This document shows positions 1-64,000 of a DNA stretch of 64,000 nt, piece after piece; positions within the stretch are counted from its first letter, which is position 1; each line of letters starts with the position of its first letter. The stretch lies in contig NZ_LT707408.1 of the NCBI RefSeq assembly GCF_900156875.1, positions 1,439,395 to 1,503,394 on the forward strand, read 5' to 3'. Position numbers and translations under genes: made by a program. Origin of the DNA: Robertmurraya dakarensis. GTDB taxonomy: Bacteria; Bacillota; Bacilli; Bacillales; Cytobacillaceae. The notes beneath the pieces were generated by a model that saw nothing but the letters and a program-made list of their open reading frames with translations, was not told the DNA's origin and searched no databases.

Positions 1-1140
1 CACACTGGACGCTGGCCGCATGAAGAAGTTAGTTTTAAAGGAAAAAGGGTTGGTGTTATCGGAACTGGATCGAGTGGGATTCAGGCAATTCCTGTCATCG
101 CGGAGGAAGCCGAACATCTCACTGTGTTTCAAAGGACGCCACAGTATAGCATTCCCGCTAGAAACGAAGCATTGGATCCTGAATATGTGAAGCAGATTAG
201 AGCAAATTACAGCGAAATTAGGAAGAAAATGCGAGAATCTGCACATGGTGTTCCATTCGGTCCGAGAGAACGTTCTGCTTTAGATGATCCTCCTGAAGTG
301 CGTCAAAAGCTTTTCGAAGAAGCCTGGGAGAAAGGCGGACTGTTTTCACTAAGCTACAACTACAATGACCTAGGGCTTAATGAGGAAGCTAATAAAACGG
401 CGGCTGATTTTGTTCGTTCTAAAATACGCGAAATTGTTAAAGATCCTGAAACGGCAGATAAGCTGATGCCAACTTATTATATTGGTACAAAGCGTCAGAT
501 TATTGATACAAACTATTATGAAACTTATAACAGGGACAATGTTTCGTTAATTGACATCAAGAAGGCCCCTATCGAGGAGATTACAGCAAAAGGGATTCGT
601 ACTGCTGATAAAGAGTATGAATTGGATGCAATTGTTTTCGCGACAGGCTTTGATGCAATGACTGGACCGTTATTTAAAATCGATCTTCGCGGCAGAGGCG
701 GGGTATCGTTGAAAGAAAAATGGGCTGGCGGTGCTAATTTAAGGACTTATCTAGGAATCAGCACAGCTGGATTTCCAAATTTCTTCATGATTACAGGTCC
801 TGAAAGTCCTTCTGTACTGAGCAATATGATGGTTTCGATTGAACAACATGTGGAATGGATTACAGATTGTATTGATTATCTTCATAAAAATAATCAAGCT
901 TCAATCGAAGCAAATCCTGACGCAGAAGCAACTTGGAGCAAACATGTCCGAGATGTAGCTGAGGTAACACTTGCGGTTAAGACCGACTCCTGGTATATGG
1001 GGGCAAATATTGAAGGAAAACCACGAGGCTTTATGGCCTATCTTGGTGGGGTAGGAACATACCGGCAAAAATGTACTGAAGTGCAAGAAAAGGGATATGA
1101 GGGATTCACCTTATTATCGACTTCTAATACTGCGAAGTAA
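1..1140 (+). CDS. Baeyer-Villiger-type flavin monooxygenase (5' end outside window)
   Basis: The window opens inside this gene, so the N-terminal FAD-binding fold is missing and 379 residues are visible; the family is usually 500-600 residues. The first visible residues, HTGRWP, match the end of the Baeyer-Villiger fingerprint F-x-G-x3-H-x3-W-(P/D). The second Rossmann motif, GVIGTGSSGIQ, which binds NADPH, lies at visible residues 18-28, and FATGFDAMTG lies further on. The family inserts an oxygen atom next to a ketone to give an ester or lactone. An alpha/beta hydrolase begins 65 bases downstream and could hydrolyse such a product. The ketone substrate cannot be read from the sequence. Confidence 0.88.
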   Translation, partial: HTGRWPHEEVSFKGKRVGVIGTGSSGIQAIPVIAEEAEHLTVFQRTPQYSIPARNEALDPEYVKQIRANYSEIRKKMRESAHGVPFGPRERSALDDPPEVRQKLFEEAWEKGGLFSLSYNYNDLGLNEEANKTAADFVRSKIREIVKDPETADKLMPTYYIGTKRQIIDTNYYETYNRDNVSLIDIKKAPIEEITAKGIRTADKEYELDAIVFATGFDAMTGPLFKIDLRGRGGVSLKEKWAGGANLRTYLGISTAGFPNFFMITGPESPSVLSNMMVSIEQHVEWITDCIDYLHKNNQASIEANPDAEATWSKHVRDVAEVTLAVKTDSWYMGANIEGKPRGFMAYLGGVGTYRQKCTEVQEKGYEGFTLLSTSNTAK

Positions 1141-1205
1141 TTTAATAGAATTAGATAATTTATCGTTTGCATAATTATTAAATAGAACTAGGAGGAATGA
1201 ATACT

Positions 1206-2135
1206 ATGGCTCTTGATCCACAAGTAAAATTTCTATTAGAACAAATGGAGGCAGCAGGTGCCCCTCCAATGAATACGCTTACTCCTGAAGAAGCTAGACA
1301 AGGAACCGACTTAAGGGCTTTGGCAGGGGAGCCTGAGGAAGTAGGAAAAGTAGAAAATAGAACAATACCGGGACCAGGTGGTGAGATCCCAGTCCGTATT
1401 TACACACCACAAGGGCAGGGGCCTCATCCCGTGCTGATCTATTATCATGGAGGCGGATGGGTAATTGGTGATCTTGATACAGTTGATGTCACTTGCAGAC
1501 TATTAACTAATAAAGCTAGCTGCGTGGTTGTTTCTGTTGATTATCGTCTAGCTCCTGAACATAAGTATCCGGCGGCAGCTGAAGATTCTTATGCTGCTGC
1601 AAAGTGGGTGGCAGAAAATGCAGCCTCAATCGGGGTTGATCCAAATCGCATAGCAGTTGGCGGTGACAGTGCCGGCGGTAATCTAGCGGCTGTCGTGGCT
1701 TTAATGGCTAGGGATTCAGGAGGGCCATCAATATGTTATCAGATGTTAATTTATCCTGTTACCAACCATTCTTATGAAACAGCATCTTACCGGGATAATG
1801 CAGAGGGGTATTTCTTAACAAAAGATAGTATGGTTTGGTTCTGGAATCATTATTTGCGAGAAGAAGCAGATGGGAAAAACCCATATGCATCTCCATTACT
1901 TGCGGAGGACTTAAGCGGCTTGCCTCCAGCTCTTGTTCTGACAGCGGAATTTGATCCGCTTCGTGACGAAGGTGAAGCATATGCAGCTCGTCTGAAAGAA
2001 GCTGGGGTGGAAGTAGAATCTACACGTTATAATGGAATGATCCATGGATTTTTCTGGATGCCAGGTGTGTTAGATCAAGGTAAAAAAGGAATTGAACAGG
2101 CGGCAAATGCGTTAAGAAATGCTTTCTCAAAATAA
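1206..2135 (+). CDS. Alpha/beta hydrolase, hormone-sensitive-lipase-type esterase
   Basis: Predicted 309-residue cytoplasmic carboxylesterase. The oxyanion motif HGGGW is near residue 82, the nucleophile elbow GDSAGGN near 154, and the Asp (FDPLRDEG) and His (MIHGFF) of the triad near 248 and 279; this is the HSL (type IV) esterase pattern. An upstream ATG at 1197 is only one base after the AGGAGG at 1190-1195, so the ATG at 1206 (MALDPQVKF, spacing 10) is chosen. It follows the monooxygenase closely, and together they could turn a ketone into an ester and then into an acid and an alcohol. That pathway role is inference. Confidence 0.9.
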   Translation: MALDPQVKFLLEQMEAAGAPPMNTLTPEEARQGTDLRALAGEPEEVGKVENRTIPGPGGEIPVRIYTPQGQGPHPVLIYYHGGGWVIGDLDTVDVTCRLLTNKASCVVVSVDYRLAPEHKYPAAAEDSYAAAKWVAENAASIGVDPNRIAVGGDSAGGNLAAVVALMARDSGGPSICYQMLIYPVTNHSYETASYRDNAEGYFLTKDSMVWFWNHYLREEADGKNPYASPLLAEDLSGLPPALVLTAEFDPLRDEGEAYAARLKEAGVEVESTRYNGMIHGFFWMPGVLDQGKKGIEQAANALRNAFSK

Positions 2136-2149
2136 ATGAAAGAAACAAG

Positions 2150-2187
2150 AAGAACCTTCTACAAAATCATGTAGGAGGTCTTTTTCT
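2150..2187 (+). terminator. Rho-independent terminator
   Basis: An imperfect stem (AGAACCTTCTAC against GTAGGAGGTCT) with an 8-base loop is followed by TTTTT just after the hydrolase stop. It closes the monooxygenase-hydrolase unit. Confidence 0.75.
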
Positions 2188-2271
2188 GTGGTTTAACCTA
2201 GCACTCCTGCTTAAATATCCGCGTACAATAGATTACAAGAATGGACAAACTTAAATAAAGTGAGGATTAAC

Positions 2272-3015
2272 ATGTTTTACCGAAGAGAAACTTTTCAAAT
2301 TCATCCAAAAAACATGAATGAGCATATTAAATTCTTTGATGAGAATATTCTTCCGGTACAGATAAAAAGCGGGGCAAAGCTAGTAGGAAGCTGGGTTACA
2401 GATGATCGATCTGAACATGCTGTTTTCTGGGAATATCCAAGCGAAGAGGAGTATATAAAAATAGATAAACGAGTAAAAAATGATCCGATGTTTTTACAAA
2501 AGTATGAAGGATTATACTCAGACTATCGGCAGGAATTTTTAACTCAAACAGGAAAGTACGATACCCCACTGCAGAATGTGACAGTCAGCGGCTATATTAC
2601 AAATGAAAAGAATGAAACTCTGCTGGTTAAAACCTCTTGGAGGTCTGACACTTATGAATTGCCCGGGGGAGGAGTGGATTTTGGGGAAACATTAGATATG
2701 GCTTTGTGCAGGGAGATTCTTGAAGAAACAGGAATAGAAACTGAGCTATCCGGTGTAACCGGAGTCTACTCAAATGGAAACACAATCTGTGTTGTATTTA
2801 GAGGTAAGTGCATTGGCGGAGCACTCCAGCTTTCAGATGAAACAAAGGAAGTTATGTTCGTCAAATTAACAAAGTCAAATGTTTCAAACTATATAAAACG
2901 AGGCAAATTTGTTCAAAGAATCACAGATGCCATGAAAGGACGATGTGTACCACATGAGGCCTTTAAAGTCCGCCCGTACGAACTTATAAAAAGGATAGAA
3001 GAGAGTGCTGACTAG
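2272..3015 (+). CDS. NIPSNAP-like domain fused to a Nudix hydrolase domain
   Basis: A 247-residue protein in two parts. Residues 1 to about 95 (MFYRRETFQIHP..., rich in Phe, Tyr and Trp) resemble a NIPSNAP/dimeric alpha-beta-barrel domain. Residues about 100-235 are a Nudix domain with a complete Nudix box, G-x5-E-x7-REILEETG, around residues 134-156, which binds the metal and hydrolyses a nucleoside-diphosphate-linked substrate. The GTG at 2260 is part of the ribosome binding site (GTGAGG), so the ATG at 2272 is the start. It stands alone between a terminator and the next promoter region. The Nudix substrate is unknown and the role of the N-terminal domain is not clear. Confidence 0.82.
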   Translation: MFYRRETFQIHPKNMNEHIKFFDENILPVQIKSGAKLVGSWVTDDRSEHAVFWEYPSEEEYIKIDKRVKNDPMFLQKYEGLYSDYRQEFLTQTGKYDTPLQNVTVSGYITNEKNETLLVKTSWRSDTYELPGGGVDFGETLDMALCREILEETGIETELSGVTGVYSNGNTICVVFRGKCIGGALQLSDETKEVMFVKLTKSNVSNYIKRGKFVQRITDAMKGRCVPHEAFKVRPYELIKRIEESAD

Positions 3016-3092
3016 TAAATAACTTCTCCCTTTATTCTTCTTTTAGTTTATACTCTAATTAAGATACGCAACAAGAGTAAAGGGGATAACTT

Positions 3093-4055
3093 ATGAAAAT
3101 ATTATTTATGTTAAGAGATGCTTTTTATGACGCAAATCCAAAGCTCATTCATGATGCAAAATTATTAGGAGCGCAGGTAAAGTTCCTATACACTGACCAT
3201 GGTATCGATAAGAAAGAGCTGATAGAGCAAGTAAAGGATGTAGACATTATTGTTGTAGCAGTGGTAAAAATTGATCAAGAGGTTATAGATGCTGCACCAC
3301 AATTAAAGTACATTATTAAATATGGAGCAGGCTACGATAATATAGATGTAGAGTATGCCTTCCAAAAGGGAATACCTGTCACAAATGCACCAGGCCAAAA
3401 CGCAGAATCAGTTGCTGACCATGCTTTCGGGTTAATGTTAACTGCAGCAAGAAAAATTCCTCAAAAGCACCAAGAAATTAAAGCGGACCATTGGGAATTA
3501 TCTATGGGGAATGAAATCTATCGAAAACGACTGGGGATTATTGGATTCGGCTCTATTGGTCAAGCCATTGCCAGACGTGCAGCGGGATTTAATATGGAAA
3601 CGATTTGCTATGGAAATTATAAGGACTTTGATGCTGCTGCGAAATGGAATGTGAGTTTTGTAGATTTAAATGAGCTTTTTTCTTCCTCAGATTTTATTAT
3701 CATCAGTACATCTCTATCTGAAAACAACCGAAAAATGGTAAATAAAGAAACTCTCTCATTAATGAAGCCCACAGCTTTTATCATTAATATTTCACGAGGC
3801 GGACTGATTGATGAGGGTGATTTAGTGCATGCTCTGAAGGAGAATAAGATAAGAGGAGCTGCATTAGACGTATTTGAGAAAGAACCTCCAACAGGGGAGT
3901 TAGCAAAGCTGCCTAATGTCATAGCAACTCCACATATTGGCGGAGCAACCTTTGAAGCGATCGAAAGAATTGGAGATATTACGATTACTAATATTAAGAA
4001 ATTTATGGATCATAAAGAATTGAAGCATGTTATTGCACCAAAAACGAAAATTTAA
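3093..4055 (+). CDS. D-isomer-specific 2-hydroxyacid dehydrogenase
   Basis: A 320-residue NAD-dependent dehydrogenase of the phosphoglycerate/glycerate dehydrogenase superfamily. The NAD-binding motif GFGSIG is near residue 151. The catalytic triad is visible as Arg in INISRGG (about 235), Glu in DVFEKEPP (about 263) and His in TPHIGGAT (about 281). It lacks the C-terminal ACT domain of SerA, so it is more likely a hydroxypyruvate/glyoxylate-type reductase or a dehydrogenase of another 2-hydroxy acid. It starts at ATG after AAAGGGG and is followed by a hairpin terminator. The exact substrate is not readable. Confidence 0.88.
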   Translation: MKILFMLRDAFYDANPKLIHDAKLLGAQVKFLYTDHGIDKKELIEQVKDVDIIVVAVVKIDQEVIDAAPQLKYIIKYGAGYDNIDVEYAFQKGIPVTNAPGQNAESVADHAFGLMLTAARKIPQKHQEIKADHWELSMGNEIYRKRLGIIGFGSIGQAIARRAAGFNMETICYGNYKDFDAAAKWNVSFVDLNELFSSSDFIIISTSLSENNRKMVNKETLSLMKPTAFIINISRGGLIDEGDLVHALKENKIRGAALDVFEKEPPTGELAKLPNVIATPHIGGATFEAIERIGDITITNIKKFMDHKELKHVIAPKTKI

Positions 4056-4071
4056 AAGCTGATAACTAGCC

Positions 4072-4104
4072 AACGCACAGCAGAGTTATGACTGTGCGTT
4101 TTTG
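4072..4104 (+). terminator. Terminator between the dehydrogenase and the convergent regulator
   Basis: AACGCACAG at 4072-4080 pairs with CTGTGCGTT at 4092-4100, followed by a T run. It overlaps the last codons of the convergent LysR gene. Confidence 0.8.
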
Positions 4105-4988
4105 TTTGGCCATTTATGATTCAAAGCTTGGATGAAGGTTTTGACCATCTTTTTTTCCTCCATAATGGGGGAATAGACATAGGAAAGGGTTCTAGTAAAG
4201 GATTGGTTTTTTATTTTGATGATAGAGAGGTTCGAGTGCTTAATATCCCTCTCGATCACACTTTGAGAAAGAAGTGAAAGACCCATGCCGTTTATTACAG
4301 TTTCCTTAATACCCTGGTTACTGCTAATGGTAAGGATCGATTTAATCTTCAATCCATTTGAACGAACGACATGATTAAAATACTCCCTTGTACCCGAACC
4401 TACTTCTCTTGTTACCCATGATTGATTCTGCAGGTCTTCAATAGGCACTTCACCCTTCTTAGCAAGGATACTGTCATTAGCACCGACGATAAATAACTCA
4501 TCCTGCATAAAGGGATGAACAGACAGTTCTTTTTCGTTTGTCTGCCCTTCAATAAGTCCTATATCTACTTGATAGAGTCGGACAGATTCAACGATTTCTT
4601 CCGTATTTCCAATGATGACCTGCAATTCTATTTCTGGAAATTCTTTTTGGAGGTCATGTAATAAGGTAGGCAGTATATATTCACCGATTGTAAAACTGGC
4701 CCCAATTTTTAACTGTCCCCTTATGGAGTTGTGATGTTCTAAAATATCTAGTTTCGTTTGTTCATATATCGTGATCATTTGTTTAGCACGATCATATAAA
4801 ATTTCACCAGTTGGGGTGATTTTTAAATATTTAGGTGATCTCTTGAATAATTTCGTTTGAAATTCCTTTTCCAAGTTTTTTATATGAAGACTGACACTTG
4901 GTTGAGACATAAGGAGCTTTTCTGCTGTTTTTGTGAAATTTTTTACCTCAGCAAGAGTGACAAATGTTATCAATTCTTCATAATACAA
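4086..4988 (-). CDS. cysL: LysR-family transcriptional regulator, CysL-like
   Basis: A 300-residue LysR protein: an N-terminal winged helix-turn-helix (residues about 1-60, with AEVKNFTKTAEKL and SQPSVSLHIKNLEKEF) and a C-terminal periplasmic-binding-like effector domain. It starts at TTG after AGGAGG. It is transcribed away from cysJ-cysI with 231 bases between the start codons, the classic arrangement of a LysR activator and its target. In B. subtilis CysL activates cysJI, and the sequence here reads like that protein. Assignment rests on similarity and context; the effector is unproven. Confidence 0.8.
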   Translation of the reverse strand: MYYEELITFVTLAEVKNFTKTAEKLLMSQPSVSLHIKNLEKEFQTKLFKRSPKYLKITPTGEILYDRAKQMITIYEQTKLDILEHHNSIRGQLKIGASFTIGEYILPTLLHDLQKEFPEIELQVIIGNTEEIVESVRLYQVDIGLIEGQTNEKELSVHPFMQDELFIVGANDSILAKKGEVPIEDLQNQSWVTREVGSGTREYFNHVVRSNGLKIKSILTISSNQGIKETVINGMGLSLLSQSVIERDIKHSNLSIIKIKNQSFTRTLSYVYSPIMEEKKMVKTFIQALNHKWPNKNAQS

Positions 4989-5019
4989 TGAAACCCCTCC
5001 TTATATTAGTAATATTAAT

Positions 5020-5032
5020 AGTAATGATTACT
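5020..5032. promoter_or_regulatory. Palindrome in the cysL-cysJ intergenic region
   Basis: AGTAATGATTACT is a perfect 6+1+6 inverted repeat 31 bases upstream of the cysL start, in AT-rich DNA between two divergent genes. Position and form suit a LysR-type binding half-site cluster, but the CysL recognition sequence was not verified. Confidence 0.4.
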
Positions 5033-5219
5033 TATAATTATTTTACTAATTGTTTAACTTTCGGTAAAGTTCTAATATAGAAACATTTAATCCCGACTTA
5101 ATTTATAGGGAAAGTCAAAATGTGATTACAATTCATATGTTATAAGTCTATAATGGTATTATTAATACTTTTAATTAGACTGTATGAAAAATATACAATG
5201 TGTTTGTGAGGTGGAGATA

Positions 5220-7055
5220 ATGCAACTACAGGTATTGAACAGTCCGTTTAATCAGGAGCAGGCTGAACTTCTTAATCGCCTACTGCCTACTTTAACTGAA
5301 TCACAAAAAGTTTGGCTTAGTGGTTACCTAGCAGCAGCTACTTATTCTGTGAACAGCGTTGTCGGAACTCCAGGAGCTGCACCAGTAGAGCTTCCAGGAC
5401 AAAACAACGCCCAGCCGGTCTCTAAGGAAGTAACGATTCTTTTTGGATCGCAAACGGGCAATGCCCAGGGACTTGCGAAAAAGTCGGCTAAAGCACTTGA
5501 GGGAAAAGGGTTTAATGTAACCGTTTCTGCGATGAGTGATTTTAAGCCAAATCAATTAAAGAAACTTAAAAATTTATTGATTATTGTCAGCACACATGGT
5601 GAGGGAGAGCCGCCAGATAATGCTCTTTCATTTCATGAATTTCTGCATGGAAAACGAGCGCCAAAGCTTGATGATCTCCAATTTTCGGTGCTATCCCTTG
5701 GGGACAGTTCCTATGAGTACTTCTGTCAAACAGGAAAAGATTTTGACAAGAAATTAGAGGAGCTTGGAGGTACACGCTTATATCCTCGCTTTGATTGCGA
5801 TCTGGACTTTGAAGAACCAGCATCAGAATGGATTGAGGGTGTTATTGGCAGTTTAAATACGGCGCAAGGTGACAGTTCAGCTTTTGAAGCTGTTGCTGCG
5901 TCAGTAGCCGCACCAACTGCTGAATCTGTCTATACAAGAACAAATCCTTTCAAAGCAGAAGTTTTAGAATCACTAAACTTAAATGGACGTGGTTCTAATA
6001 AAGAAACCCGTCATTTGGAGATATCACTAGAGGGTTCTGGAATCACATACCAACCGGGTGACAGCCTGGGAGTTTATCCTGAAAATGATCCAGAATTAGT
6101 TGAATTGCTTCTTGCAGAATTGAAATGGGAATCCAATCAAACAGTGACCATTAATAAGCAAGGAGACGTCAGATCGCTGAAAGAGGCGCTTACCTCGCAG
6201 TATGAAATTACCGTTCTGACAAAGCCGTTGCTGCAAAAAGTTGCGGAGTTATCTGGAAATGAAGAATTAAAAGAACTTCTTGCACCAGGGAACGAAGAAA
6301 AAGCTAAGGCCTATATAGAAGGACGAGATCTAGTTGATTTAGTTCGAGATTTTGGTCCATGGGGTGAAAACGCACAAGAGTTTGTTTCGATTCTACGAAA
6401 AATACCAGCGCGACTTTATTCTATCGCCAGCAGTTTATCAGCTAATCCAGATGAAGTGCATTTGACAATCGGTGCAGTACGATATGAATCACACGGACGT
6501 GAAAGAAAAGGTGTCTGCTCGACTTTATGTGCTGAACGTCTGCAGCCAGGAGATACTCTTCCTGTATTCGTGCAGCATAACGAGAATTTTAAGCTGCCAG
6601 AAAATCCCGATACACCGATCATTATGGTAGGACCTGGAACAGGTGTGGCACCATTCCGATCTTTCATGCAGGAACGTGAGGAAACTGGGGCTGAAGGGAA
6701 GTCATGGATGTTCTTTGGCGACCAGCATTTTGTAACAGACTTCCTTTACCAAACAGAATGGCAAAAATGGTTAAAGGATGGCGTACTTACAAGAATGGAT
6801 GTTGCGTTCTCTCGTGATACTAACGAAAAAGTCTACGTACAGCATCGTATGCTTGAACAAAGCAAGGACCTGTTTGAGTGGCTTGAAGAAGGTGCAGTTT
6901 TCTACATCTGTGGAGATGAGAAAAATATGGCACATGATGTTCATCAAACCCTTCTAGAGATTATTGAAAAAGAAGGAAATATGACACGTGAACAAGCGGA
7001 AGAATATCTTGCAAACATGCAGCAGCAAAGACGTTATCAACGTGATGTATATTGA
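5220..7055 (+). CDS. cysJ: Sulfite reductase flavoprotein subunit (NADPH)
   Basis: The 611-residue flavoprotein subunit that passes electrons from NADPH through FAD and FMN to CysI for sulfite reduction. An N-terminal flavodoxin domain begins with ILFGSQTGNAQGLA (residues about 72-85). The FAD domain carries RLYSIASS (near 398) and GVCSTLCAE. The NADPH domain carries GPGTGVAPFRSF (near 470), and the protein ends in YQRDVY. An upstream ATG at 5184 has no ribosome binding site; the ATG at 5220 follows GAGGTGGAG and gives the usual MQLQVLNSPF N-terminus. It is followed 27 bases later by cysI. Confidence 0.96.
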   Translation: MQLQVLNSPFNQEQAELLNRLLPTLTESQKVWLSGYLAAATYSVNSVVGTPGAAPVELPGQNNAQPVSKEVTILFGSQTGNAQGLAKKSAKALEGKGFNVTVSAMSDFKPNQLKKLKNLLIIVSTHGEGEPPDNALSFHEFLHGKRAPKLDDLQFSVLSLGDSSYEYFCQTGKDFDKKLEELGGTRLYPRFDCDLDFEEPASEWIEGVIGSLNTAQGDSSAFEAVAASVAAPTAESVYTRTNPFKAEVLESLNLNGRGSNKETRHLEISLEGSGITYQPGDSLGVYPENDPELVELLLAELKWESNQTVTINKQGDVRSLKEALTSQYEITVLTKPLLQKVAELSGNEELKELLAPGNEEKAKAYIEGRDLVDLVRDFGPWGENAQEFVSILRKIPARLYSIASSLSANPDEVHLTIGAVRYESHGRERKGVCSTLCAERLQPGDTLPVFVQHNENFKLPENPDTPIIMVGPGTGVAPFRSFMQEREETGAEGKSWMFFGDQHFVTDFLYQTEWQKWLKDGVLTRMDVAFSRDTNEKVYVQHRMLEQSKDLFEWLEEGAVFYICGDEKNMAHDVHQTLLEIIEKEGNMTREQAEEYLANMQQQRRYQRDVY

Positions 7056-7082
7056 TTTGGACTGAAAGGAGCATTTTCATAA

Positions 7083-8801
7083 ATGGTTAAGACTAGTTTA
7101 AAAGCACCAGGCGGCCCGCCGAGTGATGTTGAGCGCATCAAAGATGAAAGTAACTATTTACGTGGTACGTTGAAGGAAGTAATGTTAGATCGTCTTAGCG
7201 CTGGTATACCAGACGATGACAATCGGTTAATGAAACATCATGGGAGTTACTTGCAGGACGATCGCGACCTTCGTAATGAACGCCAAAAGCAAAAATTGGA
7301 ACCGGCTTATCAGTTCATGCTTCGTGTTCGTTTGCCAGGTGGCGTAGCAACACCGGAACAATGGCTTGTGATGGATCAGTTAGCTGAAGAGAATGGCAAC
7401 GGAACGTTAAAGATTACAACACGCCAGACATTTCAAATGCATGGTATTCTAAAATGGAATATGAAAAATACAATTCAGCGAATCCATGCAACTCTTATGG
7501 ATACGATTGCAGCCTGTGGGGATGTCAATCGTAATGTTCTTTGTACACCGAATCCATATCAATCGGAAGTCCATAGTGAAGTATATGAGTGGTCGAAAAG
7601 ATTAAGTGATGATTTATTGCCAAGAACTAGAGCTTATCATGAAGTATGGCTTGATGAGGAAAAGGTAGCGGGAACCCCTGATGTTGAAGAGGTTGAACCG
7701 ATGTATGGACCGCTGTATTTACCGAGAAAGTTCAAGATTGGTATTGCTGTTCCACCAACGAATGATATCGATGTTTTTGCAAATGATCTTGGGTTTATTG
7801 CAATTATTGAAGATGAAAAAGTAATCGGTTTTAATGTTGCAATAGGAGGCGGCATGGGAAGTTCTCATGGTGATAAGACTACTTATCCGCAGCTTGCTAA
7901 GGTTATTGGCTTCTGTAAACCGGAGCAACTTTACGAGGTAGCAGAAAAAACCATTACCATTCAGCGTGACTATGGTAACCGTTCAGAGAGAAAAAATGCC
8001 CGCTTTAAATATACGGTTGATCGCCTTGGTCTAGAAAATGTGAAGGAAGAGCTAGAAAACCGCCTTGGCTGGAAACTGGATGAAGCAAAGCCATTTCATT
8101 TCGATAGTAATGGAGACCGCTATGGCTGGGTAAAAGGAATAAATGGAAAATGGCATTTTACCCTGTTTATTGAAAACGGACGTGTTGCCGATTTTAAAGA
8201 TTATAAGCTGAAGACTGGATTACGTGAAATTGCAAAAGTTCATACTGGAGAAATCCGTTTGACTACAAACCAGAATGTGATTATTGCGAATGTTTCAAGC
8301 CAGAAAAAGAAAAAAATTAATGAATTGATCGAAAAATATGGTTTAACGGATGGAAAACATCATTCAGCATTGCGCCGCAGTTCCATGGCGTGCGTGGCTC
8401 TTCCAACATGCGGATTGGCTATGGCAGAAGCAGAACGCTATTTGCCTAAATTAATCGATAAGGTTGAAGAGATTATAGATGAGAACGGTCTGCGAGACGA
8501 GGAGATTACGATCAGAATGACAGGTTGTCCAAATGGCTGTGCCCGCCCAGGACTTGGCGAAATCGCCTTTATGGGTAAAGCAGTGGGGAAATACAATATG
8601 TATCTTGGAGCTGCTTTTGATGGAAGCCGTCTAAATAAAATGTATCGTGAAAATATCGGTGAAGAAGAAATCTTAAGTGAATTACGTATGCTTTTATCAC
8701 GTTTTGCAAAAGAACGTGAAGAGGGCGAACACTTTGGTGACTTTGTGATCAGAGCAGGAATCATCAAAGCAACAACTGATGGAACAAATTTTCATGATTG
8801 A
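7083..8801 (+). CDS. cysI: Sulfite reductase hemoprotein subunit
   Basis: The 572-residue siroheme and 4Fe-4S subunit that carries out the six-electron reduction of sulfite to sulfide. The cluster cysteines are visible in ACVALPTCG (about residues 435-443) and TGCPNGC (about 479-485), the C-x5-C and C-x3-C pair of the family. Arg/Lys-rich siroheme-contacting segments such as [12 protein letters not shown] are also present. It starts at ATG after AAAGGAG, 27 bases after cysJ, in a two-gene operon. The siroheme is made by enzymes encoded at 24227-26370. Confidence 0.96.
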
Positions 8802-8812
8802 TATCGTATTGC

Positions 8813-8844
8813 AAGAGATGGGGAATACTCCCATCTCTTTTTTT
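8813..8844 (+). terminator. Terminator of cysJI
   Basis: AAGAGATGGG (8813-8822) pairs perfectly with CCCATCTCTT (8830-8839), followed by seven Ts. Confidence 0.9.
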
Positions 8845-8941
8845 GGGTGCGAAGATCTGCTAAAGATAAATAGAAAAGAGTGAACGGTAGAAAGAAAAAG
8901 CAGTGAATTTTTAATCTATTCACTACTTTTCTATTAATGTA

Positions 8942-9895
8942 CTATCTTCGAGCTGAAGTTTTAGGAAAGTTCATTTCTTCGGCTATTTCAGGAAAGTCAA
9001 TAAAAGGATTGCGGTTTCCTTGAATAAGAAAAATCGCTTGGTTGCGGTGTTTTTCATAGATTGATACTTGGAATTGTTTATTCCATTTTATTAACAAAGA
9101 AATATCAATTTTTCTATAAAAGGATTTCTTAATAGCTTTTGGATAACGGAGGATAAAATAGAGCATTGCTCGGGCAACAGCCCCTTTTCCGTATTCAGGT
9201 TCAAAATAGCCGTCCATTGAAACACCGCATTGATTCTGAATCTGTTCATTGGGTGATTCTGGCCGGTAAAAAGAAAAATCTTCATATGGGAAATTTGAAC
9301 GTTTTAGATTGCATTCAGGCTGACAGGCGAAGAGATGATGCAAATCACCTTTCATTGGTTCCTTGGCTCCAAACCAGGATTGGGGAACAATATGTTCTGT
9401 ATTAAATTTAAAGGCTGTATCAATATATTTTGTTTTTTCGTTGCGTACTTGCCAGATAGCTTCTCTATTTTCCAGTAGTTTTTTAAATTCATTATGTTTC
9501 TTTTGGATAGTCTTATAATCTTGTTCAATAAGCGCTCCTGGATCATTCTCCTCGCCAGAGTAGATGTTTTTTATAGTGCCATCGGGCTGCATATCAACCC
9601 AAGTGTACAAGTATTGGTCTTTGCTAATAAAATATGGAAGAAGCTGTGTATGTGATTTCCTCACCAAATTATGATAACTCAAAAATACATTTTGATTATT
9701 TTTCTTTTTAGTATAGTAATAGGAGATATCAGTTAAGTCCTGCTCAAAATCATAATAAAGTTTTTGCTTGAATTTTAGATTTTGTTTGTTTTTTTCAATG
9801 ATTGAAAGTGTTTTGGATAAATCCTGCCCAAAAGATTGCCGCAGCTCATTTATTTTAAAAATTAATTGTTTTTCTGCTTGATCGTTATTATTCAT
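8942..9895 (-). CDS. Endonuclease I (EndA/NucM) family nuclease
   Basis: A protein of about 317 residues with an N-terminal charged helical region and a His-Me-finger nuclease core: NTEHIVPQSWF near residue 165, then DLHHLFACQPECN and R-x-N-F-P. This is the His/Asn metal-binding layout of the endonuclease I family. No signal peptide is seen, unlike secreted relatives such as YurI, so it is either cytoplasmic or exported unusually. The start is uncertain: an upstream TTG (9916) and GTG (9904) are in frame, and the ATG at 9895 is used here because no candidate has a clear ribosome binding site. It stands alone. Confidence 0.8.
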   Translation of the reverse strand: MNNNDQAEKQLIFKINELRQSFGQDLSKTLSIIEKNKQNLKFKQKLYYDFEQDLTDISYYYTKKKNNQNVFLSYHNLVRKSHTQLLPYFISKDQYLYTWVDMQPDGTIKNIYSGEENDPGALIEQDYKTIQKKHNEFKKLLENREAIWQVRNEKTKYIDTAFKFNTEHIVPQSWFGAKEPMKGDLHHLFACQPECNLKRSNFPYEDFSFYRPESPNEQIQNQCGVSMDGYFEPEYGKGAVARAMLYFILRYPKAIKKSFYRKIDISLLIKWNKQFQVSIYEKHRNQAIFLIQGNRNPFIDFPEIAEEMNFPKTSARR

Positions 9896-10121
9896 GACTA
9901 CCACGCATGGATGCAATCCTTTCTATAGCCAGCCTATTTGGAGAATTCTACACTCCTTGAGTCTCTATAATTAAACTAACGAACATATAGCAAAAATACA
10001 ATTAATTTTTGAAACACATTCTTAAAATTACAAGCTTAAGAGGAATATTGATTAATAATTCCAGCAGTTAATCTTATGTAAATTGTCATAACTATACCGG
10101 ACTAGTTCATAAGATATACAG

Positions 10122-10166
10122 TCCATATTAATTGTTCTTAATATGGAATGGTATGAAAACTCATAC
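10122..10166. promoter_or_regulatory. Two adjacent inverted repeats upstream of the carboxylase cluster
   Basis: TCCATATTAA (10122-10131) and TTAATATGGA (10138-10147) form a perfect 10-bp inverted repeat with a 6-base spacer. GTATGA (10151-10156) and TCATAC (10161-10166) form a second one. Both lie 50-95 bases before the carboxyltransferase start, where an operator would be. Apart from these repeats, the rest of the 320-base gap (9896-10215) shows only AT-rich sequence. Confidence 0.45.
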
Positions 10167-10215
10167 TTTATTAATGTTAAAGTGGTTTAAAAGTATTTAT
10201 TAGGAGGAAGTTATT

Positions 10216-11823
10216 TTGAATTCAGAAACATTTCGTGACGAGAACAAAGATAAAACCCAAGAAAATCGAATTAGAAGATTGATGGATGAGCTGCTAGTCA
10301 AAAGTGATGCATTATTGGATGAACAAAGACCTGATGCAGTGCTGAAACAGCACAGTAAAGGAAAGTTAACTGCTAGAGAAAGAATTGAACTACTTTTCGA
10401 TCAAGGAACTTTTATTGAGATAGGCAAGTTTGTACAAAATATTGGAATGGAGACTATGCAGGGTATAGATACACCTGCTGATGGAATCATTACGGGTATA
10501 GGAGAAGTCGATGGTCGAACTGTTGCAGTTAGTGCCAGTGACTATACGGTAATGGGTGGCTCGATGGGGAAAATTGGTTTAGAGAAACAAGCACGTATTA
10601 TTAAAATTGCCAAAGAAGCGGGGTATCCTTTAATCTTCCTCATGGAGGGAGGAGGACATCGAATTCAGGAGGGGCTGGATTCACGTGAGTTCGCAAGGGG
10701 TTCTTCGGGATCATCATTTGTTGATTTATCTTTAATGTCGGGGTGGGTGCCATTAATTGGAGCAATAATGGGTCCAGGTTTTGCAGGTCCTTCAAATTTT
10801 GCATCCTTATGTGATTTCATTCCGATGGTTGAGGGGTCAACAATGGGGATAGCTGGTCCCAAATTGGTGAAGGCAGCCCTAGGGGAAGATCTAACAAAAG
10901 AGGAATTGGGGGGAGCTGCATTTCATACTAAGGTATCAGGCATGGCGGACTTGACTGTGAAAAATGATGAAGAATGTATTAAGGAAATAAAAAAATATTT
11001 AAGTTATCTCCCTTCAAACGCAAAGGCAACTCCACTACAAATTCCTTGTAATCAGCCCTTGAACAATGTTGATCAATCCTTACTAAAATTACTCCCAAAG
11101 TCTACAAATCAAGCCTATGATATGAGGAAAATATTAGATTTAATATTTGATCATAATAGTGTATATGAAATTAAACCTCAGTTTGCAAAGAATATTATTA
11201 CAGCTTTTGCTCGAATTAATGGTAAAGCAGTTGGTATTGTGGCAAATCAAACGCGTTATATGGGCGGGATACTAGATTCTGCAGCATGTACAAAGGCTTC
11301 GAGGTTCGTTAGCTTATGTGATGCTTTCCATCTTCCGTTAATCTCCTTTATTGATGTTGCTGGTTTCTTACCAGGAAGCGCTTCAGAGAAGGCTGGATTA
11401 GTTAGAAAATCTGCCAAACTATTATACGAGTTTGCACAAGCAACTGTCCCGAAGGTTTCAGTTACCGTTGGTAAAGGATATGGCTTAGCCTATTTTGCTA
11501 TGATGGGTGGCAGAACTCTTCAATCTAACTATTCCATAGCATGGCCTACTGCAGAAATTTGTGCAATGGGAATTGAAGGAGCAGTTGATGTTGCCTATTA
11601 TCGTGACTATGAGGCAGCAGATGACCCTGTTCAAAGAAGAAAGCAATTAATTGATAAATTCCGTTCCCAAATTGGTGCGATTCGTGGTGCAGAGGGCTTT
11701 GGCGTCGATGATGTAATTAATCCTTTAGACACAAGATTGCTTATTGCTAAAACTCTTGAGCGTCTACCTGAAAAACTTCTTAAAGAAGTCCCTCCACGAA
11801 AACACGGCATCATTCCAATTTAA
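10216..11823 (+). CDS. Acyl-CoA carboxylase, carboxyltransferase subunit
   Basis: A 535-residue crotonase-fold carboxyltransferase of the propionyl-CoA/methylcrotonyl-CoA carboxylase beta type. Such enzymes move CO2 from carboxybiotin to an acyl-CoA. Visible features are the N-terminal GKLTARERIELLFD, the oxyanion glycines in PLIFLMEGGGHR and MGGSMG, and in the second half FIDVAGFLPGSASEKAG and GKGYGLAYFAMMGG. It starts at TTG after AGGAGG. A biotin carrier protein follows at 11940, but no biotin carboxylase is encoded in the cluster, so that subunit must come from elsewhere or the reaction runs differently. The acyl-CoA is unknown; the neighbouring ligases and TRAP transporter suggest an imported acid. 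Confidence 0.85.
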   Translation: MNSETFRDENKDKTQENRIRRLMDELLVKSDALLDEQRPDAVLKQHSKGKLTARERIELLFDQGTFIEIGKFVQNIGMETMQGIDTPADGIITGIGEVDGRTVAVSASDYTVMGGSMGKIGLEKQARIIKIAKEAGYPLIFLMEGGGHRIQEGLDSREFARGSSGSSFVDLSLMSGWVPLIGAIMGPGFAGPSNFASLCDFIPMVEGSTMGIAGPKLVKAALGEDLTKEELGGAAFHTKVSGMADLTVKNDEECIKEIKKYLSYLPSNAKATPLQIPCNQPLNNVDQSLLKLLPKSTNQAYDMRKILDLIFDHNSVYEIKPQFAKNIITAFARINGKAVGIVANQTRYMGGILDSAACTKASRFVSLCDAFHLPLISFIDVAGFLPGSASEKAGLVRKSAKLLYEFAQATVPKVSVTVGKGYGLAYFAMMGGRTLQSNYSIAWPTAEICAMGIEGAVDVAYYRDYEAADDPVQRRKQLIDKFRSQIGAIRGAEGFGVDDVINPLDTRLLIAKTLERLPEKLLKEVPPRKHGIIPI

Positions 11824-11939
11824 GAATTAATGTTGTATAAAAACCAAACAAGAAGGGGGTAAGATAGTCAGAAATAGCGAGTTAGATTTCTCAAAGTATT
11901 ACTGGGAACTAGTCAACTTAATACAAGGAGAGGGCAAAA

Positions 11940-12152
11940 ATGGAGAAGATTTTATCAATGATGGCAGGTAGTGTATGGAAAATTCATGTTCAAGCTGGGG
12001 ATAGGGTTGAGGAGGGACAACAAGTAATCATTCTTGAATCAATGAAAATGGAGATACCGATTGAAGCGGAAACAAGTGGTATAGTAAGACAAGTAATGGT
12101 TAGTGAGGGGGATTTTGTTAATGAAGGAGCTATTTTAATAGAATTAGAGTAA
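11940..12152 (+). CDS. Biotin/lipoyl attachment carrier protein (stand-alone BCCP)
   Basis: A 70-residue single biotinyl domain. The biotin-accepting lysine is in ESMKMEI, near residue 36, flanked by the two half-barrel repeats typical of the domain (AGDRVEEGQ and SEGDFVNEG). It starts at ATG after AAGGAGAGGG. It lies between the carboxyltransferase and an acyl-CoA ligase, so it most likely carries CO2 for that carboxyltransferase. The lack of the Ala/Pro-rich linker region of AccB shows it is a minimal carrier, similar to those of secondary acyl-CoA carboxylases. Confidence 0.9.
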   Translation: MEKILSMMAGSVWKIHVQAGDRVEEGQQVIILESMKMEIPIEAETSGIVRQVMVSEGDFVNEGAILIELE

Positions 12153-12218
12153 ATGTTCTTTTATTTCTCTAATTATAGGAGTTGAGTAATAAAATAAATT
12201 AGAAAAGAGGTACGTAAA

Positions 12219-13790
12219 TTGGCTAAGTATCAAGGGCAGCTTTTGATGGGAAATGCTCCGAGGTTTTATTCAAATAAATTTCATTGGAAAGATAAAATAG
12301 CAATTATTGATGAAGAGAGCCAAATTACTTGGCAGCAACTAAACACAAGAGTTAATAAACTGGCAAATCGTTTATTGAGGTTAGGGATTAAGAAAGATGA
12401 TAAAGTTGCAATTTTATTATATTCTCGAATCGAATACGTTGAAATTCTATATGCACTAGGAAAAATTGGAGCTGTGGCGGTAAATTTAAATTATAACTAC
12501 ACTCCAAGGGAATTGGAGTATACCCTTAATTTTTCAGATGTTGTTAAGATTTTTGTGTCTAAGGATTTTATCTCCAACTTAATGACAGCAATTAAAGATA
12601 TAGAGAGAATTAATAACCAGGATATAATTTTACTTGATGACGGCGACCGTGCAATTCATCAATATGAGAAACTAATTACTGACAGCGTAAGTGATGAACC
12701 AGATGTTGAGGTACTAGAAAGTGATCCATTTTATATAGCCTTCACAGGTGGTACTACTGGTCCCCCTAAAGCAGCGGTTATACGACATAGAAATATATTC
12801 CAGTCCCATTTTGGGATGTCAGTGGATTATAAAATTAATGATAAAGATATTTATTTATCAAGTGGGCCCTTTTATCATGGCTTGAGCTTTGTCTTTGGGT
12901 TAGCTACCTTACAATTTGGTGGTACTCTCGTTATGTTGAAGAAATTTGATGCTGAAAAGGTATTGCAAATGATCCAAAAACATAAGGTTACTTTCTCAGC
13001 AATGGTTCCAACTATGTACAATATGATTATAAATACTCCGGGAAAAGAAAAGTATAATATTTCATCTATTAGGTTAATAATTAGTGCCGGTTCTCCCTTA
13101 TTGTCTAATACAAAGAATGCTATAATTGAATTTTTTAAAAACGCTGAGATCTGTGAGCAATTCTCTGCTACCGAAGGAGGACCATACACAATATTGAAGC
13201 ACCAGGATATAATGAGAAAGCATCGTTGTTGTGGGGAGCCAGCATTTGGAGTGGAAATAAAGTTGTTAGATGATAAAGGTAATGAAGTCCCTGCAGGTGA
13301 AATAGGTGAATTCTATAAGAAAGGAAATATTACTGGGGGAGAGTATTATAAAAATTCTAAAGCCACAGCTGATTTAAAAAAGGGAGATTGGGTTAGAAGT
13401 GGTGATATGGGCTATAAGGACGAAGAAGGGTATTTTTATGTAGTTGACCGAAAAAAAGACATGATCATAAGCGGAGGGGTAAATATTTTCCCTTCAGAAA
13501 TTGAGGACATCATACAAAATCATTCAAAAGTAAAAGAGGTAGCTGTTATTGGTGTGCCAGACGAGCATTGGGGAGAGTCAATTAAAGCAATTGTGGTTAA
13601 GAAAGATGAATCGGTGAACGACGAGGAGCTAGAAAATGAACTACTAGAGCTTTGTAAGGTTAGTTTAATAAAGTATAAAAAACCACGATCTTTTGAGTTT
13701 TGGGATGAATTGCCTAAAAGTGGTGCTGGTAAAATTTTAAAACGTAAGATTCGAGACATGTACTGGAAAGATATTGAGGAGAGAGTTTAA
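12219..13790 (+). CDS. AMP-dependent acyl-CoA ligase
   Basis: A 523-residue adenylate-forming enzyme that activates a carboxylic acid to its CoA thioester. The P-loop-like motif FTGGTTGPPKA is near residue 180, the FSATEGGPY segment occupies the A5 position, and SGDMGYKDEEGYFYVVDRKKDMI spans A7-A8. The catalytic lysine is in SGAGKILKRKI near the C-terminus. It starts at TTG after AAAGAGG. The neighbours (carboxyltransferase, biotin carrier, TRAP transporter) suggest it activates the acid that the transporter brings in. No substrate can be assigned. Confidence 0.88.
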   Translation: MAKYQGQLLMGNAPRFYSNKFHWKDKIAIIDEESQITWQQLNTRVNKLANRLLRLGIKKDDKVAILLYSRIEYVEILYALGKIGAVAVNLNYNYTPRELEYTLNFSDVVKIFVSKDFISNLMTAIKDIERINNQDIILLDDGDRAIHQYEKLITDSVSDEPDVEVLESDPFYIAFTGGTTGPPKAAVIRHRNIFQSHFGMSVDYKINDKDIYLSSGPFYHGLSFVFGLATLQFGGTLVMLKKFDAEKVLQMIQKHKVTFSAMVPTMYNMIINTPGKEKYNISSIRLIISAGSPLLSNTKNAIIEFFKNAEICEQFSATEGGPYTILKHQDIMRKHRCCGEPAFGVEIKLLDDKGNEVPAGEIGEFYKKGNITGGEYYKNSKATADLKKGDWVRSGDMGYKDEEGYFYVVDRKKDMIISGGVNIFPSEIEDIIQNHSKVKEVAVIGVPDEHWGESIKAIVVKKDESVNDEELENELLELCKVSLIKYKKPRSFEFWDELPKSGAGKILKRKIRDMYWKDIEERV

Positions 13791-13935
13791 ACCAGTTTAC
13801 TGAGGTATTTTAATTAGAAGTTAAATTTTCTGAATATTATGAAAAATAAAGATCCTTGCGCTAATTAAGGCCTATAACCTGATATTTTCTAATAATTTAT
13901 TAGGTTAATTGACTAAAATGAAATGGGGAGAGAAA

Positions 13936-15027
13936 ATGAATAAAAAATTTCGTATGAAGGCATTTATTTTTTTCTTATTTGTATTGTTGTTAACTGCGTG
14001 TAGTAGTAGTGAAGATGAGACCACAGAAAATAGTTCTGTCAATTCGAAATCATCAGAAAAACAAATCGAAATTATTATGGGAACACCCCACTCCACATCT
14101 CATCATGCACATAAGAATGTTTATACTCCATGGGTGGATTTAGTAGAAGAAAAAACAAATGGTAAAGCTTTTGTTTCATATCATCCGAATGGAACATTGG
14201 GTAAGCCGGCAAATACAATGACAGACGCTGGGAGTGGTGTTTACGACGTTGGTATAGTGGCACTAGGGTATGAATTTGATAGCACCTTATTTCCATATAC
14301 AGTATTAACTTTGCCCTTCGCTTTTCCAGACATAGATGTTGCGAAAAAGGTTATTGATAAATACGTGCAGGGTCATCAAGACGATGTTAACCTTGACAAG
14401 GTTATTAGCTTAGGTGGTTTCACTCCTACGGATCCTTATATTATTCAGAGTACTAAACCAATAAAAACGGTTGAAGATGTAAAAGGGATGAAAATATTTG
14501 TTCCCGGGGATACGGTAGCAGAAATAGTCAAAGGATGGGGAGCAACACCTGTTAGTTTAGCTACCGAAGAGCTATATCAGTCTTTAGAACGTGGGGTAAT
14601 TGATGCTGCGGTTAATTCAGCTGCCAATTCTGTTTCATGGAAGGTCCATGAGGTAGCTCCTTATATAGTTGATATTAGCATTAGTAATAACCCGGTTAGT
14701 ATGGTAATGAATAAGACCCTGTATGACAGCCTTCCTGACGATGTGAAGAAAATCTTTGATAATGAGTTAATTGATTTTATGCCTAATGCATTTTTTGAAA
14801 GCTATCACAAGGAAATTGATAGAGCCATGAACGAATTTAAGGAAAGTGGAGCTGAAATATCAAAGCTTTCTCCAGAGGAATATGCAAAGTTTATGAAGCC
14901 CGCAAAAGGTGTCTGGGATGCGTGGGTAGAGGAAGCTAATCAAAAAGGATATGATGGTAATCAGCTTATGTCTGACTTTATAGAAACTCTCGAATCAGAG
15001 GGAGTGGTTATTCCTTTTGAAATGTAA
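13936..15027 (+). CDS. TRAP transporter solute-binding lipoprotein, DctP family
   Basis: A 363-residue extracytoplasmic binding protein. A lipoprotein signal (MNKKFRMKAFIFF... with lipobox LLTAC) ends at a cysteine near residue 22, followed by a Ser-rich linker. The mature part has DctP-family features such as GTPHSTSHHAHK near its start and TPVSLATEELYQSLERGVIDA. The ATG at 13936 follows GGGGAGAG; the longer in-frame TTG at 13909 has no ribosome binding site. Two membrane subunits follow at 15203 and 15704. TRAP systems use an ion gradient to import organic acids. Confidence 0.9.
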   Translation: MNKKFRMKAFIFFLFVLLLTACSSSEDETTENSSVNSKSSEKQIEIIMGTPHSTSHHAHKNVYTPWVDLVEEKTNGKAFVSYHPNGTLGKPANTMTDAGSGVYDVGIVALGYEFDSTLFPYTVLTLPFAFPDIDVAKKVIDKYVQGHQDDVNLDKVISLGGFTPTDPYIIQSTKPIKTVEDVKGMKIFVPGDTVAEIVKGWGATPVSLATEELYQSLERGVIDAAVNSAANSVSWKVHEVAPYIVDISISNNPVSMVMNKTLYDSLPDDVKKIFDNELIDFMPNAFFESYHKEIDRAMNEFKESGAEISKLSPEEYAKFMKPAKGVWDAWVEEANQKGYDGNQLMSDFIETLESEGVVIPFEM

Positions 15028-15202
15028 AACGCTTTCGTATTCAATAATTATTAAATAATGCTATGCCCTCAATTATATTGCTCCCATTTGATTACGTTAG
15101 GCTGAGCCAATACTACAAGTTTAATATTATTGAGTAATAATTTGTAATTAATTGGGGGCTACTAGGAAACTTTAGATTGAAATGGAGGTTGAGATCTAAA
15201 TA

Positions 15203-15703
15203 ATGAGAAAATTAATTTGCATCATAAGTTCGATAACCAATTTTTCGTCATATGTAGGTTTTATCCTTTTGATTATTACAATGTTATTTCTTACTATTTC
15301 ATCAGCTCTTAGATCAGGTAATCATCCAATTTTGGGTGATGTAGAAATTACTTCTTTATTAATGGTCTGTATAATTTTCTTTGGAATCCCTTATACTCAA
15401 TCAAAGGATGCACACATAAAAATTGGTCTCTTTGCTGACCGCCTTCCTTGGTATCTCCAGAAAGTTTTAGATATCACATCGTCAATTTTAACCTTTTTCA
15501 TGGCCTCGATTATTTCCATTGTATATTATCATACCACATTGCGATATATAGAAAATCCAGAGTTTTCTGTCCTACTAAACATACCACTTCTTCCGTTTAA
15601 AATTTTGATCTTTATTTTATCTTTGTTATGGGCGGTGGAGTGTATCCTAAAATTATTTCTTGATATTTCTAAATCTAGGGAAACTTATCGAGAGGGTGAG
15701 TAG
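15203..15703 (+). CDS. TRAP transporter small permease, DctQ family
   Basis: A 166-residue membrane protein with four hydrophobic segments, the DctQ topology. It starts at ATG after GGAGGTTGAG and its TAG stop directly abuts the ATG of the large permease, which indicates translational coupling. It works with the DctP-like lipoprotein at 13936. The 175 bases between binding protein and small permease contain no visible terminator. Confidence 0.87.
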   Translation: MRKLICIISSITNFSSYVGFILLIITMLFLTISSALRSGNHPILGDVEITSLLMVCIIFFGIPYTQSKDAHIKIGLFADRLPWYLQKVLDITSSILTFFMASIISIVYYHTTLRYIENPEFSVLLNIPLLPFKILIFILSLLWAVECILKLFLDISKSRETYREGE

Positions 15704-17005
15704 ATGTCAGTTGAATATATTGGTTTATTAGTAATTCTGGTCATGTTTATACTAATGTTTTTAAGGATACCAATTGCAATTGCTATGGGGGTTCCTTCAA
15801 TCGTTGCAATTTACTTTTTAAGAGGTGAAATGGCCTTATTTGGTGCTATCGAAGCAATTGTGTGGGACCATAGTTATAACTACACCTTGACTACAATTCC
15901 CATGTTTATACTAATGGGGCAAATTCTTTACTTTACGGGAATTAGTTCTAATTTGTTTGAAATGTTTAGAAAGTTATTTGGTAGAGTTAGAGGAGCGTTA
16001 GCTATAGCAACAATTGGTGCATCGGGAGTGTTTGCTGCTTCTTCTGGTTCTAGTGTAGCTACAACAGGAACAATGGGAGTTATAGCAGCAAAAGAAATGA
16101 TTAAATCAAAGTATAATAATTCTTTAGCAGGGGGTTCTATAGCAGCAGGTGGTACTTTGGGGATTTTAATTCCTCCAAGTACGATGTTTATTATATATGG
16201 GATGCTTACAGAACAGTCAATTGGACAATTGCTTATAGCCGGAATAATACCTGGGATTCTCTTGACACTTTTTTTTATTTTTACAGTGATGATCGTAGTG
16301 TATTTTAGAAAAGACTTAGCTCCTGTAGGAGAAAAGTATAGCTGGAAAGAGAAAATAACTAGCCTACGAGCTACCGGTTGGGTGCTAATACTTTTTCTCG
16401 TGGTGATTGGAGGTATGTATACTGGTCTTTTTACTCCAACTGAATCTGCAGGTGTTGGAGCTGTAGGTGCTGCTATCATAGCGTTAATAAAAAGAAAATT
16501 AACACTAAAGAATTTACTAGGGGCGCTGGCTGATACCTTGAGAACTACAGGATTTATATTTGCTATTGTAATTGGAGCATTTTTTTTAAATTATTTATTA
16601 GCAATCACACGTGTTCCGATGCTGTTGGAAGAATTTTTAGCTAATACCTCACTACCGCCCGTTGCAATATTTGCTTGTATCATACTCATGTATATATTAT
16701 TAGGTGCAGTCATGGATGCGTTAGCGATGATTGTAGTTACAGTACCGATTGTGCTACCGATTATTGAGGCATTAGGATTCGATCTTATTTGGTTTGCTGT
16801 AATAATTGTTCTTGTGGTTGAGATGGGATTGATTACTCCACCTATTGGAATGAATTGCTTCGTTTTGAATGGCGTTGTGACTGAATATAAACTTGAGGAC
16901 ATTTTTAAAGGGGCATTACTCTTTGTCATCCCCATTATTTTTTTAATAATTTTACTTGTTATATTCCCGGAAATTGCCTTGTTTTTACCTCAGACCATGA
17001 GTTAA
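15704..17005 (+). CDS. TRAP transporter large permease, DctM family
   Basis: A 433-residue polytopic protein with about 12 hydrophobic segments, the translocating subunit of a TRAP transporter. Family motifs include the conserved glycine/alanine stretch FAASSGSSVATTGTMG, GTLGILIPPSTMFIIYG and GLITPPIGMNCFV near the C-terminus. It starts directly after the stop of the small permease. The substrate is unknown; flanking CoA ligases suggest a mono- or aromatic carboxylate rather than a C4-dicarboxylate used directly in central metabolism. Confidence 0.93.
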   Translation: MSVEYIGLLVILVMFILMFLRIPIAIAMGVPSIVAIYFLRGEMALFGAIEAIVWDHSYNYTLTTIPMFILMGQILYFTGISSNLFEMFRKLFGRVRGALAIATIGASGVFAASSGSSVATTGTMGVIAAKEMIKSKYNNSLAGGSIAAGGTLGILIPPSTMFIIYGMLTEQSIGQLLIAGIIPGILLTLFFIFTVMIVVYFRKDLAPVGEKYSWKEKITSLRATGWVLILFLVVIGGMYTGLFTPTESAGVGAVGAAIIALIKRKLTLKNLLGALADTLRTTGFIFAIVIGAFFLNYLLAITRVPMLLEEFLANTSLPPVAIFACIILMYILLGAVMDALAMIVVTVPIVLPIIEALGFDLIWFAVIIVLVVEMGLITPPIGMNCFVLNGVVTEYKLEDIFKGALLFVIPIIFLIILLVIFPEIALFLPQTMS

Positions 17006-17088
17006 ATATTCATATAAAGATAATAGTCTAGCTGTACCTAATGATAATCTATGCAAAAAATTAGAATACAAAATTAGGAGGTTACTTA

Positions 17089-18693
17089 GTGAGCAATGTT
17101 TTAGAACAAATACTAAAAAAGGAACGGATATGCCCACGAATCTTAGAGAATCATGCAGAAAAACAAGGAAATAAAGTATTACTTAAATATGAGGATAAAT
17201 GTTGGACTTATCAAGAAGTAGATACCTTAGCAAATAGAATTGGAAATCAATTTTCCAAGTTCGGCATCAATAAAGGGGATCATGTCTTAATAATGTTACC
17301 AAATGTTCCGGAATTTATTTTCGCATTCCTCGGTTTAACTAAAATAGGAGGGGTAGAGGTTCCGGTAAATACAGCTTATAAAGGTAATTTGTTAAAGCAT
17401 GTTATAAACGATTCGAAAGCAACCACAATGATTGTGCACGAAAATTATTTGGAAAATTTAAGAAATATATTACCTGATCTAAATTTTCTTAATCAGTTTT
17501 TTGTTTATGGGAATAGTAATCTAGAAAATATTAAACAAGGTTTTACTAACTGGAAAATTCGTAGTTTTAAAGAGTTGTTAGGACCTAATACTTCACGCCC
17601 CGATGTAGAATTAAAGGGCAATGATGTAATGGCTATTATGTATACATCTGGAACAACCGGCAAGTCAAAGGGAGTTGTATTGACCTATTATCATGCCTAC
17701 AGCTATATAGGATTAGAATCTAAAACTTGGTTTAAAGTAGATGACTGTTTTTATTTACCACTTCCACTCTTTCATGTTGGTGGACAGTGGGCTGGTTTTT
17801 ATACAGCAATGGCAAAAGGTGCTCAGGTTGCTTTGTTCCCGAAATTTTCCAGATCTAGATTTTGGGAGCATATAAATGAATACGGATGTACAGTTACATT
17901 ACTACTGGGGGCAATGGCGAATTTTTTATGGGAGCAGCCCGAGCGTGATAATGACGGTCAAAATCCTCTTAGGGTAGTAACTATGGTCCCTTTAATTGAG
18001 AACTTTGAAATGTTTGCAAAACGATTTCAGTTACAGATTGCTACGTCATATGGTTCAACGGAATCTAGTATGCCAATTCATACATTTCCTATTCCTAATA
18101 CAGTGACATCAGCTAGTTACTGTGGAAAGGTTCGGTGTGATTATGAAATTCAAGTTGTAGATGAAAACGATAATCCCTTACCGCCTGGAAAAATTGGAGA
18201 AGTATGTGTACGACCAAAAATTCCATGGACGATAATGTCAGGATACTATAATTTACCCGCTGAAACATTAAAGTCATGGAGGAATTTATGGTTTCATACA
18301 GGGGATGCAATGTATTATGACGAGGAAGGAAACTACTATTTTGTGGACCGTGTAAATGATTCCATTCGTCGAAGAGGAGAAAATATTTCATCTGCTGAAG
18401 TGGAGGCTGAGGTTTTGAGCCATCCTTATATATTTGAAGCAGCTGCTGTAGCGGTCCCTTCGGAATATTCTGAGGACGAAATTAAAATAGTTGTTGTGTT
18501 TAAGCCGGACTGTTATTTGGATCACAAGGATCTACATCTTTATTTAAAGGGCAGAATGCCTTATTTTATGGTTCCACGCTATATTGAGTATAAAACAAGT
18601 ATATTGAAAACACCGACTGAAAAGATTAGGAAGAATATATTAAGACAAGAGGGAATTACCTCTAACACTTGGGACAGTCAAGTTTTTGAATAG
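17089..18693 (+). CDS. AMP-dependent acyl-CoA ligase, CaiC-like
   Basis: A 534-residue adenylate-forming enzyme that resembles crotonobetaine/carnitine-CoA ligase in overall pattern. The ATP motif MYTSGTTGKSKG is near residue 185, ATSYGSTES at the A5 position, HTGDAMYYDEEGNYYFVDR at A7, and RRRGENISSAEVE at A8. The usual A10 is replaced by TPTEKIRKNIL with the lysine kept. It starts at GTG after TAGGAGGT. It is the last gene of the carboxylate module and the second ligase in it, so it may act on a different or shorter acid than the ligase at 12219. No carnitine genes accompany it, so the carnitine label is not supported. Confidence 0.85.
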   Translation: MSNVLEQILKKERICPRILENHAEKQGNKVLLKYEDKCWTYQEVDTLANRIGNQFSKFGINKGDHVLIMLPNVPEFIFAFLGLTKIGGVEVPVNTAYKGNLLKHVINDSKATTMIVHENYLENLRNILPDLNFLNQFFVYGNSNLENIKQGFTNWKIRSFKELLGPNTSRPDVELKGNDVMAIMYTSGTTGKSKGVVLTYYHAYSYIGLESKTWFKVDDCFYLPLPLFHVGGQWAGFYTAMAKGAQVALFPKFSRSRFWEHINEYGCTVTLLLGAMANFLWEQPERDNDGQNPLRVVTMVPLIENFEMFAKRFQLQIATSYGSTESSMPIHTFPIPNTVTSASYCGKVRCDYEIQVVDENDNPLPPGKIGEVCVRPKIPWTIMSGYYNLPAETLKSWRNLWFHTGDAMYYDEEGNYYFVDRVNDSIRRRGENISSAEVEAEVLSHPYIFEAAAVAVPSEYSEDEIKIVVVFKPDCYLDHKDLHLYLKGRMPYFMVPRYIEYKTSILKTPTEKIRKNILRQEGITSNTWDSQVFE

Positions 18694-18716
18694 CTAAAGC
18701 TAGTTTATTAAATTAA

Positions 18717-18748
18717 AAATTGCTCTTGCATCGCAAGAGCAATTTTTG
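18717..18748. terminator. Strong terminator, possibly bidirectional
   Basis: AAATTGCTCTTGC (18717-18729) pairs perfectly with GCAAGAGCAATTT (18733-18745) around a 3-base loop, with Ts after it and As before it. It separates the ligase from the convergent metallo-hydrolase gene. Confidence 0.92.
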
Positions 18749-18783
18749 CTGTATTAATGAAAGTAATTGAGCGGCTTTTATAA

Positions 18784-19755
18784 TTATATTTTACACGCAC
18801 TAGTAACTGAATATTGCCAAATACCATGAAGAAGGTCTTTCTGGATTTTCTGTTTGTGCTCCAGGTAATCTAAATGACCGATAATTTCTGACATAACTAG
18901 GGAAAATTGCTGTTCGTAGATTTTTTTATAATTGACTTCGGCGAGTCCATTTGCCGTGGTAATACCTGATTTAATTTGATTGAGCAGTCGCTCAGCTTTT
19001 TCCTCTGTACGTTCCAGTCTTTTTTTGATTAACGGATTAGGGTTATTAATTATTTTACCATGCCCGGAGTAGACTCGATCAACATTTAGGGACATGCATT
19101 TGGATAAAGAGTCATTGTGCTGGATAAGAGATGGCAGTTTATTGCCATGTTCGTCAGGTTCAACCAGTGCATTGCTTGATATATGTTCAATGAGCAAATC
19201 ACCAGCAATTAATTGATTGCCTGTTTTATCTAGAAAAGCAAGTTGATCTGGGGCATGCCCTGGAACTTGGATGACTTCAAAGTTGAGCAGTGTCGGCTCA
19301 GTTATCCCAATAACATCTGCCTGCATGGCTTTCTTTTGATTGTTTCGAATTGCTTTATGTAAATAAGCAATTTGTTTTTCTCCCTTTTCACCGCAATCAT
19401 TTGAACGATATAAATTCGAAAAGAACTCTACCCTCATTTCAAAAAAGGCCTTATCTCTTTTTAATCTGGGAATGGAGAGCGGGGAAGCGTAGACAGGGAT
19501 CGGATGTTTCGAAACAATTCTGTCTACCAATCCAACATGATCAACATGATGATGGGTAAGGATGATTTCCGTAAGGTCACGTAACTGAAGATTGTTGTTT
19601 TCAAGCGTACTTATTAATGCATTCCAACATTGTTCGTCGTTATATCCGCCATCAATTAATGTTAAAGACTTATTTTGCTTAATTAAGTAGAAATTTACCG
19701 TTTTTAAATCAAATTTAACTGGAACTAAGATTGGAATAATCTCGATGACTGCCAA
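18784..19755 (-). CDS. Metallo-beta-lactamase-fold hydrolase
   Basis: A 323-residue MBL-fold protein. The metal motif LTHHHVDHVG (H-x-H-x-D-H) lies near residue 70. A second histidine is in QVPGHAPDQLAF and the bridging aspartate in LIAGDLLI, followed by a helical C-terminal extension of about 100 residues. This glyoxalase II-like set of ligands is seen in thioesterase, lactonase and lyase subgroups. The TTG at 19755 is chosen because it sits 6 bases after GAGGTG; the longer GTG at 19764 overlaps that site. It is monocistronic. The substrate is unknown. Confidence 0.85.
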   Translation of the reverse strand: MAVIEIIPILVPVKFDLKTVNFYLIKQNKSLTLIDGGYNDEQCWNALISTLENNNLQLRDLTEIILTHHHVDHVGLVDRIVSKHPIPVYASPLSIPRLKRDKAFFEMRVEFFSNLYRSNDCGEKGEKQIAYLHKAIRNNQKKAMQADVIGITEPTLLNFEVIQVPGHAPDQLAFLDKTGNQLIAGDLLIEHISSNALVEPDEHGNKLPSLIQHNDSLSKCMSLNVDRVYSGHGKIINNPNPLIKKRLERTEEKAERLLNQIKSGITTANGLAEVNYKKIYEQQFSLVMSEIIGHLDYLEHKQKIQKDLLHGIWQYSVTSACKI

Positions 19756-20000
19756 AATATACACCTCACAAAGTTTTTGCCTGTTTTTAAAATATTCTTA
19801 ATTTTATAATAAAATACTGAGGATAAATAAACAACCTTTTAGCTTAATGAAGGGCCATATTTTTTACAATATCGAAATTCTTATGATTACTAAGGACTGA
19901 TTTCATGGTCGAAAAGCCTAGTAATATGACTAATTACTTTGTCTGATTCTCATCATACACCAACTAAAGATAGAATTGAAAAAATTTTCTTTTCAACATA

Positions 20001-20028
20001 TTGACAAAACCTATAGGTATGGTAGGAT
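20001..20028 (+). promoter_or_regulatory. Probable sigma-A promoter of the cysH operon
   Basis: TTGACA at 20001-20006, a 16-base spacer and TAGGAT at 20023-20028. It lies just before the structured leader and the operon beyond it. Confidence 0.65.
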
Positions 20029-20049
20029 TAATTTATTCAATTCCATATT

Positions 20050-20146
20050 TCTTATCCTTAGTGGTGCAGGGAACTGGCTTTATGAAGCCCTGAAGCTTGC
20101 AGCAGGCAAGCATGGTGGCAGTCCAGTGAATGACGGAAGGATAATT
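20050..20146 (+). promoter_or_regulatory. S-box (SAM-I)-like riboswitch aptamer, divergent
   Basis: A structured leader lies between a promoter and a terminator upstream of the cysH operon. The closing stem is TTATCC (20052-20057) with GGATAA (20139-20144). Inside are AGGGAACTGGC with hairpin GGCTT-TATG-AAGCC (20076-20089), hairpin GCTTGC-AGCAG-GCAAGC (20095-20111) and GGTGGCAGTCC. The order and several blocks (AGGGA-ctGGC, ATGAAgCC, GGTGnnAnTCC) follow the SAM-I consensus, but the GCAACC block is not conserved. The B. subtilis cysH operon is reported to carry an S-box. The class assignment is inference. Confidence 0.6.
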
Positions 20147-20157
20147 TGTGAAACTAT

Positions 20158-20185
20158 ACCTTTCCTAAAAAAAGGGAAGGTTTTT
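20158..20185 (+). terminator. Leader terminator of the cysH operon (expression platform)
   Basis: ACCTTTCC (20158-20165) pairs with GGGAAGGT (20174-20181) with one G-U pair, followed by TTTTT. It lies directly after the aptamer-like region and before the first gene, so ligand binding could decide read-through. Confidence 0.8.
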
Positions 20186-20208
20186 AGGAAAAGGAGGGGC
20201 GAATCAAA

Positions 20209-20364
20209 CTGAACAAGACTGAATGGCAAGAAGTTATTAATCATCTTGAAGGAATGCTTGGAACTCTTAAATTTGGTTCCATCACACTTGTCGTTCAAGA
20301 TGGTAAGATTGTACAAATTGAGAAAAACGAAAAGGTTCGTCTTCAACCAAATAAGGAACGCTGA
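20209..20364 (+). CDS. yezD: YezD family small protein (DUF2292), apparent CTG start
   Basis: A 51-residue protein read as (L/M)NKTEWQEVINHLEGMLG, then KFGSITLVVQDGKIVQIEK, ending NEKVRLQPNKER. The central segment is the YezD/DUF2292 signature, a family commonly found beside sulfur-assimilation genes. The only start near the strong AAGGAGGGG (20191-20199) is CTG at 20209, 9 bases later; the first in-frame ATG is 15 codons further and would cut the domain. It lies between the leader terminator and a second hairpin terminator before cysH. Its molecular role is unknown; a part in sulfur control is inferred from position. Confidence 0.82.
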   Translation: MNKTEWQEVINHLEGMLGTLKFGSITLVVQDGKIVQIEKNEKVRLQPNKER

Positions 20365-20377
20365 CTAGACAACTAGA

Positions 20378-20420
20378 GGCGGTCTTCACACTTCACAGGA
20401 AGTGGAAGACTGCCTTTTTT
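20378..20420 (+). terminator. Second terminator, between yezD and cysH
   Basis: GGCGGTCTTC...ACTTC pairs with GAAGT-GGAAGACTGCC around ACAG and is followed by TTTTTT. It should limit transcription into cysH, or be read through under induction. Confidence 0.85.
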
Positions 20421-20447
20421 ATTTAAAACATAAGGGGGTATGAAATA

Positions 20448-21164
20448 ATGTCTGTTTCTGTAACTTACCAAAATTGGCAACCGATTTCGGAAACCTTTTC
20501 GTATGATGATTTAACAAAAGGTGCCCGTGCTGTGCTCGAATGGGCATATAGCGTTTACCGTGATGACAAAATCGTCTATGCGTCGAGCTTTGGAGCTGAA
20601 GCAATCGTCTTAATTGATTTAATCCAGCAGGTCAAACCTGATGCTCATATTGTATTTTTAGACACCGATTTGCATTTTCCCGAAACATATGAAGTGATCA
20701 AAAAGATTGAAGAGCGCTTTCCTTTACTAAAGATTGAAAAGAAAAAGCCTGAACTTACATTGGATGAGCAGGCAGCACAGTATGGCACAGCACTTTGGAA
20801 AAGGGATCCTAATCAATGCTGCAATATTCGAAAAGTCATTCCTTTAAGAGAAACCTTGATCACGAAGGATGCTTGGATTTCTGGACTGCGCAGGGAACAA
20901 TCTCCGACACGCGCAAATACGGAATTTGTCAACAAGGATGAAAAATTTGAAAATATTAAACTATGCCCGCTGATTCACTGGACATGGGATGATGTTTGGA
21001 ACTATATCAGGGAACGTGATCTTCCATATAACGAATTACATGACCACCAATACCCAAGCATTGGCTGCTTCCCTTGTACTCAAGCTGTTTCAGCGGATGG
21101 GGATTCGCGGGAAGGACGTTGGTCAGGAAGCGGGAAGACGGAGTGTGGCTTGCATACTCAGTAA
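20448..21164 (+). CDS. cysH: Adenylylsulfate/phosphoadenylylsulfate reductase
   Basis: A 238-residue assimilatory reductase that converts APS or PAPS to sulfite. It has the adenylyl-sulfate binding motif SSFGAEAIVLIDL and the conserved C-terminal catalytic segment KTECGLH. Two cysteine pairs, CC at residues 124-125 and C-x2-C at 207-210, are the 4Fe-4S ligands of APS-type enzymes, so APS reduction is likely even though an APS kinase is also encoded. It starts at ATG after AAGGGGG. It is the first large gene of an operon ordered as in B. subtilis. Confidence 0.95.
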   Translation: MSVSVTYQNWQPISETFSYDDLTKGARAVLEWAYSVYRDDKIVYASSFGAEAIVLIDLIQQVKPDAHIVFLDTDLHFPETYEVIKKIEERFPLLKIEKKKPELTLDEQAAQYGTALWKRDPNQCCNIRKVIPLRETLITKDAWISGLRREQSPTRANTEFVNKDEKFENIKLCPLIHWTWDDVWNYIRERDLPYNELHDHQYPSIGCFPCTQAVSADGDSREGRWSGSGKTECGLHTQ

Positions 21165-21271
21165 AGGGTGAATTTTCCGTGGACGGGTGATAAAGCAATT
21201 TTAGCGAGTCAATGTTTTAGAAGTTGATAGGTTGATAGATGTAACCATATGCAGGAAAGGAGGTCGTCTTT

Positions 21272-22336
21272 TTGGTCGTAACAGCAATAATAATTGGACT
21301 ATTTTTTGCTATTAATATCGGTGCCAGTGGTGCTGCAGCCTCGATGGGAATTGCTTATGGGTCCGGAGTTGTTAAGAAAAGAATAGCGTTAGCACTCTGT
21401 GCAATTGCTGTTTTCTTCGGTGCTTGGCTTGGCGGTTCCGAGGTTGTAAAGACGATTGGAAGCGGAATAGTACCGAATGAAATTTTCTCTGTGTCGATTG
21501 CTTTAATTGTATTAGTTTCAGCAGCATTATCTTTGTTTTTAGCAAATGTGATCGGCATTCCACTTTCGACAAGTGAAGTAGCAGTCGGAGCTGTAGTGGG
21601 TGCGGGGATTGTGTATCAATCCGTGTTTGTTGGTAAGTTGGTTTGGATCATGATTTTCTGGTTGTTGACTCCAATCGTTGCATTTACGATAGCTGTCATT
21701 GCCGCAACCCTATTGAAAAGCAAAAAAATAAAGCCAATTGTTGAAGCGCCAAAGGCTGCACCTTTCCTTACTGTTCTAGTACTGTTCATGGGGCTATTTG
21801 AAGCATTTTCCGCAGGGATGAACAATGTTGCAAATGCAGTTGGTCCTTTAGTTGGAGCTAGTATAATGTCTACGGAAAACGGCATTTTCTGGGGCGGGCT
21901 TTTTGTCGCACTAGGAGCCCTTGTTCTTGGTGGGCGTGTTCTTGAGACAAATGGGAAGAAGATAACAACCCTTCGTTTGGAGGAAGGATGCGTAATATCC
22001 GGAACTGGGGCAAGCATCGTTACGGTTGCATCATTATTCGGTATTCCCGTCCCATTAACGCAAATTACGACTTCCTCGATTATCGGGATGGGCTTTGCCA
22101 AACAAGGAACGAGTGTCTTAAGAAAGGATATCGTTATTCAATTACTGACAGTATGGATTGTTTCACCTGTCATCTCTATGGTGATGTCCTATACATTGAT
22201 TCAATTAGTGATTGAACAAAATGTATACCCGATCATTGTCGTAGTGGGAGTTATTATTTCTGTACTTGGTGTTCTGTTCTTATTGAAAAAACAAACTCAG
22301 GCTGTGTCGATTTCGTCAGAAGCCTTAAAAGAATAA
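21272..22336 (+). CDS. cysP: Sulfate permease CysP (PiT family)
   Basis: A 354-residue membrane protein of the inorganic phosphate transporter family, with about ten hydrophobic segments and two related halves. Each half carries a PiT-like signature (FFAINIGASGAAASMG and AFSAGMNNVANAVG). In B. subtilis the gene at this position encodes the sulfate transporter CysP. It starts at TTG, seven bases after AAAGGAGGT. Position between cysH and sat supports sulfate rather than phosphate as substrate. Confidence 0.9.
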   Translation: MVVTAIIIGLFFAINIGASGAAASMGIAYGSGVVKKRIALALCAIAVFFGAWLGGSEVVKTIGSGIVPNEIFSVSIALIVLVSAALSLFLANVIGIPLSTSEVAVGAVVGAGIVYQSVFVGKLVWIMIFWLLTPIVAFTIAVIAATLLKSKKIKPIVEAPKAAPFLTVLVLFMGLFEAFSAGMNNVANAVGPLVGASIMSTENGIFWGGLFVALGALVLGGRVLETNGKKITTLRLEEGCVISGTGASIVTVASLFGIPVPLTQITTSSIIGMGFAKQGTSVLRKDIVIQLLTVWIVSPVISMVMSYTLIQLVIEQNVYPIIVVVGVIISVLGVLFLLKKQTQAVSISSEALKE

Positions 22337-22360
22337 ACAATACTGAAAGGATGAATAGAT

Positions 22361-23515
22361 ATGTCATTTTTGCCAAAACCTCATGGAGGTAAATTGATTC
22401 AGGCGTTTGATCCAAATCTTAATGTTGCAAGTATAGCTGAGGAAATTGAAATTGATGCCATTGCATTGAGTGATTTAGAGCTAATTGGTGTTGGGCTTTT
22501 TAGTCCGTTGACTGGATTTCTAGGAAAAGAAGATTATGAAAATGTTGTGAAGTCAATGAGATTAGCGGATGGAACCGTGTGGTCTGTTCCTGTAACACTT
22601 CCAGTATCGAGCGAAGTAGCAGAAGGATTAAAAGTAGGAGAACAATATAAATTACGTTTTGAAAATGATGTATACGGTGTGATTGAGGTTTCAGAATGGT
22701 ATGAGCCGGATTTACATACGGAGGCTGTTGAAGTCTATAAAACAGATGAGACTGCCCATCCAGGGGTAAAACGTTTGTTTGAAAGAGGCTCTGTTTATGT
22801 AGCTGGTGATGTGACACTTATTAAGAAGCCTGAAAAAGGTGTATTTGCAGATGTATGGTATGAACCAAAAGAAACTCGTGCATTCTTTGAAGAAAAGGGC
22901 TGGAAGACTGTAGTTGGATTCCAAACGAGAAATCCAATTCATCGTGCGCATGAATATATTCAAAAGGCTGCATTGGAGACAGTTGATGGTTTGTTCGTTA
23001 ATCCGCTTGTTGGAGAGACAAAATCCGATGATATCCCTGCAGACGTTCGTTTGAAGAGCTACCGAGCTTTACTAGATAACTATTATCCAGAGGATCGAGT
23101 ACAGCTTGGTGTGTACCCTGCAGCAATGAGATATGCTGGTCCAAGAGAAGCAATCTTCCATGCTATTGCTCGTAAAAACTTTGGCTGCACACACTTTATT
23201 GTTGGCCGTGACCATGCTGGTGTAGGAAATTATTATGGAACATACGATGCACAGCATATTTTTAGCAATTTTACAGAAGAAGAATTGGGAATCAAACCGT
23301 TATTCTTTGAACATAGCTTCTATTGCAACAAATGTGAAGGAATGGCATCTGATAAAACATGTCCGCATAGCAAAGAAGACCGCGTTATTCTATCGGGCAC
23401 TAAAGTTAGAGAAATGTTAAGAAGTGGTGTTCTTCCGCCATCTACTTTTAGCCGCAAAGAGGTAGTAGAGGTATTGATCGAAGGCTTGAAAGAAAAAACA
23501 ACGGTTCCGAGGTGA
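22361..23515 (+). CDS. sat: Sulfate adenylyltransferase (ATP sulfurylase)
   Basis: A 384-residue enzyme that forms APS from sulfate and ATP, the first step of assimilation. The catalytic [13 protein letters not shown] (with the HxxH nucleotide motif) and [12 protein letters not shown] are intact. Four cysteine/histidine residues in [16 protein letters not shown] may bind zinc. It starts at ATG after GAAAGGATG. Its stop overlaps the ribosome binding site of cysC. Confidence 0.96.
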
Positions 23516-23521
23516 TTGAAA

Positions 23522-24121
23522 ATGACAAAAGCAACGAACATTACATGGCATGACGCAACGATTACAAAGCAAGACCGACGCAGTCAAAATGGTCATGGGA
23601 GCTGTGTTCTTTGGTTCACTGGCCTCTCAGGATCAGGCAAATCCACGATAGCGAATGCTGTTTCAAATGAATTATTTCAGCAAGGAATCAACGAGTATGT
23701 CCTTGATGGCGATAACGTTCGCCATGGTCTGAATAAGGATCTAGGTTTTTCGGAATATGATCGTACTGAGAATATTCGTCGCATTGGTGAAGTAGCAAAG
23801 CTATTTGTAGACAGTGGAAAGATTGTAACAACAGCTTTCATTTCTCCATTTAAATCGGATCGAGATGGAGTGAGAGAACTTTTTGAGGATGGAGAATTCA
23901 TTGAAATCTTTATTGATTGTCCTATTGAGGAATGTGAGCGCCGTGATCCTAAGCAATTATATGCAAAAGCACGCTCAGGGCAAATCAAAGATTTTACAGG
24001 AATCGATTCACCTTACGAGGCACCAGACCGACCAGAATTAACGATTCGTTCAGACCAGTTATCTGTAGAAGAATCGGTTGAGGCGATCTTTAACTTTCTT
24101 AAAGAAAAAAATATAATTTGA
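23522..24121 (+). CDS. cysC: Adenylylsulfate kinase
   Basis: A 199-residue kinase that phosphorylates APS to PAPS. It carries the Walker A motif GLSGSGKST near residue 37, the substrate segment [16 protein letters not shown] followed by [12 protein letters not shown], and FISPF. The in-frame TTG at 23516 is passed over because the ATG at 23522 is seven bases after GAGGTG. It follows sat directly. With an APS-type CysH the kinase may serve other PAPS uses. Confidence 0.95.
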
Positions 24122-24226
24122 GTAAGTTGGTCGGATTACATGGATTATTTTATGTTATTGAAGTATAATGAACATACTTGATAAAATAAGATAACATTAT
24201 AGGTTAAGAAAAGGTGGGGAAGTCCG

Positions 24227-24994
24227 ATGATTGGCAAGGTATATTTAGTTGGTGCGGGACCAGGAGATCCAGATTTAATTACAGTAAAAGGACTGCGATG
24301 CCTGCAGCAAGCCGATGTGATCCTTTATGATCGCTTAGTCAATCCGGACTTACTGAATCATGCTAAAGAAGATGCGAAGCTCATTTTTTGTGGTAAAAGT
24401 CCAGGGCTGCATACTCTGCAGCAGGAGTCTATTAATCAACTTCTCGTCGATTATGCGAAGCAAGGGCTGCAGGTTGTACGATTAAAAGGAGGCGATCCTT
24501 TTGTCTTTGGCCGGGGCGGAGAAGAGGCAGATGAATGTGTGAAGCATCTCGTTCCGTTTGAAGTGGTGCCCGGTATAACGGCCGGTATTGGTGCGTCTGC
24601 TTATGCAGGCATCCCGGTGACGCATCGTACATTGAGTAAGAGCTTTGCTTTTATTACAGGACATCAGATTGGTGATACTGTTGCAGATCACCAGTGGACG
24701 CATCTAGCTAAGGGAGTGGATACTCTTTGTATATATATGGGGGTATCGCAGTTGCCGACCATTACAAAGAGTCTCATCGAAAGTGGGAAATCTCCACAGA
24801 CTCCAATTGCTCTAGTTCATTGGGGAACATTAAGCAATCAGAAAACAGCTGTTGGAACTCTCGAGACAATTGAAGAAATTGTTAAAGAGAAAGGTATTTC
24901 TAATCCAAGTATGATGGTGATCGGAGAAGTGGTCACTTTACATGAGCAGCTTAGCTGGTTCAATAAAGACATACAAGAGGCAGCCAGGCGTTAG
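24227..24994 (+). CDS. sumT: Uroporphyrinogen-III C-methyltransferase
   Basis: A 255-residue SAM-dependent methyltransferase that makes precorrin-2 from uroporphyrinogen III, the first step to siroheme (YlnD in B. subtilis). Family motifs are VGAGPGDPDLITVKG at the N-terminus and RLKGGDPFVFGRGGEE near residue 87. It starts at ATG after AAAAGGTGGGG. A 105-base gap with an AT-rich inverted repeat (AAGTAT/ATACTT around 24160-24178) separates it from cysC, so it may have an extra promoter. The siroheme serves CysI. Confidence 0.94.
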   Translation: MIGKVYLVGAGPGDPDLITVKGLRCLQQADVILYDRLVNPDLLNHAKEDAKLIFCGKSPGLHTLQQESINQLLVDYAKQGLQVVRLKGGDPFVFGRGGEEADECVKHLVPFEVVPGITAGIGASAYAGIPVTHRTLSKSFAFITGHQIGDTVADHQWTHLAKGVDTLCIYMGVSQLPTITKSLIESGKSPQTPIALVHWGTLSNQKTAVGTLETIEEIVKEKGISNPSMMVIGEVVTLHEQLSWFNKDIQEAARR

Positions 24995-25010
24995 GAAAGG
25001 GGACGTGAAA

Positions 25011-25763
25011 ATGAGAGCTATCCTTTATATTGGCCATGGAACGAGGTCTAAAAAAGGTGCAAAGGAAGCAGTGTCCTTTTTCCAAAATGTGATGAAAAAA
25101 ATAGATGTACCGGTGCAAGAATTCTGTTTTCTTGAGTTGACTCTGCCGTCAATAGAAGAAGGATTCAAACGCTGTGTGGAAAGGGGAGCAACGGAAATAA
25201 CCGTTGTTCCTATCTTTCTATTAACTGCAGGGCATATTAAAGAAGATATCCCGCAAGCACTTAAATCTTTGCAAAAAAAATATCCTTTCGTCCAGATTCA
25301 TGTTAGGAATTCATTTGGTGTACAAGATGTGATTCTAGAAGGAATTGCTGCACTTGTGAGAAATCTCGTTGAAGATTTGTCTCCTAACGATTCAATCTTG
25401 ATTGTCGGCAGGGGAAGCAGTGATCCGGAGATTCATCGATCTTTTGCTGTTATTTCAAAAGGGATCCAAACTAGGCTTAACACAGAAAATGTGGATGTTT
25501 GTTATTTAGCAGCGACAGAACCAAGATTGGAAGAAGGTCTGGAAAATATAACAGAAAAAGCGGCAGGAAGAGTAATTGTCATTCCTTACTTATTATTTTC
25601 GGGCCTCCTCTTATCAGAGGTACATCAGCATGTGCTCAAACGGCAAAGAAATGGGCAATCCATACTTCATACTGGACCGTTAAGTACTCATTCGGCTATA
25701 GAAGAAGTTGTGCTTAGAAGTGCACTTGGAAGGGAGCACCAGCATGCAGCCGTTCATTATTAA
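25011..25763 (+). CDS. sirB: Sirohydrochlorin ferrochelatase
   Basis: A 250-residue CbiX/SirB family chelatase that inserts iron into sirohydrochlorin (YlnE). The N-terminal ILYIGHGTRSKKGAKEA carries the metal-binding histidine, and a second half repeats the fold (SILIVGRGSSDPE). The ATG at 25011 after GGAAAGGGGAC is used; a longer in-frame opening at 24942 lies inside sumT without a ribosome binding site. Its 3' end overlaps the next gene by 20 bases. Confidence 0.92.
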   Translation: MRAILYIGHGTRSKKGAKEAVSFFQNVMKKIDVPVQEFCFLELTLPSIEEGFKRCVERGATEITVVPIFLLTAGHIKEDIPQALKSLQKKYPFVQIHVRNSFGVQDVILEGIAALVRNLVEDLSPNDSILIVGRGSSDPEIHRSFAVISKGIQTRLNTENVDVCYLAATEPRLEEGLENITEKAAGRVIVIPYLLFSGLLLSEVHQHVLKRQRNGQSILHTGPLSTHSAIEEVVLRSALGREHQHAAVHY

Positions 25764-26370
25764 TTTGTCGGGAAAGAAAGTAGTGATAGCTGGCGGCGGG
25801 AAAATTGCTGCCAGAAAAGCAAGAGTACTATCACAGGAACATGCGGAGATTAAGCTTATTGCTCCTGACTTCTCGGATGAGGTAAGAAAACTATCCGAGG
25901 AGAAGGGTCTTTTTCTTGTGGAACGGAAAGTTGAGTTAGCCGATTTTGAAGGAGCATTTCTTGTTATTCTTGCAACCAATGACCGTGATACAAACCGGAT
26001 ACTAGCGCAAACATTACCTCCTAACCAGCTTGTTTGTGTAGTGGATGAAGCAACAGAAGGAAATGTCATATTCCCCGCAAGTCTTCGCAGAGGCCATCTC
26101 CACTTGGCAGTCTCAGCAATTGGTGCTAGTCCGAAACTCACGCGCAAGTTAAAAAAAGATTTGGAATCACAATTTGATCAATCTTGGGACACGTATACAG
26201 AATTTCTATCAGAATGCAGAAAGATTATAAAGAAACTTCCTCTATCATACGAAGAAAAAAATAAATGGCTGGAAAAGCTATTACATGATCATTATCGAAT
26301 GGACGAGGAAGCAAGGAATATGGAGTTAGAGGAATTATCAAGAATAGATAGAGATGGAAATAAATTATAA
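25744..26370 (+). CDS. sirC: Precorrin-2 dehydrogenase / sirohydrochlorin synthase
   Basis: A 208-residue NAD-dependent dehydrogenase (YlnF, Met8/CysG N-terminal type) that oxidises precorrin-2 to sirohydrochlorin. The Rossmann motif VVIAGGGKIAARKARVL is at residues about 11-27 and ATNDRDTN follows near 80. The ATG at 25744, seven bases after AGGGAG, gives the usual MQPFIINLSG N-terminus. It is the last gene of the sulfur operon and is followed by a strong terminator. Confidence 0.93.
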   Translation: MQPFIINLSGKKVVIAGGGKIAARKARVLSQEHAEIKLIAPDFSDEVRKLSEEKGLFLVERKVELADFEGAFLVILATNDRDTNRILAQTLPPNQLVCVVDEATEGNVIFPASLRRGHLHLAVSAIGASPKLTRKLKKDLESQFDQSWDTYTEFLSECRKIIKKLPLSYEEKNKWLEKLLHDHYRMDEEARNMELEELSRIDRDGNKL

Positions 26371-26424
26371 GAGTCATTTTTGAAAAAAATGATAAAAAAT
26401 TTTTTATTTCTTATAACCATTAAG

Positions 26425-26470
26425 ACCATCAAGGAAGAGAGTCGCTAAGGCTCTGCCTTGATGGTTTTTT
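26425..26470 (+). terminator. Terminator of the sulfate-assimilation operon
   Basis: ACCATCAAGG (26425-26434) pairs perfectly with CCTTGATGGT (26456-26465), with an inner AGAG..CTCT stem and a T run. Confidence 0.92.
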
Positions 26471-26481
26471 ACGAACACGTG

Positions 26482-26793
26482 TTAGTCTAACATTGGTCTA
26501 TATAACTGAGTATGCATGCTGCCTTGTTCTATATGTTCAAGAAAAAATTCGTTTATCATTTTCCCATACTCCTCGTCTTCGTGCATCTTCTTCGTTTGTA
26601 ACTCCATTTCTGCTAGTCCTTCATATTTAGAAAGAAGTGCATATGTATGATCTTTTCCGGAGATCGGAGTTAAAATGTCTACAGTATGGCTATATTGCTC
26701 ATTTCGGTATTTTTTTAGCTTTTTTAAATTTTCGATGGCATCTTTAAATTTGCCTTGTTTTATCTCAAAGGTTTGGTAGACATACACTGCCAT
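26482..26793 (-). CDS. Small NIPSNAP/dimeric-barrel-like protein
   Basis: A 103-residue cytoplasmic protein starting MAVYVYQTFEIKQGKFKDA. The pattern of a beta strand, a Lys-rich helix and later strand-helix units with Met/Glu-rich helices fits a ferredoxin-like dimeric alpha-beta barrel (NIPSNAP or ABM type). No catalytic residues can be named. The ATG at 26793 is preferred over GTG at 26802, which is part of GGGGTG. It is monocistronic and convergent with the sulfur operon. Confidence 0.65.
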   Translation of the reverse strand: MAVYVYQTFEIKQGKFKDAIENLKKLKKYRNEQYSHTVDILTPISGKDHTYALLSKYEGLAEMELQTKKMHEDEEYGKMINEFFLEHIEQGSMHTQLYRPMLD

Positions 26794-26865
26794 TCTCAGC
26801 ACCCCTATAGAAAATAGTCAATACATGATTAGCATTTCCTGCAGCAGTTTATTTATTCTATAAAG

Positions 26866-28089
26866 TTATTTAGGTGTTAGAGGATTCGATTCTATATATC
26901 TCAAGATTTCTTCAATGTCGTAAGCCATTAAAACAGCTTCATTCTGATTAAAAAGGGTTATGGTATGACCCAGCATGGGCATTGGTTCTTTAACGTTGTT
27001 AATTAATTCCAAGTGTTTTTCCACATTCTTTAATGTACTAGAGGAATGGTTAGCTAACTTGTGTAGAAAATCTTCGTCTCCAACTCCCAAAATTGAATAC
27101 TGGTTAGGTCTTTTTGACTTCCAAGTATCTTCTAGTACAAAATCTGGAGCTTCCCTTTGTACGGTAATAAAATGAGTAACGGATTTTTTTGGGTCTGTTA
27201 GATGATTGAATGATACGACCGCATGTGCTTCTTGACCTACTTTGATATTGTCAATTTCCTCAGAGAAAAACTTCGTTCCCGAGATATTTACTAAATGATT
27301 GTCACGGTCAACTTGCATTACGAGACCATGGAGGTCAATCCTTCTTGGTTGATAGTTGGATAAGAAAAACTGGGTGAGCTCATCAATTTCTTTTGTATGG
27401 ATGAGAAGTTTTTCATGGTCAAATACGAGATATGCAGGTGCTTCCTTTATGTCGAGGTCAGGGAATTGTTTCTGAATACTATCTAAATTGTCTGTTCCTT
27501 TCCAATGATAAATAGGAACAATTCCAGTCTGCATAGGAGTATCTTGGAATGGATCTCCTCCATCGGAGGGATAAATAATTAAAGTTGAGTATGATCCATT
27601 TTCCTCACTTAATAACTCCTGATAGGATAGTACTTCTTCTCTTTCTAGCGAGACATAATAGTCAGCCTGTCTTTTTTTACCCCAGGAAGCAGAAATAATA
27701 ACTGTAATGCTGCCTGGTTGATTGGGAATCTGATAATTGTGAGTAGATGAGATTTGGAGCAGTTTTGTTTCGTTTCCTTCCTTCATTTCTTCTAAAGAGG
27801 AAACAGTAAAATTTGCTGGTATAGGATCTGGGAATCTTATCTGTATATCTTGGAGGGGGTTTATCGTTGTAGTGGATGCTTCTGCAATGATTTCTTCTTT
27901 CGTAAATGTATTTAATGGTTCATCATTCCACTGAAATGTACCAAGAGTAACTGCAGCTTCTTGATCCCCTACTGTGACAATAGGGATTGGAGGCTCTGCT
28001 TCCTTATAAGATTTAATATAGTCAAAGCTAATCATAATGATCAGTCCGGTTAGAGTACCGAGAATCCATATCCATCTTTTAACTACCAT
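26866..28089 (-). CDS. Membrane-anchored protein of unknown function
   Basis: A 407-residue protein not recognised as a known family. It begins MVVKRWIWILGTL with one hydrophobic segment (residues about 5-22) and then a long hydrophilic part, so a signal anchor with an extracytoplasmic domain is likely. The middle is beta-rich and charged, and no metal or catalytic motif stands out. The ATG at 28089 follows AGGAGGAACAAT; a much longer open frame runs back through the upstream tRNA-like gene and is not credible. It is transcribed in the same direction as that tRNA-like gene. Confidence 0.75.
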   Translation of the reverse strand: MVVKRWIWILGTLTGLIIMISFDYIKSYKEAEPPIPIVTVGDQEAAVTLGTFQWNDEPLNTFTKEEIIAEASTTTINPLQDIQIRFPDPIPANFTVSSLEEMKEGNETKLLQISSTHNYQIPNQPGSITVIISASWGKKRQADYYVSLEREEVLSYQELLSEENGSYSTLIIYPSDGGDPFQDTPMQTGIVPIYHWKGTDNLDSIQKQFPDLDIKEAPAYLVFDHEKLLIHTKEIDELTQFFLSNYQPRRIDLHGLVMQVDRDNHLVNISGTKFFSEEIDNIKVGQEAHAVVSFNHLTDPKKSVTHFITVQREAPDFVLEDTWKSKRPNQYSILGVGDEDFLHKLANHSSSTLKNVEKHLELINNVKEPMPMLGHTITLFNQNEAVLMAYDIEEILRYIESNPLTPK

Positions 28090-28189
28090 ATTGTTCCTCC
28101 TTTCTACCAATATACCATCTTGAGTTATGTTATATGGGAGAAAAAAGAAAATATTTTTTAAAATATGGAAAATATTTAACGTTTGAGAG

Positions 28190-28275
28190 GGGACTTGGCA
28201 GGATTTGAACCTGCAAGATACACAACAGATTTCGGTAGAACTGTTGGTTGCTCTGCACATTGAGCTACAAGTCCC
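28190..28275 (-). tRNA. tRNA-like gene with abnormal anticodon arm (possible pseudogene)
   Basis: On the minus strand an 86-base cloverleaf-like unit is visible. It has an 8-bp acceptor stem GGGACTTG/CAAGTCCC, a D stem GCTC/GAGC, and a perfect T arm GCAGG-TTCAAAT-CCTGC. The anticodon stem CAACAG/CTGTTG encloses 12 bases (TTCTACCGAAAT) instead of seven, and TTC/GAA inside can pair to leave a 4-base loop, so no anticodon can be assigned. An extra base pair of nucleotides precedes the stem. No CCA is encoded. It may be a decayed tRNA or a non-decoding tRNA-like RNA. Confidence 0.6.
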
Positions 28276-28330
28276 TTGATGATAGTTTGAGTAGTTGTAC
28301 AAAAAATATGCACGATATTTTTAAGAGTTG

Positions 28331-28501
28331 TTAAACATGATCATATCCAAGTTTCACATATTCATCGACTGATGGGCAGTCCACCACATAGAACATATTA
28401 TAATCTTTTGTAATGATAGCTTTTTCTTCATTCGTGCCAGCATACTCCATTGCTTTCTCTAATGTGGAAAATTCATATTCAAAGTTCATTTCATAATCCA
28501 T
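28331..28501 (-). CDS. Small acidic protein, unknown
   Basis: A 56-residue protein starting MDYEMNFEYEFSTLEKAMEYAG, rich in Glu, Tyr and Asp. No family is recognised. The ATG at 28501 follows a strong GGGAGGACGG site; the longer frame to 28603 lacks one. It lies between the tRNA-like gene and a divergent small gene. Confidence 0.7.
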   Translation of the reverse strand: MDYEMNFEYEFSTLEKAMEYAGTNEEKAIITKDYNMFYVVDCPSVDEYVKLGYDHV

Positions 28502-28662
28502 AATCCGTCCTCCCTTTTTGTTACTCTCATTAGGATGCACAAAAAACATTATTTTCCATCCCTTTTTATTCATTTTTTTGAAATAGCCTTCTGCAGATTT
28601 CATCAGACTCAGATTAGATTAGCGTGTATTGTACATGTTATAGGCAAGGAGGTGTTTTAGTA

Positions 28663-28818
28663 ATGCCAAGAGGAAAAGAGTTAGAGCAGCTGCCAATGGC
28701 TAATATAGCGCCTAGTATGGGAGATGATAAAAGTAAATTTAATCGAGAAAATTTGAGTGGATCAGTAATGGAAGAGCAGCCTGCACCGAGTAAAGCAGGT
28801 AAGGAATCATCAAAATGA
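28663..28818 (+). CDS. Small hydrophilic protein, unknown
   Basis: A 51-residue protein starting MPRGKELEQLPMANIAPSMG and ending in a Lys/Ser/Glu tail. It is probably disordered and not recognised as a family. The ATG at 28663 is eight bases after AAGGAGGTG, a very strong site that argues for real translation. A hairpin overlaps its stop codon. Confidence 0.7.
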   Translation: MPRGKELEQLPMANIAPSMGDDKSKFNRENLSGSVMEEQPAPSKAGKESSK

Positions 28819-28846
28819 TTAGGGAGTACAAAACTCCCTTCTAATC
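28817..28846. terminator. Hairpin between convergent genes
   Basis: GATTAGGGAGT and ACTCCCTTCTAATC form a stem with a small bulge around ACAAA. T runs are weak, but the position between two convergent stops suits a shared terminator. Confidence 0.55.
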
Positions 28847-28849
28847 CAA

Positions 28850-29518
28850 TTATAAGCTATTTAGCGGTGAAATGAGTTCTGGATGATCATTTTTTGCAGC
28901 ATTGACTAATGTTGAGACTTCATACTTATCCATTTCCTGCGCTGGAAAGGGTTTAAGCAGCATTTTTAGTTCATTGATATGATCAAAATTTGGATCAAGC
29001 CAAGTGTCATATGTATGTTGTGGTAAGATCACAGGCATTCGATTATGAACCTCTCTTGTCACTTCATTGGGTTCAGTCGTAATGATTGTGCAAGATATAA
29101 TTCGTTCATTCTCTTTATGCCAACTCTCCCATAGACCCGCAAAAGCAAATGTACTTCCATCCTTCATGACAAATCGGTACGGCTGCTTGCCATTTTCGGT
29201 TTTCTTCCACTCATAAAAACCATCAGCTAAAATTAAACATCGTCTGCGTCGGAAAGAATGTTTGAAACTCGGCTTTGTCTCGATCGTTTCTGCACGTGCG
29301 TTTATCATTTTATAGCCAATTTTTTTATCCTCTGCCCAATTAGGGATAAACCCCCATTTCATGTTTTTACCACTTCTGCCAGTTCCATCTGAAATGATCG
29401 TTAATATATCTTGTCCAGGTGCAATGTTATATCGAGGGACAGTTTCCTCAGAATATTCAAATTGAAATTGTGATTGAAGTTTCAGTATCTCATCTGTTAA
29501 TGTAAATCTTCCACACAT
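28850..29518 (-). CDS. SOS response-associated peptidase, YedK/HMCES family
   Basis: A 222-residue protein of the SRAP family, which forms a covalent thiazolidine bond with abasic sites in single-stranded DNA. The catalytic Cys2 is in MCGRF after Met removal, with NARAET, GFYEWK and HNRMPVIL giving the conserved Asn, Glu and His. It starts at ATG after GGAGGTG. The length is typical. It is monocistronic and likely cytoplasmic. Confidence 0.93.
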   Translation of the reverse strand: MCGRFTLTDEILKLQSQFQFEYSEETVPRYNIAPGQDILTIISDGTGRSGKNMKWGFIPNWAEDKKIGYKMINARAETIETKPSFKHSFRRRRCLILADGFYEWKKTENGKQPYRFVMKDGSTFAFAGLWESWHKENERIISCTIITTEPNEVTREVHNRMPVILPQHTYDTWLDPNFDHINELKMLLKPFPAQEMDKYEVSTLVNAAKNDHPELISPLNSL

Positions 29519-29666
29519 CGTAACACCTCCATACGTATTTTCCTTTATTAACAGTAACAGAAAAAAATCCCTGTCGAGGGGAAGAACTCGGCAGGGAGGG
29601 GGAGAGGATCTAGTTTTTGACTCTAGTTTATCAATACCCTTTTACAAAAGTTTTAAACCACCTTCA

Positions 29667-29948
29667 TTATTTTTTATTTTTCCCCGCAGCTCTAGCTCCA
29701 ACAGTTTGTTTAAACATTTGATGACCAAGTACGGCAACCCCAGCGGCAATAACCCCATTAATGATTCCTTCTCCCGAAAAGCCAAAAGTAATCGTACCGA
29801 ATATTACGGATATTGCCAGCAGGAACCAGATGATGGTCCAGTCGGGGATTCTTGGTGTTTGTTTTAAAGCATATCCAATTACCCATAGTGCTGGTACGAG
29901 CATATAATAGTTTTGATTTAAAAAGTCAATTAATTCCAATGTATCCAC
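29667..29948 (-). CDS. Holin-like small membrane protein
   Basis: A 93-residue protein with two to three hydrophobic segments (ALWVIGYAL, TIIWFLLAISVIFGTITFGF and GIINGVIAAGVAVLG) and a Lys-rich C-terminus ending KNKK. The layout resembles phage holins of the Hol44/superfamily V type. No lysin or other phage gene is near, so it is an orphan. It starts at ATG after AAAGGAGGTG. Holin function is inferred only. Confidence 0.6.
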   Translation of the reverse strand: MDTLELIDFLNQNYYMLVPALWVIGYALKQTPRIPDWTIIWFLLAISVIFGTITFGFSGEGIINGVIAAGVAVLGHQMFKQTVGARAAGKNKK

Positions 29949-30050
29949 CTCCTTTTTTAATGCTGTACCGCTTCTACAGTTTAGTGACGATTATTATATC
30001 GAGATATTAAAAAACTTCTATTATATGATATGACTTGTCCGCAGTATTCG

Positions 30051-30073
30051 TATGTTTGTTTGTAACAAACATA
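30051..30073. promoter_or_regulatory. Perfect 10-bp inverted repeat between the holin-like gene and cstA
   Basis: TATGTTTGTT (30051-30060) and AACAAACATA (30064-30073) are perfect inverted copies with a 3-base spacer, in the region shared by two divergent genes. There is no T run, so an operator is more likely than a terminator. Confidence 0.5.
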
Positions 30074-30109
30074 AAAATTAATATTTTATGAGCTAAAAGA
30101 ATAATAATA

Positions 30110-30123
30110 TGCAAACGTTTTCA
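30110..30123 (+). promoter_or_regulatory. Candidate cre (CcpA) site upstream of cstA
   Basis: TGCAAACGTTTTCA matches the catabolite-responsive element TGWAANCGNTNWCA at 13 of 14 positions. It lies 44 bases before the cstA start. Carbon control fits a carbon-starvation gene. Confidence 0.6.
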
Positions 30124-30166
30124 TATGAATAGAGTGAGAAATAGTCAAAAGGAGGGTGTATTTACG

Positions 30167-31909
30167 ATGAATTCACTTTGGCTTGCAATCATTGGAATGG
30201 TTGTATTCGCACTTGGCTATCGCTTTTACTCTAAATGGGTGGCAGAAAAGATTTACCGCCTAGACCCAAATTATGTGACTCCAGCACATCGATATGAAGA
30301 TGGAGTGGATTTTGTTCCAACAAAAAAATGGGTTCTTTGGGGGCATCACTTTACCTCCGTAGCCGGTGCTGCTCCCATTGTCGGACCGGCGATAGCTGTC
30401 TATTGGGGATGGCTTCCAGCGCTTCTTTGGGTACTCCTAGGTACTGTATTTGCGGCAGGGGTACATGATTTTGGCACCATTGTATTATCGGTTAGAAATA
30501 AAGGTCAGTCCGTTGGAACAATCACAAATCGAATCATTGGAAAACGGGCTAAAAACATGTTCTTATTTATCATTCTCATATTGGTATTAATGGTTAACGC
30601 TGTGTTTGCATGGGTTATTTCAAATTTATTTATTAAATTTCCTGCCAGTGTGCTTCCGGTATTCATTGAGATTCCATTAGCTATTTGGATTGGCTATGCT
30701 GTATACAAGCGAAAAAAAGAAATGCTCCTCCCTTCCATTATTGCGCTGGTGATTATGTACGGGACAGCTGTTTTGTCAGCGAGCACTCCTGCCCTTCAAA
30801 TTGACCTTTTAAAGTATTTTGGCGGTGCTGAGAATACAGTTTTATTTGGTTTAGATGGAGTAGCAATGTCATTTTTTGTTTGGATCATTATCTTAATGGT
30901 GTATTGCTATATCGCTTCGACATTGCCTGTTTGGAAACTGTTGCAGCCTCGGGACTATATCAATTCTCACCAGCTTGTTGTCGGATTGGTCATTTTATAT
31001 GCAGGTTTAGTGTTTTTACAGCCAAAAGTAACTGCACCTGTAACAAACGGGGCAGTAACAGATGCCTCATGGTTTCCGTTATTGTTTATCACTATTGCCT
31101 GCGGGGCGATTTCAGGATTTCATGGTCTAGTTTCTTCAGGAACTACCTCAAAACAGCTTGATAAAGAAACTGATGCCCGCTTTGTAGGATATTTCGGGGC
31201 TGTAGGAGAAGGAGCTTTAGCGCTGATTTCTATTATTGCCTGTGTCACGCTTTTTGCCACACAAGGGGAGTTTTTAACTGCTTATGAAAGCTTCTCCGCT
31301 GCAAATGGTGGAGGGCTGACGAACTTCATTAATGGTGCAGCAATGCTTGCAACCGGTGTGTGGATTCCTGAGGAAATTGCCAGAACGATCGTTGCAGTTA
31401 TTGTTGTCAGCTTTGCAGCTACAACACTCGATACATCTGTCCGTTTGATGAGATACATCATTGCGGAGATTGGATTGGAGTACAATTTTAAACCATTAAC
31501 AAAGACACATGCTGCAACATCTGTTGCGGTGGTTGCAAGTGCAGCGCTGGTCCTTTTACCAAAAGGACCAAATGGATTCGGGTCTGGAGGATATTTATTA
31601 TGGCCATTGTTTGGTACGAGTAATCAGCTTTTAGCTGGAGTGAGCTTATTGTTAATTTCGATTTGGTTAAAACGGCAAGGAAGAAACTTTTTACCGACCT
31701 TTATCCCAATGGTATTCATTTTTGTTATGACGTTATGGGCAATGATACAACAGGTGGTCTTCACATGGTCTGGCTTAGGAAGTCAAGATGCGAATTTACT
31801 TCTCTTTATTTTAGGAGGGATCATCTTAATTCTTGTCTTCTGGATTATTTTGGAGGCCATCTCAGCTTTCCAGAAAAAAGAGCCTCCATCCATTCCTGAT
31901 GATGAATAA
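30167..31909 (+). CDS. cstA: Carbon starvation protein A (peptide/pyruvate transporter family)
   Basis: A 580-residue polytopic membrane protein of the CstA family, with about 16 hydrophobic segments. Motifs include YRFYSKWVAEKIY near the start, HHFTSVAGAAPIVGPAIA (residues about 60-77) and FGTSNQLLAG near the C-terminus. CstA proteins import peptides or pyruvate. The ATG at 30167, nine bases after AAAGGAGGGTG, is chosen over an upstream in-frame ATG at 30125 without a site. A terminator follows, then a small CC-ending protein and an ArsA-like ATPase in the same direction. Confidence 0.93.
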   Translation: MNSLWLAIIGMVVFALGYRFYSKWVAEKIYRLDPNYVTPAHRYEDGVDFVPTKKWVLWGHHFTSVAGAAPIVGPAIAVYWGWLPALLWVLLGTVFAAGVHDFGTIVLSVRNKGQSVGTITNRIIGKRAKNMFLFIILILVLMVNAVFAWVISNLFIKFPASVLPVFIEIPLAIWIGYAVYKRKKEMLLPSIIALVIMYGTAVLSASTPALQIDLLKYFGGAENTVLFGLDGVAMSFFVWIIILMVYCYIASTLPVWKLLQPRDYINSHQLVVGLVILYAGLVFLQPKVTAPVTNGAVTDASWFPLLFITIACGAISGFHGLVSSGTTSKQLDKETDARFVGYFGAVGEGALALISIIACVTLFATQGEFLTAYESFSAANGGGLTNFINGAAMLATGVWIPEEIARTIVAVIVVSFAATTLDTSVRLMRYIIAEIGLEYNFKPLTKTHAATSVAVVASAALVLLPKGPNGFGSGGYLLWPLFGTSNQLLAGVSLLLISIWLKRQGRNFLPTFIPMVFIFVMTLWAMIQQVVFTWSGLGSQDANLLLFILGGIILILVFWIILEAISAFQKKEPPSIPDDE

Positions 31910-31921
31910 TCTTCATGAGAG

Positions 31922-31950
31922 AGGCCGGACTTATGGTTCGGTCTTTTATT
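31922..31950 (+). terminator. Terminator after cstA
   Basis: AGGCCGGAC (31922-31930) pairs with GTTCGGTCT (31936-31944), using two G-U pairs, followed by TTTT. It makes read-through into the next two genes partial. Confidence 0.7.
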
Positions 31951-31980
31951 GATTAAGTGGTTACGAGGGTGGTGATTTCA

Positions 31981-32244
31981 ATGTATATTTTTGATCAATT
32001 AAAGAAGCTCATTGCACTATATGATGAAATTTTAAAACAGCCTCACCGGACGGAACTTGCACGAGAATTAAGGGATGAAGAGGACTTATTTATGCTTCTT
32101 TGTTTTTCTGAAATGGTTGGTGTCCCTAATCCCGCATTTTATTACACGCTGGAACTATATCCGCTTTTAATAGTACGATTTCACGATTGGCATTTACGAA
32201 TGGGCTTGGAAACCTCACCACTTGATGGAATTCGATGCTGCTAA
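31981..32244 (+). CDS. Small CC-ending protein (cory-CC-star type)
   Basis: An 87-residue protein, MYIFDQLKKLIALYDEILKQ... ending GIRCC, with the two cysteines as the last residues. This matches what I recall of the cory-CC-star family found with CstA and an ArsA-like ATPase in Bacillaceae. The middle part (LFMLLCFSEMVGVPNPAFYY) is moderately hydrophobic. The ATG at 31981 after GAGGGTGGTGA is used; the frame is open further upstream but without a site. Its stop overlaps the ribosome binding site of the ATPase gene, so the two are coupled. Function is unknown; the terminal CC could bind metal or be modified. Confidence 0.75.
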   Translation: MYIFDQLKKLIALYDEILKQPHRTELARELRDEEDLFMLLCFSEMVGVPNPAFYYTLELYPLLIVRFHDWHLRMGLETSPLDGIRCC

Positions 32245-32258
32245 AGGAGAGAAAACGG

Positions 32259-33227
32259 ATGGAAGGTTTTAATAAGAAACTATATTTTGTTGGTGGAAAA
32301 GGCGGTGTAGGAAAAAGTACAACCTCTGCAGCACTTGCATACAACTTATCTAGAATAAAGAAGAAGGTATTACTTGTCTCCACAGACCCAGCTCATAATA
32401 CAGGAGATCTTTTTCATGTCAAGCTGGAGGGGAAAGTGACGAATATAAAAGATCATCTAGATGTTCTGGAAATTGACTCCAAACAGGAATCCAACCGGTA
32501 CATTGAAACCGTAAAGGAGAACATAAAAGGATTTGTAAAGTCAACAATGATTCAGGAGGCCTTTCGACAAATTGATCTGGCCTCCACTACCCCTGGCGCA
32601 GAAGAAGCAGCCCTATTTGACCGCATGTCATCCATTATCATGGAAGAAATCCATCACTATGATGCGATCATATTTGATACAGCTCCCACTGGGCATACGA
32701 TCCGTTTGTTAACGCTGCCGCAATTAATGGGAGTTTGGATGGATGGGTTATTGGAAAGAAGAAGGGCCGTGAATGAAAAAAACTATAATAGATGGATGGA
32801 TGATGGAGAAAAGGTAGAAGATCCCATTTATGAGGTCCTTCAATCTCGAAAAAGAAAGTTTAATAAAGTAAGAGAAATTCTTCTGGATCGAAATCAGTCT
32901 GAATATCTGTTTGTTTTAAATGCTGAAAGGCTACCGATTTTAGAAACAAGAAAGGCTATGGACACTCTTAAACAGCATGGTATTGCGGTGAATACCATAT
33001 TAATTAATAAACTGATCCCTGAAGAAGCTGATGGGATTTTCTTACAAAAGAGAAAGGAAACTGAATCACATTATCTAGGTGAAATTCAGACTGTGTTTGC
33101 GAAAGAAAAGAAAGTTCTGGTTCCATTATTGTCATCTGATATTTCAACGTTTCATGATTTGAGCCTATTTGCAGACCTTTTAAAAGAGGGATTTAGCAAA
33201 AGTGAGGAAAATGAAATGATGAAGTGA
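32259..33227 (+). CDS. ArsA/Get3-like ATPase
   Basis: A 322-residue P-loop ATPase of the ArsA/TRC40 family. It has the deviant Walker A GGKGGVGKSTTSAA near residue 15, switch I-like STDPAHNTGD, and IIFDTAPTGHTIRLL as switch II/Walker B. It is a single ArsA half, as in Get3, which works as a dimer. No arsR or arsB is nearby, so arsenite export is unlikely; pairing with the CC-ending protein and CstA suggests a chaperone or metal role. The ATG at 32259, eight bases after AAAGGAGA, is the start. Confidence 0.87.
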   Translation: MEGFNKKLYFVGGKGGVGKSTTSAALAYNLSRIKKKVLLVSTDPAHNTGDLFHVKLEGKVTNIKDHLDVLEIDSKQESNRYIETVKENIKGFVKSTMIQEAFRQIDLASTTPGAEEAALFDRMSSIIMEEIHHYDAIIFDTAPTGHTIRLLTLPQLMGVWMDGLLERRRAVNEKNYNRWMDDGEKVEDPIYEVLQSRKRKFNKVREILLDRNQSEYLFVLNAERLPILETRKAMDTLKQHGIAVNTILINKLIPEEADGIFLQKRKETESHYLGEIQTVFAKEKKVLVPLLSSDISTFHDLSLFADLLKEGFSKSEENEMMK

Positions 33228-33343
33228 TTCTTACAAAATTCCAAAGAAAATAGACGAGAAATGACAAGATTTTTCGATAGGATCATTCAAGGTTCGACAA
33301 TGGATAAAACCTTGATATATAGGCATTTAATGCGCTTTCATTC

Positions 33344-33372
33344 TTGACAAAACAGGCTGAAAATGTTAAATT
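33344..33372 (+). promoter_or_regulatory. Sigma-A promoter of the cold-shock gene
   Basis: TTGACA (33344-33349), a 17-base spacer and TAAATT (33367-33372) preceded by an extended TG. The start would lie near 33379, giving an untranslated leader of about 150 bases, typical of csp genes and their cold-induced RNA switch. The gap 33228-33343 shows nothing else. Confidence 0.75.
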
Positions 33373-33527
33373 ATTATTAGCCGTTCTGCATCGTGATTGA
33401 TTTTTGCAAAACGCTTGTTCCAAAGTTTGAAAACGAGTTTGGAAGAGTAATGTCAAGAAAATGCAATACGTTGTAAATGGTGAATTTTTATAGGCTTTTT
33501 AGGAGCCAAATAGGAGGATCTTTTTAA

Positions 33528-33728
33528 ATGAAAAACGGTAAAGTAAAATGGTTTAATGCTGAAAAAGGTTTCGGATTTATCGAAGCTGAAGATGGAAATG
33601 ATGTATTCGTTCATTACTCTGCAATCCAAGCTGAAGGTTTCAAAACTTTAGAAGAAGGTCAAGAAGTATCTTTCGAAGTTGTTGAAGGAGCTCGTGGGCC
33701 ACAAGCGGCTAACGTTACTAAACTATAA
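33528..33728 (+). CDS. Cold-shock protein, CspA/CspB family
   Basis: A 66-residue single-strand nucleic-acid-binding protein. The RNP1 motif KGFGFIE and RNP2 motif VFVHY are intact and the length is exactly that of Bacillus Csp proteins. It starts at ATG after AGGAGG, behind a long leader and an extended promoter. A strong terminator follows. It acts as an RNA chaperone in the cytoplasm. Which paralogue (CspB, CspC or CspD) it corresponds to cannot be decided here. Confidence 0.96.
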
Positions 33729-33746
33729 TTAAAACAACTAGTATAA

Positions 33747-33776
33747 CAGTTCAACCATTGGTTGGACTGTTTTTTA
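33747..33776 (+). terminator. Terminator of the cold-shock gene
   Basis: ACAGTTCAACC (33747-33757) pairs perfectly with GGTTGGACTGT (33761-33771) around ATT, followed by six Ts. Confidence 0.93.
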
Positions 33777-33874
33777 ATGTTGATTTTCCTATTTTTGTAT
33801 AGCTTTTCACATTCCACGGTTTGATATAATGATACTATTAAAGAATCAGAGAAACTATTGAAGAGGTGAACGGT

Positions 33875-35020
33875 TTGAAGTTTATTCATACAGCAGATTG
33901 GCATTTAGGAAAACTTGTTCATGGTATTTACATGACAGATGACCAAAGGGAAGTGCTCAACCAGTTTGTTGCTTTAGTGGAAGAAGAAAAGCCGGATGCG
34001 GTTGTCATTGCAGGGGATTTATATGATCGGTCTGTCCCTCCTACTGATGCGGTTGAGCTCTTGGATGAAATTCTTTTTAAAATTAATGTTGAGCTGAAAA
34101 CACCTGTTGTCGCGATTTCTGGGAACCATGATAGTGCAGAACGCTTGTCATTCGGCAGCTCTTGGTACCGGAACAGCGGATTCTATTTAGCAGGTAAACT
34201 TCAAAGTCCATTTCATCCTGTAAGGATAAAAGGAGTGAATTTCTATTTAGTCCCTTATGCTGAACCTGGTGTTGTCAAGTATCTACTCGAAGATGATAGT
34301 ATCCATTCTCATCAAGATGCGATGAAAGCTGTGATCGGAAAAATCGAAGAGAACATGAACCATAATGAGCCAAATGTTTTTGTTGGACATGCCTTCGTAC
34401 TGGGTGGGGCAACCTCTGATTCAGAACGGACATTATCAGTTGGGGGATCTGGGTGTGTCAGTGTGGACCTGTTCGAACCGTTTTCGTACACAGCTTTAGG
34501 ACATCTCCACAGCCCTGATGCGATTAAACATGAAAAAGTCTATTATTCAGGTTCTCTTCTAAAATACTCTTTTTCCGAAGCAAAGCAAAAGAAGTCAGTT
34601 TCCATCATTGAAATGAATGATGATGGCACTTTTCAGATTCGCTATCGTTCTTTAAAACCAAGACATGATATGCGTGAATTAGAAGGATACTTAGAGGAAT
34701 TATTAGCCCCTGGCTTTTACGAAAAAGAAAAGCTTGATGATTACTTAAAAATCACCCTTCTTGATGAAGGTGCTTTGATCGATCCGATTAATAAATTAAG
34801 ACAGGTGTATCCAAATGTCCTACATTTAGAACGAAAAATTACTCTTACGGACATGAAAAAAGGTACATCCTTTACCTCGGTAAAAGAAGGAAAAAAATCA
34901 GAATTAGAATTATTTCAGCAATTTTATGAGGATATGACATCATCGCATTTTAGTGATGAGAAAAAGGATGTCATGACAGAAGTAATCGGAAAGGTTCTGA
35001 TTGAGGAGGGTGTGAAATGA
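33875..35020 (+). CDS. sbcD: DNA double-strand break repair nuclease subunit SbcD
   Basis: The 381-residue Mre11-type nuclease subunit. Phosphoesterase motifs are in order: HTADWHLGK at the N-terminus, AGDLYDR, GNHDSAERL, GHAFVLGG and GHLHSP. With SbcC it cuts hairpins and protein-blocked DNA ends. The TTG at 33875 (MKFIHTADWHLGK) is chosen because it lies eight bases after GAGG and gives the usual N-terminus; the longer GTG at 33866 overlaps that site. Its stop overlaps the start of sbcC by four bases. Confidence 0.95.
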   Translation: MKFIHTADWHLGKLVHGIYMTDDQREVLNQFVALVEEEKPDAVVIAGDLYDRSVPPTDAVELLDEILFKINVELKTPVVAISGNHDSAERLSFGSSWYRNSGFYLAGKLQSPFHPVRIKGVNFYLVPYAEPGVVKYLLEDDSIHSHQDAMKAVIGKIEENMNHNEPNVFVGHAFVLGGATSDSERTLSVGGSGCVSVDLFEPFSYTALGHLHSPDAIKHEKVYYSGSLLKYSFSEAKQKKSVSIIEMNDDGTFQIRYRSLKPRHDMRELEGYLEELLAPGFYEKEKLDDYLKITLLDEGALIDPINKLRQVYPNVLHLERKITLTDMKKGTSFTSVKEGKKSELELFQQFYEDMTSSHFSDEKKDVMTEVIGKVLIEEGVK

Positions 35021-38000
35021 GACCGTTAAAATTAACGATGCAAGCGTTCGGGCCCTATGCTGGGACAGAGATCATTGATTTTACAGAGCTTGAAAATCGA
35101 ACGATGTTTGTAATCTCTGGAAAGACTGGTTCAGGAAAGACTACCATTTTTGATGGCATCAGCTACGCGATTTATGGGAAGGCGAGCGGTGATGACCGAC
35201 ATGGACCTGACCTGAGAAGTCAGTTTGCGAATGAGGACGTTCTCACTGAAGTCTCTTTACAATTTAGCTTAAGAGGGAAAAGTTATTATATAAAACGGGC
35301 TCCCCAGCAGGAAAAGAAGAAAGAACGCGGAGATGGCGTCAGGACCATCAGCGCCCAAGCAGAGCTTTATTTGATTGAACAGGACGGTGAGCAAAAGCTT
35401 ATTGCTTCGAACGTAAGGGATGTCGATGAGAAAATAAAAGAAATTATGCTGATTGACAGCAATCAGTTTAGACAGATCTTGATGATTCCACAGGGGGAAT
35501 TTCGAAAGCTGCTTACATCAGACAGTAAGGACAAAGAAGTGATTCTTCAGAGGCTTTTTCATACGGAAGTATATAAACGAGTCGAGGAAAAGCTCAAGGA
35601 AGAGGCGAAAAGCTTAGAAAAGGCAGTTGAAAAGGAAACAGAAGACCGGAATCACTGGATTCGAAAAATTACGGCTTTACACAATGGAGAATTAAAAACC
35701 CTTCTAGAAGAAGAAAGTGACAATGATACGGTTATTTATCCATTATTACTTGATGAAATTCAACAAATGACAGCGCAGCTGGAGACATTAAATCAAGAGG
35801 TGCAAGGAAAAGAAAAAGAGCGTGATGTGCTGCAGCAAAAACTTTATGAAGCTGAAACGATTGTAAAACAGCTTAAGCAAAAAAGTGAATTGGAAGCAAA
35901 CAAGACGGCGCTTGAAAATAAAAAAGAGGTAATCGCAGGAAAAGAAATTGAGATCAGCCTTGCGGGTAAAGCAGCGCTTCTTTCAAAACAAGAAGAATTG
36001 TGCCATCGTTTGAAAAGGGAGCTCGATGGATATCAAGCGGACATAATGAAGCGTGATAAGAGGATCTCGGAGTTATCTAATCTTTTAAAAGAGAAAGAAG
36101 AAGCCTATAAGCAGGAAAAAGAGCGGGAAGATGAGAGAAAAGCGGCACAATCGGAAGTTCATAAGCTTCAGCAAATGAAAGATGAGGTTCATTCCTTTGC
36201 GGTCCTTCAAACAGAGGTCAATGGTTTGGAAAAGCATCTAGCCCAGATCTTGGAGGAGAAAAAGAATTCCGAAGAAAGTCTTAGAAAAACTGAAGGTTAT
36301 ATTAAATCTTTAACAGAAGAAAGACAGGTGTTAGAAAAGACAGATGTCCTGCTCTTGGAAAACACTCGCAATATCGAGGTGCTTGACAATGAGATTGAGT
36401 ACATCATGAAGTTTGAGCATCAGTTGCAGCGTTACCACGAATATCGTATTTTACTTGATAAGAGAAAAGGGCAATTCCAGCAAGCAGAGCTGGTACTGCA
36501 GGATGCAAGAGCTCTTTTAGAGGAGCTTGAGCACAAGTGGCTGCACGGACAAGCTTCCATTTTAGCTAATCAGCTTCGTGATGGGGAAGAGTGCCCTGTT
36601 TGTGGATCAGAACATCATCCGAACCCTGCCAAACTCAGTGTGGGCGTCATTCCTAATGAAGTAGATTTGAAAGCTGCTAAAGAACAGGTATCCTATACTG
36701 AAAAGGAAAAGGCGAAGGCAGAATCTGCTCTTTTTGAAGTGCAATCAATGGTCACAACACTGGAACAAACACTTGGTGAGCTTCGTGGAGAAATACTAAA
36801 GAAGCGCAGTGATTTTGCAGATGATCAAGTTGAGAACATTAAGTATTTTATCCAAAAGCAGCGAAGCGAGCTTTTACAAAAACAACAAAAGTTCCAGCAA
36901 GATCTTGATGTATTAGAAAAAGTTAAGGTTAATCTTAAAAAATATGAAGAGAAGCTGACTGCAGGTAGAGAACATCTTAATGGAATTAATGAAAAGGTAA
37001 ATGAGGTCACGGTCACTTTTACTGAAAAAAACACAAACTTAACTGGTATTAAAGACAGAATTCCAGAAGAGATACGCTCCATACAAGGTTTTGAAAAGCA
37101 GTGGAAGCAGGCTGTTCAATTGCAGGAACATCTGCAAAGAAGATATGAAGAAGCGCAACAGATTTATCAAGAGACAAAGGAAAAACACGGTAATGAGGAA
37201 TCTGCGTTTTTAACCGTTAAATCACATATGCTCGAAAAAGAACGAGAGTTGAAAAACGAAAAAGAAGCCTTTGTAGAACAAATGACGGCGCAAGGCTTTG
37301 AAAATTACCGGGGTTATGACAGTGCGAAACGATCGGATGAACAGATTAAACAGCTAGATAAAGAAATCCGTGAATATCGTGAAGACGTCCGTTCTGTTAC
37401 AGATCGATTAAATGAAGTTACTCTTGCTTTGAAAGATGTGAAAGAGCCAGATATCGAAGGATTACAGACTGTGATGAAAGAAATCCAGCAGCAAATTTCT
37501 AGCTTACATGATCAAATCCGTGAACTTTACATGAAAAAACGTGACAATGAAGAAATCCGGGATCGTATTCTGAAAATCAATGAAGAGATAAAAACTCTAG
37601 AAGTAAGATATAAGCTTGTGGGTGAGCTTTCTGATATCTCAAAAGGTCAGAATACAAAGCGGATCACATTCGAACGTTATGTACTCGCTGCATTTCTTGA
37701 TGACATTTTGCGGGAAGCAAATGGGAGACTCATTAAAATGACGAATGGACGTTATGAAATGAGACGAAAAACCGACCGTTCTAAGGGAAATGTACAAAGC
37801 GGACTAGAATTGCTTGTATTTGATCAATATACAGGCCAGGAACGGCATGTAAAAACATTGTCCGGTGGGGAAAGTTTTAAGGCGGCCTTATCATTGGCGC
37901 TTGGATTGGCGGATGTAGTCCAAAATTATGCGGGCGGTGTGTCTTTAGAAACGATGTTTATTGATGAAGGTTTTGGTACGCTTGATCCAGAATCACTTGA

Positions 38001-38157
38001 CCAAGCAATTGAGGCCCTTATTGATATCCAAAGCAGTGGACGCTTGGTAGGGATTATTTCCCATGTCCCTGAGTTGAAGGAACGAATTGATGCACGTTTA
38101 GAAGTAACAGCTACACAAATGGGAAGTATGACAGAATTTCATTTTATGAATGGATAA
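35017..38157 (+). CDS. sbcC: DNA double-strand break repair ATPase subunit SbcC
   Basis: The 1046-residue Rad50-type SMC-like ATPase. Walker A GKTGSGKTT is near residue 35. Two long Glu/Lys/Gln-rich coiled coils flank the zinc hook CPVCGSEHHP at residues about 526-535. The signature TLSGGESFKAALSLALGLAD and Walker B FIDEGFGTLD are near the C-terminus. The gene begins in the ATGA overlap with sbcD, after GGAGGGTG. It partners SbcD in DNA end processing. Confidence 0.96.
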   Translation: MRPLKLTMQAFGPYAGTEIIDFTELENRTMFVISGKTGSGKTTIFDGISYAIYGKASGDDRHGPDLRSQFANEDVLTEVSLQFSLRGKSYYIKRAPQQEKKKERGDGVRTISAQAELYLIEQDGEQKLIASNVRDVDEKIKEIMLIDSNQFRQILMIPQGEFRKLLTSDSKDKEVILQRLFHTEVYKRVEEKLKEEAKSLEKAVEKETEDRNHWIRKITALHNGELKTLLEEESDNDTVIYPLLLDEIQQMTAQLETLNQEVQGKEKERDVLQQKLYEAETIVKQLKQKSELEANKTALENKKEVIAGKEIEISLAGKAALLSKQEELCHRLKRELDGYQADIMKRDKRISELSNLLKEKEEAYKQEKEREDERKAAQSEVHKLQQMKDEVHSFAVLQTEVNGLEKHLAQILEEKKNSEESLRKTEGYIKSLTEERQVLEKTDVLLLENTRNIEVLDNEIEYIMKFEHQLQRYHEYRILLDKRKGQFQQAELVLQDARALLEELEHKWLHGQASILANQLRDGEECPVCGSEHHPNPAKLSVGVIPNEVDLKAAKEQVSYTEKEKAKAESALFEVQSMVTTLEQTLGELRGEILKKRSDFADDQVENIKYFIQKQRSELLQKQQKFQQDLDVLEKVKVNLKKYEEKLTAGREHLNGINEKVNEVTVTFTEKNTNLTGIKDRIPEEIRSIQGFEKQWKQAVQLQEHLQRRYEEAQQIYQETKEKHGNEESAFLTVKSHMLEKERELKNEKEAFVEQMTAQGFENYRGYDSAKRSDEQIKQLDKEIREYREDVRSVTDRLNEVTLALKDVKEPDIEGLQTVMKEIQQQISSLHDQIRELYMKKRDNEEIRDRILKINEEIKTLEVRYKLVGELSDISKGQNTKRITFERYVLAAFLDDILREANGRLIKMTNGRYEMRRKTDRSKGNVQSGLELLVFDQYTGQERHVKTLSGGESFKAALSLALGLADVVQNYAGGVSLETMFIDEGFGTLDPESLDQAIEALIDIQSSGRLVGIISHVPELKERIDARLEVTATQMGSMTEFHFMNG

Positions 38158-38178
38158 TATAAGTTAATTATTATGAAG

Positions 38179-38208
38179 AGGAGCCTTGTGATGCGGGCTC
38201 CTTTTTCT
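38179..38208 (+). terminator. Terminator of sbcDC
   Basis: AGGAGCC (38179-38185) pairs with GGCTCCT (38196-38202), followed by TTTTT. Confidence 0.8.
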
Positions 38209-38355
38209 AGCGGCTAAAACAAAAAGATTTGGAAATTTATACAAAATCATTTAAAAAGGGAAAGAAATTGTTTAGAATTAATAAAATAGAATTGGTGACG
38301 AAAAATTTAGAGGATCAACTAGGCTGCTATAAACCTATTAAAGGAGGGAACGAAT

Positions 38356-39564
38356 CTGAAACATAAACAGAAAGAAAAGCTTTGGTCGAAGTCATTTATT
38401 ATGTTAATTTTAGCGAATTTATTTATATTTATGTCCTTTCAAATGCTTATTCCCACATTACCGCCTTATTTTAAATCAATCGGTGCATCAGGACTAGAGA
38501 TCGGACTAGTGACGACATTATTTTCGGTAGGGGCGATCTTTAGCAGACCTTTTATTGGATATTTCTTAGAGTATAAAACGAGGAAACCCCTTGTATTATT
38601 CGGCGTCATTGCTCTCTTGCTCATAACATTGCTTTATCCAATTTCACAAATGATACTCTTGCTGCTCCTTCTTCGTCTCGTTCATGGTCTAGCATGGGGA
38701 TGGTCTACAACGGCAAATGGAACGGCAGGTGTTGATATCGTACCTAATTCACGCCTTGGTGAAGGAATGGGGTATTTTGGTCTTTCCGTTACACTCGGAA
38801 TGATTATTGCTCCTAGTTTAGGTATTTTTTTATTTCAAATCACCACATTTACCAATCTTATCTACACATCTGCAATCTTAGGCTTTATTTCGATTATGCT
38901 AGTATTTTCGGTTCAGTTTAGAACACCTGAAGCAGTAAAGAACACGAGGAAAGAGGACATTAAATTTACCTACCTAGGATCGATGGTTGAAAAATCCAGC
39001 TGGTTTCCGGCACTTATTACAGTGATTGCCACGTTCGGTTATGGAGCGATCATGACCTTTATTGTGATTTTTGGAGAAGAAAGAGGAATTCAGCATATTT
39101 TTCTTTTTTACTTAGGCAATGCAATTGTTGCGGCGCTGACTCGGCCGATTGTTGGAAGATGGTTTGATCAAAAGGGTCCAATAGGGCTAGTCATCGTGTG
39201 TTCTGCGTTTACCTTCCTAGGAATGTGGGTGCTCTCCTTTGCACATTCAGATATACACATCTTAAGTGCAGGGATTTTATTTGGACTGGGCTTTGGTTCG
39301 TTAATGCCTACGATGCAGTCATGGGTGTTGTCTCTCACTCCACCAAATCGTCGTGGAGTGGCAAATGGAATGTATTTTTCCGCATTGGATCTTGGCATTG
39401 GCTTAAGCGGCATCGTCTTTGGCTTTCTGGCAGATTATGTTGAGACAGGGGCTTTGTTCCAAATAGCAAGTGTCTTCCTGCTGATTGCAATGGTTATGAC
39501 CTTTATTGAGGGAAGAAAAAATAAGCTTCATAGAAAACAAGCTGCTTTTGTTACGGAGAAATAA
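38356..39564 (+). CDS. MFS transporter, apparent CTG start
   Basis: A 402-residue major facilitator protein with 12 hydrophobic segments. The cytoplasmic loop after segment 2 carries a motif A-like RPFIGYFLEYKTRKP. The strong AAGGAGGG (38341-38348) lies seven bases before an in-frame CTG at 38356, giving the N-terminus (M)KHKQKEKLWSKSFIMLILA. The next in-frame ATG at 38401 would remove the polar lead and has no ribosome binding site. The family resembles Bacillus multidrug or sugar efflux proteins; the substrate is unknown. Confidence 0.85.
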   Translation: MKHKQKEKLWSKSFIMLILANLFIFMSFQMLIPTLPPYFKSIGASGLEIGLVTTLFSVGAIFSRPFIGYFLEYKTRKPLVLFGVIALLLITLLYPISQMILLLLLLRLVHGLAWGWSTTANGTAGVDIVPNSRLGEGMGYFGLSVTLGMIIAPSLGIFLFQITTFTNLIYTSAILGFISIMLVFSVQFRTPEAVKNTRKEDIKFTYLGSMVEKSSWFPALITVIATFGYGAIMTFIVIFGEERGIQHIFLFYLGNAIVAALTRPIVGRWFDQKGPIGLVIVCSAFTFLGMWVLSFAHSDIHILSAGILFGLGFGSLMPTMQSWVLSLTPPNRRGVANGMYFSALDLGIGLSGIVFGFLADYVETGALFQIASVFLLIAMVMTFIEGRKNKLHRKQAAFVTEK

Positions 39565-39679
39565 AGATGATAAATATCTAATGCCGAACATTAATGTAGT
39601 ATAGAACTTTTTTTGGTACAATAGGATTCAGTCAGTTTACATTCAATTATTAGAAAAATGAGGATAAAAGGAGATCATC

Positions 39680-40579
39680 ATGCACGCGCAAATTGAAAAA
39701 CAGTTAAATTTGTATAAAGAAAAGCAAAAAAACCGGGGAAGGCTCCTAATTAAATGTCCAGATCAGCCAGGAATTGTATCAGCAGTTTCTAAGTTTTTAT
39801 TTGATCATGGAGCAAATATTATCGAATCTAGCCAGTATTCAACTGATCCGCAGGGCGGGGAGTTTTTTATGCGTATTGAATTTGAATGCGCTGAGTTACT
39901 ACATAAGTTAGAGGATCTGAACGAACAGTTTAAAAGTATTGGTGATACCTTCTCGATGAAATGGACACTATCGTCTGTATCAAAAATAAAGAGAACGGCT
40001 GTGTTTGTTTCAAAAGAACTTCACTGTCTGCGAGAACTATTATGGGAATGGCAAAGCGGCGATTTAATGACAGACATTGCTTTCGTTGTCAGTAATCATG
40101 AAGTAGCACGAGAAGAGGTTGAGTTGTTGGGTATTCCTTTTTACTATATCCCGGCAAGCAAAGAAAATCGTGCTGAGGCAGAAGCGCAGCAGCTGGCATT
40201 ACTGGAAGAACACGATATCGATCTCATTATTTTAGCACGCTATATGCAAATTTTGACACCGAATTTCGTGGAAGCGAATCCATTTAAAATCATTAATATT
40301 CATCATTCTTTTTTACCGGCATTTGTTGGGGCAAGGCCGTATGACCGTGCTTATCAACGTGGGGTAAAACTAATTGGTGCCACTTCCCACTATGTAACGA
40401 ATGATTTAGACGAGGGACCAATTATTGAACAAGACATTATGAGAGTGGACCATCGTGACAACATTGATGATTTAAAGAAAATCGGACGTTCGATAGAAAG
40501 AAGTGTCTTAGCAAGAGCAGTAAAATGGCATTTGGATGATCGTATTATTGTACATGGGAATAAGACGGTTGTTTTCTAA
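39680..40579 (+). CDS. purU: Formyltetrahydrofolate deformylase
   Basis: A 299-residue enzyme that hydrolyses 10-formyl-THF to formate and THF. An N-terminal ACT-type regulatory domain (RLLIKCPDQPGIVSAVSKFL, residues about 20-39) is followed by a formyltransferase-fold domain. The catalytic segment INIHHSFLPAF is near residue 210, followed by GATSHYV and DEGPIIEQD. It starts at ATG after AAAGGAGATC and stands alone. In B. subtilis (YkkE) the enzyme balances one-carbon units. Confidence 0.95.
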   Translation: MHAQIEKQLNLYKEKQKNRGRLLIKCPDQPGIVSAVSKFLFDHGANIIESSQYSTDPQGGEFFMRIEFECAELLHKLEDLNEQFKSIGDTFSMKWTLSSVSKIKRTAVFVSKELHCLRELLWEWQSGDLMTDIAFVVSNHEVAREEVELLGIPFYYIPASKENRAEAEAQQLALLEEHDIDLIILARYMQILTPNFVEANPFKIINIHHSFLPAFVGARPYDRAYQRGVKLIGATSHYVTNDLDEGPIIEQDIMRVDHRDNIDDLKKIGRSIERSVLARAVKWHLDDRIIVHGNKTVVF

Positions 40580-40919
40580 TAATGATAAAAAAATAAATAT
40601 TAAAACTGTTATAAACAAAATACAAATTGGTTAATTTGAAAGTGTTTCTGAAATTTGATGAGACGCTTTTTTTTTGTACAAAAGCAAAAATATTATGATG
40701 GAAAGCAAAATATAAGTAGAGTATTATACTATCCCCATAACTTATTTGTACTAACTAATTGAGAAGAAAAGGTCTCTAAGAATGGGAATAATAGTACAAA
40801 ATTTATTTTTATAAAATTTTCAAAATACTAATTTTACAAAAATATCTTTATATTTTGAATTTTCAGTTGACAAAAAGTTGTTTTTTTCATAAAATTTCAA
40901 AGTATAAACATTATCTTTA

Positions 40920-40936
40920 AAACATTTTAAATGTTT
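40920..40936. promoter_or_regulatory. 17-bp palindrome before the MaoC-type gene
   Basis: AAACATTTTAAATGTTT is a perfect 8+1+8 palindrome ending 25 bases before the start codon, where a repressor could block transcription or initiation. The remaining gap (40580-40919) is very AT-rich with no gene or clear terminator seen. Confidence 0.45.
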
Positions 40937-40961
40937 ACATTACTGATGAAAGGGTGATTAA

Positions 40962-41417
40962 ATGAAAGCGTTTTATTATGAGGATTTTGAAGTGGGAATG
41001 TGTTTTGACTCACCAGCAAGAACGATAACTGAGACAGATGTGGTTATGTTTGCTGGATTTTCTGGGGACTATAACGCCATTCATACCGACACAGAGTATT
41101 GTAAAAACACTCAGTTTGGGGAAAGGATTGCCCATGGTTTGCTTGGTATCTCAATCATTACTGGCTTAATGAGCAGAGCTGGTACATTTGAGGGTACAGC
41201 AATTGCGATGCTGGGGATTAATAATTGGAAGTTTTTGAAACCAATTTTTATCGGGGACACTGTATATGTTCGTTATACAATAACCGAAAAGAGGCCTTCA
41301 AAGTCCAATCCAGAAACAGGAATTGTAAATAGGTTTTATGAATTAATTAATCAAAAAGGAGAGGTTGTCCAAAACGGTGAAATGCCCGTACTTATTAAGA
41401 GGAATTTAGGCAAATAA
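40962..41417 (+). CDS. MaoC-family (R)-specific enoyl-CoA hydratase-like dehydratase
   Basis: A 151-residue single hot-dog domain. The hydratase motif FSGDYNAIHTD near residue 31 carries the Asp and His of the active site, followed by AHGLLGISIITGL. Such enzymes hydrate or dehydrate acyl-CoA thioesters. It starts at ATG after AAAGGGTG. It leads a cluster with a Liv-type transporter and two acyl-CoA ligases, so it probably acts on the CoA ester of the imported acid. The gap to the next gene is 209 bases. Confidence 0.88.
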   Translation: MKAFYYEDFEVGMCFDSPARTITETDVVMFAGFSGDYNAIHTDTEYCKNTQFGERIAHGLLGISIITGLMSRAGTFEGTAIAMLGINNWKFLKPIFIGDTVYVRYTITEKRPSKSNPETGIVNRFYELINQKGEVVQNGEMPVLIKRNLGK

Positions 41418-41626
41418 TTCTACCGGTCATTTGTTTTTTGTTTAATAAATTAAAGGGAATATGTTCATTGATATTTTTAAAAGATTTTACATATTTTCAA
41501 TTTTAGTTTAGTTAATACTAGTTTAGTAATGTCGCATAAGTAAATTTGAAATTGCAGTGATAATTATATTAATAATTTTAAAGTTTCACAAATCTAAATA
41601 ATTAGAGGAAGAACGGGGGATGTAAT

Positions 41627-42796
41627 ATGAAATTTAATAAAGTACGACTATTAATGTTTTCATTTATTTTATTTTTAGGTATTTTATCAGGCTGCAGTAG
41701 TTCATCATCTTCAACTGGAGACAATGAAGGTTCTGATGGAAGTAACAGTACAAATGGTGACACAATTGCTATTGGAGCTATTTTCCCACTCACTGGAGCT
41801 GGTGCAACATACGGAGAGATGTACAAACAGGGTGTGGACTTGGCAATTGAGGAAATCAATGCTGCTGGTGGAGTTAATGGGAAACCACTATCTGTTATTT
41901 ATGAAGATGGAAGAGCAGAGCCTAAAACTTCTGTTCAGGCTATTCAAACACTTGCAGCCAAAGATATACCATTTGTTCTTTCCGCATATACAGGTGTAAC
42001 ATTAGGTATTTTACCTACAGCTGAGAGAAATAAAATCACAGTAATCAATGGCGGTGGGCAAGGCGACGAATTGGCTGGAGCAAGTCCTTTTCTATTTAAC
42101 ACCATTCCGTTATTAGGATTAGAAGTAGAAGTATTAGTAAAATACTTAACTGAAGAAAAGCCTGAGCTAAAAAATGCTTATGTGATCCATGTTGATGATG
42201 ATTCTGGTCGTTCTGGTTTGAACAAATTCACAGAAGAATTCGCAAAAAATGGTGGAGAAATTCTTGGAAGCGGATCTCATAAGTTTGGTGAAACAAACTT
42301 CCGTGCAATTCTAACAAAAGCTAAGGCATCAAATCCTGATTTACTTTATATTGCGTCTCATGGTCAAGATGCCAAATTAGTTATTGATCAAGCGAAAGAA
42401 TTAGGGATTCAATCTCAAATTGTTAATACATCTTGGACTGTTATTCCTGAAATAGTCACGAATCCGAATGGCCAAGGAATTATCCATACATCAATAGCGT
42501 TTAATCCAGCGGAAGAATGGTTAGCGAAGTACAAAGAAAAATATGGAACTGACCAAGTAAGTAGTTATGTGTCAAACTATTATGATGCTGTGAAAATATT
42601 TGCGCAAGCTTATGAATATGCAATTGAAAATGGATTAGGAGAAGATGGCGAGGCCATTGCCAACGCCATTAAGGAAATTAAAGAATTCGAAAGTGCAAAT
42701 GGAATCATTACCTTTAATGATGATGGTACATCTATTAGACAAATAGATGTTTCGGAAATTGTAGATAACCAAAGTAATCTTATAAAGTCTTATTAA
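41627..42796 (+). CDS. ABC transporter binding lipoprotein, LivK-like (type 1 fold)
   Basis: A 389-residue extracytoplasmic receptor. The signal peptide ends in the lipobox LSGC near residue 24, followed by a Ser/Gly/Asn linker. The mature protein has the Leu/Ile/Val-binding pattern IAIGAIFPLTGAGATYGEMYKQGVDLAIEEIN (given here as the stretch at residues about 45-75) and GRAEPKTSVQAIQTL. The complete transporter follows (two permeases and two ATPases). Neighbouring CoA ligases suggest an organic acid rather than a branched-chain amino acid as ligand. Confidence 0.9.
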   Translation: MKFNKVRLLMFSFILFLGILSGCSSSSSSTGDNEGSDGSNSTNGDTIAIGAIFPLTGAGATYGEMYKQGVDLAIEEINAAGGVNGKPLSVIYEDGRAEPKTSVQAIQTLAAKDIPFVLSAYTGVTLGILPTAERNKITVINGGGQGDELAGASPFLFNTIPLLGLEVEVLVKYLTEEKPELKNAYVIHVDDDSGRSGLNKFTEEFAKNGGEILGSGSHKFGETNFRAILTKAKASNPDLLYIASHGQDAKLVIDQAKELGIQSQIVNTSWTVIPEIVTNPNGQGIIHTSIAFNPAEEWLAKYKEKYGTDQVSSYVSNYYDAVKIFAQAYEYAIENGLGEDGEAIANAIKEIKEFESANGIITFNDDGTSIRQIDVSEIVDNQSNLIKSY

Positions 42797-42813
42797 AGGT
42801 AGGTGAATTGCTA

Positions 42814-43686
42814 GTGGAAATTTTATGGCAATTATTTATACAGGGTGTTGTCCTGTCAATGGTTTATTTGCTTATTGCTTCAGGGTTTAGTGTAATTTAC
42901 GGAACAACTGGACACTTTCATATCTCACACGCCGGGGTTTTTACCCTGGCTGGATATGTCCTTTATTTATTAATGGAAAGTATGGGGCTGCCAATTTGGA
43001 TTTCTCTCATTTTAGCAATTGTGATATCTGCCATTTTGGGTGCACTAATCTATCTGACCCTTTATCGAGCAGTATTATCTAGAAATGGAACACATCTAGT
43101 GCTATTTATTGCTTCGCTAGGTTTGTTAACGGTTATCGATAATGGTATCGTTGCTATCTTCTCACCAGATCCACAAACGTTTACCACATCTGTGGAATTT
43201 AACAAGGTATTAATGATCTTAGGGGCTCCTGTTACTGTTATTCAGCTGGGGATGATCATTATCGGAATAGTTGCCTTATTACTCCTTTATGTATTTATGA
43301 ACCGCACAAAAGCTGGAAGAATGATAAAGGCTGCCTCTGTAAATCCAGACTTATCACAAATAGTGGGGATTTCCTTAAAAAAGATTCATGTTATTTGTTA
43401 TGCGATCGGATCTGCTTTAGTCGCAATTCCAGGATTTTACTTTGCATTAGATACAGGGGCTAACAGTGGAAAAGGTGTGGAATTAGTCATTTTAGCTGTA
43501 ATGGCAGTAATTATGGGCGGTATTCGCAGTCTAGTGGGAGCATGGATTGCTTCACTATTTATTGGGATGTTTTATAATATGTCCATTTTGTGGATTCCAC
43601 CACACTGGCAAACATCTATTATCTTTTTCCTCTTCTTAATTATGATTATGGTTAGACCAACAGGCTTATTTGGTCAACGGGCTTAG
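42814..43686 (+). CDS. ABC transporter permease, LivH-like
   Basis: A 290-residue inner-membrane permease with about eight hydrophobic segments. Early features are SGFSVIYGTTGHFHISHAG and the later cytoplasmic loop MNRTKAGRMIKAASVNPDLS, the ATPase-coupling segment. GTG at 42814 is chosen as it lies eight bases after AAGGTAGGTG; the in-frame TTG at 42808 is too close. It is followed nine bases later by the LivM-like gene. Confidence 0.9.
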   Translation: MEILWQLFIQGVVLSMVYLLIASGFSVIYGTTGHFHISHAGVFTLAGYVLYLLMESMGLPIWISLILAIVISAILGALIYLTLYRAVLSRNGTHLVLFIASLGLLTVIDNGIVAIFSPDPQTFTTSVEFNKVLMILGAPVTVIQLGMIIIGIVALLLLYVFMNRTKAGRMIKAASVNPDLSQIVGISLKKIHVICYAIGSALVAIPGFYFALDTGANSGKGVELVILAVMAVIMGGIRSLVGAWIASLFIGMFYNMSILWIPPHWQTSIIFFLFLIMIMVRPTGLFGQRA

Positions 43687-43694
43687 GAGGGACT

Positions 43695-44621
43695 ATGGAA
43701 TTATTAATTGGATTTGCAATTCTGGCATGTATTTATATTATTTTGGCTAGTTCATTAAATATTTTAATTGGATATACGGGAATATTTTCAATGGCGCAAG
43801 CCGCCGTATTCGGAGTGGGTGCATATGCTGCAGCACTGTTGGAAACAAAGTTAACTTGGGGGTTTATCCCTTCATTAATTGGGGCTATCGTCATAGCTGG
43901 TGTAATCAGTGCTATCATGGCATTCCCTTCACTCGGAGTTTCCGGAGATTATTTCATCGTTGCCTCTTTTGGCTTACAGATGCTTATTCATACTTTGTTC
44001 ATGAATTTAGATGGTTTAACTAACGGTCCTGCAGGTGTTCAAAGAATCCCAAGACCTGAGTTTTTTGGCTATCAACTGAATTCTGATATAGAATATCTAA
44101 TTTTAACAATACTGTTAACCGCTATCGTTTTGTGGTTTTTAGTTGGAATAAGTAAAACAGGTTTTGGTCGTGTATTAAGAGCCATTAAGGAAGATGAAAC
44201 GGTAGTTCAATCTTTAGGGAAAAGCGCTAAACGTTCAAAGATAACTGTGACTGTACTTTCGGGTTGTGTAGCAGCAGTTGCTGGAAGTATTTATGCAAAT
44301 TATGTTACATATATTAGTCCAGCAAGCTTTACAATTCATGAATCAATCTTTATTGCACAATTAATTATCCTAGGGGGTCTTGGTTCCTGGAGAGGCGCTA
44401 CGATAGGAACGATCATTCTACTAGGTCTGCCTGAAGTCCTAAAGTTTTTGCCAATTTCAGAGACATATGCTGCGCCACTTAGACAAGTATTTTTCGGATT
44501 ACTAATTATTGGTTTCATGATCCTTAGGCCACAGGGTATTTTTGGAACAAATATGGCCAAAAAAATTAAAATCAAAGATTCTAATATTACTGCTGAATTA
44601 GGAGAGGGGGAAAAGGCTTGA
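43695..44621 (+). CDS. ABC transporter permease, LivM-like
   Basis: A 308-residue permease with about eight to nine hydrophobic segments. It carries SSLNILIGYTGIFSMAQAAVFGVGAY near the N-terminus (residues about 16-41) and the coupling loop GFGRVLRAIKEDETVVQSLGKS. It starts at ATG after AGGAGGG. Its stop overlaps the TTG start of the next gene, which implies coupled translation. Confidence 0.91.
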   Translation: MELLIGFAILACIYIILASSLNILIGYTGIFSMAQAAVFGVGAYAAALLETKLTWGFIPSLIGAIVIAGVISAIMAFPSLGVSGDYFIVASFGLQMLIHTLFMNLDGLTNGPAGVQRIPRPEFFGYQLNSDIEYLILTILLTAIVLWFLVGISKTGFGRVLRAIKEDETVVQSLGKSAKRSKITVTVLSGCVAAVAGSIYANYVTYISPASFTIHESIFIAQLIILGGLGSWRGATIGTIILLGLPEVLKFLPISETYAAPLRQVFFGLLIIGFMILRPQGIFGTNMAKKIKIKDSNITAELGEGEKA

Positions 44622-45370
44622 TTCTCCAACTAAATGGAATTTCAAAACGATTTGGCGGGTTACAAGCTGTTTCTAATTGTTCTTTTACCGTAGAGAAGGG
44701 AAAAGTAGTTGCTTTAATTGGTCCCAATGGAGCAGGTAAAACTACTATTTTTAACTTAATTACGGGTGCGTTAAAACCTGACAGCGGTTCAATATATTTT
44801 AAAGGGAAGGATATCACGAATGTTCAAGAGCATAAACGAGTACATTTAGGGATGGCAAGATCTTTTCAAGATGTGAGGGCTTTAACGGAAATGACTGTTC
44901 TCGAAAATGTGATCTTAGCATGTCCGAGCAGGTACGCTGAATCCCCTCTCTTATCACTTGTTAGACCTAACCAAGTTAGAAAAGAGGAAAGTCACAACAT
45001 AAAAAAAGTATTTGAAATCCTAGAGTATGTAGGATTAAGTGATAAAAAAGATAAGTTAGCTGGAGATTTATCCTATGCAGAACAAAAATTGCTAATTTTG
45101 GCACGTCTACTTGCCACAGACGCAGAATTACTTTTATTGGATGAGCCTGCTTCGGGCTTGGACCCAGGTTCATTGAGGAAATTCGTCGAGCTGATTAGGG
45201 ATCTAACAAATAATAACAAAACGATTTTAATCGTTGAACACAATGTTTCCCTTGTAAGTGAGATCTCCGATAAGATGGTATTTTTACATCATGGTGAGGC
45301 ACTTGCTGAAGGAAAGCCTGATGAAGTAGCGAAAAATGAAGAGCTTCGTGACATATACTTCGGTGCATAA
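44618..45370 (+). CDS. ABC transporter ATPase, LivG-like
   Basis: A 250-residue nucleotide-binding subunit. Walker A GPNGAGKTT is near residue 35. The usual LSGGQ is altered to LSYAEQKLLILARLL, as in other LivG proteins. Walker B is ELLLLDEPASGLDP, followed by the switch histidine in IVEHN. It starts at TTG overlapping the previous stop, with AGGAGAGGGGG upstream. Confidence 0.92.
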   Translation: MILQLNGISKRFGGLQAVSNCSFTVEKGKVVALIGPNGAGKTTIFNLITGALKPDSGSIYFKGKDITNVQEHKRVHLGMARSFQDVRALTEMTVLENVILACPSRYAESPLLSLVRPNQVRKEESHNIKKVFEILEYVGLSDKKDKLAGDLSYAEQKLLILARLLATDAELLLLDEPASGLDPGSLRKFVELIRDLTNNNKTILIVEHNVSLVSEISDKMVFLHHGEALAEGKPDEVAKNEELRDIYFGA

Positions 45371-45390
45371 ACAGAGAGGAGGGATTGGAT

Positions 45391-46083
45391 ATGCTTAAGC
45401 TTGAAAATGTGCAAGTTAGCATTGGAAAGAAAAGGATTTTAGAGGATGTTACCATGCATGTCGCTAAAGAAGAAATTGTTGCATTTATCGGTCATAATGG
45501 TGCTGGAAAAAGCACAACACTTGGTGCAGTGCTTGGTACACATCGGATACAAAATGGAACGATTGAGTTAAATAACAAAGCTCTAACGAATTTGTCGACA
45601 ACTGATATTGTAAGAGAAGGGATAGGCCTTGTTCCTCAATTAAATAACGTCTTTCGAAATCTTTCAGTAGAAGAAAATTTGGAATTAGGATCTGTTGTTA
45701 ATCAGGGGGAAAATGGTGCATTTACGATCGAAAAGGTCTATGAAATTTTCCCAATACTAAGAGAGAGAAAAAAGCAATTAGTTGGTACGATGAGCGGTGG
45801 GCAGCGTCAAATGGTAGCGATAGGAATTGGACTAATGTCCAATCCAAGTTATCTACTGTTAGATGAGCCTTCTGTTGGCATCCAGCCTAATCTAGTGGAT
45901 AAAGTAATGGAAACCATTGTAAAGGTAAACAAAGAATTTGGTATTAGTATTTTAATTGTAGAACAAAACATAAAAAAAGTCTTAGAAATAGCTGATAGAG
46001 TCTATGTCATGAGCAGAGGGTCAATTATTAAGGAATTTGTACCGGGAACAATAAATTCAGAGGAATTATGGCAATTAATGTAG
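45391..46083 (+). CDS. ABC transporter ATPase, LivF-like
   Basis: A 230-residue nucleotide-binding subunit with Walker A GHNGAGKST near residue 35, signature MSGGQRQMVAIGIGLM, Walker B YLLLDEPSVG and IVEQN at the switch. The ATG at 45391 lies eight bases after AGGAGG; the in-frame TTG at 45385 is too close. It completes the five-gene transporter. Confidence 0.92.
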   Translation: MLKLENVQVSIGKKRILEDVTMHVAKEEIVAFIGHNGAGKSTTLGAVLGTHRIQNGTIELNNKALTNLSTTDIVREGIGLVPQLNNVFRNLSVEENLELGSVVNQGENGAFTIEKVYEIFPILRERKKQLVGTMSGGQRQMVAIGIGLMSNPSYLLLDEPSVGIQPNLVDKVMETIVKVNKEFGISILIVEQNIKKVLEIADRVYVMSRGSIIKEFVPGTINSEELWQLM

Positions 46084-46093
46084 GAGGTATAGT

Positions 46094-46702
46094 ATGCAAA
46101 TTAATCCAGCTGAACTTCAGCATCAAGACAGATATAAGTTATTAATAGGTTCAATTGTCCCAAGACCAATCGCATTTGTATCAACACTAGGAAAGCACGG
46201 ACCTAATTTAGCTCCATTCAGTTTTTTTACGGGTGTATCAGTAGATCCGCCGATGGTCGGATTCACTTCGATGCCAGGGCCATATGGACCTAAAGACACA
46301 CAGTTAAACATCCAGGAAACAGGTGAATTTGTTGTAAATATCGTTTCAAGTAGTTTTTTAGAAAAAATGAACATAACTGCCGCAGATTCGCCTATTGGAG
46401 TTAACGAGTTTGAACTTGCGGGCTTGCAGGAGAAAGAAAGTATTTCAGTAAAACCACCTCGAGTAGCTGAGTCAAAAATCCATCTTGAATGCAAACTTCA
46501 TAAAATTGTTGAGTTGGGTGAAGGACCAAACGCCTTTATCATAGGTGAAGTGGTTTTATTTCACATTGATGATGATATCATGATGGATCGTCATCGGATT
46601 AGGTGGGAAGGTCTTGAACCTGTTGGCCGTATGGCGGGTAACTTATATACTGTCTGTGATAATGTTATTTCAATTAAAAGAAAGAGATATCAAGATTTAT
46701 AG
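46094..46702 (+). CDS. Flavin reductase-like protein (FMN-binding split barrel)
   Basis: A 202-residue protein of the flavin reductase/DIM6 family. The N-terminal YKLLIGSIVPRPIAFVSTLG and NLAPFSFFTGVSVDPPMVGF form the flavin-binding split barrel. Such proteins reduce FMN for a partner monooxygenase or act as oxidoreductases. The gene begins 11 bases after the LivF-like gene, after AGGAGG, so it belongs to the transporter operon. No partner oxygenase is in this cluster, though one lies at the left edge of the window. Confidence 0.85.
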   Translation: MQINPAELQHQDRYKLLIGSIVPRPIAFVSTLGKHGPNLAPFSFFTGVSVDPPMVGFTSMPGPYGPKDTQLNIQETGEFVVNIVSSSFLEKMNITAADSPIGVNEFELAGLQEKESISVKPPRVAESKIHLECKLHKIVELGEGPNAFIIGEVVLFHIDDDIMMDRHRIRWEGLEPVGRMAGNLYTVCDNVISIKRKRYQDL

Positions 46703-46772
46703 ATTTATGAGTAACAGAGTATTTTATTAATATTAATATCCAATTTTTACCGTCGGAGGGAGGTCTTTTAAC

Positions 46773-48368
46773 GTGGAGACTATTCAAGATTTATTTAATA
46801 GCATGGAAAAGCATGATTATAAGAAAGCATTTGTAACACGTGACCAAACAGTGACATATGAACAACTGATTAAAAAAAGCTTTAGCTTGGCCACTGGATT
46901 AAAACGGGTGATAAACCCAGGTGATAAAATTGCAGTCTGGCTGCCGAATTCGATTGAATGGGTATTAATAGAGCTTGCGGCTGGGCTCATCGGTGCGACA
47001 GTGGTAACCTTGAATCTACGTTATAAAAAGCATGAGTTAACGTATATTTTACAAGATTCTAAGACTAAAATGCTAATCCTTCAGCCGGAGTTGGAAGGTT
47101 ACAATTATACTTCTATTGTGGAAGAATTATTAAATGAACAAGAATTTCCTGATTTAAAATATATTGTTTCTTCAGACAAACTGCCAACTAATTGTAAATT
47201 TAAAGCAGATGAGTTAGTTACATTTTTTAATGAGAATGAAAGCAGGATAGATCATTTTGAAAGTGAGTCATCTAATCCGAATAATATTCTTAATATTATG
47301 TATACCTCCGGGACGACATCCAATCCTAAAGGAGTTATGATTTCTCAACGTGCAGCGGTAAAACATTCAAATAATGCGGCGAAATATCTTAGAATCACTT
47401 CGGAAGATATCGTACTTGGTGCACTCCCTTTTTGCGGAGTATTTGGCTTTAACACACTATTTGGCACCCTAACTTCAGGCGCTTGTATGGTACCAATGGA
47501 TAGGTATAGACCTTTCGATGCATTGGAGCTTATAGAAGAATTTCAGTGTACTGTGTTTAATGGTGTTGATGGGATGATAACACCATTGTTTGATAAGAAA
47601 GATATCGCCTTTAATTTAGATGCTATGAGAATTGGAGCTTTCCCGATTTTTGCAACTAATAATCAATTGTTCATTGAGAGAACTGAAAAGATTTTCCCAA
47701 ACATGACGGTTGTTCAGCCGTACGGAATGACAGAGGTTGGGTCAATGTTATTTGTTGGTGATCCTGATGAGTCTGTTGAGGTTCGAACACTGGCAGGTGG
47801 ACCTAGAGTGAGCAAGGAAATAGAAATAGAAATAATAGATAAGGAAACAGGAGTGCCTTTGAAAAATGGTGAGGAGGGAGAAATTGTAGTAGGGGGTTAT
47901 AGCGTTATGTCAGGCTATTACGGTAACCCTGAAAAAACAAAAGAGTCACTTACAGCTGATGGAAAGTTTAAGACAGGTGATTTAGGAGTTAAATTAGATA
48001 ATGGTTCTATCATCTATAAAGGGCGTTTAAGGGATGCATTAAGATTAAGAGGGTTTTTAGTTTCTCCAAAAGAGATTGAAGACTTCATTAGTTTAATGCC
48101 AGAGGTGGAAATTGCTCAAATTGTACATGTTACAACAGAAAAAAATGACCGGCTAGTTGCCTTTATTAAATTAAAAGAAGGTAAACAAATTACCGACCAA
48201 CAAATTTTCAAATATTGCAAGGAAGGTTTAGCGGATTTCAAGTGTCCAAATGCTATTATTTTTGTTAATGAATTTCCTACAACTGCCGGATCAAATGGAG
48301 AGAAAATTCAGAAGAACAAACTGCAAGAGATCGCGAAAATAAAATTAAAGGAAAAAGATTTAGTTTAA
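46773..48368 (+). CDS. AMP-dependent acyl-CoA ligase, first of a tandem pair
   Basis: A 531-residue adenylate-forming enzyme. The ATP motif MYTSGTTSNPKGV is near residue 178. PYGMTEVGSMLF is at A5, KTGDLGVKLDNG at A7, GRLRDALRLRGFLVSPKEIE at A8, and the catalytic lysine lies in GSNGEKIQ. It starts at GTG after GGAGGGAGG. The next gene encodes a related ligase with the same unusual TEVGSMLF/SEVGSMLF and GSNGEKI motifs, so the pair arose by duplication. The substrate acid is unknown but is presumably what the Liv-like or TRAP transporter imports. Confidence 0.87.
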   Translation: METIQDLFNSMEKHDYKKAFVTRDQTVTYEQLIKKSFSLATGLKRVINPGDKIAVWLPNSIEWVLIELAAGLIGATVVTLNLRYKKHELTYILQDSKTKMLILQPELEGYNYTSIVEELLNEQEFPDLKYIVSSDKLPTNCKFKADELVTFFNENESRIDHFESESSNPNNILNIMYTSGTTSNPKGVMISQRAAVKHSNNAAKYLRITSEDIVLGALPFCGVFGFNTLFGTLTSGACMVPMDRYRPFDALELIEEFQCTVFNGVDGMITPLFDKKDIAFNLDAMRIGAFPIFATNNQLFIERTEKIFPNMTVVQPYGMTEVGSMLFVGDPDESVEVRTLAGGPRVSKEIEIEIIDKETGVPLKNGEEGEIVVGGYSVMSGYYGNPEKTKESLTADGKFKTGDLGVKLDNGSIIYKGRLRDALRLRGFLVSPKEIEDFISLMPEVEIAQIVHVTTEKNDRLVAFIKLKEGKQITDQQIFKYCKEGLADFKCPNAIIFVNEFPTTAGSNGEKIQKNKLQEIAKIKLKEKDLV

Positions 48369-48383
48369 GAGAGGAAGATAGGA

Positions 48384-49991
48384 TTGATTGATCATATTAG
48401 CCAATGGGTGAAATTAGCTCAACAAAATTTTGCTGAACGGACGGCAGTAATAGGTGAGGATGAAATAGAAATCTCCTACAGAGACTTGATTAATCAATCT
48501 ACAGAACTTGCAAAAGCTATGAGGGATGATGGCATAAGTGACGGAGATCATATTGCGGTTTGGATGCCCAATTCTCTAGAATGGATTTTATTAGAAATTG
48601 CCTGCGGTATGCTGGGGGCTGTATTGGTGGGCTTAAACCCTAGATATCGTATACATGAGTTAGAATATATGATAGGTCATACGGATTGTAAATGGTTATT
48701 TTATGATCATGGAATAGTCGAAGCGGAGCAGATCTTGAAAGAAATGCTGCCTGAATTATTTATAGATGAAGCACCAGCAAATTTTAAGAATTTCCCCTTA
48801 CTAAAAAAAGTAATATCTATAGGCGGTAACGGTCCAAAGGGTGCCGAGAGTTGGGAGAAGTTCAATGGTGCGCCGTTTATTAATCAGAAGGAACCATTGC
48901 ATATCCTTTCTAATCAACTGGATCCACTAAATATCTTATTTACATCTGGTACTACATCTCGTCCTAAAGGGGCTATATTAAATCAGGGAACCATTATTGG
49001 TCATTCCTTTAATACCGGGTCCAAGATGGAAATTTCTAAAGATGATGTATGTTTGGCAGCACTACCTTTTTGTGGTATTTTTGGTTTGAACTCTCTATGG
49101 CAAGCTTTAGTAAAAGGAGCAACTGTTGTAGTTATTGATCAATTTGAAATTGAAAAGGTCTGTGACAGAATTGAGAAATACAGCTGTACTGTTTGGAATG
49201 CAGCAGATCAGATGTACATGAAGCTTATTGATTATAGCAATGAGAATAAAGTGAATTTATCTTCTTTGCGCATTGGTGCAGCAGGTATGTTTATTTATGA
49301 TGGTCTTGATATAATTCAAAAGGTTGAAAAGAATCTTAATTATCGTATTTTGCATACTTATGGGATGTCGGAAGTTGGATCCATGCTATTTTTAAGAAAG
49401 CCAAGTGATCGACCAGAAACAAGATCAATTTCTGGGGGGCAGCCAACCTCAGGCAAAGTGAAGATTATCGACCCTAACACGTTAGAGGAATTGCCTTTTA
49501 AGAAGGTTGGAGAAATTGTTGTTTCGGGTATGAACGTGACAACGGGATATTATAATCGACCGGAAGCAAATGAGTCTTCATTTATGGAAGGTAACTTTTT
49601 CCGAACTGGTGACCTCGGCAGAAAATTAGAGGATGGAACAATTGAATACCTAGGACGGTTAAAGGAAGCGTTGCGTTTATCAGGATTTCTGGTATCACCA
49701 AGTGAAATTGAGGGCTTTTTGGAAGAGATTATTGGAGTAGAATTAGCTCAAGTTGTTGGTGTACAACTCGATCATCATATCATCGTTACGGCATTTGTAA
49801 AATTAGAAGAAGGAAAGACACTATCAATCGAAGATATTCAGCAGGAATGTAAGAAACTAGCTCACTTCAAGCGTCCAAAGAAAATCTTTATTGTAGAAGA
49901 TTTTCCTAAGTCATTTGGATCTAACGGGGAAAAGATCAGACGTGATTTGTTAGCGCAAATGGCAATCGAAAGGATAAAAAGCAGCAGCTAA
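48384..49991 (+). CDS. AMP-dependent acyl-CoA ligase, second of a tandem pair
   Basis: A 535-residue paralogue of the preceding ligase. Motifs are LFTSGTTSRPKGA (near residue 193), TYGMSEVGSMLF, RTGDLGRKLEDG, GRLKEALRLSGFLVSPSEIE and GSNGEKIRRD with the catalytic lysine. It starts at TTG after GAGGAAG, 15 bases after the first ligase. Two similar ligases side by side may act on acids of different size or ring substitution. A terminator follows. Confidence 0.87.
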   Translation: MIDHISQWVKLAQQNFAERTAVIGEDEIEISYRDLINQSTELAKAMRDDGISDGDHIAVWMPNSLEWILLEIACGMLGAVLVGLNPRYRIHELEYMIGHTDCKWLFYDHGIVEAEQILKEMLPELFIDEAPANFKNFPLLKKVISIGGNGPKGAESWEKFNGAPFINQKEPLHILSNQLDPLNILFTSGTTSRPKGAILNQGTIIGHSFNTGSKMEISKDDVCLAALPFCGIFGLNSLWQALVKGATVVVIDQFEIEKVCDRIEKYSCTVWNAADQMYMKLIDYSNENKVNLSSLRIGAAGMFIYDGLDIIQKVEKNLNYRILHTYGMSEVGSMLFLRKPSDRPETRSISGGQPTSGKVKIIDPNTLEELPFKKVGEIVVSGMNVTTGYYNRPEANESSFMEGNFFRTGDLGRKLEDGTIEYLGRLKEALRLSGFLVSPSEIEGFLEEIIGVELAQVVGVQLDHHIIVTAFVKLEEGKTLSIEDIQQECKKLAHFKRPKKIFIVEDFPKSFGSNGEKIRRDLLAQMAIERIKSSS

Positions 49992-49999
49992 AGAAAAAT

Positions 50000-50028
50000 C
50001 CGATGTTTTGAAAAGCATCGGGTTTTTG
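50000..50028 (+). terminator. Terminator after the tandem ligases
   Basis: CCGATG (50000-50005) pairs with CATCGG (50016-50021), and the loop TTTTGAAAAG can extend the stem; TTTTT follows. Confidence 0.8.
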
Positions 50029-50284
50029 TGTTTCATAAGGAAACATCTACAGTTTTAATCATTGAAAAGCTATTGTAAAAGATATTTTATTTTAATGTTT
50101 CCCTTTACTTTCAAAAATCTCTGCTTTACTGAGAGGTATTTTAGTCAATTCATCGAATTTTATTAAACGAAAAGTTATTAAACTAAAAATACAATATATT
50201 ATTTAAATATAGAATTTGCAGAATATTGATAATTTTATGTTGACTAATAGTTTTTTAATATATAAAATAAAGTACATACAATTT

Positions 50285-50296
50285 GGAAGCGATTGC
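50285..50296. promoter_or_regulatory. LacI-family-type operator candidate, copy 1
   Basis: GGAAGCGATTGC reads on the other strand as GCAATCGCTTCC, close to the second copy at 50426 (GCAAACGGTTGC). The shared form GCAANCGNTTSC is that of LacI/CcpA-type operators. It does not fit the strict cre consensus. The rest of the 600-base gap holds the ligase terminator, a second operator and a leader peptide. Confidence 0.45.
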
Positions 50297-50425
50297 AATA
50301 GAATGGCGTTATTTATAGAATAAACTGCCTGAAATAGTAGATTTTATTATCTTGTTTCGGGGCCTGTGGAATATTTTCAATAATGATTCACAGATTCTAA
50401 CAAATGTTTGGTTGAAATTTTACAA

Positions 50426-50437
50426 GCAAACGGTTGC
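50426..50437. promoter_or_regulatory. LacI-family-type operator candidate, copy 2
   Basis: GCAAACGGTTGC is a near-perfect palindrome about 40 bases before the leader peptide gene and 166 bases before the TRAP permease gene. It matches copy 1 in reverse. Confidence 0.5.
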
Positions 50438-50475
50438 AATCGTGGTGAAGTGACAGTAGAGGAGGGGACCAACCA

Positions 50476-50544
50476 ATGTTCAAATATAGTGATTTTGCAA
50501 TCTGCGATATTCCCAGTTCTTGTTCGATGAGGAGATTCCTTTAG
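50476..50544 (+). CDS. Possible 22-residue leader peptide
   Basis: ATG at 50476 lies eight bases after a very strong AGAGGAGGGG (50458-50467). It opens a 22-codon frame, MFKYSDFAICDIPSSCSMRR followed by FL and TAG, ending 47 bases before the TRAP permease start. There are two Cys and four Ser codons but no obvious run of a regulatory amino acid. The strong site suggests translation; a role in attenuation or coupling is inference. Confidence 0.45.
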   Translation: MFKYSDFAICDIPSSCSMRRFL

Positions 50545-50591
50545 AAAACGCTGCTAAACAATAAATATCATTTTATTCGAGGGGGATTTGA

Positions 50592-52499
50592 ATGGCTGTA
50601 GAAAGATTGAATAAATCTCTAAAAGTTATCATCGTAGTTTTTACCATAATAGGGATTTTGTTATCCATTAATATGTTGTTTTACTTAGAACTTTTTGGAT
50701 TTAATCCTATCCAAAATGCTTACTTATACTTTATCTTAGCTTGCTTTATTCCAATATCTTTTTTAATTTTCCCGGCAAAAAAAGGTCAAAAGATAAAGTG
50801 GTATGATTTTGCAATTGCTGTGGTTTCTTTTGCCATTTTGCTCTATCTTGCGTTGAACGGGCAAAGGATTATTTTAGAAGGATGGGAGTATAACGCTCCA
50901 CAATATGTTACTTATGCCAGCATTGTTCTTTGGGCTATTTTACTAGAAGCTTTGCGAAGGGCTGCAGGTTTGGTATTATCGATGATCTGTTTGGTCTTCT
51001 CTCTTTACCCTTTAATTGCTTCGGGAGTGCCAATCGGATTTCTACAAGGGCAGTCATATGATTTCTTTACGATAGCAAGAAATCATATTATGAGTGCCAA
51101 TAGTGTTCTAGGAATCCCACTAATAACGGTTGGAAATTTAATCCTTGGATTCTTAGTCTTTGGTGTTGTGTTATCACATTCAGGCGGCGGAGATTTCTTC
51201 TTTAAGTTAGCTCAGTCATTATTTGGCAGATATCGCGGCGGGGAAGCAAAAGTTGCAATCGTTAGTAGTGCATTTTTCGGTATGTTAAGTGGAAGTGCAA
51301 TATCAAACGTAATTACAACTGGTGCAATGACTATCCCTGCCATGAAAAAATCGGGTTATAAACCTCACTATGCAGGTGCAATTGAATCGGTTGCGTCAAC
51401 TGGTGGTTCAATTACTCCACCAATAATGGGGTCTGCAGCGTTTATTATGGCTTCTTTTTTAGCGATTCCCTATTATGAAATAGCGATTGCTGCAGCCATT
51501 CCAGCATTTTTATATTATGCGGGATTACTTATCCAAGCAGATGGATATGCCGCAAAGAATAATTTAAGAGGGCTGCCAAAGGAAAAGATTCCTTCCTTTA
51601 TCACAACAATGAAAGAAGGATGGTTCTATCTATTCTCTCTAGTATTGTTAGTTGTGTTCCTTGTCGTCCTTAATTCTGAAGGCCAAGGAGCTTATTATGC
51701 CAGTTTAGTATTATTGGTTATTGCCATGATCAATAAAAGAACAAGAATGAATCTTAAACAACTCTTCAATATGACTGTAGAAATAGGAAAAGTTTTAGCA
51801 GAAATTGTTTGTATTATTGCTGGAGTTGGTTTCATAGTTGGTGCTTTATCTGTAACAGGTGTTTCATTTTCGTTTTCGAGAGAACTTGTTGCAGCAGCAG
51901 GAGATAGTATGTTTCTCATCTTAATTGGGGGAGCATTAACAAGTTTCATTCTAGGTATGGGAATGACCGTTTCAGCTGTTTATGTGTTTCTTGCAGTTAT
52001 CATGGCTCCGGCACTTATCTCCATAGGGGTAGATCCGGTAGCGGCCCATCTATTTGTTGTATACTGGGCAACTGTTTCATATATCACGCCTCCAGTTGCA
52101 TTAGCTGCTTTTGCTGCAGCGGGAATTGCAAAGGCAAGTCCTATGAAAACAGGTTTCACAGCCGTGCGACTTGGAATTGTAACATTCTTAGTTCCATTCT
52201 TCTTTGTATATCAACCTGCTTTAATTGCAAGAGGAGAGCCATTAGATATCACAATCACAGTTATATCAGCTATTATTGGGGTGTTTATGCTCGCATCAGC
52301 ACTAGAGGGATATATGGCTGGCTTCGGCAGAATGAACAATATATTGCTAAGGGTTGTTGGGGTAGTTGGCGGTTTATGTATGTTCATTCCGGGAGTTTGG
52401 ACAGATATCTTAGGACTAGCTTTGATGGTGGCCATTTATCTATTAAAATTTATTAAACCTTCTGTTTCTGTCAATGTTGAGGAAAATCAAGAAGTTTAA
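50592..52499 (+). CDS. TRAP transporter fused permease (4TM/12TM, TAXI type)
   Basis: A 635-residue membrane protein in which the small and large TRAP permeases are joined. The large-subunit part carries FFGMLSGSAISNVITTGAMTIP, which spans residues about 229-250, and TGGSITPPIMGSAAF, with about 16-18 hydrophobic segments overall. It starts at ATG after GAGGGGGA. The TAXI-type binding protein follows at 52659. The substrate is unknown; the preceding ligases suggest an organic acid. Confidence 0.93.
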   Translation: MAVERLNKSLKVIIVVFTIIGILLSINMLFYLELFGFNPIQNAYLYFILACFIPISFLIFPAKKGQKIKWYDFAIAVVSFAILLYLALNGQRIILEGWEYNAPQYVTYASIVLWAILLEALRRAAGLVLSMICLVFSLYPLIASGVPIGFLQGQSYDFFTIARNHIMSANSVLGIPLITVGNLILGFLVFGVVLSHSGGGDFFFKLAQSLFGRYRGGEAKVAIVSSAFFGMLSGSAISNVITTGAMTIPAMKKSGYKPHYAGAIESVASTGGSITPPIMGSAAFIMASFLAIPYYEIAIAAAIPAFLYYAGLLIQADGYAAKNNLRGLPKEKIPSFITTMKEGWFYLFSLVLLVVFLVVLNSEGQGAYYASLVLLVIAMINKRTRMNLKQLFNMTVEIGKVLAEIVCIIAGVGFIVGALSVTGVSFSFSRELVAAAGDSMFLILIGGALTSFILGMGMTVSAVYVFLAVIMAPALISIGVDPVAAHLFVVYWATVSYITPPVALAAFAAAGIAKASPMKTGFTAVRLGIVTFLVPFFFVYQPALIARGEPLDITITVISAIIGVFMLASALEGYMAGFGRMNNILLRVVGVVGGLCMFIPGVWTDILGLALMVAIYLLKFIKPSVSVNVEENQEV

Positions 52500-52658
52500 T
52501 ATCGAATTTCGTAAGGATAGAAGAGGGTAATCAGGTAGTTTCAAATTGATTGATTTACTAGCTGCAGGGACTTTCATAACTTACAAAAAGGGGAATAACA
52601 CCTGCAGCTTGTAACTATAAAAATAATTTATTTTAAAAGTAAAAAGGGGAGAAAGTAG

Positions 52659-53846
52659 ATGCGAAAAATGAAATCTTTTAAGTGGCTCCTATCTTGTATA
52701 GCAGTCATAATGATCGCTGCGGGGTGCAGCAGTCAGGGCAGCAGTGGTGGAACAGACAGCGGATCAAATAATAGCGGCAGTAACAATGCACCAAAAGATG
52801 AAAGTGGATTTCCACAACAGTTGGCAGTGAGTGTGTATGATGTTGGTTCATCAGGATATGCAGAATTTTCAGCAGTTGCGAATGCGTTGACTTCGGAATA
52901 TGGAACACAAATTCGTTTAATTCCTTCCGGAACTGGTGTTGGCCGAATGATCCCAATGAAAGATGGCGTTACTCCATTTGGTCGTTTAGGTGATGAATAC
53001 CAATTTGCTTATCGCGGAGAACAAGAATTTGCTACAATGGACTGGGGTCCACAGGATTTAAGAGTTGTTTGGCAAACAATGACTCACATTAATGGAGCAG
53101 TTCTAGAGGATTCAGATATTAAAACACCAGCAGATCTTAAAGGTAAAAAGATCCCTTATATCACAGCAAATGCATCAATTAATACAAAAGTTGAAGCAGT
53201 TCTGGCTGCAGGTGGATTAACTTGGGATGATGTTGAAAGAGTTGAATTAACTAGTTATGCAACTCAGGCTGATGCTTTAAAACAAGGTCAAACAGATATG
53301 GCACTTATGCTGCCAGGAGCATCATCACTTATAGAGCTTGATGAAATGCAAGGTATTCGTTGGTTAGAATTATCAGATGATGTAAATTCAGAAGAGTGGA
53401 AAAACGTTCAAAAGGTAGTACCTTGGTTAGTGCCAGATGAATGGTCAGTAGGAGCAGGTTTGTCAAAAGATGAACCATTAACATTTATGGCATATCCTTA
53501 TCCTCTAGTTTCTCGTGCAGATGTGGACGAGGAAGTAGTATATGAACTAATTAAACGACTCGACAATACAATTGATCAATATAAAGATGCAACTCCTGGT
53601 AATATCCAATGGGCTAAAGATCGCGTTAATACAACACCACTAGGAGTACCTTTCCATGAAGGAACGATCCGCTTCTTAGAAGAAGAAGGAATGTGGAGTG
53701 AAGAGCAAACAACTCAAAACAATGAATTAATCGAATATGGTAAGAGTCTGAAAGAAGAATGGGAAAAAATCACTGCAGAAGCAGAAGAGCAAAACATTAG
53801 TAAAGATGATTTCCCACAATATTGGCTTGAAAATAAGTCTAAGTAA
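52659..53846 (+). CDS. TAXI-family TRAP solute-binding lipoprotein
   Basis: A 395-residue extracytoplasmic receptor for the fused permease before it. The signal peptide ends in the lipobox IAAGC near residue 24, followed by a Ser/Gly/Asn-rich linker. The mature part has SVYDVGSSGYAEFSAVANAL near the start, the TAXI-type ligand segment, and GVPFHEGTIRFLEE near the end. It starts at ATG after AAAAGGGGAG. The 159-base gap to the permease has no terminator, so the two are probably one transcript. Confidence 0.9.
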   Translation: MRKMKSFKWLLSCIAVIMIAAGCSSQGSSGGTDSGSNNSGSNNAPKDESGFPQQLAVSVYDVGSSGYAEFSAVANALTSEYGTQIRLIPSGTGVGRMIPMKDGVTPFGRLGDEYQFAYRGEQEFATMDWGPQDLRVVWQTMTHINGAVLEDSDIKTPADLKGKKIPYITANASINTKVEAVLAAGGLTWDDVERVELTSYATQADALKQGQTDMALMLPGASSLIELDEMQGIRWLELSDDVNSEEWKNVQKVVPWLVPDEWSVGAGLSKDEPLTFMAYPYPLVSRADVDEEVVYELIKRLDNTIDQYKDATPGNIQWAKDRVNTTPLGVPFHEGTIRFLEEEGMWSEEQTTQNNELIEYGKSLKEEWEKITAEAEEQNISKDDFPQYWLENKSK

Positions 53847-53896
53847 TCAGATTTAAATACAGAATGGGCTTAGCGTGAACAACCCGAGATAACGTG

Positions 53897-53930
53897 CAGG
53901 AGAATCCTATGATTCTCCTGTTATTTTTTG
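53897..53930 (+). terminator. Terminator of the TAXI-TRAP genes
   Basis: CAGGAGAATC (53897-53906) pairs perfectly with GATTCTCCTG (53911-53920), followed by TTATTTTTT. Confidence 0.92.
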
Positions 53931-53978
53931 TTTTTATAATGTTATGAAAGGCAAATTTTGTTTAGATGTGGAGGGGAA

Positions 53979-54649
53979 AGGCCTTCATTAAGGGGACGAA
54001 ACCAAAACCCGGTTGGAGTTCTGTAAAAATGGTCATCATGTACGTGATGAAAGCCGAAACCTGGTAGGGGATCTATAAAAATGGTCATCATGTACGTGAT
54101 GAAAACCAAAACCTGGTATGTGATCTATAAAAATGGTCATCATGTACGTGATGAAAACCGAAATCTGGTATGTAATCTATAAAAATGGTCATCATGTACG
54201 TGATGAAAACCGAAATCTGGTATGTGATCTATAAAAATGGTCATCATGCACGGAATGAAAGCCGAAACCTGTCATGTGATCTATAAAACTGGTCATCATA
54301 CACGGGATGAAGACCAAAACCCGGTAGGGGATCTATAAAACTGGTTATCATGTACGTGATGAAAACCGAAATCTGGTATGTGATCTATAAAACTGGTCAT
54401 TATACACGTGATGAAAACCGAAATCCGGCATGAAATCTATAAAAATGGTCATCATACATGTGATGAAAACCGAGATCTGGTAAGTGATCTATAAAAATGG
54501 TCATCATGTACGTGATGAAAGCCGAAATCTGGCATGAGATCTTTAAAAATGGTCATACACGGAATGAAAACCGAAACCTGACATGAGATCTATAAAACTG
54601 GTCATCGTGCACTGGATGAAGACCAAAACTAGGTTGCTGATGAAAAAAA
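53979..54649. repeat. 52-bp tandem repeat array, about 13 copies
   Basis: The block GGTCATCATGTACGTGATGA recurs at 54031, 54083, 54135, 54187, 54239, 54291, 54343, 54395, 54447, 54499, 54551 and 54600. The period is exactly 52 bases, except the last step of 49 where CAT is lost. A degenerate copy starts at 53979. Each unit holds a palindrome TCATCA-nn-TA-nn-TGATGA, then ACCGAAATCTGGT (a short stem) and ATCTATAAAAAT. Fifty-two is not a multiple of three and stop codons fall in all frames, so it is not coding. Unlike CRISPR there are no unique spacers. It runs up to the left end of the IS element. Confidence 0.93.
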
Positions 54650-54766
54650 AGTCCTTCATCAACGTGATGAAGGACTCAGCTTGTTGAGAAAGGGGTATTT
54701 TTTCTCGGCAAGCTGTTTTATTTTTGTGTTTATTACCATCTAGTTTTTAATGGACCCATAAATATA

Positions 54767-54816
54767 AAAGATTGCCACACATTTACCCTAGTCTTGCTAG
54801 GTGTGTGGCAATCTTT
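54767..54816 (-). terminator. Terminator of the transposase gene
   Basis: AAGATTGCCACACA and TGTGTGGCAATCTT are perfect inverted copies flanking the transposase stop codon region, with A/T runs on both sides. Confidence 0.8.
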
Positions 54817-56132
54817 TTCATGTTTTGGCAAGCAGCTGTTAATAAAACTTGCTCACTTGCCTTCTCTAATCCCCGTAACCGGCAGTAGCGAAGCCCATGC
54901 AGCTCTTTTGAGTCTGCGAAGCTTCGCTCCACTTTTTCTTTTCTAAATTTATATAGCATTTTTCCCGAATTAGATAATCGATTTAACCTTACCTTCTCCT
55001 TATGCTCTTCCCAAACATGGCGTGTGACCACTTTTACTTTATTTTTGGATCTCGTGCATTGAGTTAGTAGTGGGCAACTGGAACACTTCTTGGGATCAGA
55101 TTTATATTCTCTATATCCTTCACGAGTGGTTGTTCGATAGGTCAGTTCTTGATTATTTGGGCAGACATATAAATTGCGTTCTTGATCATATGTAAATTTC
55201 CACTTTGGGAATAAACCTTTAGTAGGATGATATCTTCTATGGGCAATCACTCCAAAAATTTTCCGATCAGATAATCCTTTACAAATAGGGTTCGTCAGAT
55301 ACCCGGAGTCCAGCGCAACAGCTTCTACTTTGAATCCAAATCTTTCGATTTGGCGGTCTAAACGATTAAGATAAGGAACCGAATCATGAACGTTACCAGG
55401 CGTAACAAAAGCATCGGTAATAATATTAAACTTCATATCCGTTGTCCTATGATCCAAGTAACAGAACATTTCCTGCTTATTGTCTCTAGACATAAACCCA
55501 CTTTCAGGATCAGTTTTACTTACGCGAATCTCTTTTGTTTCCCTCACTTCCTCTCTCTCTTTTAGAGGCTTTTTTCCATGGTTCTCCCGATCCTCTTCAA
55601 CTGCTTTATTTAAATCCTCGAAGTATTCACGAGTCTGTACCTCGACCTCTTCCTTGGTAAATTTATGCTTATTAGCATTAGCTTTTAAATGAGTAGAGTC
55701 ACTAAATAAAACTCTTCCTCCAACCATCTTGTGATTGATAGCAAGAAGCACAATTTCATCAAAAATATCTTGAAAAATATTAGTATCCTTAAAACGATGC
55801 TTACGATTCCAACTAATCGTAGAATGATGGGGAACTGGATCATGGAATTTTAAACCTAAAAACCAACGATATGCGATATTCATCTTAATTTCTTGTTCTA
55901 ATTGTCGTTCTGAACGAATGCCGTATAAGTAACCAATAAACATCATTTTAAAAAGGATAAGTGGATCAGTTGGACGACCATTATCTTCACTATAATAAGG
56001 ACGAGCCTTTTCCAATATAAAAGAGAAATCAATATATTTGTCTATCACGCGTAAGAGATGATTTTCTGGTACTAATTCGTCAATTGAAACGAACTCAAAT
56101 TCATTTTGGGAAGAACCTTTTGACTTTAACAT
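54783..56132 (-). CDS. IS1182-family DDE transposase
   Basis: A 449-residue transposase that appears intact. The N-terminal part, DELVPENHLLRVIDKYIDFS and RPTDPLILFKMMFIGYLYGI, is the family helical region. The DDE residues are visible in LFSDSTHLKANANK, AVALDSGYLT and KVERSFADSKELHG. A CxxC-rich region (CSSCPLLTQCTRS) lies between the second and third. The frame is full length without stops, so the element may still be active. It lies within the inverted repeats at 54650 and 56272. Confidence 0.95.
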   Translation of the reverse strand: MLKSKGSSQNEFEFVSIDELVPENHLLRVIDKYIDFSFILEKARPYYSEDNGRPTDPLILFKMMFIGYLYGIRSERQLEQEIKMNIAYRWFLGLKFHDPVPHHSTISWNRKHRFKDTNIFQDIFDEIVLLAINHKMVGGRVLFSDSTHLKANANKHKFTKEEVEVQTREYFEDLNKAVEEDRENHGKKPLKEREEVRETKEIRVSKTDPESGFMSRDNKQEMFCYLDHRTTDMKFNIITDAFVTPGNVHDSVPYLNRLDRQIERFGFKVEAVALDSGYLTNPICKGLSDRKIFGVIAHRRYHPTKGLFPKWKFTYDQERNLYVCPNNQELTYRTTTREGYREYKSDPKKCSSCPLLTQCTRSKNKVKVVTRHVWEEHKEKVRLNRLSNSGKMLYKFRKEKVERSFADSKELHGLRYCRLRGLEKASEQVLLTAACQNMKKIATHLARLG

Positions 56133-56310
56133 TATATTTCACCACTCATAAATAGTATTAATACTTATATTATACCAAATTAACGCGGTGAATTGATAAA
56201 GAAAATGGACGAAATATAGGCTGCCGAGACTTTCTCGACAGCCTGAGTCCTTCATCAACGTGATGAAGGACTTAGTCTAAAGATAAAGTTTAATTCCTTA
56301 ATAATATTTT

Positions 56311-56655
56311 TTATTGAGTTACTTCTTTAAAAGTAACATTCACGATCCGTTCCGTGTCTGTTTCAAACTCAATGTTTACAAACACCCCGAATTCTTTATT
56401 TTGTTCCTTTAACCACAACTTAAAACGCTCAGTAGTGGTTTGAGAGCCCGCGATTCTCTCAACGTGGAGGTAATCAACAATGGAAGCTTGTGGATACTTT
56501 TCTTTTGTCTTCTCCATAGCAACCTTCCCCCATTTTGCATAAGCAGGTTGATTCATTTCAACTTTTGCAAAAACAGGGGTAATCATGGATGGGAGCTGTA
56601 AATTCGTAGAAAAAGTAATGCTGAATACAAGGAGAAATACAATAGTTTTTAACAT
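56311..56655 (-). CDS. Small secreted protein, DUF3889-like
   Basis: A 114-residue protein with an N-terminal signal peptide (MLKTIVFLLVFSITFSTNLQ) and a mature domain beginning QPAYAKWGKVAMEKTKEKYP. The rest (IVDYLHVERIAG, TTERFKLWLKEQNKEFGV and VNVTFKEV) matches the DUF3889 pattern seen in Bacillus. The ATG at 56655 lies after AAGGGGGT; a longer frame upstream has no site. Function is unknown. Confidence 0.75.
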   Translation of the reverse strand: MLKTIVFLLVFSITFSTNLQLPSMITPVFAKVEMNQPAYAKWGKVAMEKTKEKYPQASIVDYLHVERIAGSQTTTERFKLWLKEQNKEFGVFVNIEFETDTERIVNVTFKEVTQ

Positions 56656-56812
56656 GAGGTACCCCCTTTTTATTGTAGGATATCCGCTTTTCGCTTCTGT
56701 ATGCATATTCATTTTTTTAGAAAAATTAGGAAGGGGATTTAAGAAAAAGAAAGAAGTTATTAAAGACGAAATGGTTCAAAGGTTTTAAATTTAATGAAAT
56801 AGGGGATTCAAG

Positions 56813-57619
56813 ATGTTAAAAATTAATAAGATAAACAATGTTACTTGTGCTCAGGGTATTGTGGAAGATCGGGAAAGGTTTAGCAGTGTGATGGTGTATT
56901 TAATGGACGGATTATTAATTGATACAGGCTCACCTTCATTAATCAAAGATTTTATTCCTTTTTTTGAATCAGAAGATTTTGATCAGGTATATTTGACGCA
57001 TCACCATGAAGACCATACGGGCGGTGCAAAGTGGATTCAGGATCATAAGGAAAAACCGATTTATATTAATGAAATCTCGGTGGATATATGTTCAAGAGAG
57101 GGAGATTATTTACCATACCGTCACGACGTATGGGGAGATAGAGAGGCATTTCAGGCAAAGCCGTTAAATAGCCATTTTTCCACACGGACATCAAAATGGG
57201 AGGCGATCCCAGTTCCAGGGCATGCCTTTGACCAAATGGCTTTTCTAAATTACAGTGAAGGTTATCTATTTACGGGGGATTTGTACGTTACGCCGAAACC
57301 GAAAATGCTGCTAAGAGAGGAATCGGTGCCAGACATCATAAATTCCTTAAAAAGAATTCAAAACTATGATTTTACAGACATGTTTTGCGGTCATGCTGGA
57401 CATGTTCCCAATGGAAAAGAGATGTTAAAAAAGAAACTAGATTATATGGAAGAAATCAGCGGAAAAATAATGAATCTTCATGCTAAAGGATATACACCAG
57501 AAGAAATTAAAGCTCAGCTTTTACCGAGCAAACACCCGCTTGTTGAAATTTCTGGCGGAGAGTGGGATACGCTGCATTTTGTGACATCGGTGTTGTCGAA
57601 GGTAGAGTTGAATAATTGA
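56813..57619 (+). CDS. Metallo-beta-lactamase-fold hydrolase
   Basis: A 268-residue MBL-fold protein. The metal motif LTHHHEDHTGG is near residue 62, the next histidine in PVPGHAFDQMAF and the aspartate in FTGDLYV, then GHAGHVPNG. It resembles the protein encoded at 18784-19755 in motif order but lacks its long C-terminal extension. It starts at ATG after AGGGGATTC. The substrate is unknown. Confidence 0.87.
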   Translation: MLKINKINNVTCAQGIVEDRERFSSVMVYLMDGLLIDTGSPSLIKDFIPFFESEDFDQVYLTHHHEDHTGGAKWIQDHKEKPIYINEISVDICSREGDYLPYRHDVWGDREAFQAKPLNSHFSTRTSKWEAIPVPGHAFDQMAFLNYSEGYLFTGDLYVTPKPKMLLREESVPDIINSLKRIQNYDFTDMFCGHAGHVPNGKEMLKKKLDYMEEISGKIMNLHAKGYTPEEIKAQLLPSKHPLVEISGGEWDTLHFVTSVLSKVELNN

Positions 57620-57637
57620 TTAAAAAAATATATTACT

Positions 57638-57664
57638 AATGCCTCGCTACTGAGGTGTTTTTTA
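57638..57664 (+). terminator. Terminator after the metallo-hydrolase
   Basis: AATGCCTC pairs with GAGGTGTT (with G-U pairs) around GCTACT, followed by a T run. Confidence 0.7.
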
Positions 57665-57824
57665 ATTTTTTCGGGTGAAGGACTTCCGTTTGAGGTATTT
57701 CATAGTTACTTTACGAAGGTAGCGTAATTTTACAAGCGTACACACTTAAATAAAACTAGTTCCCTTGAACAAATCTAGATTAAAAGCTACATTATAAGAA
57801 GTACCATCAAAGGAAGTGGCAGTT

Positions 57825-59711
57825 TTGACGAAGAGATATTTTACGATCGGAATGGCAGGGCATATTGATCATGGAAAGACAACGCTTACGAAGGCGCTGA
57901 CGAATGTTGATACGGACCGTTTAAAGGAAGAAAAGGAGAGGCAAATATCGATTGAACTCGGTTTTGCCCCTTTATATGAGGACGATGAAATCCAAATATC
58001 TGTAGTGGATGTGCCGGGACATGAACGGTTTATTCGACAAATGATTGCGGGTGTTGCTGGCATTGATTTGGTGGTTTTAGTCGTGGCAGCAGATGAAGGC
58101 GTCATGCCGCAGACACGCGAGCATTTGGATATATTAGGGTTTCTTGAGATACGAAATGGAGTCGTGGCGGTCACGAAAATTGATCGTGTTGACGAAGAAT
58201 TTATCGATCTGGTGAAGGACGATATTATGGAGGAGCTTGAGGGAACTGTTTTTGAAAAATCTCCTTTCGTATTAGTTGACAGTCTTTCTAAAAAAGGCAT
58301 CGATGACTTAAAAGAACTTATTATACATACATTAAAGCAGCAGCAAACGCGAGACAGCAAAGGGGCTTTTCGGCTTCCGATAGATCAAGTGTTTACGGTG
58401 AAAGGCCAGGGAACGGTTGTCCGTGGAACCGTTTATGACGGAATGGTGGAAGAAGGTCAAGCTTTAAAAATCATGCCGAAAGGTCTAGAGGCAAGAGCAA
58501 GACAAATTCAAGTTCACCATCAGAATGCAGACAAAGCGTATGCTGGACAGCGTGCGGCCATTAATTTATCAGGGGTGTCAAAAGAAGATCTTGAACGCGG
58601 GGATGTCCTTGTTTCTTCTGAGCATTTTATAGTCACAAGAACAATGGATGTGGCGATTCGCGTCGTCGAAGATTTGGATTATATGGTAAAACAACGGATG
58701 CCGATTAAATGTCATATCGGGACAGCCGAGGTTATGGGAAGAATTGTTTTCTTTGATCGAAATGAATTAAAGGAAGAAAATGGGGAAATTCTTTGCCAAA
58801 TACGCTTGGATGAAGAAGTTGTCACGAAACGGGGAGATCGATTCATTTTAAGAAGGCCAAGCCCTCAAGAAACAATTGGCGGCGGCTGGGTGATAGACCC
58901 ACAAGGACAAAAATACCGTTTCGGTGAAAGAACCGTTGCAGAATTGGAAAAGAAAAAAGTTGGCACACCTGCTGAAAGAATGGTTTCAGCATTAATGGAA
59001 ACAAAGAGTCTGTCTTTGGATGAATTGTTGACTCGAACTTCACTCGAAAAAGAAGCGCTAATGCAAGAGTTAGGGAGTGATGACTTTGTTCTGTATAACG
59101 GAAAAGAGTATACACTAAGGGCGTTAGTGGATGTGATTGAAGAGGAACTTTATAACATCCTAAGGGACTTCCACACCTCTTCACCAATGAAAAAAGGATT
59201 AAATAAAGCTGAACTACTTCAAACTCTTTCAAAATCATACCCGAATACAGTCATTGACTTTTCAATTGATGAAGGAGTCAAGAAAAATACCTTTAAAAGA
59301 GAAGGTCAGTTTATTTCAATTGGGGACTTTGAGCCGCATGTTCCAAACAATTGGAAAACTAGGACAGTTAATATGCTGGCAAAATTAAAAGGCGATGGGA
59401 TGCAAGTCAAATATTTTAAAGATTACTTAACAGACGCAGGGATCCCAGATAAAATCGCTGCTGATTTAAAGAAGTTTCTTGAAGAGGAAGGCTCTATCGT
59501 TGCTCTTGATGACCAATATTATTGGCATGGGGAAGTCTTTAATGAGGCGGTTGAAAGGTTAAAAGCGCAAACAGATTCAGAATTTGATGTAGGTGCTGCA
59601 AAAGAAATACTGGGATTGTCGAGAAAGTATATGATCCCATTTTTGGAATGTATGGATAACAAAGGTTTCACAAAACGAGTTGAGAATAAACGTGTATGGA
59701 AGATAAAGTGA
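57825..59711 (+). CDS. selB: Selenocysteine-specific elongation factor SelB
   Basis: The 628-residue GTPase that brings Sec-tRNA to UGA codons marked by a SECIS hairpin. The G domain has GMAGHIDHGKTTL (residues about 9-21), DVPGHERFIRQM and TKID. Two beta-barrel domains follow, then a C-terminal part made of winged-helix repeats that read the SECIS element. TTG at 57825 is chosen, giving MTKRYFTIGMAGHIDHGK, with AAAGGAAG 9-10 bases upstream; the in-frame GTG at 57816 overlaps that site. No selA, selD or normal Sec tRNA is in the window. Confidence 0.95.
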   Translation: MTKRYFTIGMAGHIDHGKTTLTKALTNVDTDRLKEEKERQISIELGFAPLYEDDEIQISVVDVPGHERFIRQMIAGVAGIDLVVLVVAADEGVMPQTREHLDILGFLEIRNGVVAVTKIDRVDEEFIDLVKDDIMEELEGTVFEKSPFVLVDSLSKKGIDDLKELIIHTLKQQQTRDSKGAFRLPIDQVFTVKGQGTVVRGTVYDGMVEEGQALKIMPKGLEARARQIQVHHQNADKAYAGQRAAINLSGVSKEDLERGDVLVSSEHFIVTRTMDVAIRVVEDLDYMVKQRMPIKCHIGTAEVMGRIVFFDRNELKEENGEILCQIRLDEEVVTKRGDRFILRRPSPQETIGGGWVIDPQGQKYRFGERTVAELEKKKVGTPAERMVSALMETKSLSLDELLTRTSLEKEALMQELGSDDFVLYNGKEYTLRALVDVIEEELYNILRDFHTSSPMKKGLNKAELLQTLSKSYPNTVIDFSIDEGVKKNTFKREGQFISIGDFEPHVPNNWKTRTVNMLAKLKGDGMQVKYFKDYLTDAGIPDKIAADLKKFLEEEGSIVALDDQYYWHGEVFNEAVERLKAQTDSEFDVGAAKEILGLSRKYMIPFLECMDNKGFTKRVENKRVWKIK

Positions 59712-59841
59712 ATTCTCAATTATAAAATGTTAAAGAATGCTTGTAATATTCTCATAAATCTTTAAAATAGTATATATATACTGGTTGTTATTTAAATATA
59801 GTTTTGTGTTCATGTAGACTAATCAGAAAAAAAAGATATCC

Positions 59842-59876
59842 AAAAAACTCTTCCAAAGTACGGAAGAGTTTTTGTT
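59842..59876 (+). terminator. Terminator after selB
   Basis: AAACTCTTCC (59845-59854) pairs perfectly with GGAAGAGTTT (59862-59871), followed by a T-rich run. Confidence 0.88.
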
Positions 59877-59893
59877 TTCGTCAATACACGAAC

Positions 59894-59938
59894 ATTTTCA
59901 ATGAAAAACATAAAAAAGTTCATGTTTTTATTGAAAAT
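59894..59938. promoter_or_regulatory. Long inverted repeat upstream of the BMP operon
   Basis: ATTTTCAATGAAAAACAT (59894-59911) and ATGTTTTTATTGAAAAT (59922-59938) are inverted copies with one unpaired base and a 10-base loop, 73 bases before the binding-protein start. The halves look like weak CodY-type boxes (consensus AATTTTCWGAAAATT), but the match is poor. Nothing else is seen in the 299-base gap besides the selB terminator. Confidence 0.4.
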
Positions 59939-60010
59939 AACATAGTTATAGGTTAAAGTATTATTTGTGTTCAGTAGAAAACGAATGATACAACAGGAGG
60001 AACTTATTAG

Positions 60011-61030
60011 ATGAAAAAAATAGTATTACTTTTAACGATATTTGCAGCGTTGTTAGTTGGTTGTGGATCAAATGAAGAAGCGCAGCCAGCGAATAGTGAA
60101 GGTGCAGCAGAAGAGAAAAAGAGAATTGCGCTAGTTTTACCAGAAAAAATTGGAGTTAACCCGTTCTTCCAGCAAATGGATGAAGGTGCGCAAAAAGCAG
60201 CAGAAGAATTCGGTGTTGAATTGAATACGATCGAATCAGCTGATCATTCAGCGATTGAAGAGAATTTACGAGTAGCTGTAGCAGAAGGATATGACTTAAT
60301 TATTACATCTTCTTTTGAATCAGAGGATGCATTGATGAAGGTTGCGAGTGAAAATCCTGACCGTCAATTTGCAATTATTGATACAACAGTAGATTTACCG
60401 AACGTTCAAAGTGTTAACTTCAGAGAACATGAAGCGGCATACTTGATGGGTGCAGCGGCAGGTTTAGCAACAGAAACAAACAAAGTAGGAATGGTAAATG
60501 CAGCGGATATTCCATTGATGAAAAAATGGACAGTAGCATTTGAGCAAGGACTTAAGAGCACGAATCCTGAAGCTGAGTTTCTATTAAACTATGTTGGAAG
60601 TTTCAGCGACCCTGCAAAAGCGAAAGAGTTAGCTTTATTACAAGCTTCTAAGGGTGCTGATTTTATCGTTGGTGCAGCAGCTGTAGGTGATTTAGGAGTA
60701 TTTGAAGCTGCGAAGGAACAAGGATTCTACACAGCAGGACAAGATGTGGATCGTACAGAAGTGGATCCAGAGCATATTGTTTTATCACAGTTAAAAGGTA
60801 CAGATGCAGTAGCATATGAAACGATCAAAGCCTTTGCAGAAGGTACATTTGAAGCAGGCAGCGTAGAGTACGGTTTAAAAGAAGGTGGAGTGGGCCTTAC
60901 TTATGTAACGCATGAAAGTAAGACGCCATTACATGACTTTATTGGACAAGACGTTATTGACCAGGTTGTTGCGATTAAAGACGAAATCATCGCTGGAACT
61001 TTAGAAGTAGCTAATCCATTAAACCAATAA
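60011..61030 (+). CDS. BMP-family lipoprotein, nucleoside-type ABC transporter receptor
   Basis: A 339-residue extracytoplasmic lipoprotein of the basic membrane protein (Med/BMP) family. The lipobox LLVGC is near residue 19. The mature part has IALVLPEKIGVNPFFQQMDEGAQKA (residues about 38-62), ITSSFESEDAL and GAAAGLATETNKVG. It resembles B. subtilis NupN and PnrA, which bind nucleosides. It starts at ATG after AGGAGG. A hairpin with Ts lies between it and the ATPase gene, so it is probably expressed more highly than the rest. Confidence 0.9.
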   Translation: MKKIVLLLTIFAALLVGCGSNEEAQPANSEGAAEEKKRIALVLPEKIGVNPFFQQMDEGAQKAAEEFGVELNTIESADHSAIEENLRVAVAEGYDLIITSSFESEDALMKVASENPDRQFAIIDTTVDLPNVQSVNFREHEAAYLMGAAAGLATETNKVGMVNAADIPLMKKWTVAFEQGLKSTNPEAEFLLNYVGSFSDPAKAKELALLQASKGADFIVGAAAVGDLGVFEAAKEQGFYTAGQDVDRTEVDPEHIVLSQLKGTDAVAYETIKAFAEGTFEAGSVEYGLKEGGVGLTYVTHESKTPLHDFIGQDVIDQVVAIKDEIIAGTLEVANPLNQ

Positions 61031-61037
61031 GATATGA

Positions 61038-61066
61038 AGCCGACTAGCCTATAGTCGGTTTTCTTT
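61038..61066 (+). terminator. Attenuating hairpin between the BMP lipoprotein and ATPase genes
   Basis: CCGACTA (61040-61046) pairs with TAGTCGG (61052-61058), followed by TTTTCTTTTT. It lies inside the operon, so it probably lowers downstream expression rather than ending it. Confidence 0.7.
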
Positions 61067-61088
61067 TTCAGATGGGAGGCAGCAAGAA

Positions 61089-62597
61089 ATGTCAATTCGC
61101 TTGGAAATGAGAAAAATGACTAAACAATATGGAGATTTTCTTGCAAATGAAGATATATCATTTACACTCAACGCTGGCGAAGTTCACGCGATTGTTGGGG
61201 AGAATGGGGCAGGAAAAACTACCCTGATGCGGATGCTATATGGCATGGAACCGCCAACAAGCGGTCAAATCTATCTTGATGGAGAACCTGTATCTTTTGA
61301 TGGACCAAATGATGCAATTTCCCATGGAATCGGTATGGTTCATCAGCACTTTATGTTATTTTCAGATTTTACTGCAGCAGAAAACGTTGTAATCGGACAT
61401 GAACCTAAAAAAGCAGGTTTTTTCAGAAGAAAGGATGCAATTGATACGGTTAATAAATTAGCCGGGCAGTATCAAATCCAAGTAAGACCGAATGTAAAAG
61501 TGGCAGATGCTTCAGTTGGAGAGCAGCAGCGGATTGAGATTTTAAAAGTGCTTTATCAAGGTGCGAATATTATCATTCTGGATGAGCCTACTGCTGTATT
61601 AACTCCGATTGAAGTAAAGGGCTTATTAAAGAACATTAAAAATTTAGCTGAACAAGGTAAAAGTGTCATTTTAATTACGCATAAACTTCGTGAAGTGATG
61701 GAAGTAGCAGATCGGGTTACCGTACTTAGAAACGGGAAAGTGACAGGTTCTGTAAATAAAGAAGAAACAACGGCTGATGAGCTGGCAAAACTCATGGTTG
61801 GCAGAGAGCTTCAAACGATTAGTGACCGCATCCAGCTTAATGGAAACTCACTATTGGAAGTAAATGAACTGACAATCAAGGAAAAACAAGAGAAACCGCT
61901 TCTTGATCGTATTTCACTTTCTGTGAGAAGAGGGGAAATTGTCGGTATTGCTGGTGTGTCAGGAAATGGACAATCTGAACTGCTGCAAGCCATTTCCGGC
62001 CTGCGGAAAGTTAACGGGGGCAAGGTTTTAATTGATGGAAAAGACGTCACCAACCAAAGCGTGGCAGATATTCGCCTTGCAGGACTCTCTCATATCCCTG
62101 AAGATAGGTATTTATGGGGCGCTGCTAAACAGGCAACGGTCGAAGAAACAGGTTTGATGGGTTATCAGAATAAGCCAGATTATAATAATAAATCGATTTT
62201 ACTAAAAAAGCAGTTTAGAAGCTTATTATCATCATGGATAAAGAAATTTGAAATCAAAACGACGTCTATTAATGAGCAAGCAGGGAATCTTTCTGGAGGG
62301 AATCTGCAAAAGCTGATTGTATCAAGAGAGCTTGGCCAAGAGACGCCGCTGCTGTTAGCGGCAGAACCTACCCGCGGTGTTGATATTGGTGCGATGGAAT
62401 ATATTCATGAAGCATTGCTTCAAAAAAGAAATAATGGAGATGGGATATTACTGATCTCATCAGAATTAACTGAAATTCTGACTTTATCCGATCGAATTCT
62501 AGTCATCTATGAAGGTAAGATCGTAGGGGAATTAACACGAGAAGAAGCGACTGAGGAGAAAATAAGTATTCTTATGGCAGGAGGGAGCAAACAATGA
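61089..62597 (+). CDS. Nucleoside-type ABC transporter ATPase (two ABC domains)
   Basis: A 502-residue protein with two fused nucleotide-binding domains, as in sugar and NupO-type transporters. Domain 1 has Walker A GENGAGKTT (near residue 38), SVGEQQRIEIL and IILDEPTAVL. Domain 2 has a degenerate Walker A GVSGNGQSEL, signature LSGGNLQKLIVSREL and the altered Walker B LLAAEPTRGVD, so one site is probably the weaker one. It starts at ATG after GGGAGG and overlaps the next gene by four bases. Confidence 0.92.
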   Translation: MSIRLEMRKMTKQYGDFLANEDISFTLNAGEVHAIVGENGAGKTTLMRMLYGMEPPTSGQIYLDGEPVSFDGPNDAISHGIGMVHQHFMLFSDFTAAENVVIGHEPKKAGFFRRKDAIDTVNKLAGQYQIQVRPNVKVADASVGEQQRIEILKVLYQGANIIILDEPTAVLTPIEVKGLLKNIKNLAEQGKSVILITHKLREVMEVADRVTVLRNGKVTGSVNKEETTADELAKLMVGRELQTISDRIQLNGNSLLEVNELTIKEKQEKPLLDRISLSVRRGEIVGIAGVSGNGQSELLQAISGLRKVNGGKVLIDGKDVTNQSVADIRLAGLSHIPEDRYLWGAAKQATVEETGLMGYQNKPDYNNKSILLKKQFRSLLSSWIKKFEIKTTSINEQAGNLSGGNLQKLIVSRELGQETPLLLAAEPTRGVDIGAMEYIHEALLQKRNNGDGILLISSELTEILTLSDRILVIYEGKIVGELTREEATEEKISILMAGGSKQ

Positions 62598-63670
62598 AAG
62601 CACAGCAAAGAATACAGCGGCTATTAAGCCCTTTACTCCAGCCATTTATCGCGATATTTATTGGATTATTAACAGGAGCTATTGCGATTAGTATTGTCGG
62701 GGCACCAATATTGGAAACTTATAAAGAGCTCTGGATGGGGGCTTTCGGAAACTTCTATTTTATGACTTCTACATTTGCTAGAGCAACTCCCATCTTAATC
62801 ATTGGCTTAGGGGTCTCCCTTGCTTTTCGCGCAGGTGTATTTAACCTTGGGGCAGAAGGGCAGATGGTATTAGGTGCAGTGAGTGCCGCGCTTGCAGCTC
62901 TATATGTTCCAGGTCCAGGGATCGTAAAAATACTCTCGGCTTTAATTGCAGGTATCACCGTTGCAGGACTTTGGTCCTTACTTGCCGGCTGGATGGAAAC
63001 GAAATTTAAAGTACAATTATTAATTTCAACTCTACTATTAAATTATGTTGCTGTTTTATTTGCTAGTTTCCTAGTATCTGAGCCATTTCAAGATCGTTCC
63101 GGGTCTGCTGCTCTTGCGCAGACACCTATGCTTGAACAAGCCGCATGGCTGCCTAAGTTATTTGCAGGGATGAGCTTACATTGGGGGTTCATCATTGGAG
63201 TAATTCTTGCGATTGTCATGTATTTCATTTTCAAACTGACAAGTGTGGGCTATGAAGTAAAAATGCTTGGTTTAAATCCTTATTTTGCATCTTACGGTGG
63301 AGTAAATAAAACGAAGGTATTATTAGCGAGCATGTTTATTAGCGGCGGTCTTGCTGGTCTTGCCGGTACAGTTGAAGTACTTGGTACTCAATATCGGTTT
63401 GTTGATGGGGCTTTAACAGGTCCTGGTTTTGCATGGACGGGAATGATGGCGACATTATTAGCAAACTCGCATCCACTAGGAACGGCAGTAACAGCAATCT
63501 TTCTTGCCGCATTAGAAACAGGTGCAATGGGGTTAGAGCGTAACACTGACGTTCCACTTGAGATTGCTAGTGTCATAAAATCGGTTCTTATTCTATTAAT
63601 TTCAGCAAAAATTTCGTTTAACTGGTGGAAGCGAATGAAGAAGGGGAGGGATAAAAATGGAATGGTTTGA
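62594..63670 (+). CDS. Nucleoside-type ABC transporter permease (first)
   Basis: A 358-residue permease with about eight to ten hydrophobic segments. It has the family segment FRAGVFNLGAEGQMVLGA (residues about 77-94), which is repeated in the second permease as GIFNVGLEGLILIGA. It starts at ATG in the ATGA overlap with the ATPase gene. It is the counterpart of B. subtilis NupP. Confidence 0.91.
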   Translation: MKAQQRIQRLLSPLLQPFIAIFIGLLTGAIAISIVGAPILETYKELWMGAFGNFYFMTSTFARATPILIIGLGVSLAFRAGVFNLGAEGQMVLGAVSAALAALYVPGPGIVKILSALIAGITVAGLWSLLAGWMETKFKVQLLISTLLLNYVAVLFASFLVSEPFQDRSGSAALAQTPMLEQAAWLPKLFAGMSLHWGFIIGVILAIVMYFIFKLTSVGYEVKMLGLNPYFASYGGVNKTKVLLASMFISGGLAGLAGTVEVLGTQYRFVDGALTGPGFAWTGMMATLLANSHPLGTAVTAIFLAALETGAMGLERNTDVPLEIASVIKSVLILLISAKISFNWWKRMKKGRDKNGMV

Positions 63671-64000
63671 TGCTGCCTTGCTCAGTTCAACGATTCGTAT
63701 GGTTGCCCCAATTTTGCTCGCGGCATTAGGCGGAGCAATCTGTGCACGCGTTGGCATATTCAACGTAGGGTTAGAAGGACTGATTTTAATCGGTGCATTT
63801 TCAGCTATTGTCGGCAATTATTTCACAGGCAGTGTCTTTTTAGCTGTTTGTTTTGCAGCGGGGGTTTCGATGATATTTTCTTTATTATTTGGCTATCTAT
63901 CGATTCATCTGCAAGCAAACGCCATTGTTGTCGGTCTCGGGATAAACTTCTTAGCATTAGGGTTAACGACATTTGGATTAAGAGCAATATTTGATGTTAA
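63657..64000 (+). CDS. Nucleoside-type ABC transporter permease (second), 3' end outside window
   Basis: The first 114 residues of the second permease are visible, starting MEWFDAALLSSTIRMVAPIL. The segment RVGIFNVGLEGLILIGA matches the first permease. The ATG at 63657 follows AAGGGGAGGG and overlaps the previous gene by 14 bases. It is the NupQ counterpart and completes the transporter. Confidence 0.88.
   Translation, partial: MEWFDAALLSSTIRMVAPILLAALGGAICARVGIFNVGLEGLILIGAFSAIVGNYFTGSVFLAVCFAAGVSMIFSLLFGYLSIHLQANAIVVGLGINFLALGLTTFGLRAIFDV

Follow-up and report, generated by a model that had tools for sequence, protein, structure and literature searches.

The window analysed here, a 64,000-nucleotide stretch of the Robertmurraya dakarensis genome, carries a palindromic 52-bp tandem array. 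Dozens of such arrays occur in this genome, and they belong to a Bacillales-wide family. Arrays of this family are linked to genes for one subfamily of NERD-domain proteins, keep a fixed period and have covarying stem arms; their palindrome class matches the protein clade, and their presence or absence follows a recognizable pattern across genomes. We see an even chance that the window array is a dispersed, gene-free member of a two-part chromosomal system, composed of a nuclease and its palindrome satellite.

The window array and its surroundings

The array was detected by TRF at 53999-54629 (12.2 copies, 84% match) with a score of 786, whereas the best score among 100 dinucleotide shuffles of the array region was 46. 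The initial annotation was thus right in describing a 52-bp array with a 3-base deletion, but its count of twelve copies plus one degenerate copy, ending at 54649, fell short: we resolve 14 dyads with cores from 53984 to 54655, which give an extent of 53979-54676. The steps between successive dyads are, in order, 51 bp once, 52 bp nine times, 49 bp at the 3-base deletion, and then 52 and 51 bp. The variation of the unit centre (GTAC, GCAC, ACAC) falls inside a 7-nt loop between 10-bp arms, as the annotation had read it, and the 14th unit is the sole perfect dyad of the array. The features of this region are as follows.

52659-53846, + strand: upstream gene, NMT1_3 substrate-binding protein (domain match)
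53897-53935, + strand: terminator-like hairpin and T-run in the interval between upstream gene and array (read from the sequence, unscored)
53979-54676, no strand assigned: palindromic tandem array, 52-bp, TTCAT class, 14 units (cores 53984, 54035, 54087 ... 54604, 54655)
54650-54676, no strand assigned: 14th unit, perfect dyad AGTCCTTCAT-CAACGTG-ATGAAGGACT, in array register (51 bp), abutting the left end of the insertion sequence (IS)
54677-56245, - strand: IS1182-like element, transposase ORF 54783-56132 with DDE_Tnp_1_6 and DUF772; ends CAG...CTG from sequence
56246-56272, no strand assigned: 27-bp dyad on the distal side of the IS, an exact repeat of 54650-54676

The hairpin and T-run agree with the earlier placement of the array behind a terminator. 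No ORF of at least 60 aa covers the array, in keeping with its description as non-coding, and Rfam gave no match at gathering score at the arrays in the window or at 10 further array loci. We take the IS to belong to the IS1182 family from its pair of transposase domains; this genome contains no second full copy of it. Because the dyad at 54650-54676 is repeated exactly at 56246-56272, the element occupies an array dyad. To find the empty site, orthologues of the upstream gene were sought in six genomes of the genus; apart from the window itself, the sole match was one of 40 bp in a single genome.

Distribution of the repeat family

The array has 24 BLAST places in its own genome, two of which flank the IS in the window. 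The pattern TTCATN{3,10}ATGAAN{20,50}TTCAT has 226 + 204 matches there as opposed to 4 + 5 for the reversed control, although a single unit may be counted once on each strand; unit pairs number ~200, and nearly all of the matches listed are 52-bp array steps or isolated. With a tighter pattern, the 151 family genomes range from 1 to 621 matches, forward and reverse (controls ≤6), and a single genus can contain both TTCAT-rich and TTCAT-poor species (295 and 283 versus 1 and 2 in genus g2; 621 versus 6 in g24). At least 117 stretches of public genome contigs carry the repeat pattern, and we take these to come from Bacillus and related genera, except for one Saprospiraceae and one Bacillota MAG. 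The double dyad is also present in five IMG/VR viral contigs (L055-L059).

Orthologous arrays vary in copy number (6 versus 4, 5 versus 9), and a 7.6-copy array of genome G122 has no counterpart at the orthologous place in G118, which lacks the NERD gene described below. Longer, higher-order units are also present, at 208 and 312 bp. One locus (L047 6730-11948, ~1.046 Mb on G000:C11) holds an array of 100 copies, whose higher-order unit measures 312 bp (6 x 52), next to a YhcN/YlaJ sporulation lipoprotein gene. At three other loci (L049, L038, L040), runs of N with array on either side may be assembly gaps or withheld sequence within arrays; the giant ORFs between the array halves there are these runs of N and were rejected as genes.

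The arrays are largely extragenic, with six of 159 lying inside an ORF of at least 70 aa, and of 124 others with both neighbours, 84 are flanked by co-directional genes, 28 by convergent ones and 12 by divergent ones. The purine-rich array strand coincides with the G-rich (leading) flank strand in 98 of the 118 arrays that passed length and skew filters (21/22 in the own genome), ~40 with short flanks or weak skew having been excluded. This polarity may reflect polarity of insertion or strand-biased mutation.

A fixed period and a covarying stem

The spacing of the dyads is nearly invariant. In the regions fetched from the own genome, which were chosen for arrays, 329 of 945 successive dyad steps shorter than 220 nt are exactly 52. 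In a genome-wide comparison of 51-52 bp with 54-84 bp, exact double dyads at the former distance number 65, 31, 125 and 117 in four rich genomes (control 0), versus three in total at the latter in 20 rich genomes, these four included.

The stem common to 158 array consensi consists of 10-bp arms and a 7-nt loop. Watson-Crick pairing at arm pairs 6-10 is found in 97, 118, 123, 135 and 92 of the 158 consensi, compared with shuffle maxima of 96, 86, 82, 121 and 67; pairs 7-10, which lie outside the search pattern, therefore covary far above shuffles, while pair 6 barely does (97 versus 96). The inner TTCAT/ATGAA is near-constant because the search required it. Arm types include GGTCTTCAT/ATGAAGACC in the own genome, GTCATTCAT/ATGAATGAC in G025 and GTCCTTCAT/ATGAAGGAC in G016. 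Clear pairing ends at arm position 11, where A/T tracts start, and the second small stem that the initial annotation drew (CCgAAAtcTGG) is not a general feature of the 158 arrays. The covariation test that it proposed shows the stems to be conserved, and its view that the array is kept by selection or homogenisation was right. Sequence between the sites is thus free, yet their period hardly changes, an unusual constraint that calls for a structural explanation.

A NERD protein is encoded beside some of the arrays

When 268 array-flanking proteins were clustered, the single family represented in more than three loci was NERD (PF08378), in nine loci; with nine loci among 159 arrays, few of the dispersed arrays have a NERD gene next to them, which counts against the nuclease-satellite account given below. 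NERD accounts for 9/229 array-adjacent ORFs versus 2/734 other ORFs in the same loci (Fisher p 7e-5), with the family chosen post hoc. In an independent test by protein alone, alignment A1 was searched in 18 rich and 40 other genomes (39 poor and the own genome), and arrays of any palindrome were detected by TRF on the flanks of the NERD loci. Of the 67 NERD subfamily genes whose 3' flank extends for 150 nt or more, 56 have a 50-54-bp array that starts 2-194 nt past the stop codon, with periods of 52 (49 arrays), 51 (5) or 53 (2), whereas a 5' array was seen in 3/66 (L115, L290, L046), all three without a 3' array. The protein search by itself yielded 56 distinct subfamily proteins, of which 46 have the 3' array, or 45/55 new cases since L248 is the same place as the discovery locus L103. 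Three of the ten without it (L272, L287, L288) are at or near contig ends and a fourth (L275) is broken; L265, without a near 3' array, has an array of 104-bp period further downstream. Of the generic NERD best matches that served as a control, 3/30 have an array, and two of these (L236, L239) proved to be subfamily genes with 3' arrays, while in L235 the array is 5'. Gene and array are linked, then, and the enzymatic mechanism set out further below is inferred.

Read in the direction of the NERD gene, the linked array is pyrimidine-rich in 43 of 56 cases, which together with the leading-strand bias of dispersed arrays suggests that many NERD genes lie head-on to replication; by gene position and sampled GC skew, four do so in G088 and none in G122.

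Two sets of loci depart from the usual arrangement. The own genome has a second NERD subfamily gene (L046 9194-10847, ~1.022 Mb on G000:C11), which falls in the tree group of the TCCGAA class; 5' of it lies a degenerate 52-bp array built on a different motif. In two related genomes (L273, L275), a 2-3-copy, TTCAT-like altered array lies behind NERD, and one of the genes has a stop; this condition is perhaps that of a dying system.

The NERD subfamily proteins are ~300 aa long and comprise a NERD / PD-(D/E)XK domain, a zinc ribbon and a C-terminal winged-helix-like domain. PF08378 matches four members at 51.4 to 68.2 bits (cut-off 22.1) and 55/55 members at E 0.01. Of 65 sequences, 64 retain E42 and all 65 retain D74, E/D87 and K89, which we take to be the PD-(D/E)XK set, and four cysteines, presumably those of the zinc ribbon, are retained in 63-64. 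The structure model (pLDDT 95) matches PD-(D/E)XK nucleases in Foldseek, namely R2 endonuclease, VC1899, Bax1 and BspD6I, two of them at E <0.001, with TM-scores to solved structures by query length of ≤0.30; VIA-align returns Can2 (Z 8.3, rmsd 5.3 over 138 residues) and also McrC. The protein thus has the residues and fold of this superfamily at weak to moderate structural scores, and is a predicted nuclease. The C-terminal domain, predicted alone, aligns with 3lmm_B (Z 6.0, rmsd 1.9, 56 aligned), and many of the rows returned are winged helices, some of which also bind RNA; its best Foldseek E is 0.15.

Among solved structures, a search by sequence gave no relative beyond two chance-level nanobody matches. 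The best viral structure match of the full-length model is another NERD protein, PHROGs gave a single weak match, to a family of unknown function, and a search with one subfamily protein at 1e-5 found nothing among 72,556 plasmid records or among 50,697 phage records. For the two NERD proteins scanned with PADLOC and NCBIfam, no catalogued defence-system model scored above cut-off, the matches being weak only (PglW, PDC-M16A and MAD6, the last at 22-24 bits versus a cut-off of 460).

Palindrome classes follow the protein

The NERD-linked palindromes, with many SPECIFICITIES, vary from gene to gene and include TTCAT/ATGAA, GTCCGAAT/ATTCGGAC, TCTGTCTGAA/TTCAGACAGA, ATTCCCGAA/TTCGGGAAT, ACTGA/TCAGT and others, with a mean inverted-repeat score of 7.0 versus 4.4 when shuffled (n=53). 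On a tree of 65 NERD proteins, the TTCAT class needs 8 changes compared to 16.5 for shuffled classes, with 0/500 shuffles as low. Of the 20 TTCAT genes, 19 fall in one 31-row tree group, which also contains eight genes of other classes; the exception is the NERD of the own genome (L039), in a different clade. As gene and array are linked, common descent alone can cluster the classes, and the tree is not proof of recognition.

The distribution of the gene across genomes follows the same lines. We find a TTCAT-type gene in 13/18 TTCAT-rich genomes versus 0/29 poor ones, a comparison that takes the best locus per poor genome (20/29 with a classifiable array; 10 further poor genomes are without a fetched locus) and, for the five rich genomes with no such gene among the loci read, excludes their other NERD loci. 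In genus g2, the subfamily is present in 4/4 rich genomes searched (393-428 bits) and in 0/7 poor ones (≤101 bits). In other genera, many poor genomes carry the subfamily with other palindromes, and a count of NERD genes does not by itself tell a rich genome from a poor one. In 400-kb samples, three genomes without the subfamily (G092, G118, G081) have 0 arrays of period 50-54, whereas the subfamily-bearing G122 and G088 have two and seven, respectively. The sampled stretches contain no subfamily ORF of at least 150 aa, so that the arrays there are dispersed. G088 is TTCAT-poor, and three of its seven arrays are by eye ACTGA/TCAGT, the palindrome of its own NERD-linked array. The initial annotation had counted absence from close relatives, together with random variation and no stem conservation, against its view; TTCAT arrays are indeed scarce or absent in many relatives, but presence follows a gene and the stems are conserved.

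Within the own genome, the ungapped similarity of dispersed arrays to the NERD-linked unit is 0.38-0.75. The top values (0.65-0.75) are found at 0.45-0.83 Mb, near the own NERD gene, where two further arrays have 0.54-0.56.

Comparison with known systems

One close likeness is to REP/REPIN-RAYT, which shares with the present case dispersed intergenic palindromes (here, six of 159 arrays in ORFs), a linked DNA-processing gene and a match between protein lineage and repeat class. The differences are that RAYT is a Y1 tyrosine transposase whereas the protein here is a NERD PD-(D/E)XK nuclease, and that REPs are single, paired or clustered whereas these units form strict 52-bp tandem arrays with the linked array 3' of the gene. 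Y1 genes were sought in 20 genomes as a direct REP-RAYT candidate, which we rejected: the 30 loci read contain neither a 50-54-bp array nor a TTCAT dyad in which at least seven arm positions pair, and the rich genome G168 has no Y1 match. The proposed NERD-array system would work like REP-RAYT but is unrelated to it.

CRISPR arrays are likewise regular palindromic repeats beside a nuclease gene. Here, the sequence between the palindromes itself repeats (52-bp unit, 84% match), so there are no unique spacers, and the initial annotation was right to call the array not CRISPR; nor did PADLOC and NCBIfam give a Cas match for the two proteins scanned. In type III toxin-antitoxin systems (ToxIN), tandem repeats are linked to a nuclease gene and lie 5' of it. 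The present arrays share the tandem repeats and nuclease gene, but are 3' in 56/67 genes and 5' in 3/66, and they are also scattered without the gene. MIRU/VNTR minisatellites are intergenic ~50-bp tandem repeats of variable copy number, and differ from these arrays, which have a near-fixed period across unlike sequences, a conserved dyad and a linked nuclease gene.

NERD proteins (PF08378) include S. aureus SmdA, which has the NERD domain in common with the proteins studied here. The open-access titles and beginnings of abstracts surveyed gave neither a link between a NERD protein and a repeat array nor a description of such 52-bp palindromic arrays, and to this extent the repeat is not a known one. 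The NERD-array chromosomal system of Bacillus-like bacteria is apparently undescribed.

Possible origins of the arrays

In the account that we favour, one part of the system is the NERD nuclease and the other the palindrome array with its near-invariant 52-bp step, 2-194 nt past the nuclease stop codon, with arrays of the same palindrome class dispersed over intergenic places. A nuclease dimer would read the palindrome; at 10.4 bp per turn, 52 bp makes five turns of the helix, which would place adjacent sites on the same side of the DNA. The enzyme might nick or cut at the palindrome, after which repair or unequal exchange could expand, homogenise and spread the arrays. They would then be a satellite of the nuclease, as REPs are of RAYT transposases. 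The NERD gene at G000:C11:432990-433895 would be the partner in the own genome. Taken together, a nuclease whose terminal domain probably reads nucleic acid, the 3' array, a period independent of sequence and a dispersal matched to the gene make this the best account. We further think it slightly more probable than not that NERD nucleases and 52-bp arrays form an undescribed class of system, widespread in Bacillales chromosomes and distinct from transposons, CRISPR, toxin-antitoxin and REP, with many parallel protein-palindrome pairs in which each nuclease spreads its own lattice. If so, an uncharacterised and abundant nuclease family gains a substrate, with many protein-site pairs showing natural variation in specificity; many of the tandem repeats of these genomes are accounted for; and bacteria have a second way, unrelated to the first, for a protein to sustain palindromic repeats dispersed over the genome. 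The initial annotation is confirmed in its observation and partly supported in its interpretation, as its suggestions included a site for protein binding or recombination, while the family, the fixed period and the NERD partner were missed.

A less probable, though serious, alternative is an RNA system, in which the array forms 3' untranslated hairpins of the NERD mRNA that NERD binds or processes, with the dispersed copies as decoys; the RNA might serve as an antitoxin, sponge or autoregulator. Co-transcription is possible because the array is nearly always 3' of the gene, at times by less than 10 nt, and the window array strand folds better than 20 shuffles (z -9.4). The mismatches of 20 TTCAT arrays, read in the NERD sense, also favour G.T over A.C (103 versus 55), but this wobble excess is not significant when counted per array (10 versus 5, with 5 ties). 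Dispersed arrays have no consistent orientation to neighbouring genes, the window array is preceded by a terminator-like hairpin, and the winged-helix-like end of the protein suggests DNA, although some of the matched winged helices bind RNA too. We regard as unlikely that the arrays are architectural, with NERD or another protein bound along a 52-bp lattice on one DNA face and the nuclease as its guard or processing enzyme, in the service of chromosome organisation, replication-direction marking or transcription termination. The 52-bp step, the A/T tracts beside the unit stem and the purine-strand polarity (98/118 arrays) would fit such a role, but this polarity may be strand-biased mutation, and a copy number that varies from background to hundreds within a genus is unlike an essential architectural site.

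Two further readings have little to commend them. That these are ordinary minisatellites, arising by slippage and recombination with no partner and with NERD genes merely situated in variable regions, is strongly disfavoured: the differing copy numbers of orthologous arrays and the 208- and 312-bp higher-order units are what it would predict, but slippage can neither hold a 52-bp period over many genera with changing spacers nor put an array 3' of one protein subfamily. We give hardly any credence to the arrays being a target-site family maintained by IS1182-like elements. The window IS is placed exactly at an array dyad, and PMC5678879 reports that IS1272, a member of the same IS1182-like family, targets stem-loops, inserting at inverted repeats of 22-30 bp that it replaces. 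In the window, however, the dyad is present on both sides of the element, and the own genome has a single IS copy versus hundreds of unit-pattern matches.

Other features of the window

A gene for a SelB-like selenocysteine elongation factor lies at 57816-59711 (+ strand), ~3 kb 3' of the window array. At 28190-28274 (- strand), Rfam reports a tRNA match of 44.1 bits where ARAGORN has none; its anticodon loop is enlarged by eye, and on this visual reading it is an odd tRNA or a tRNA pseudogene.
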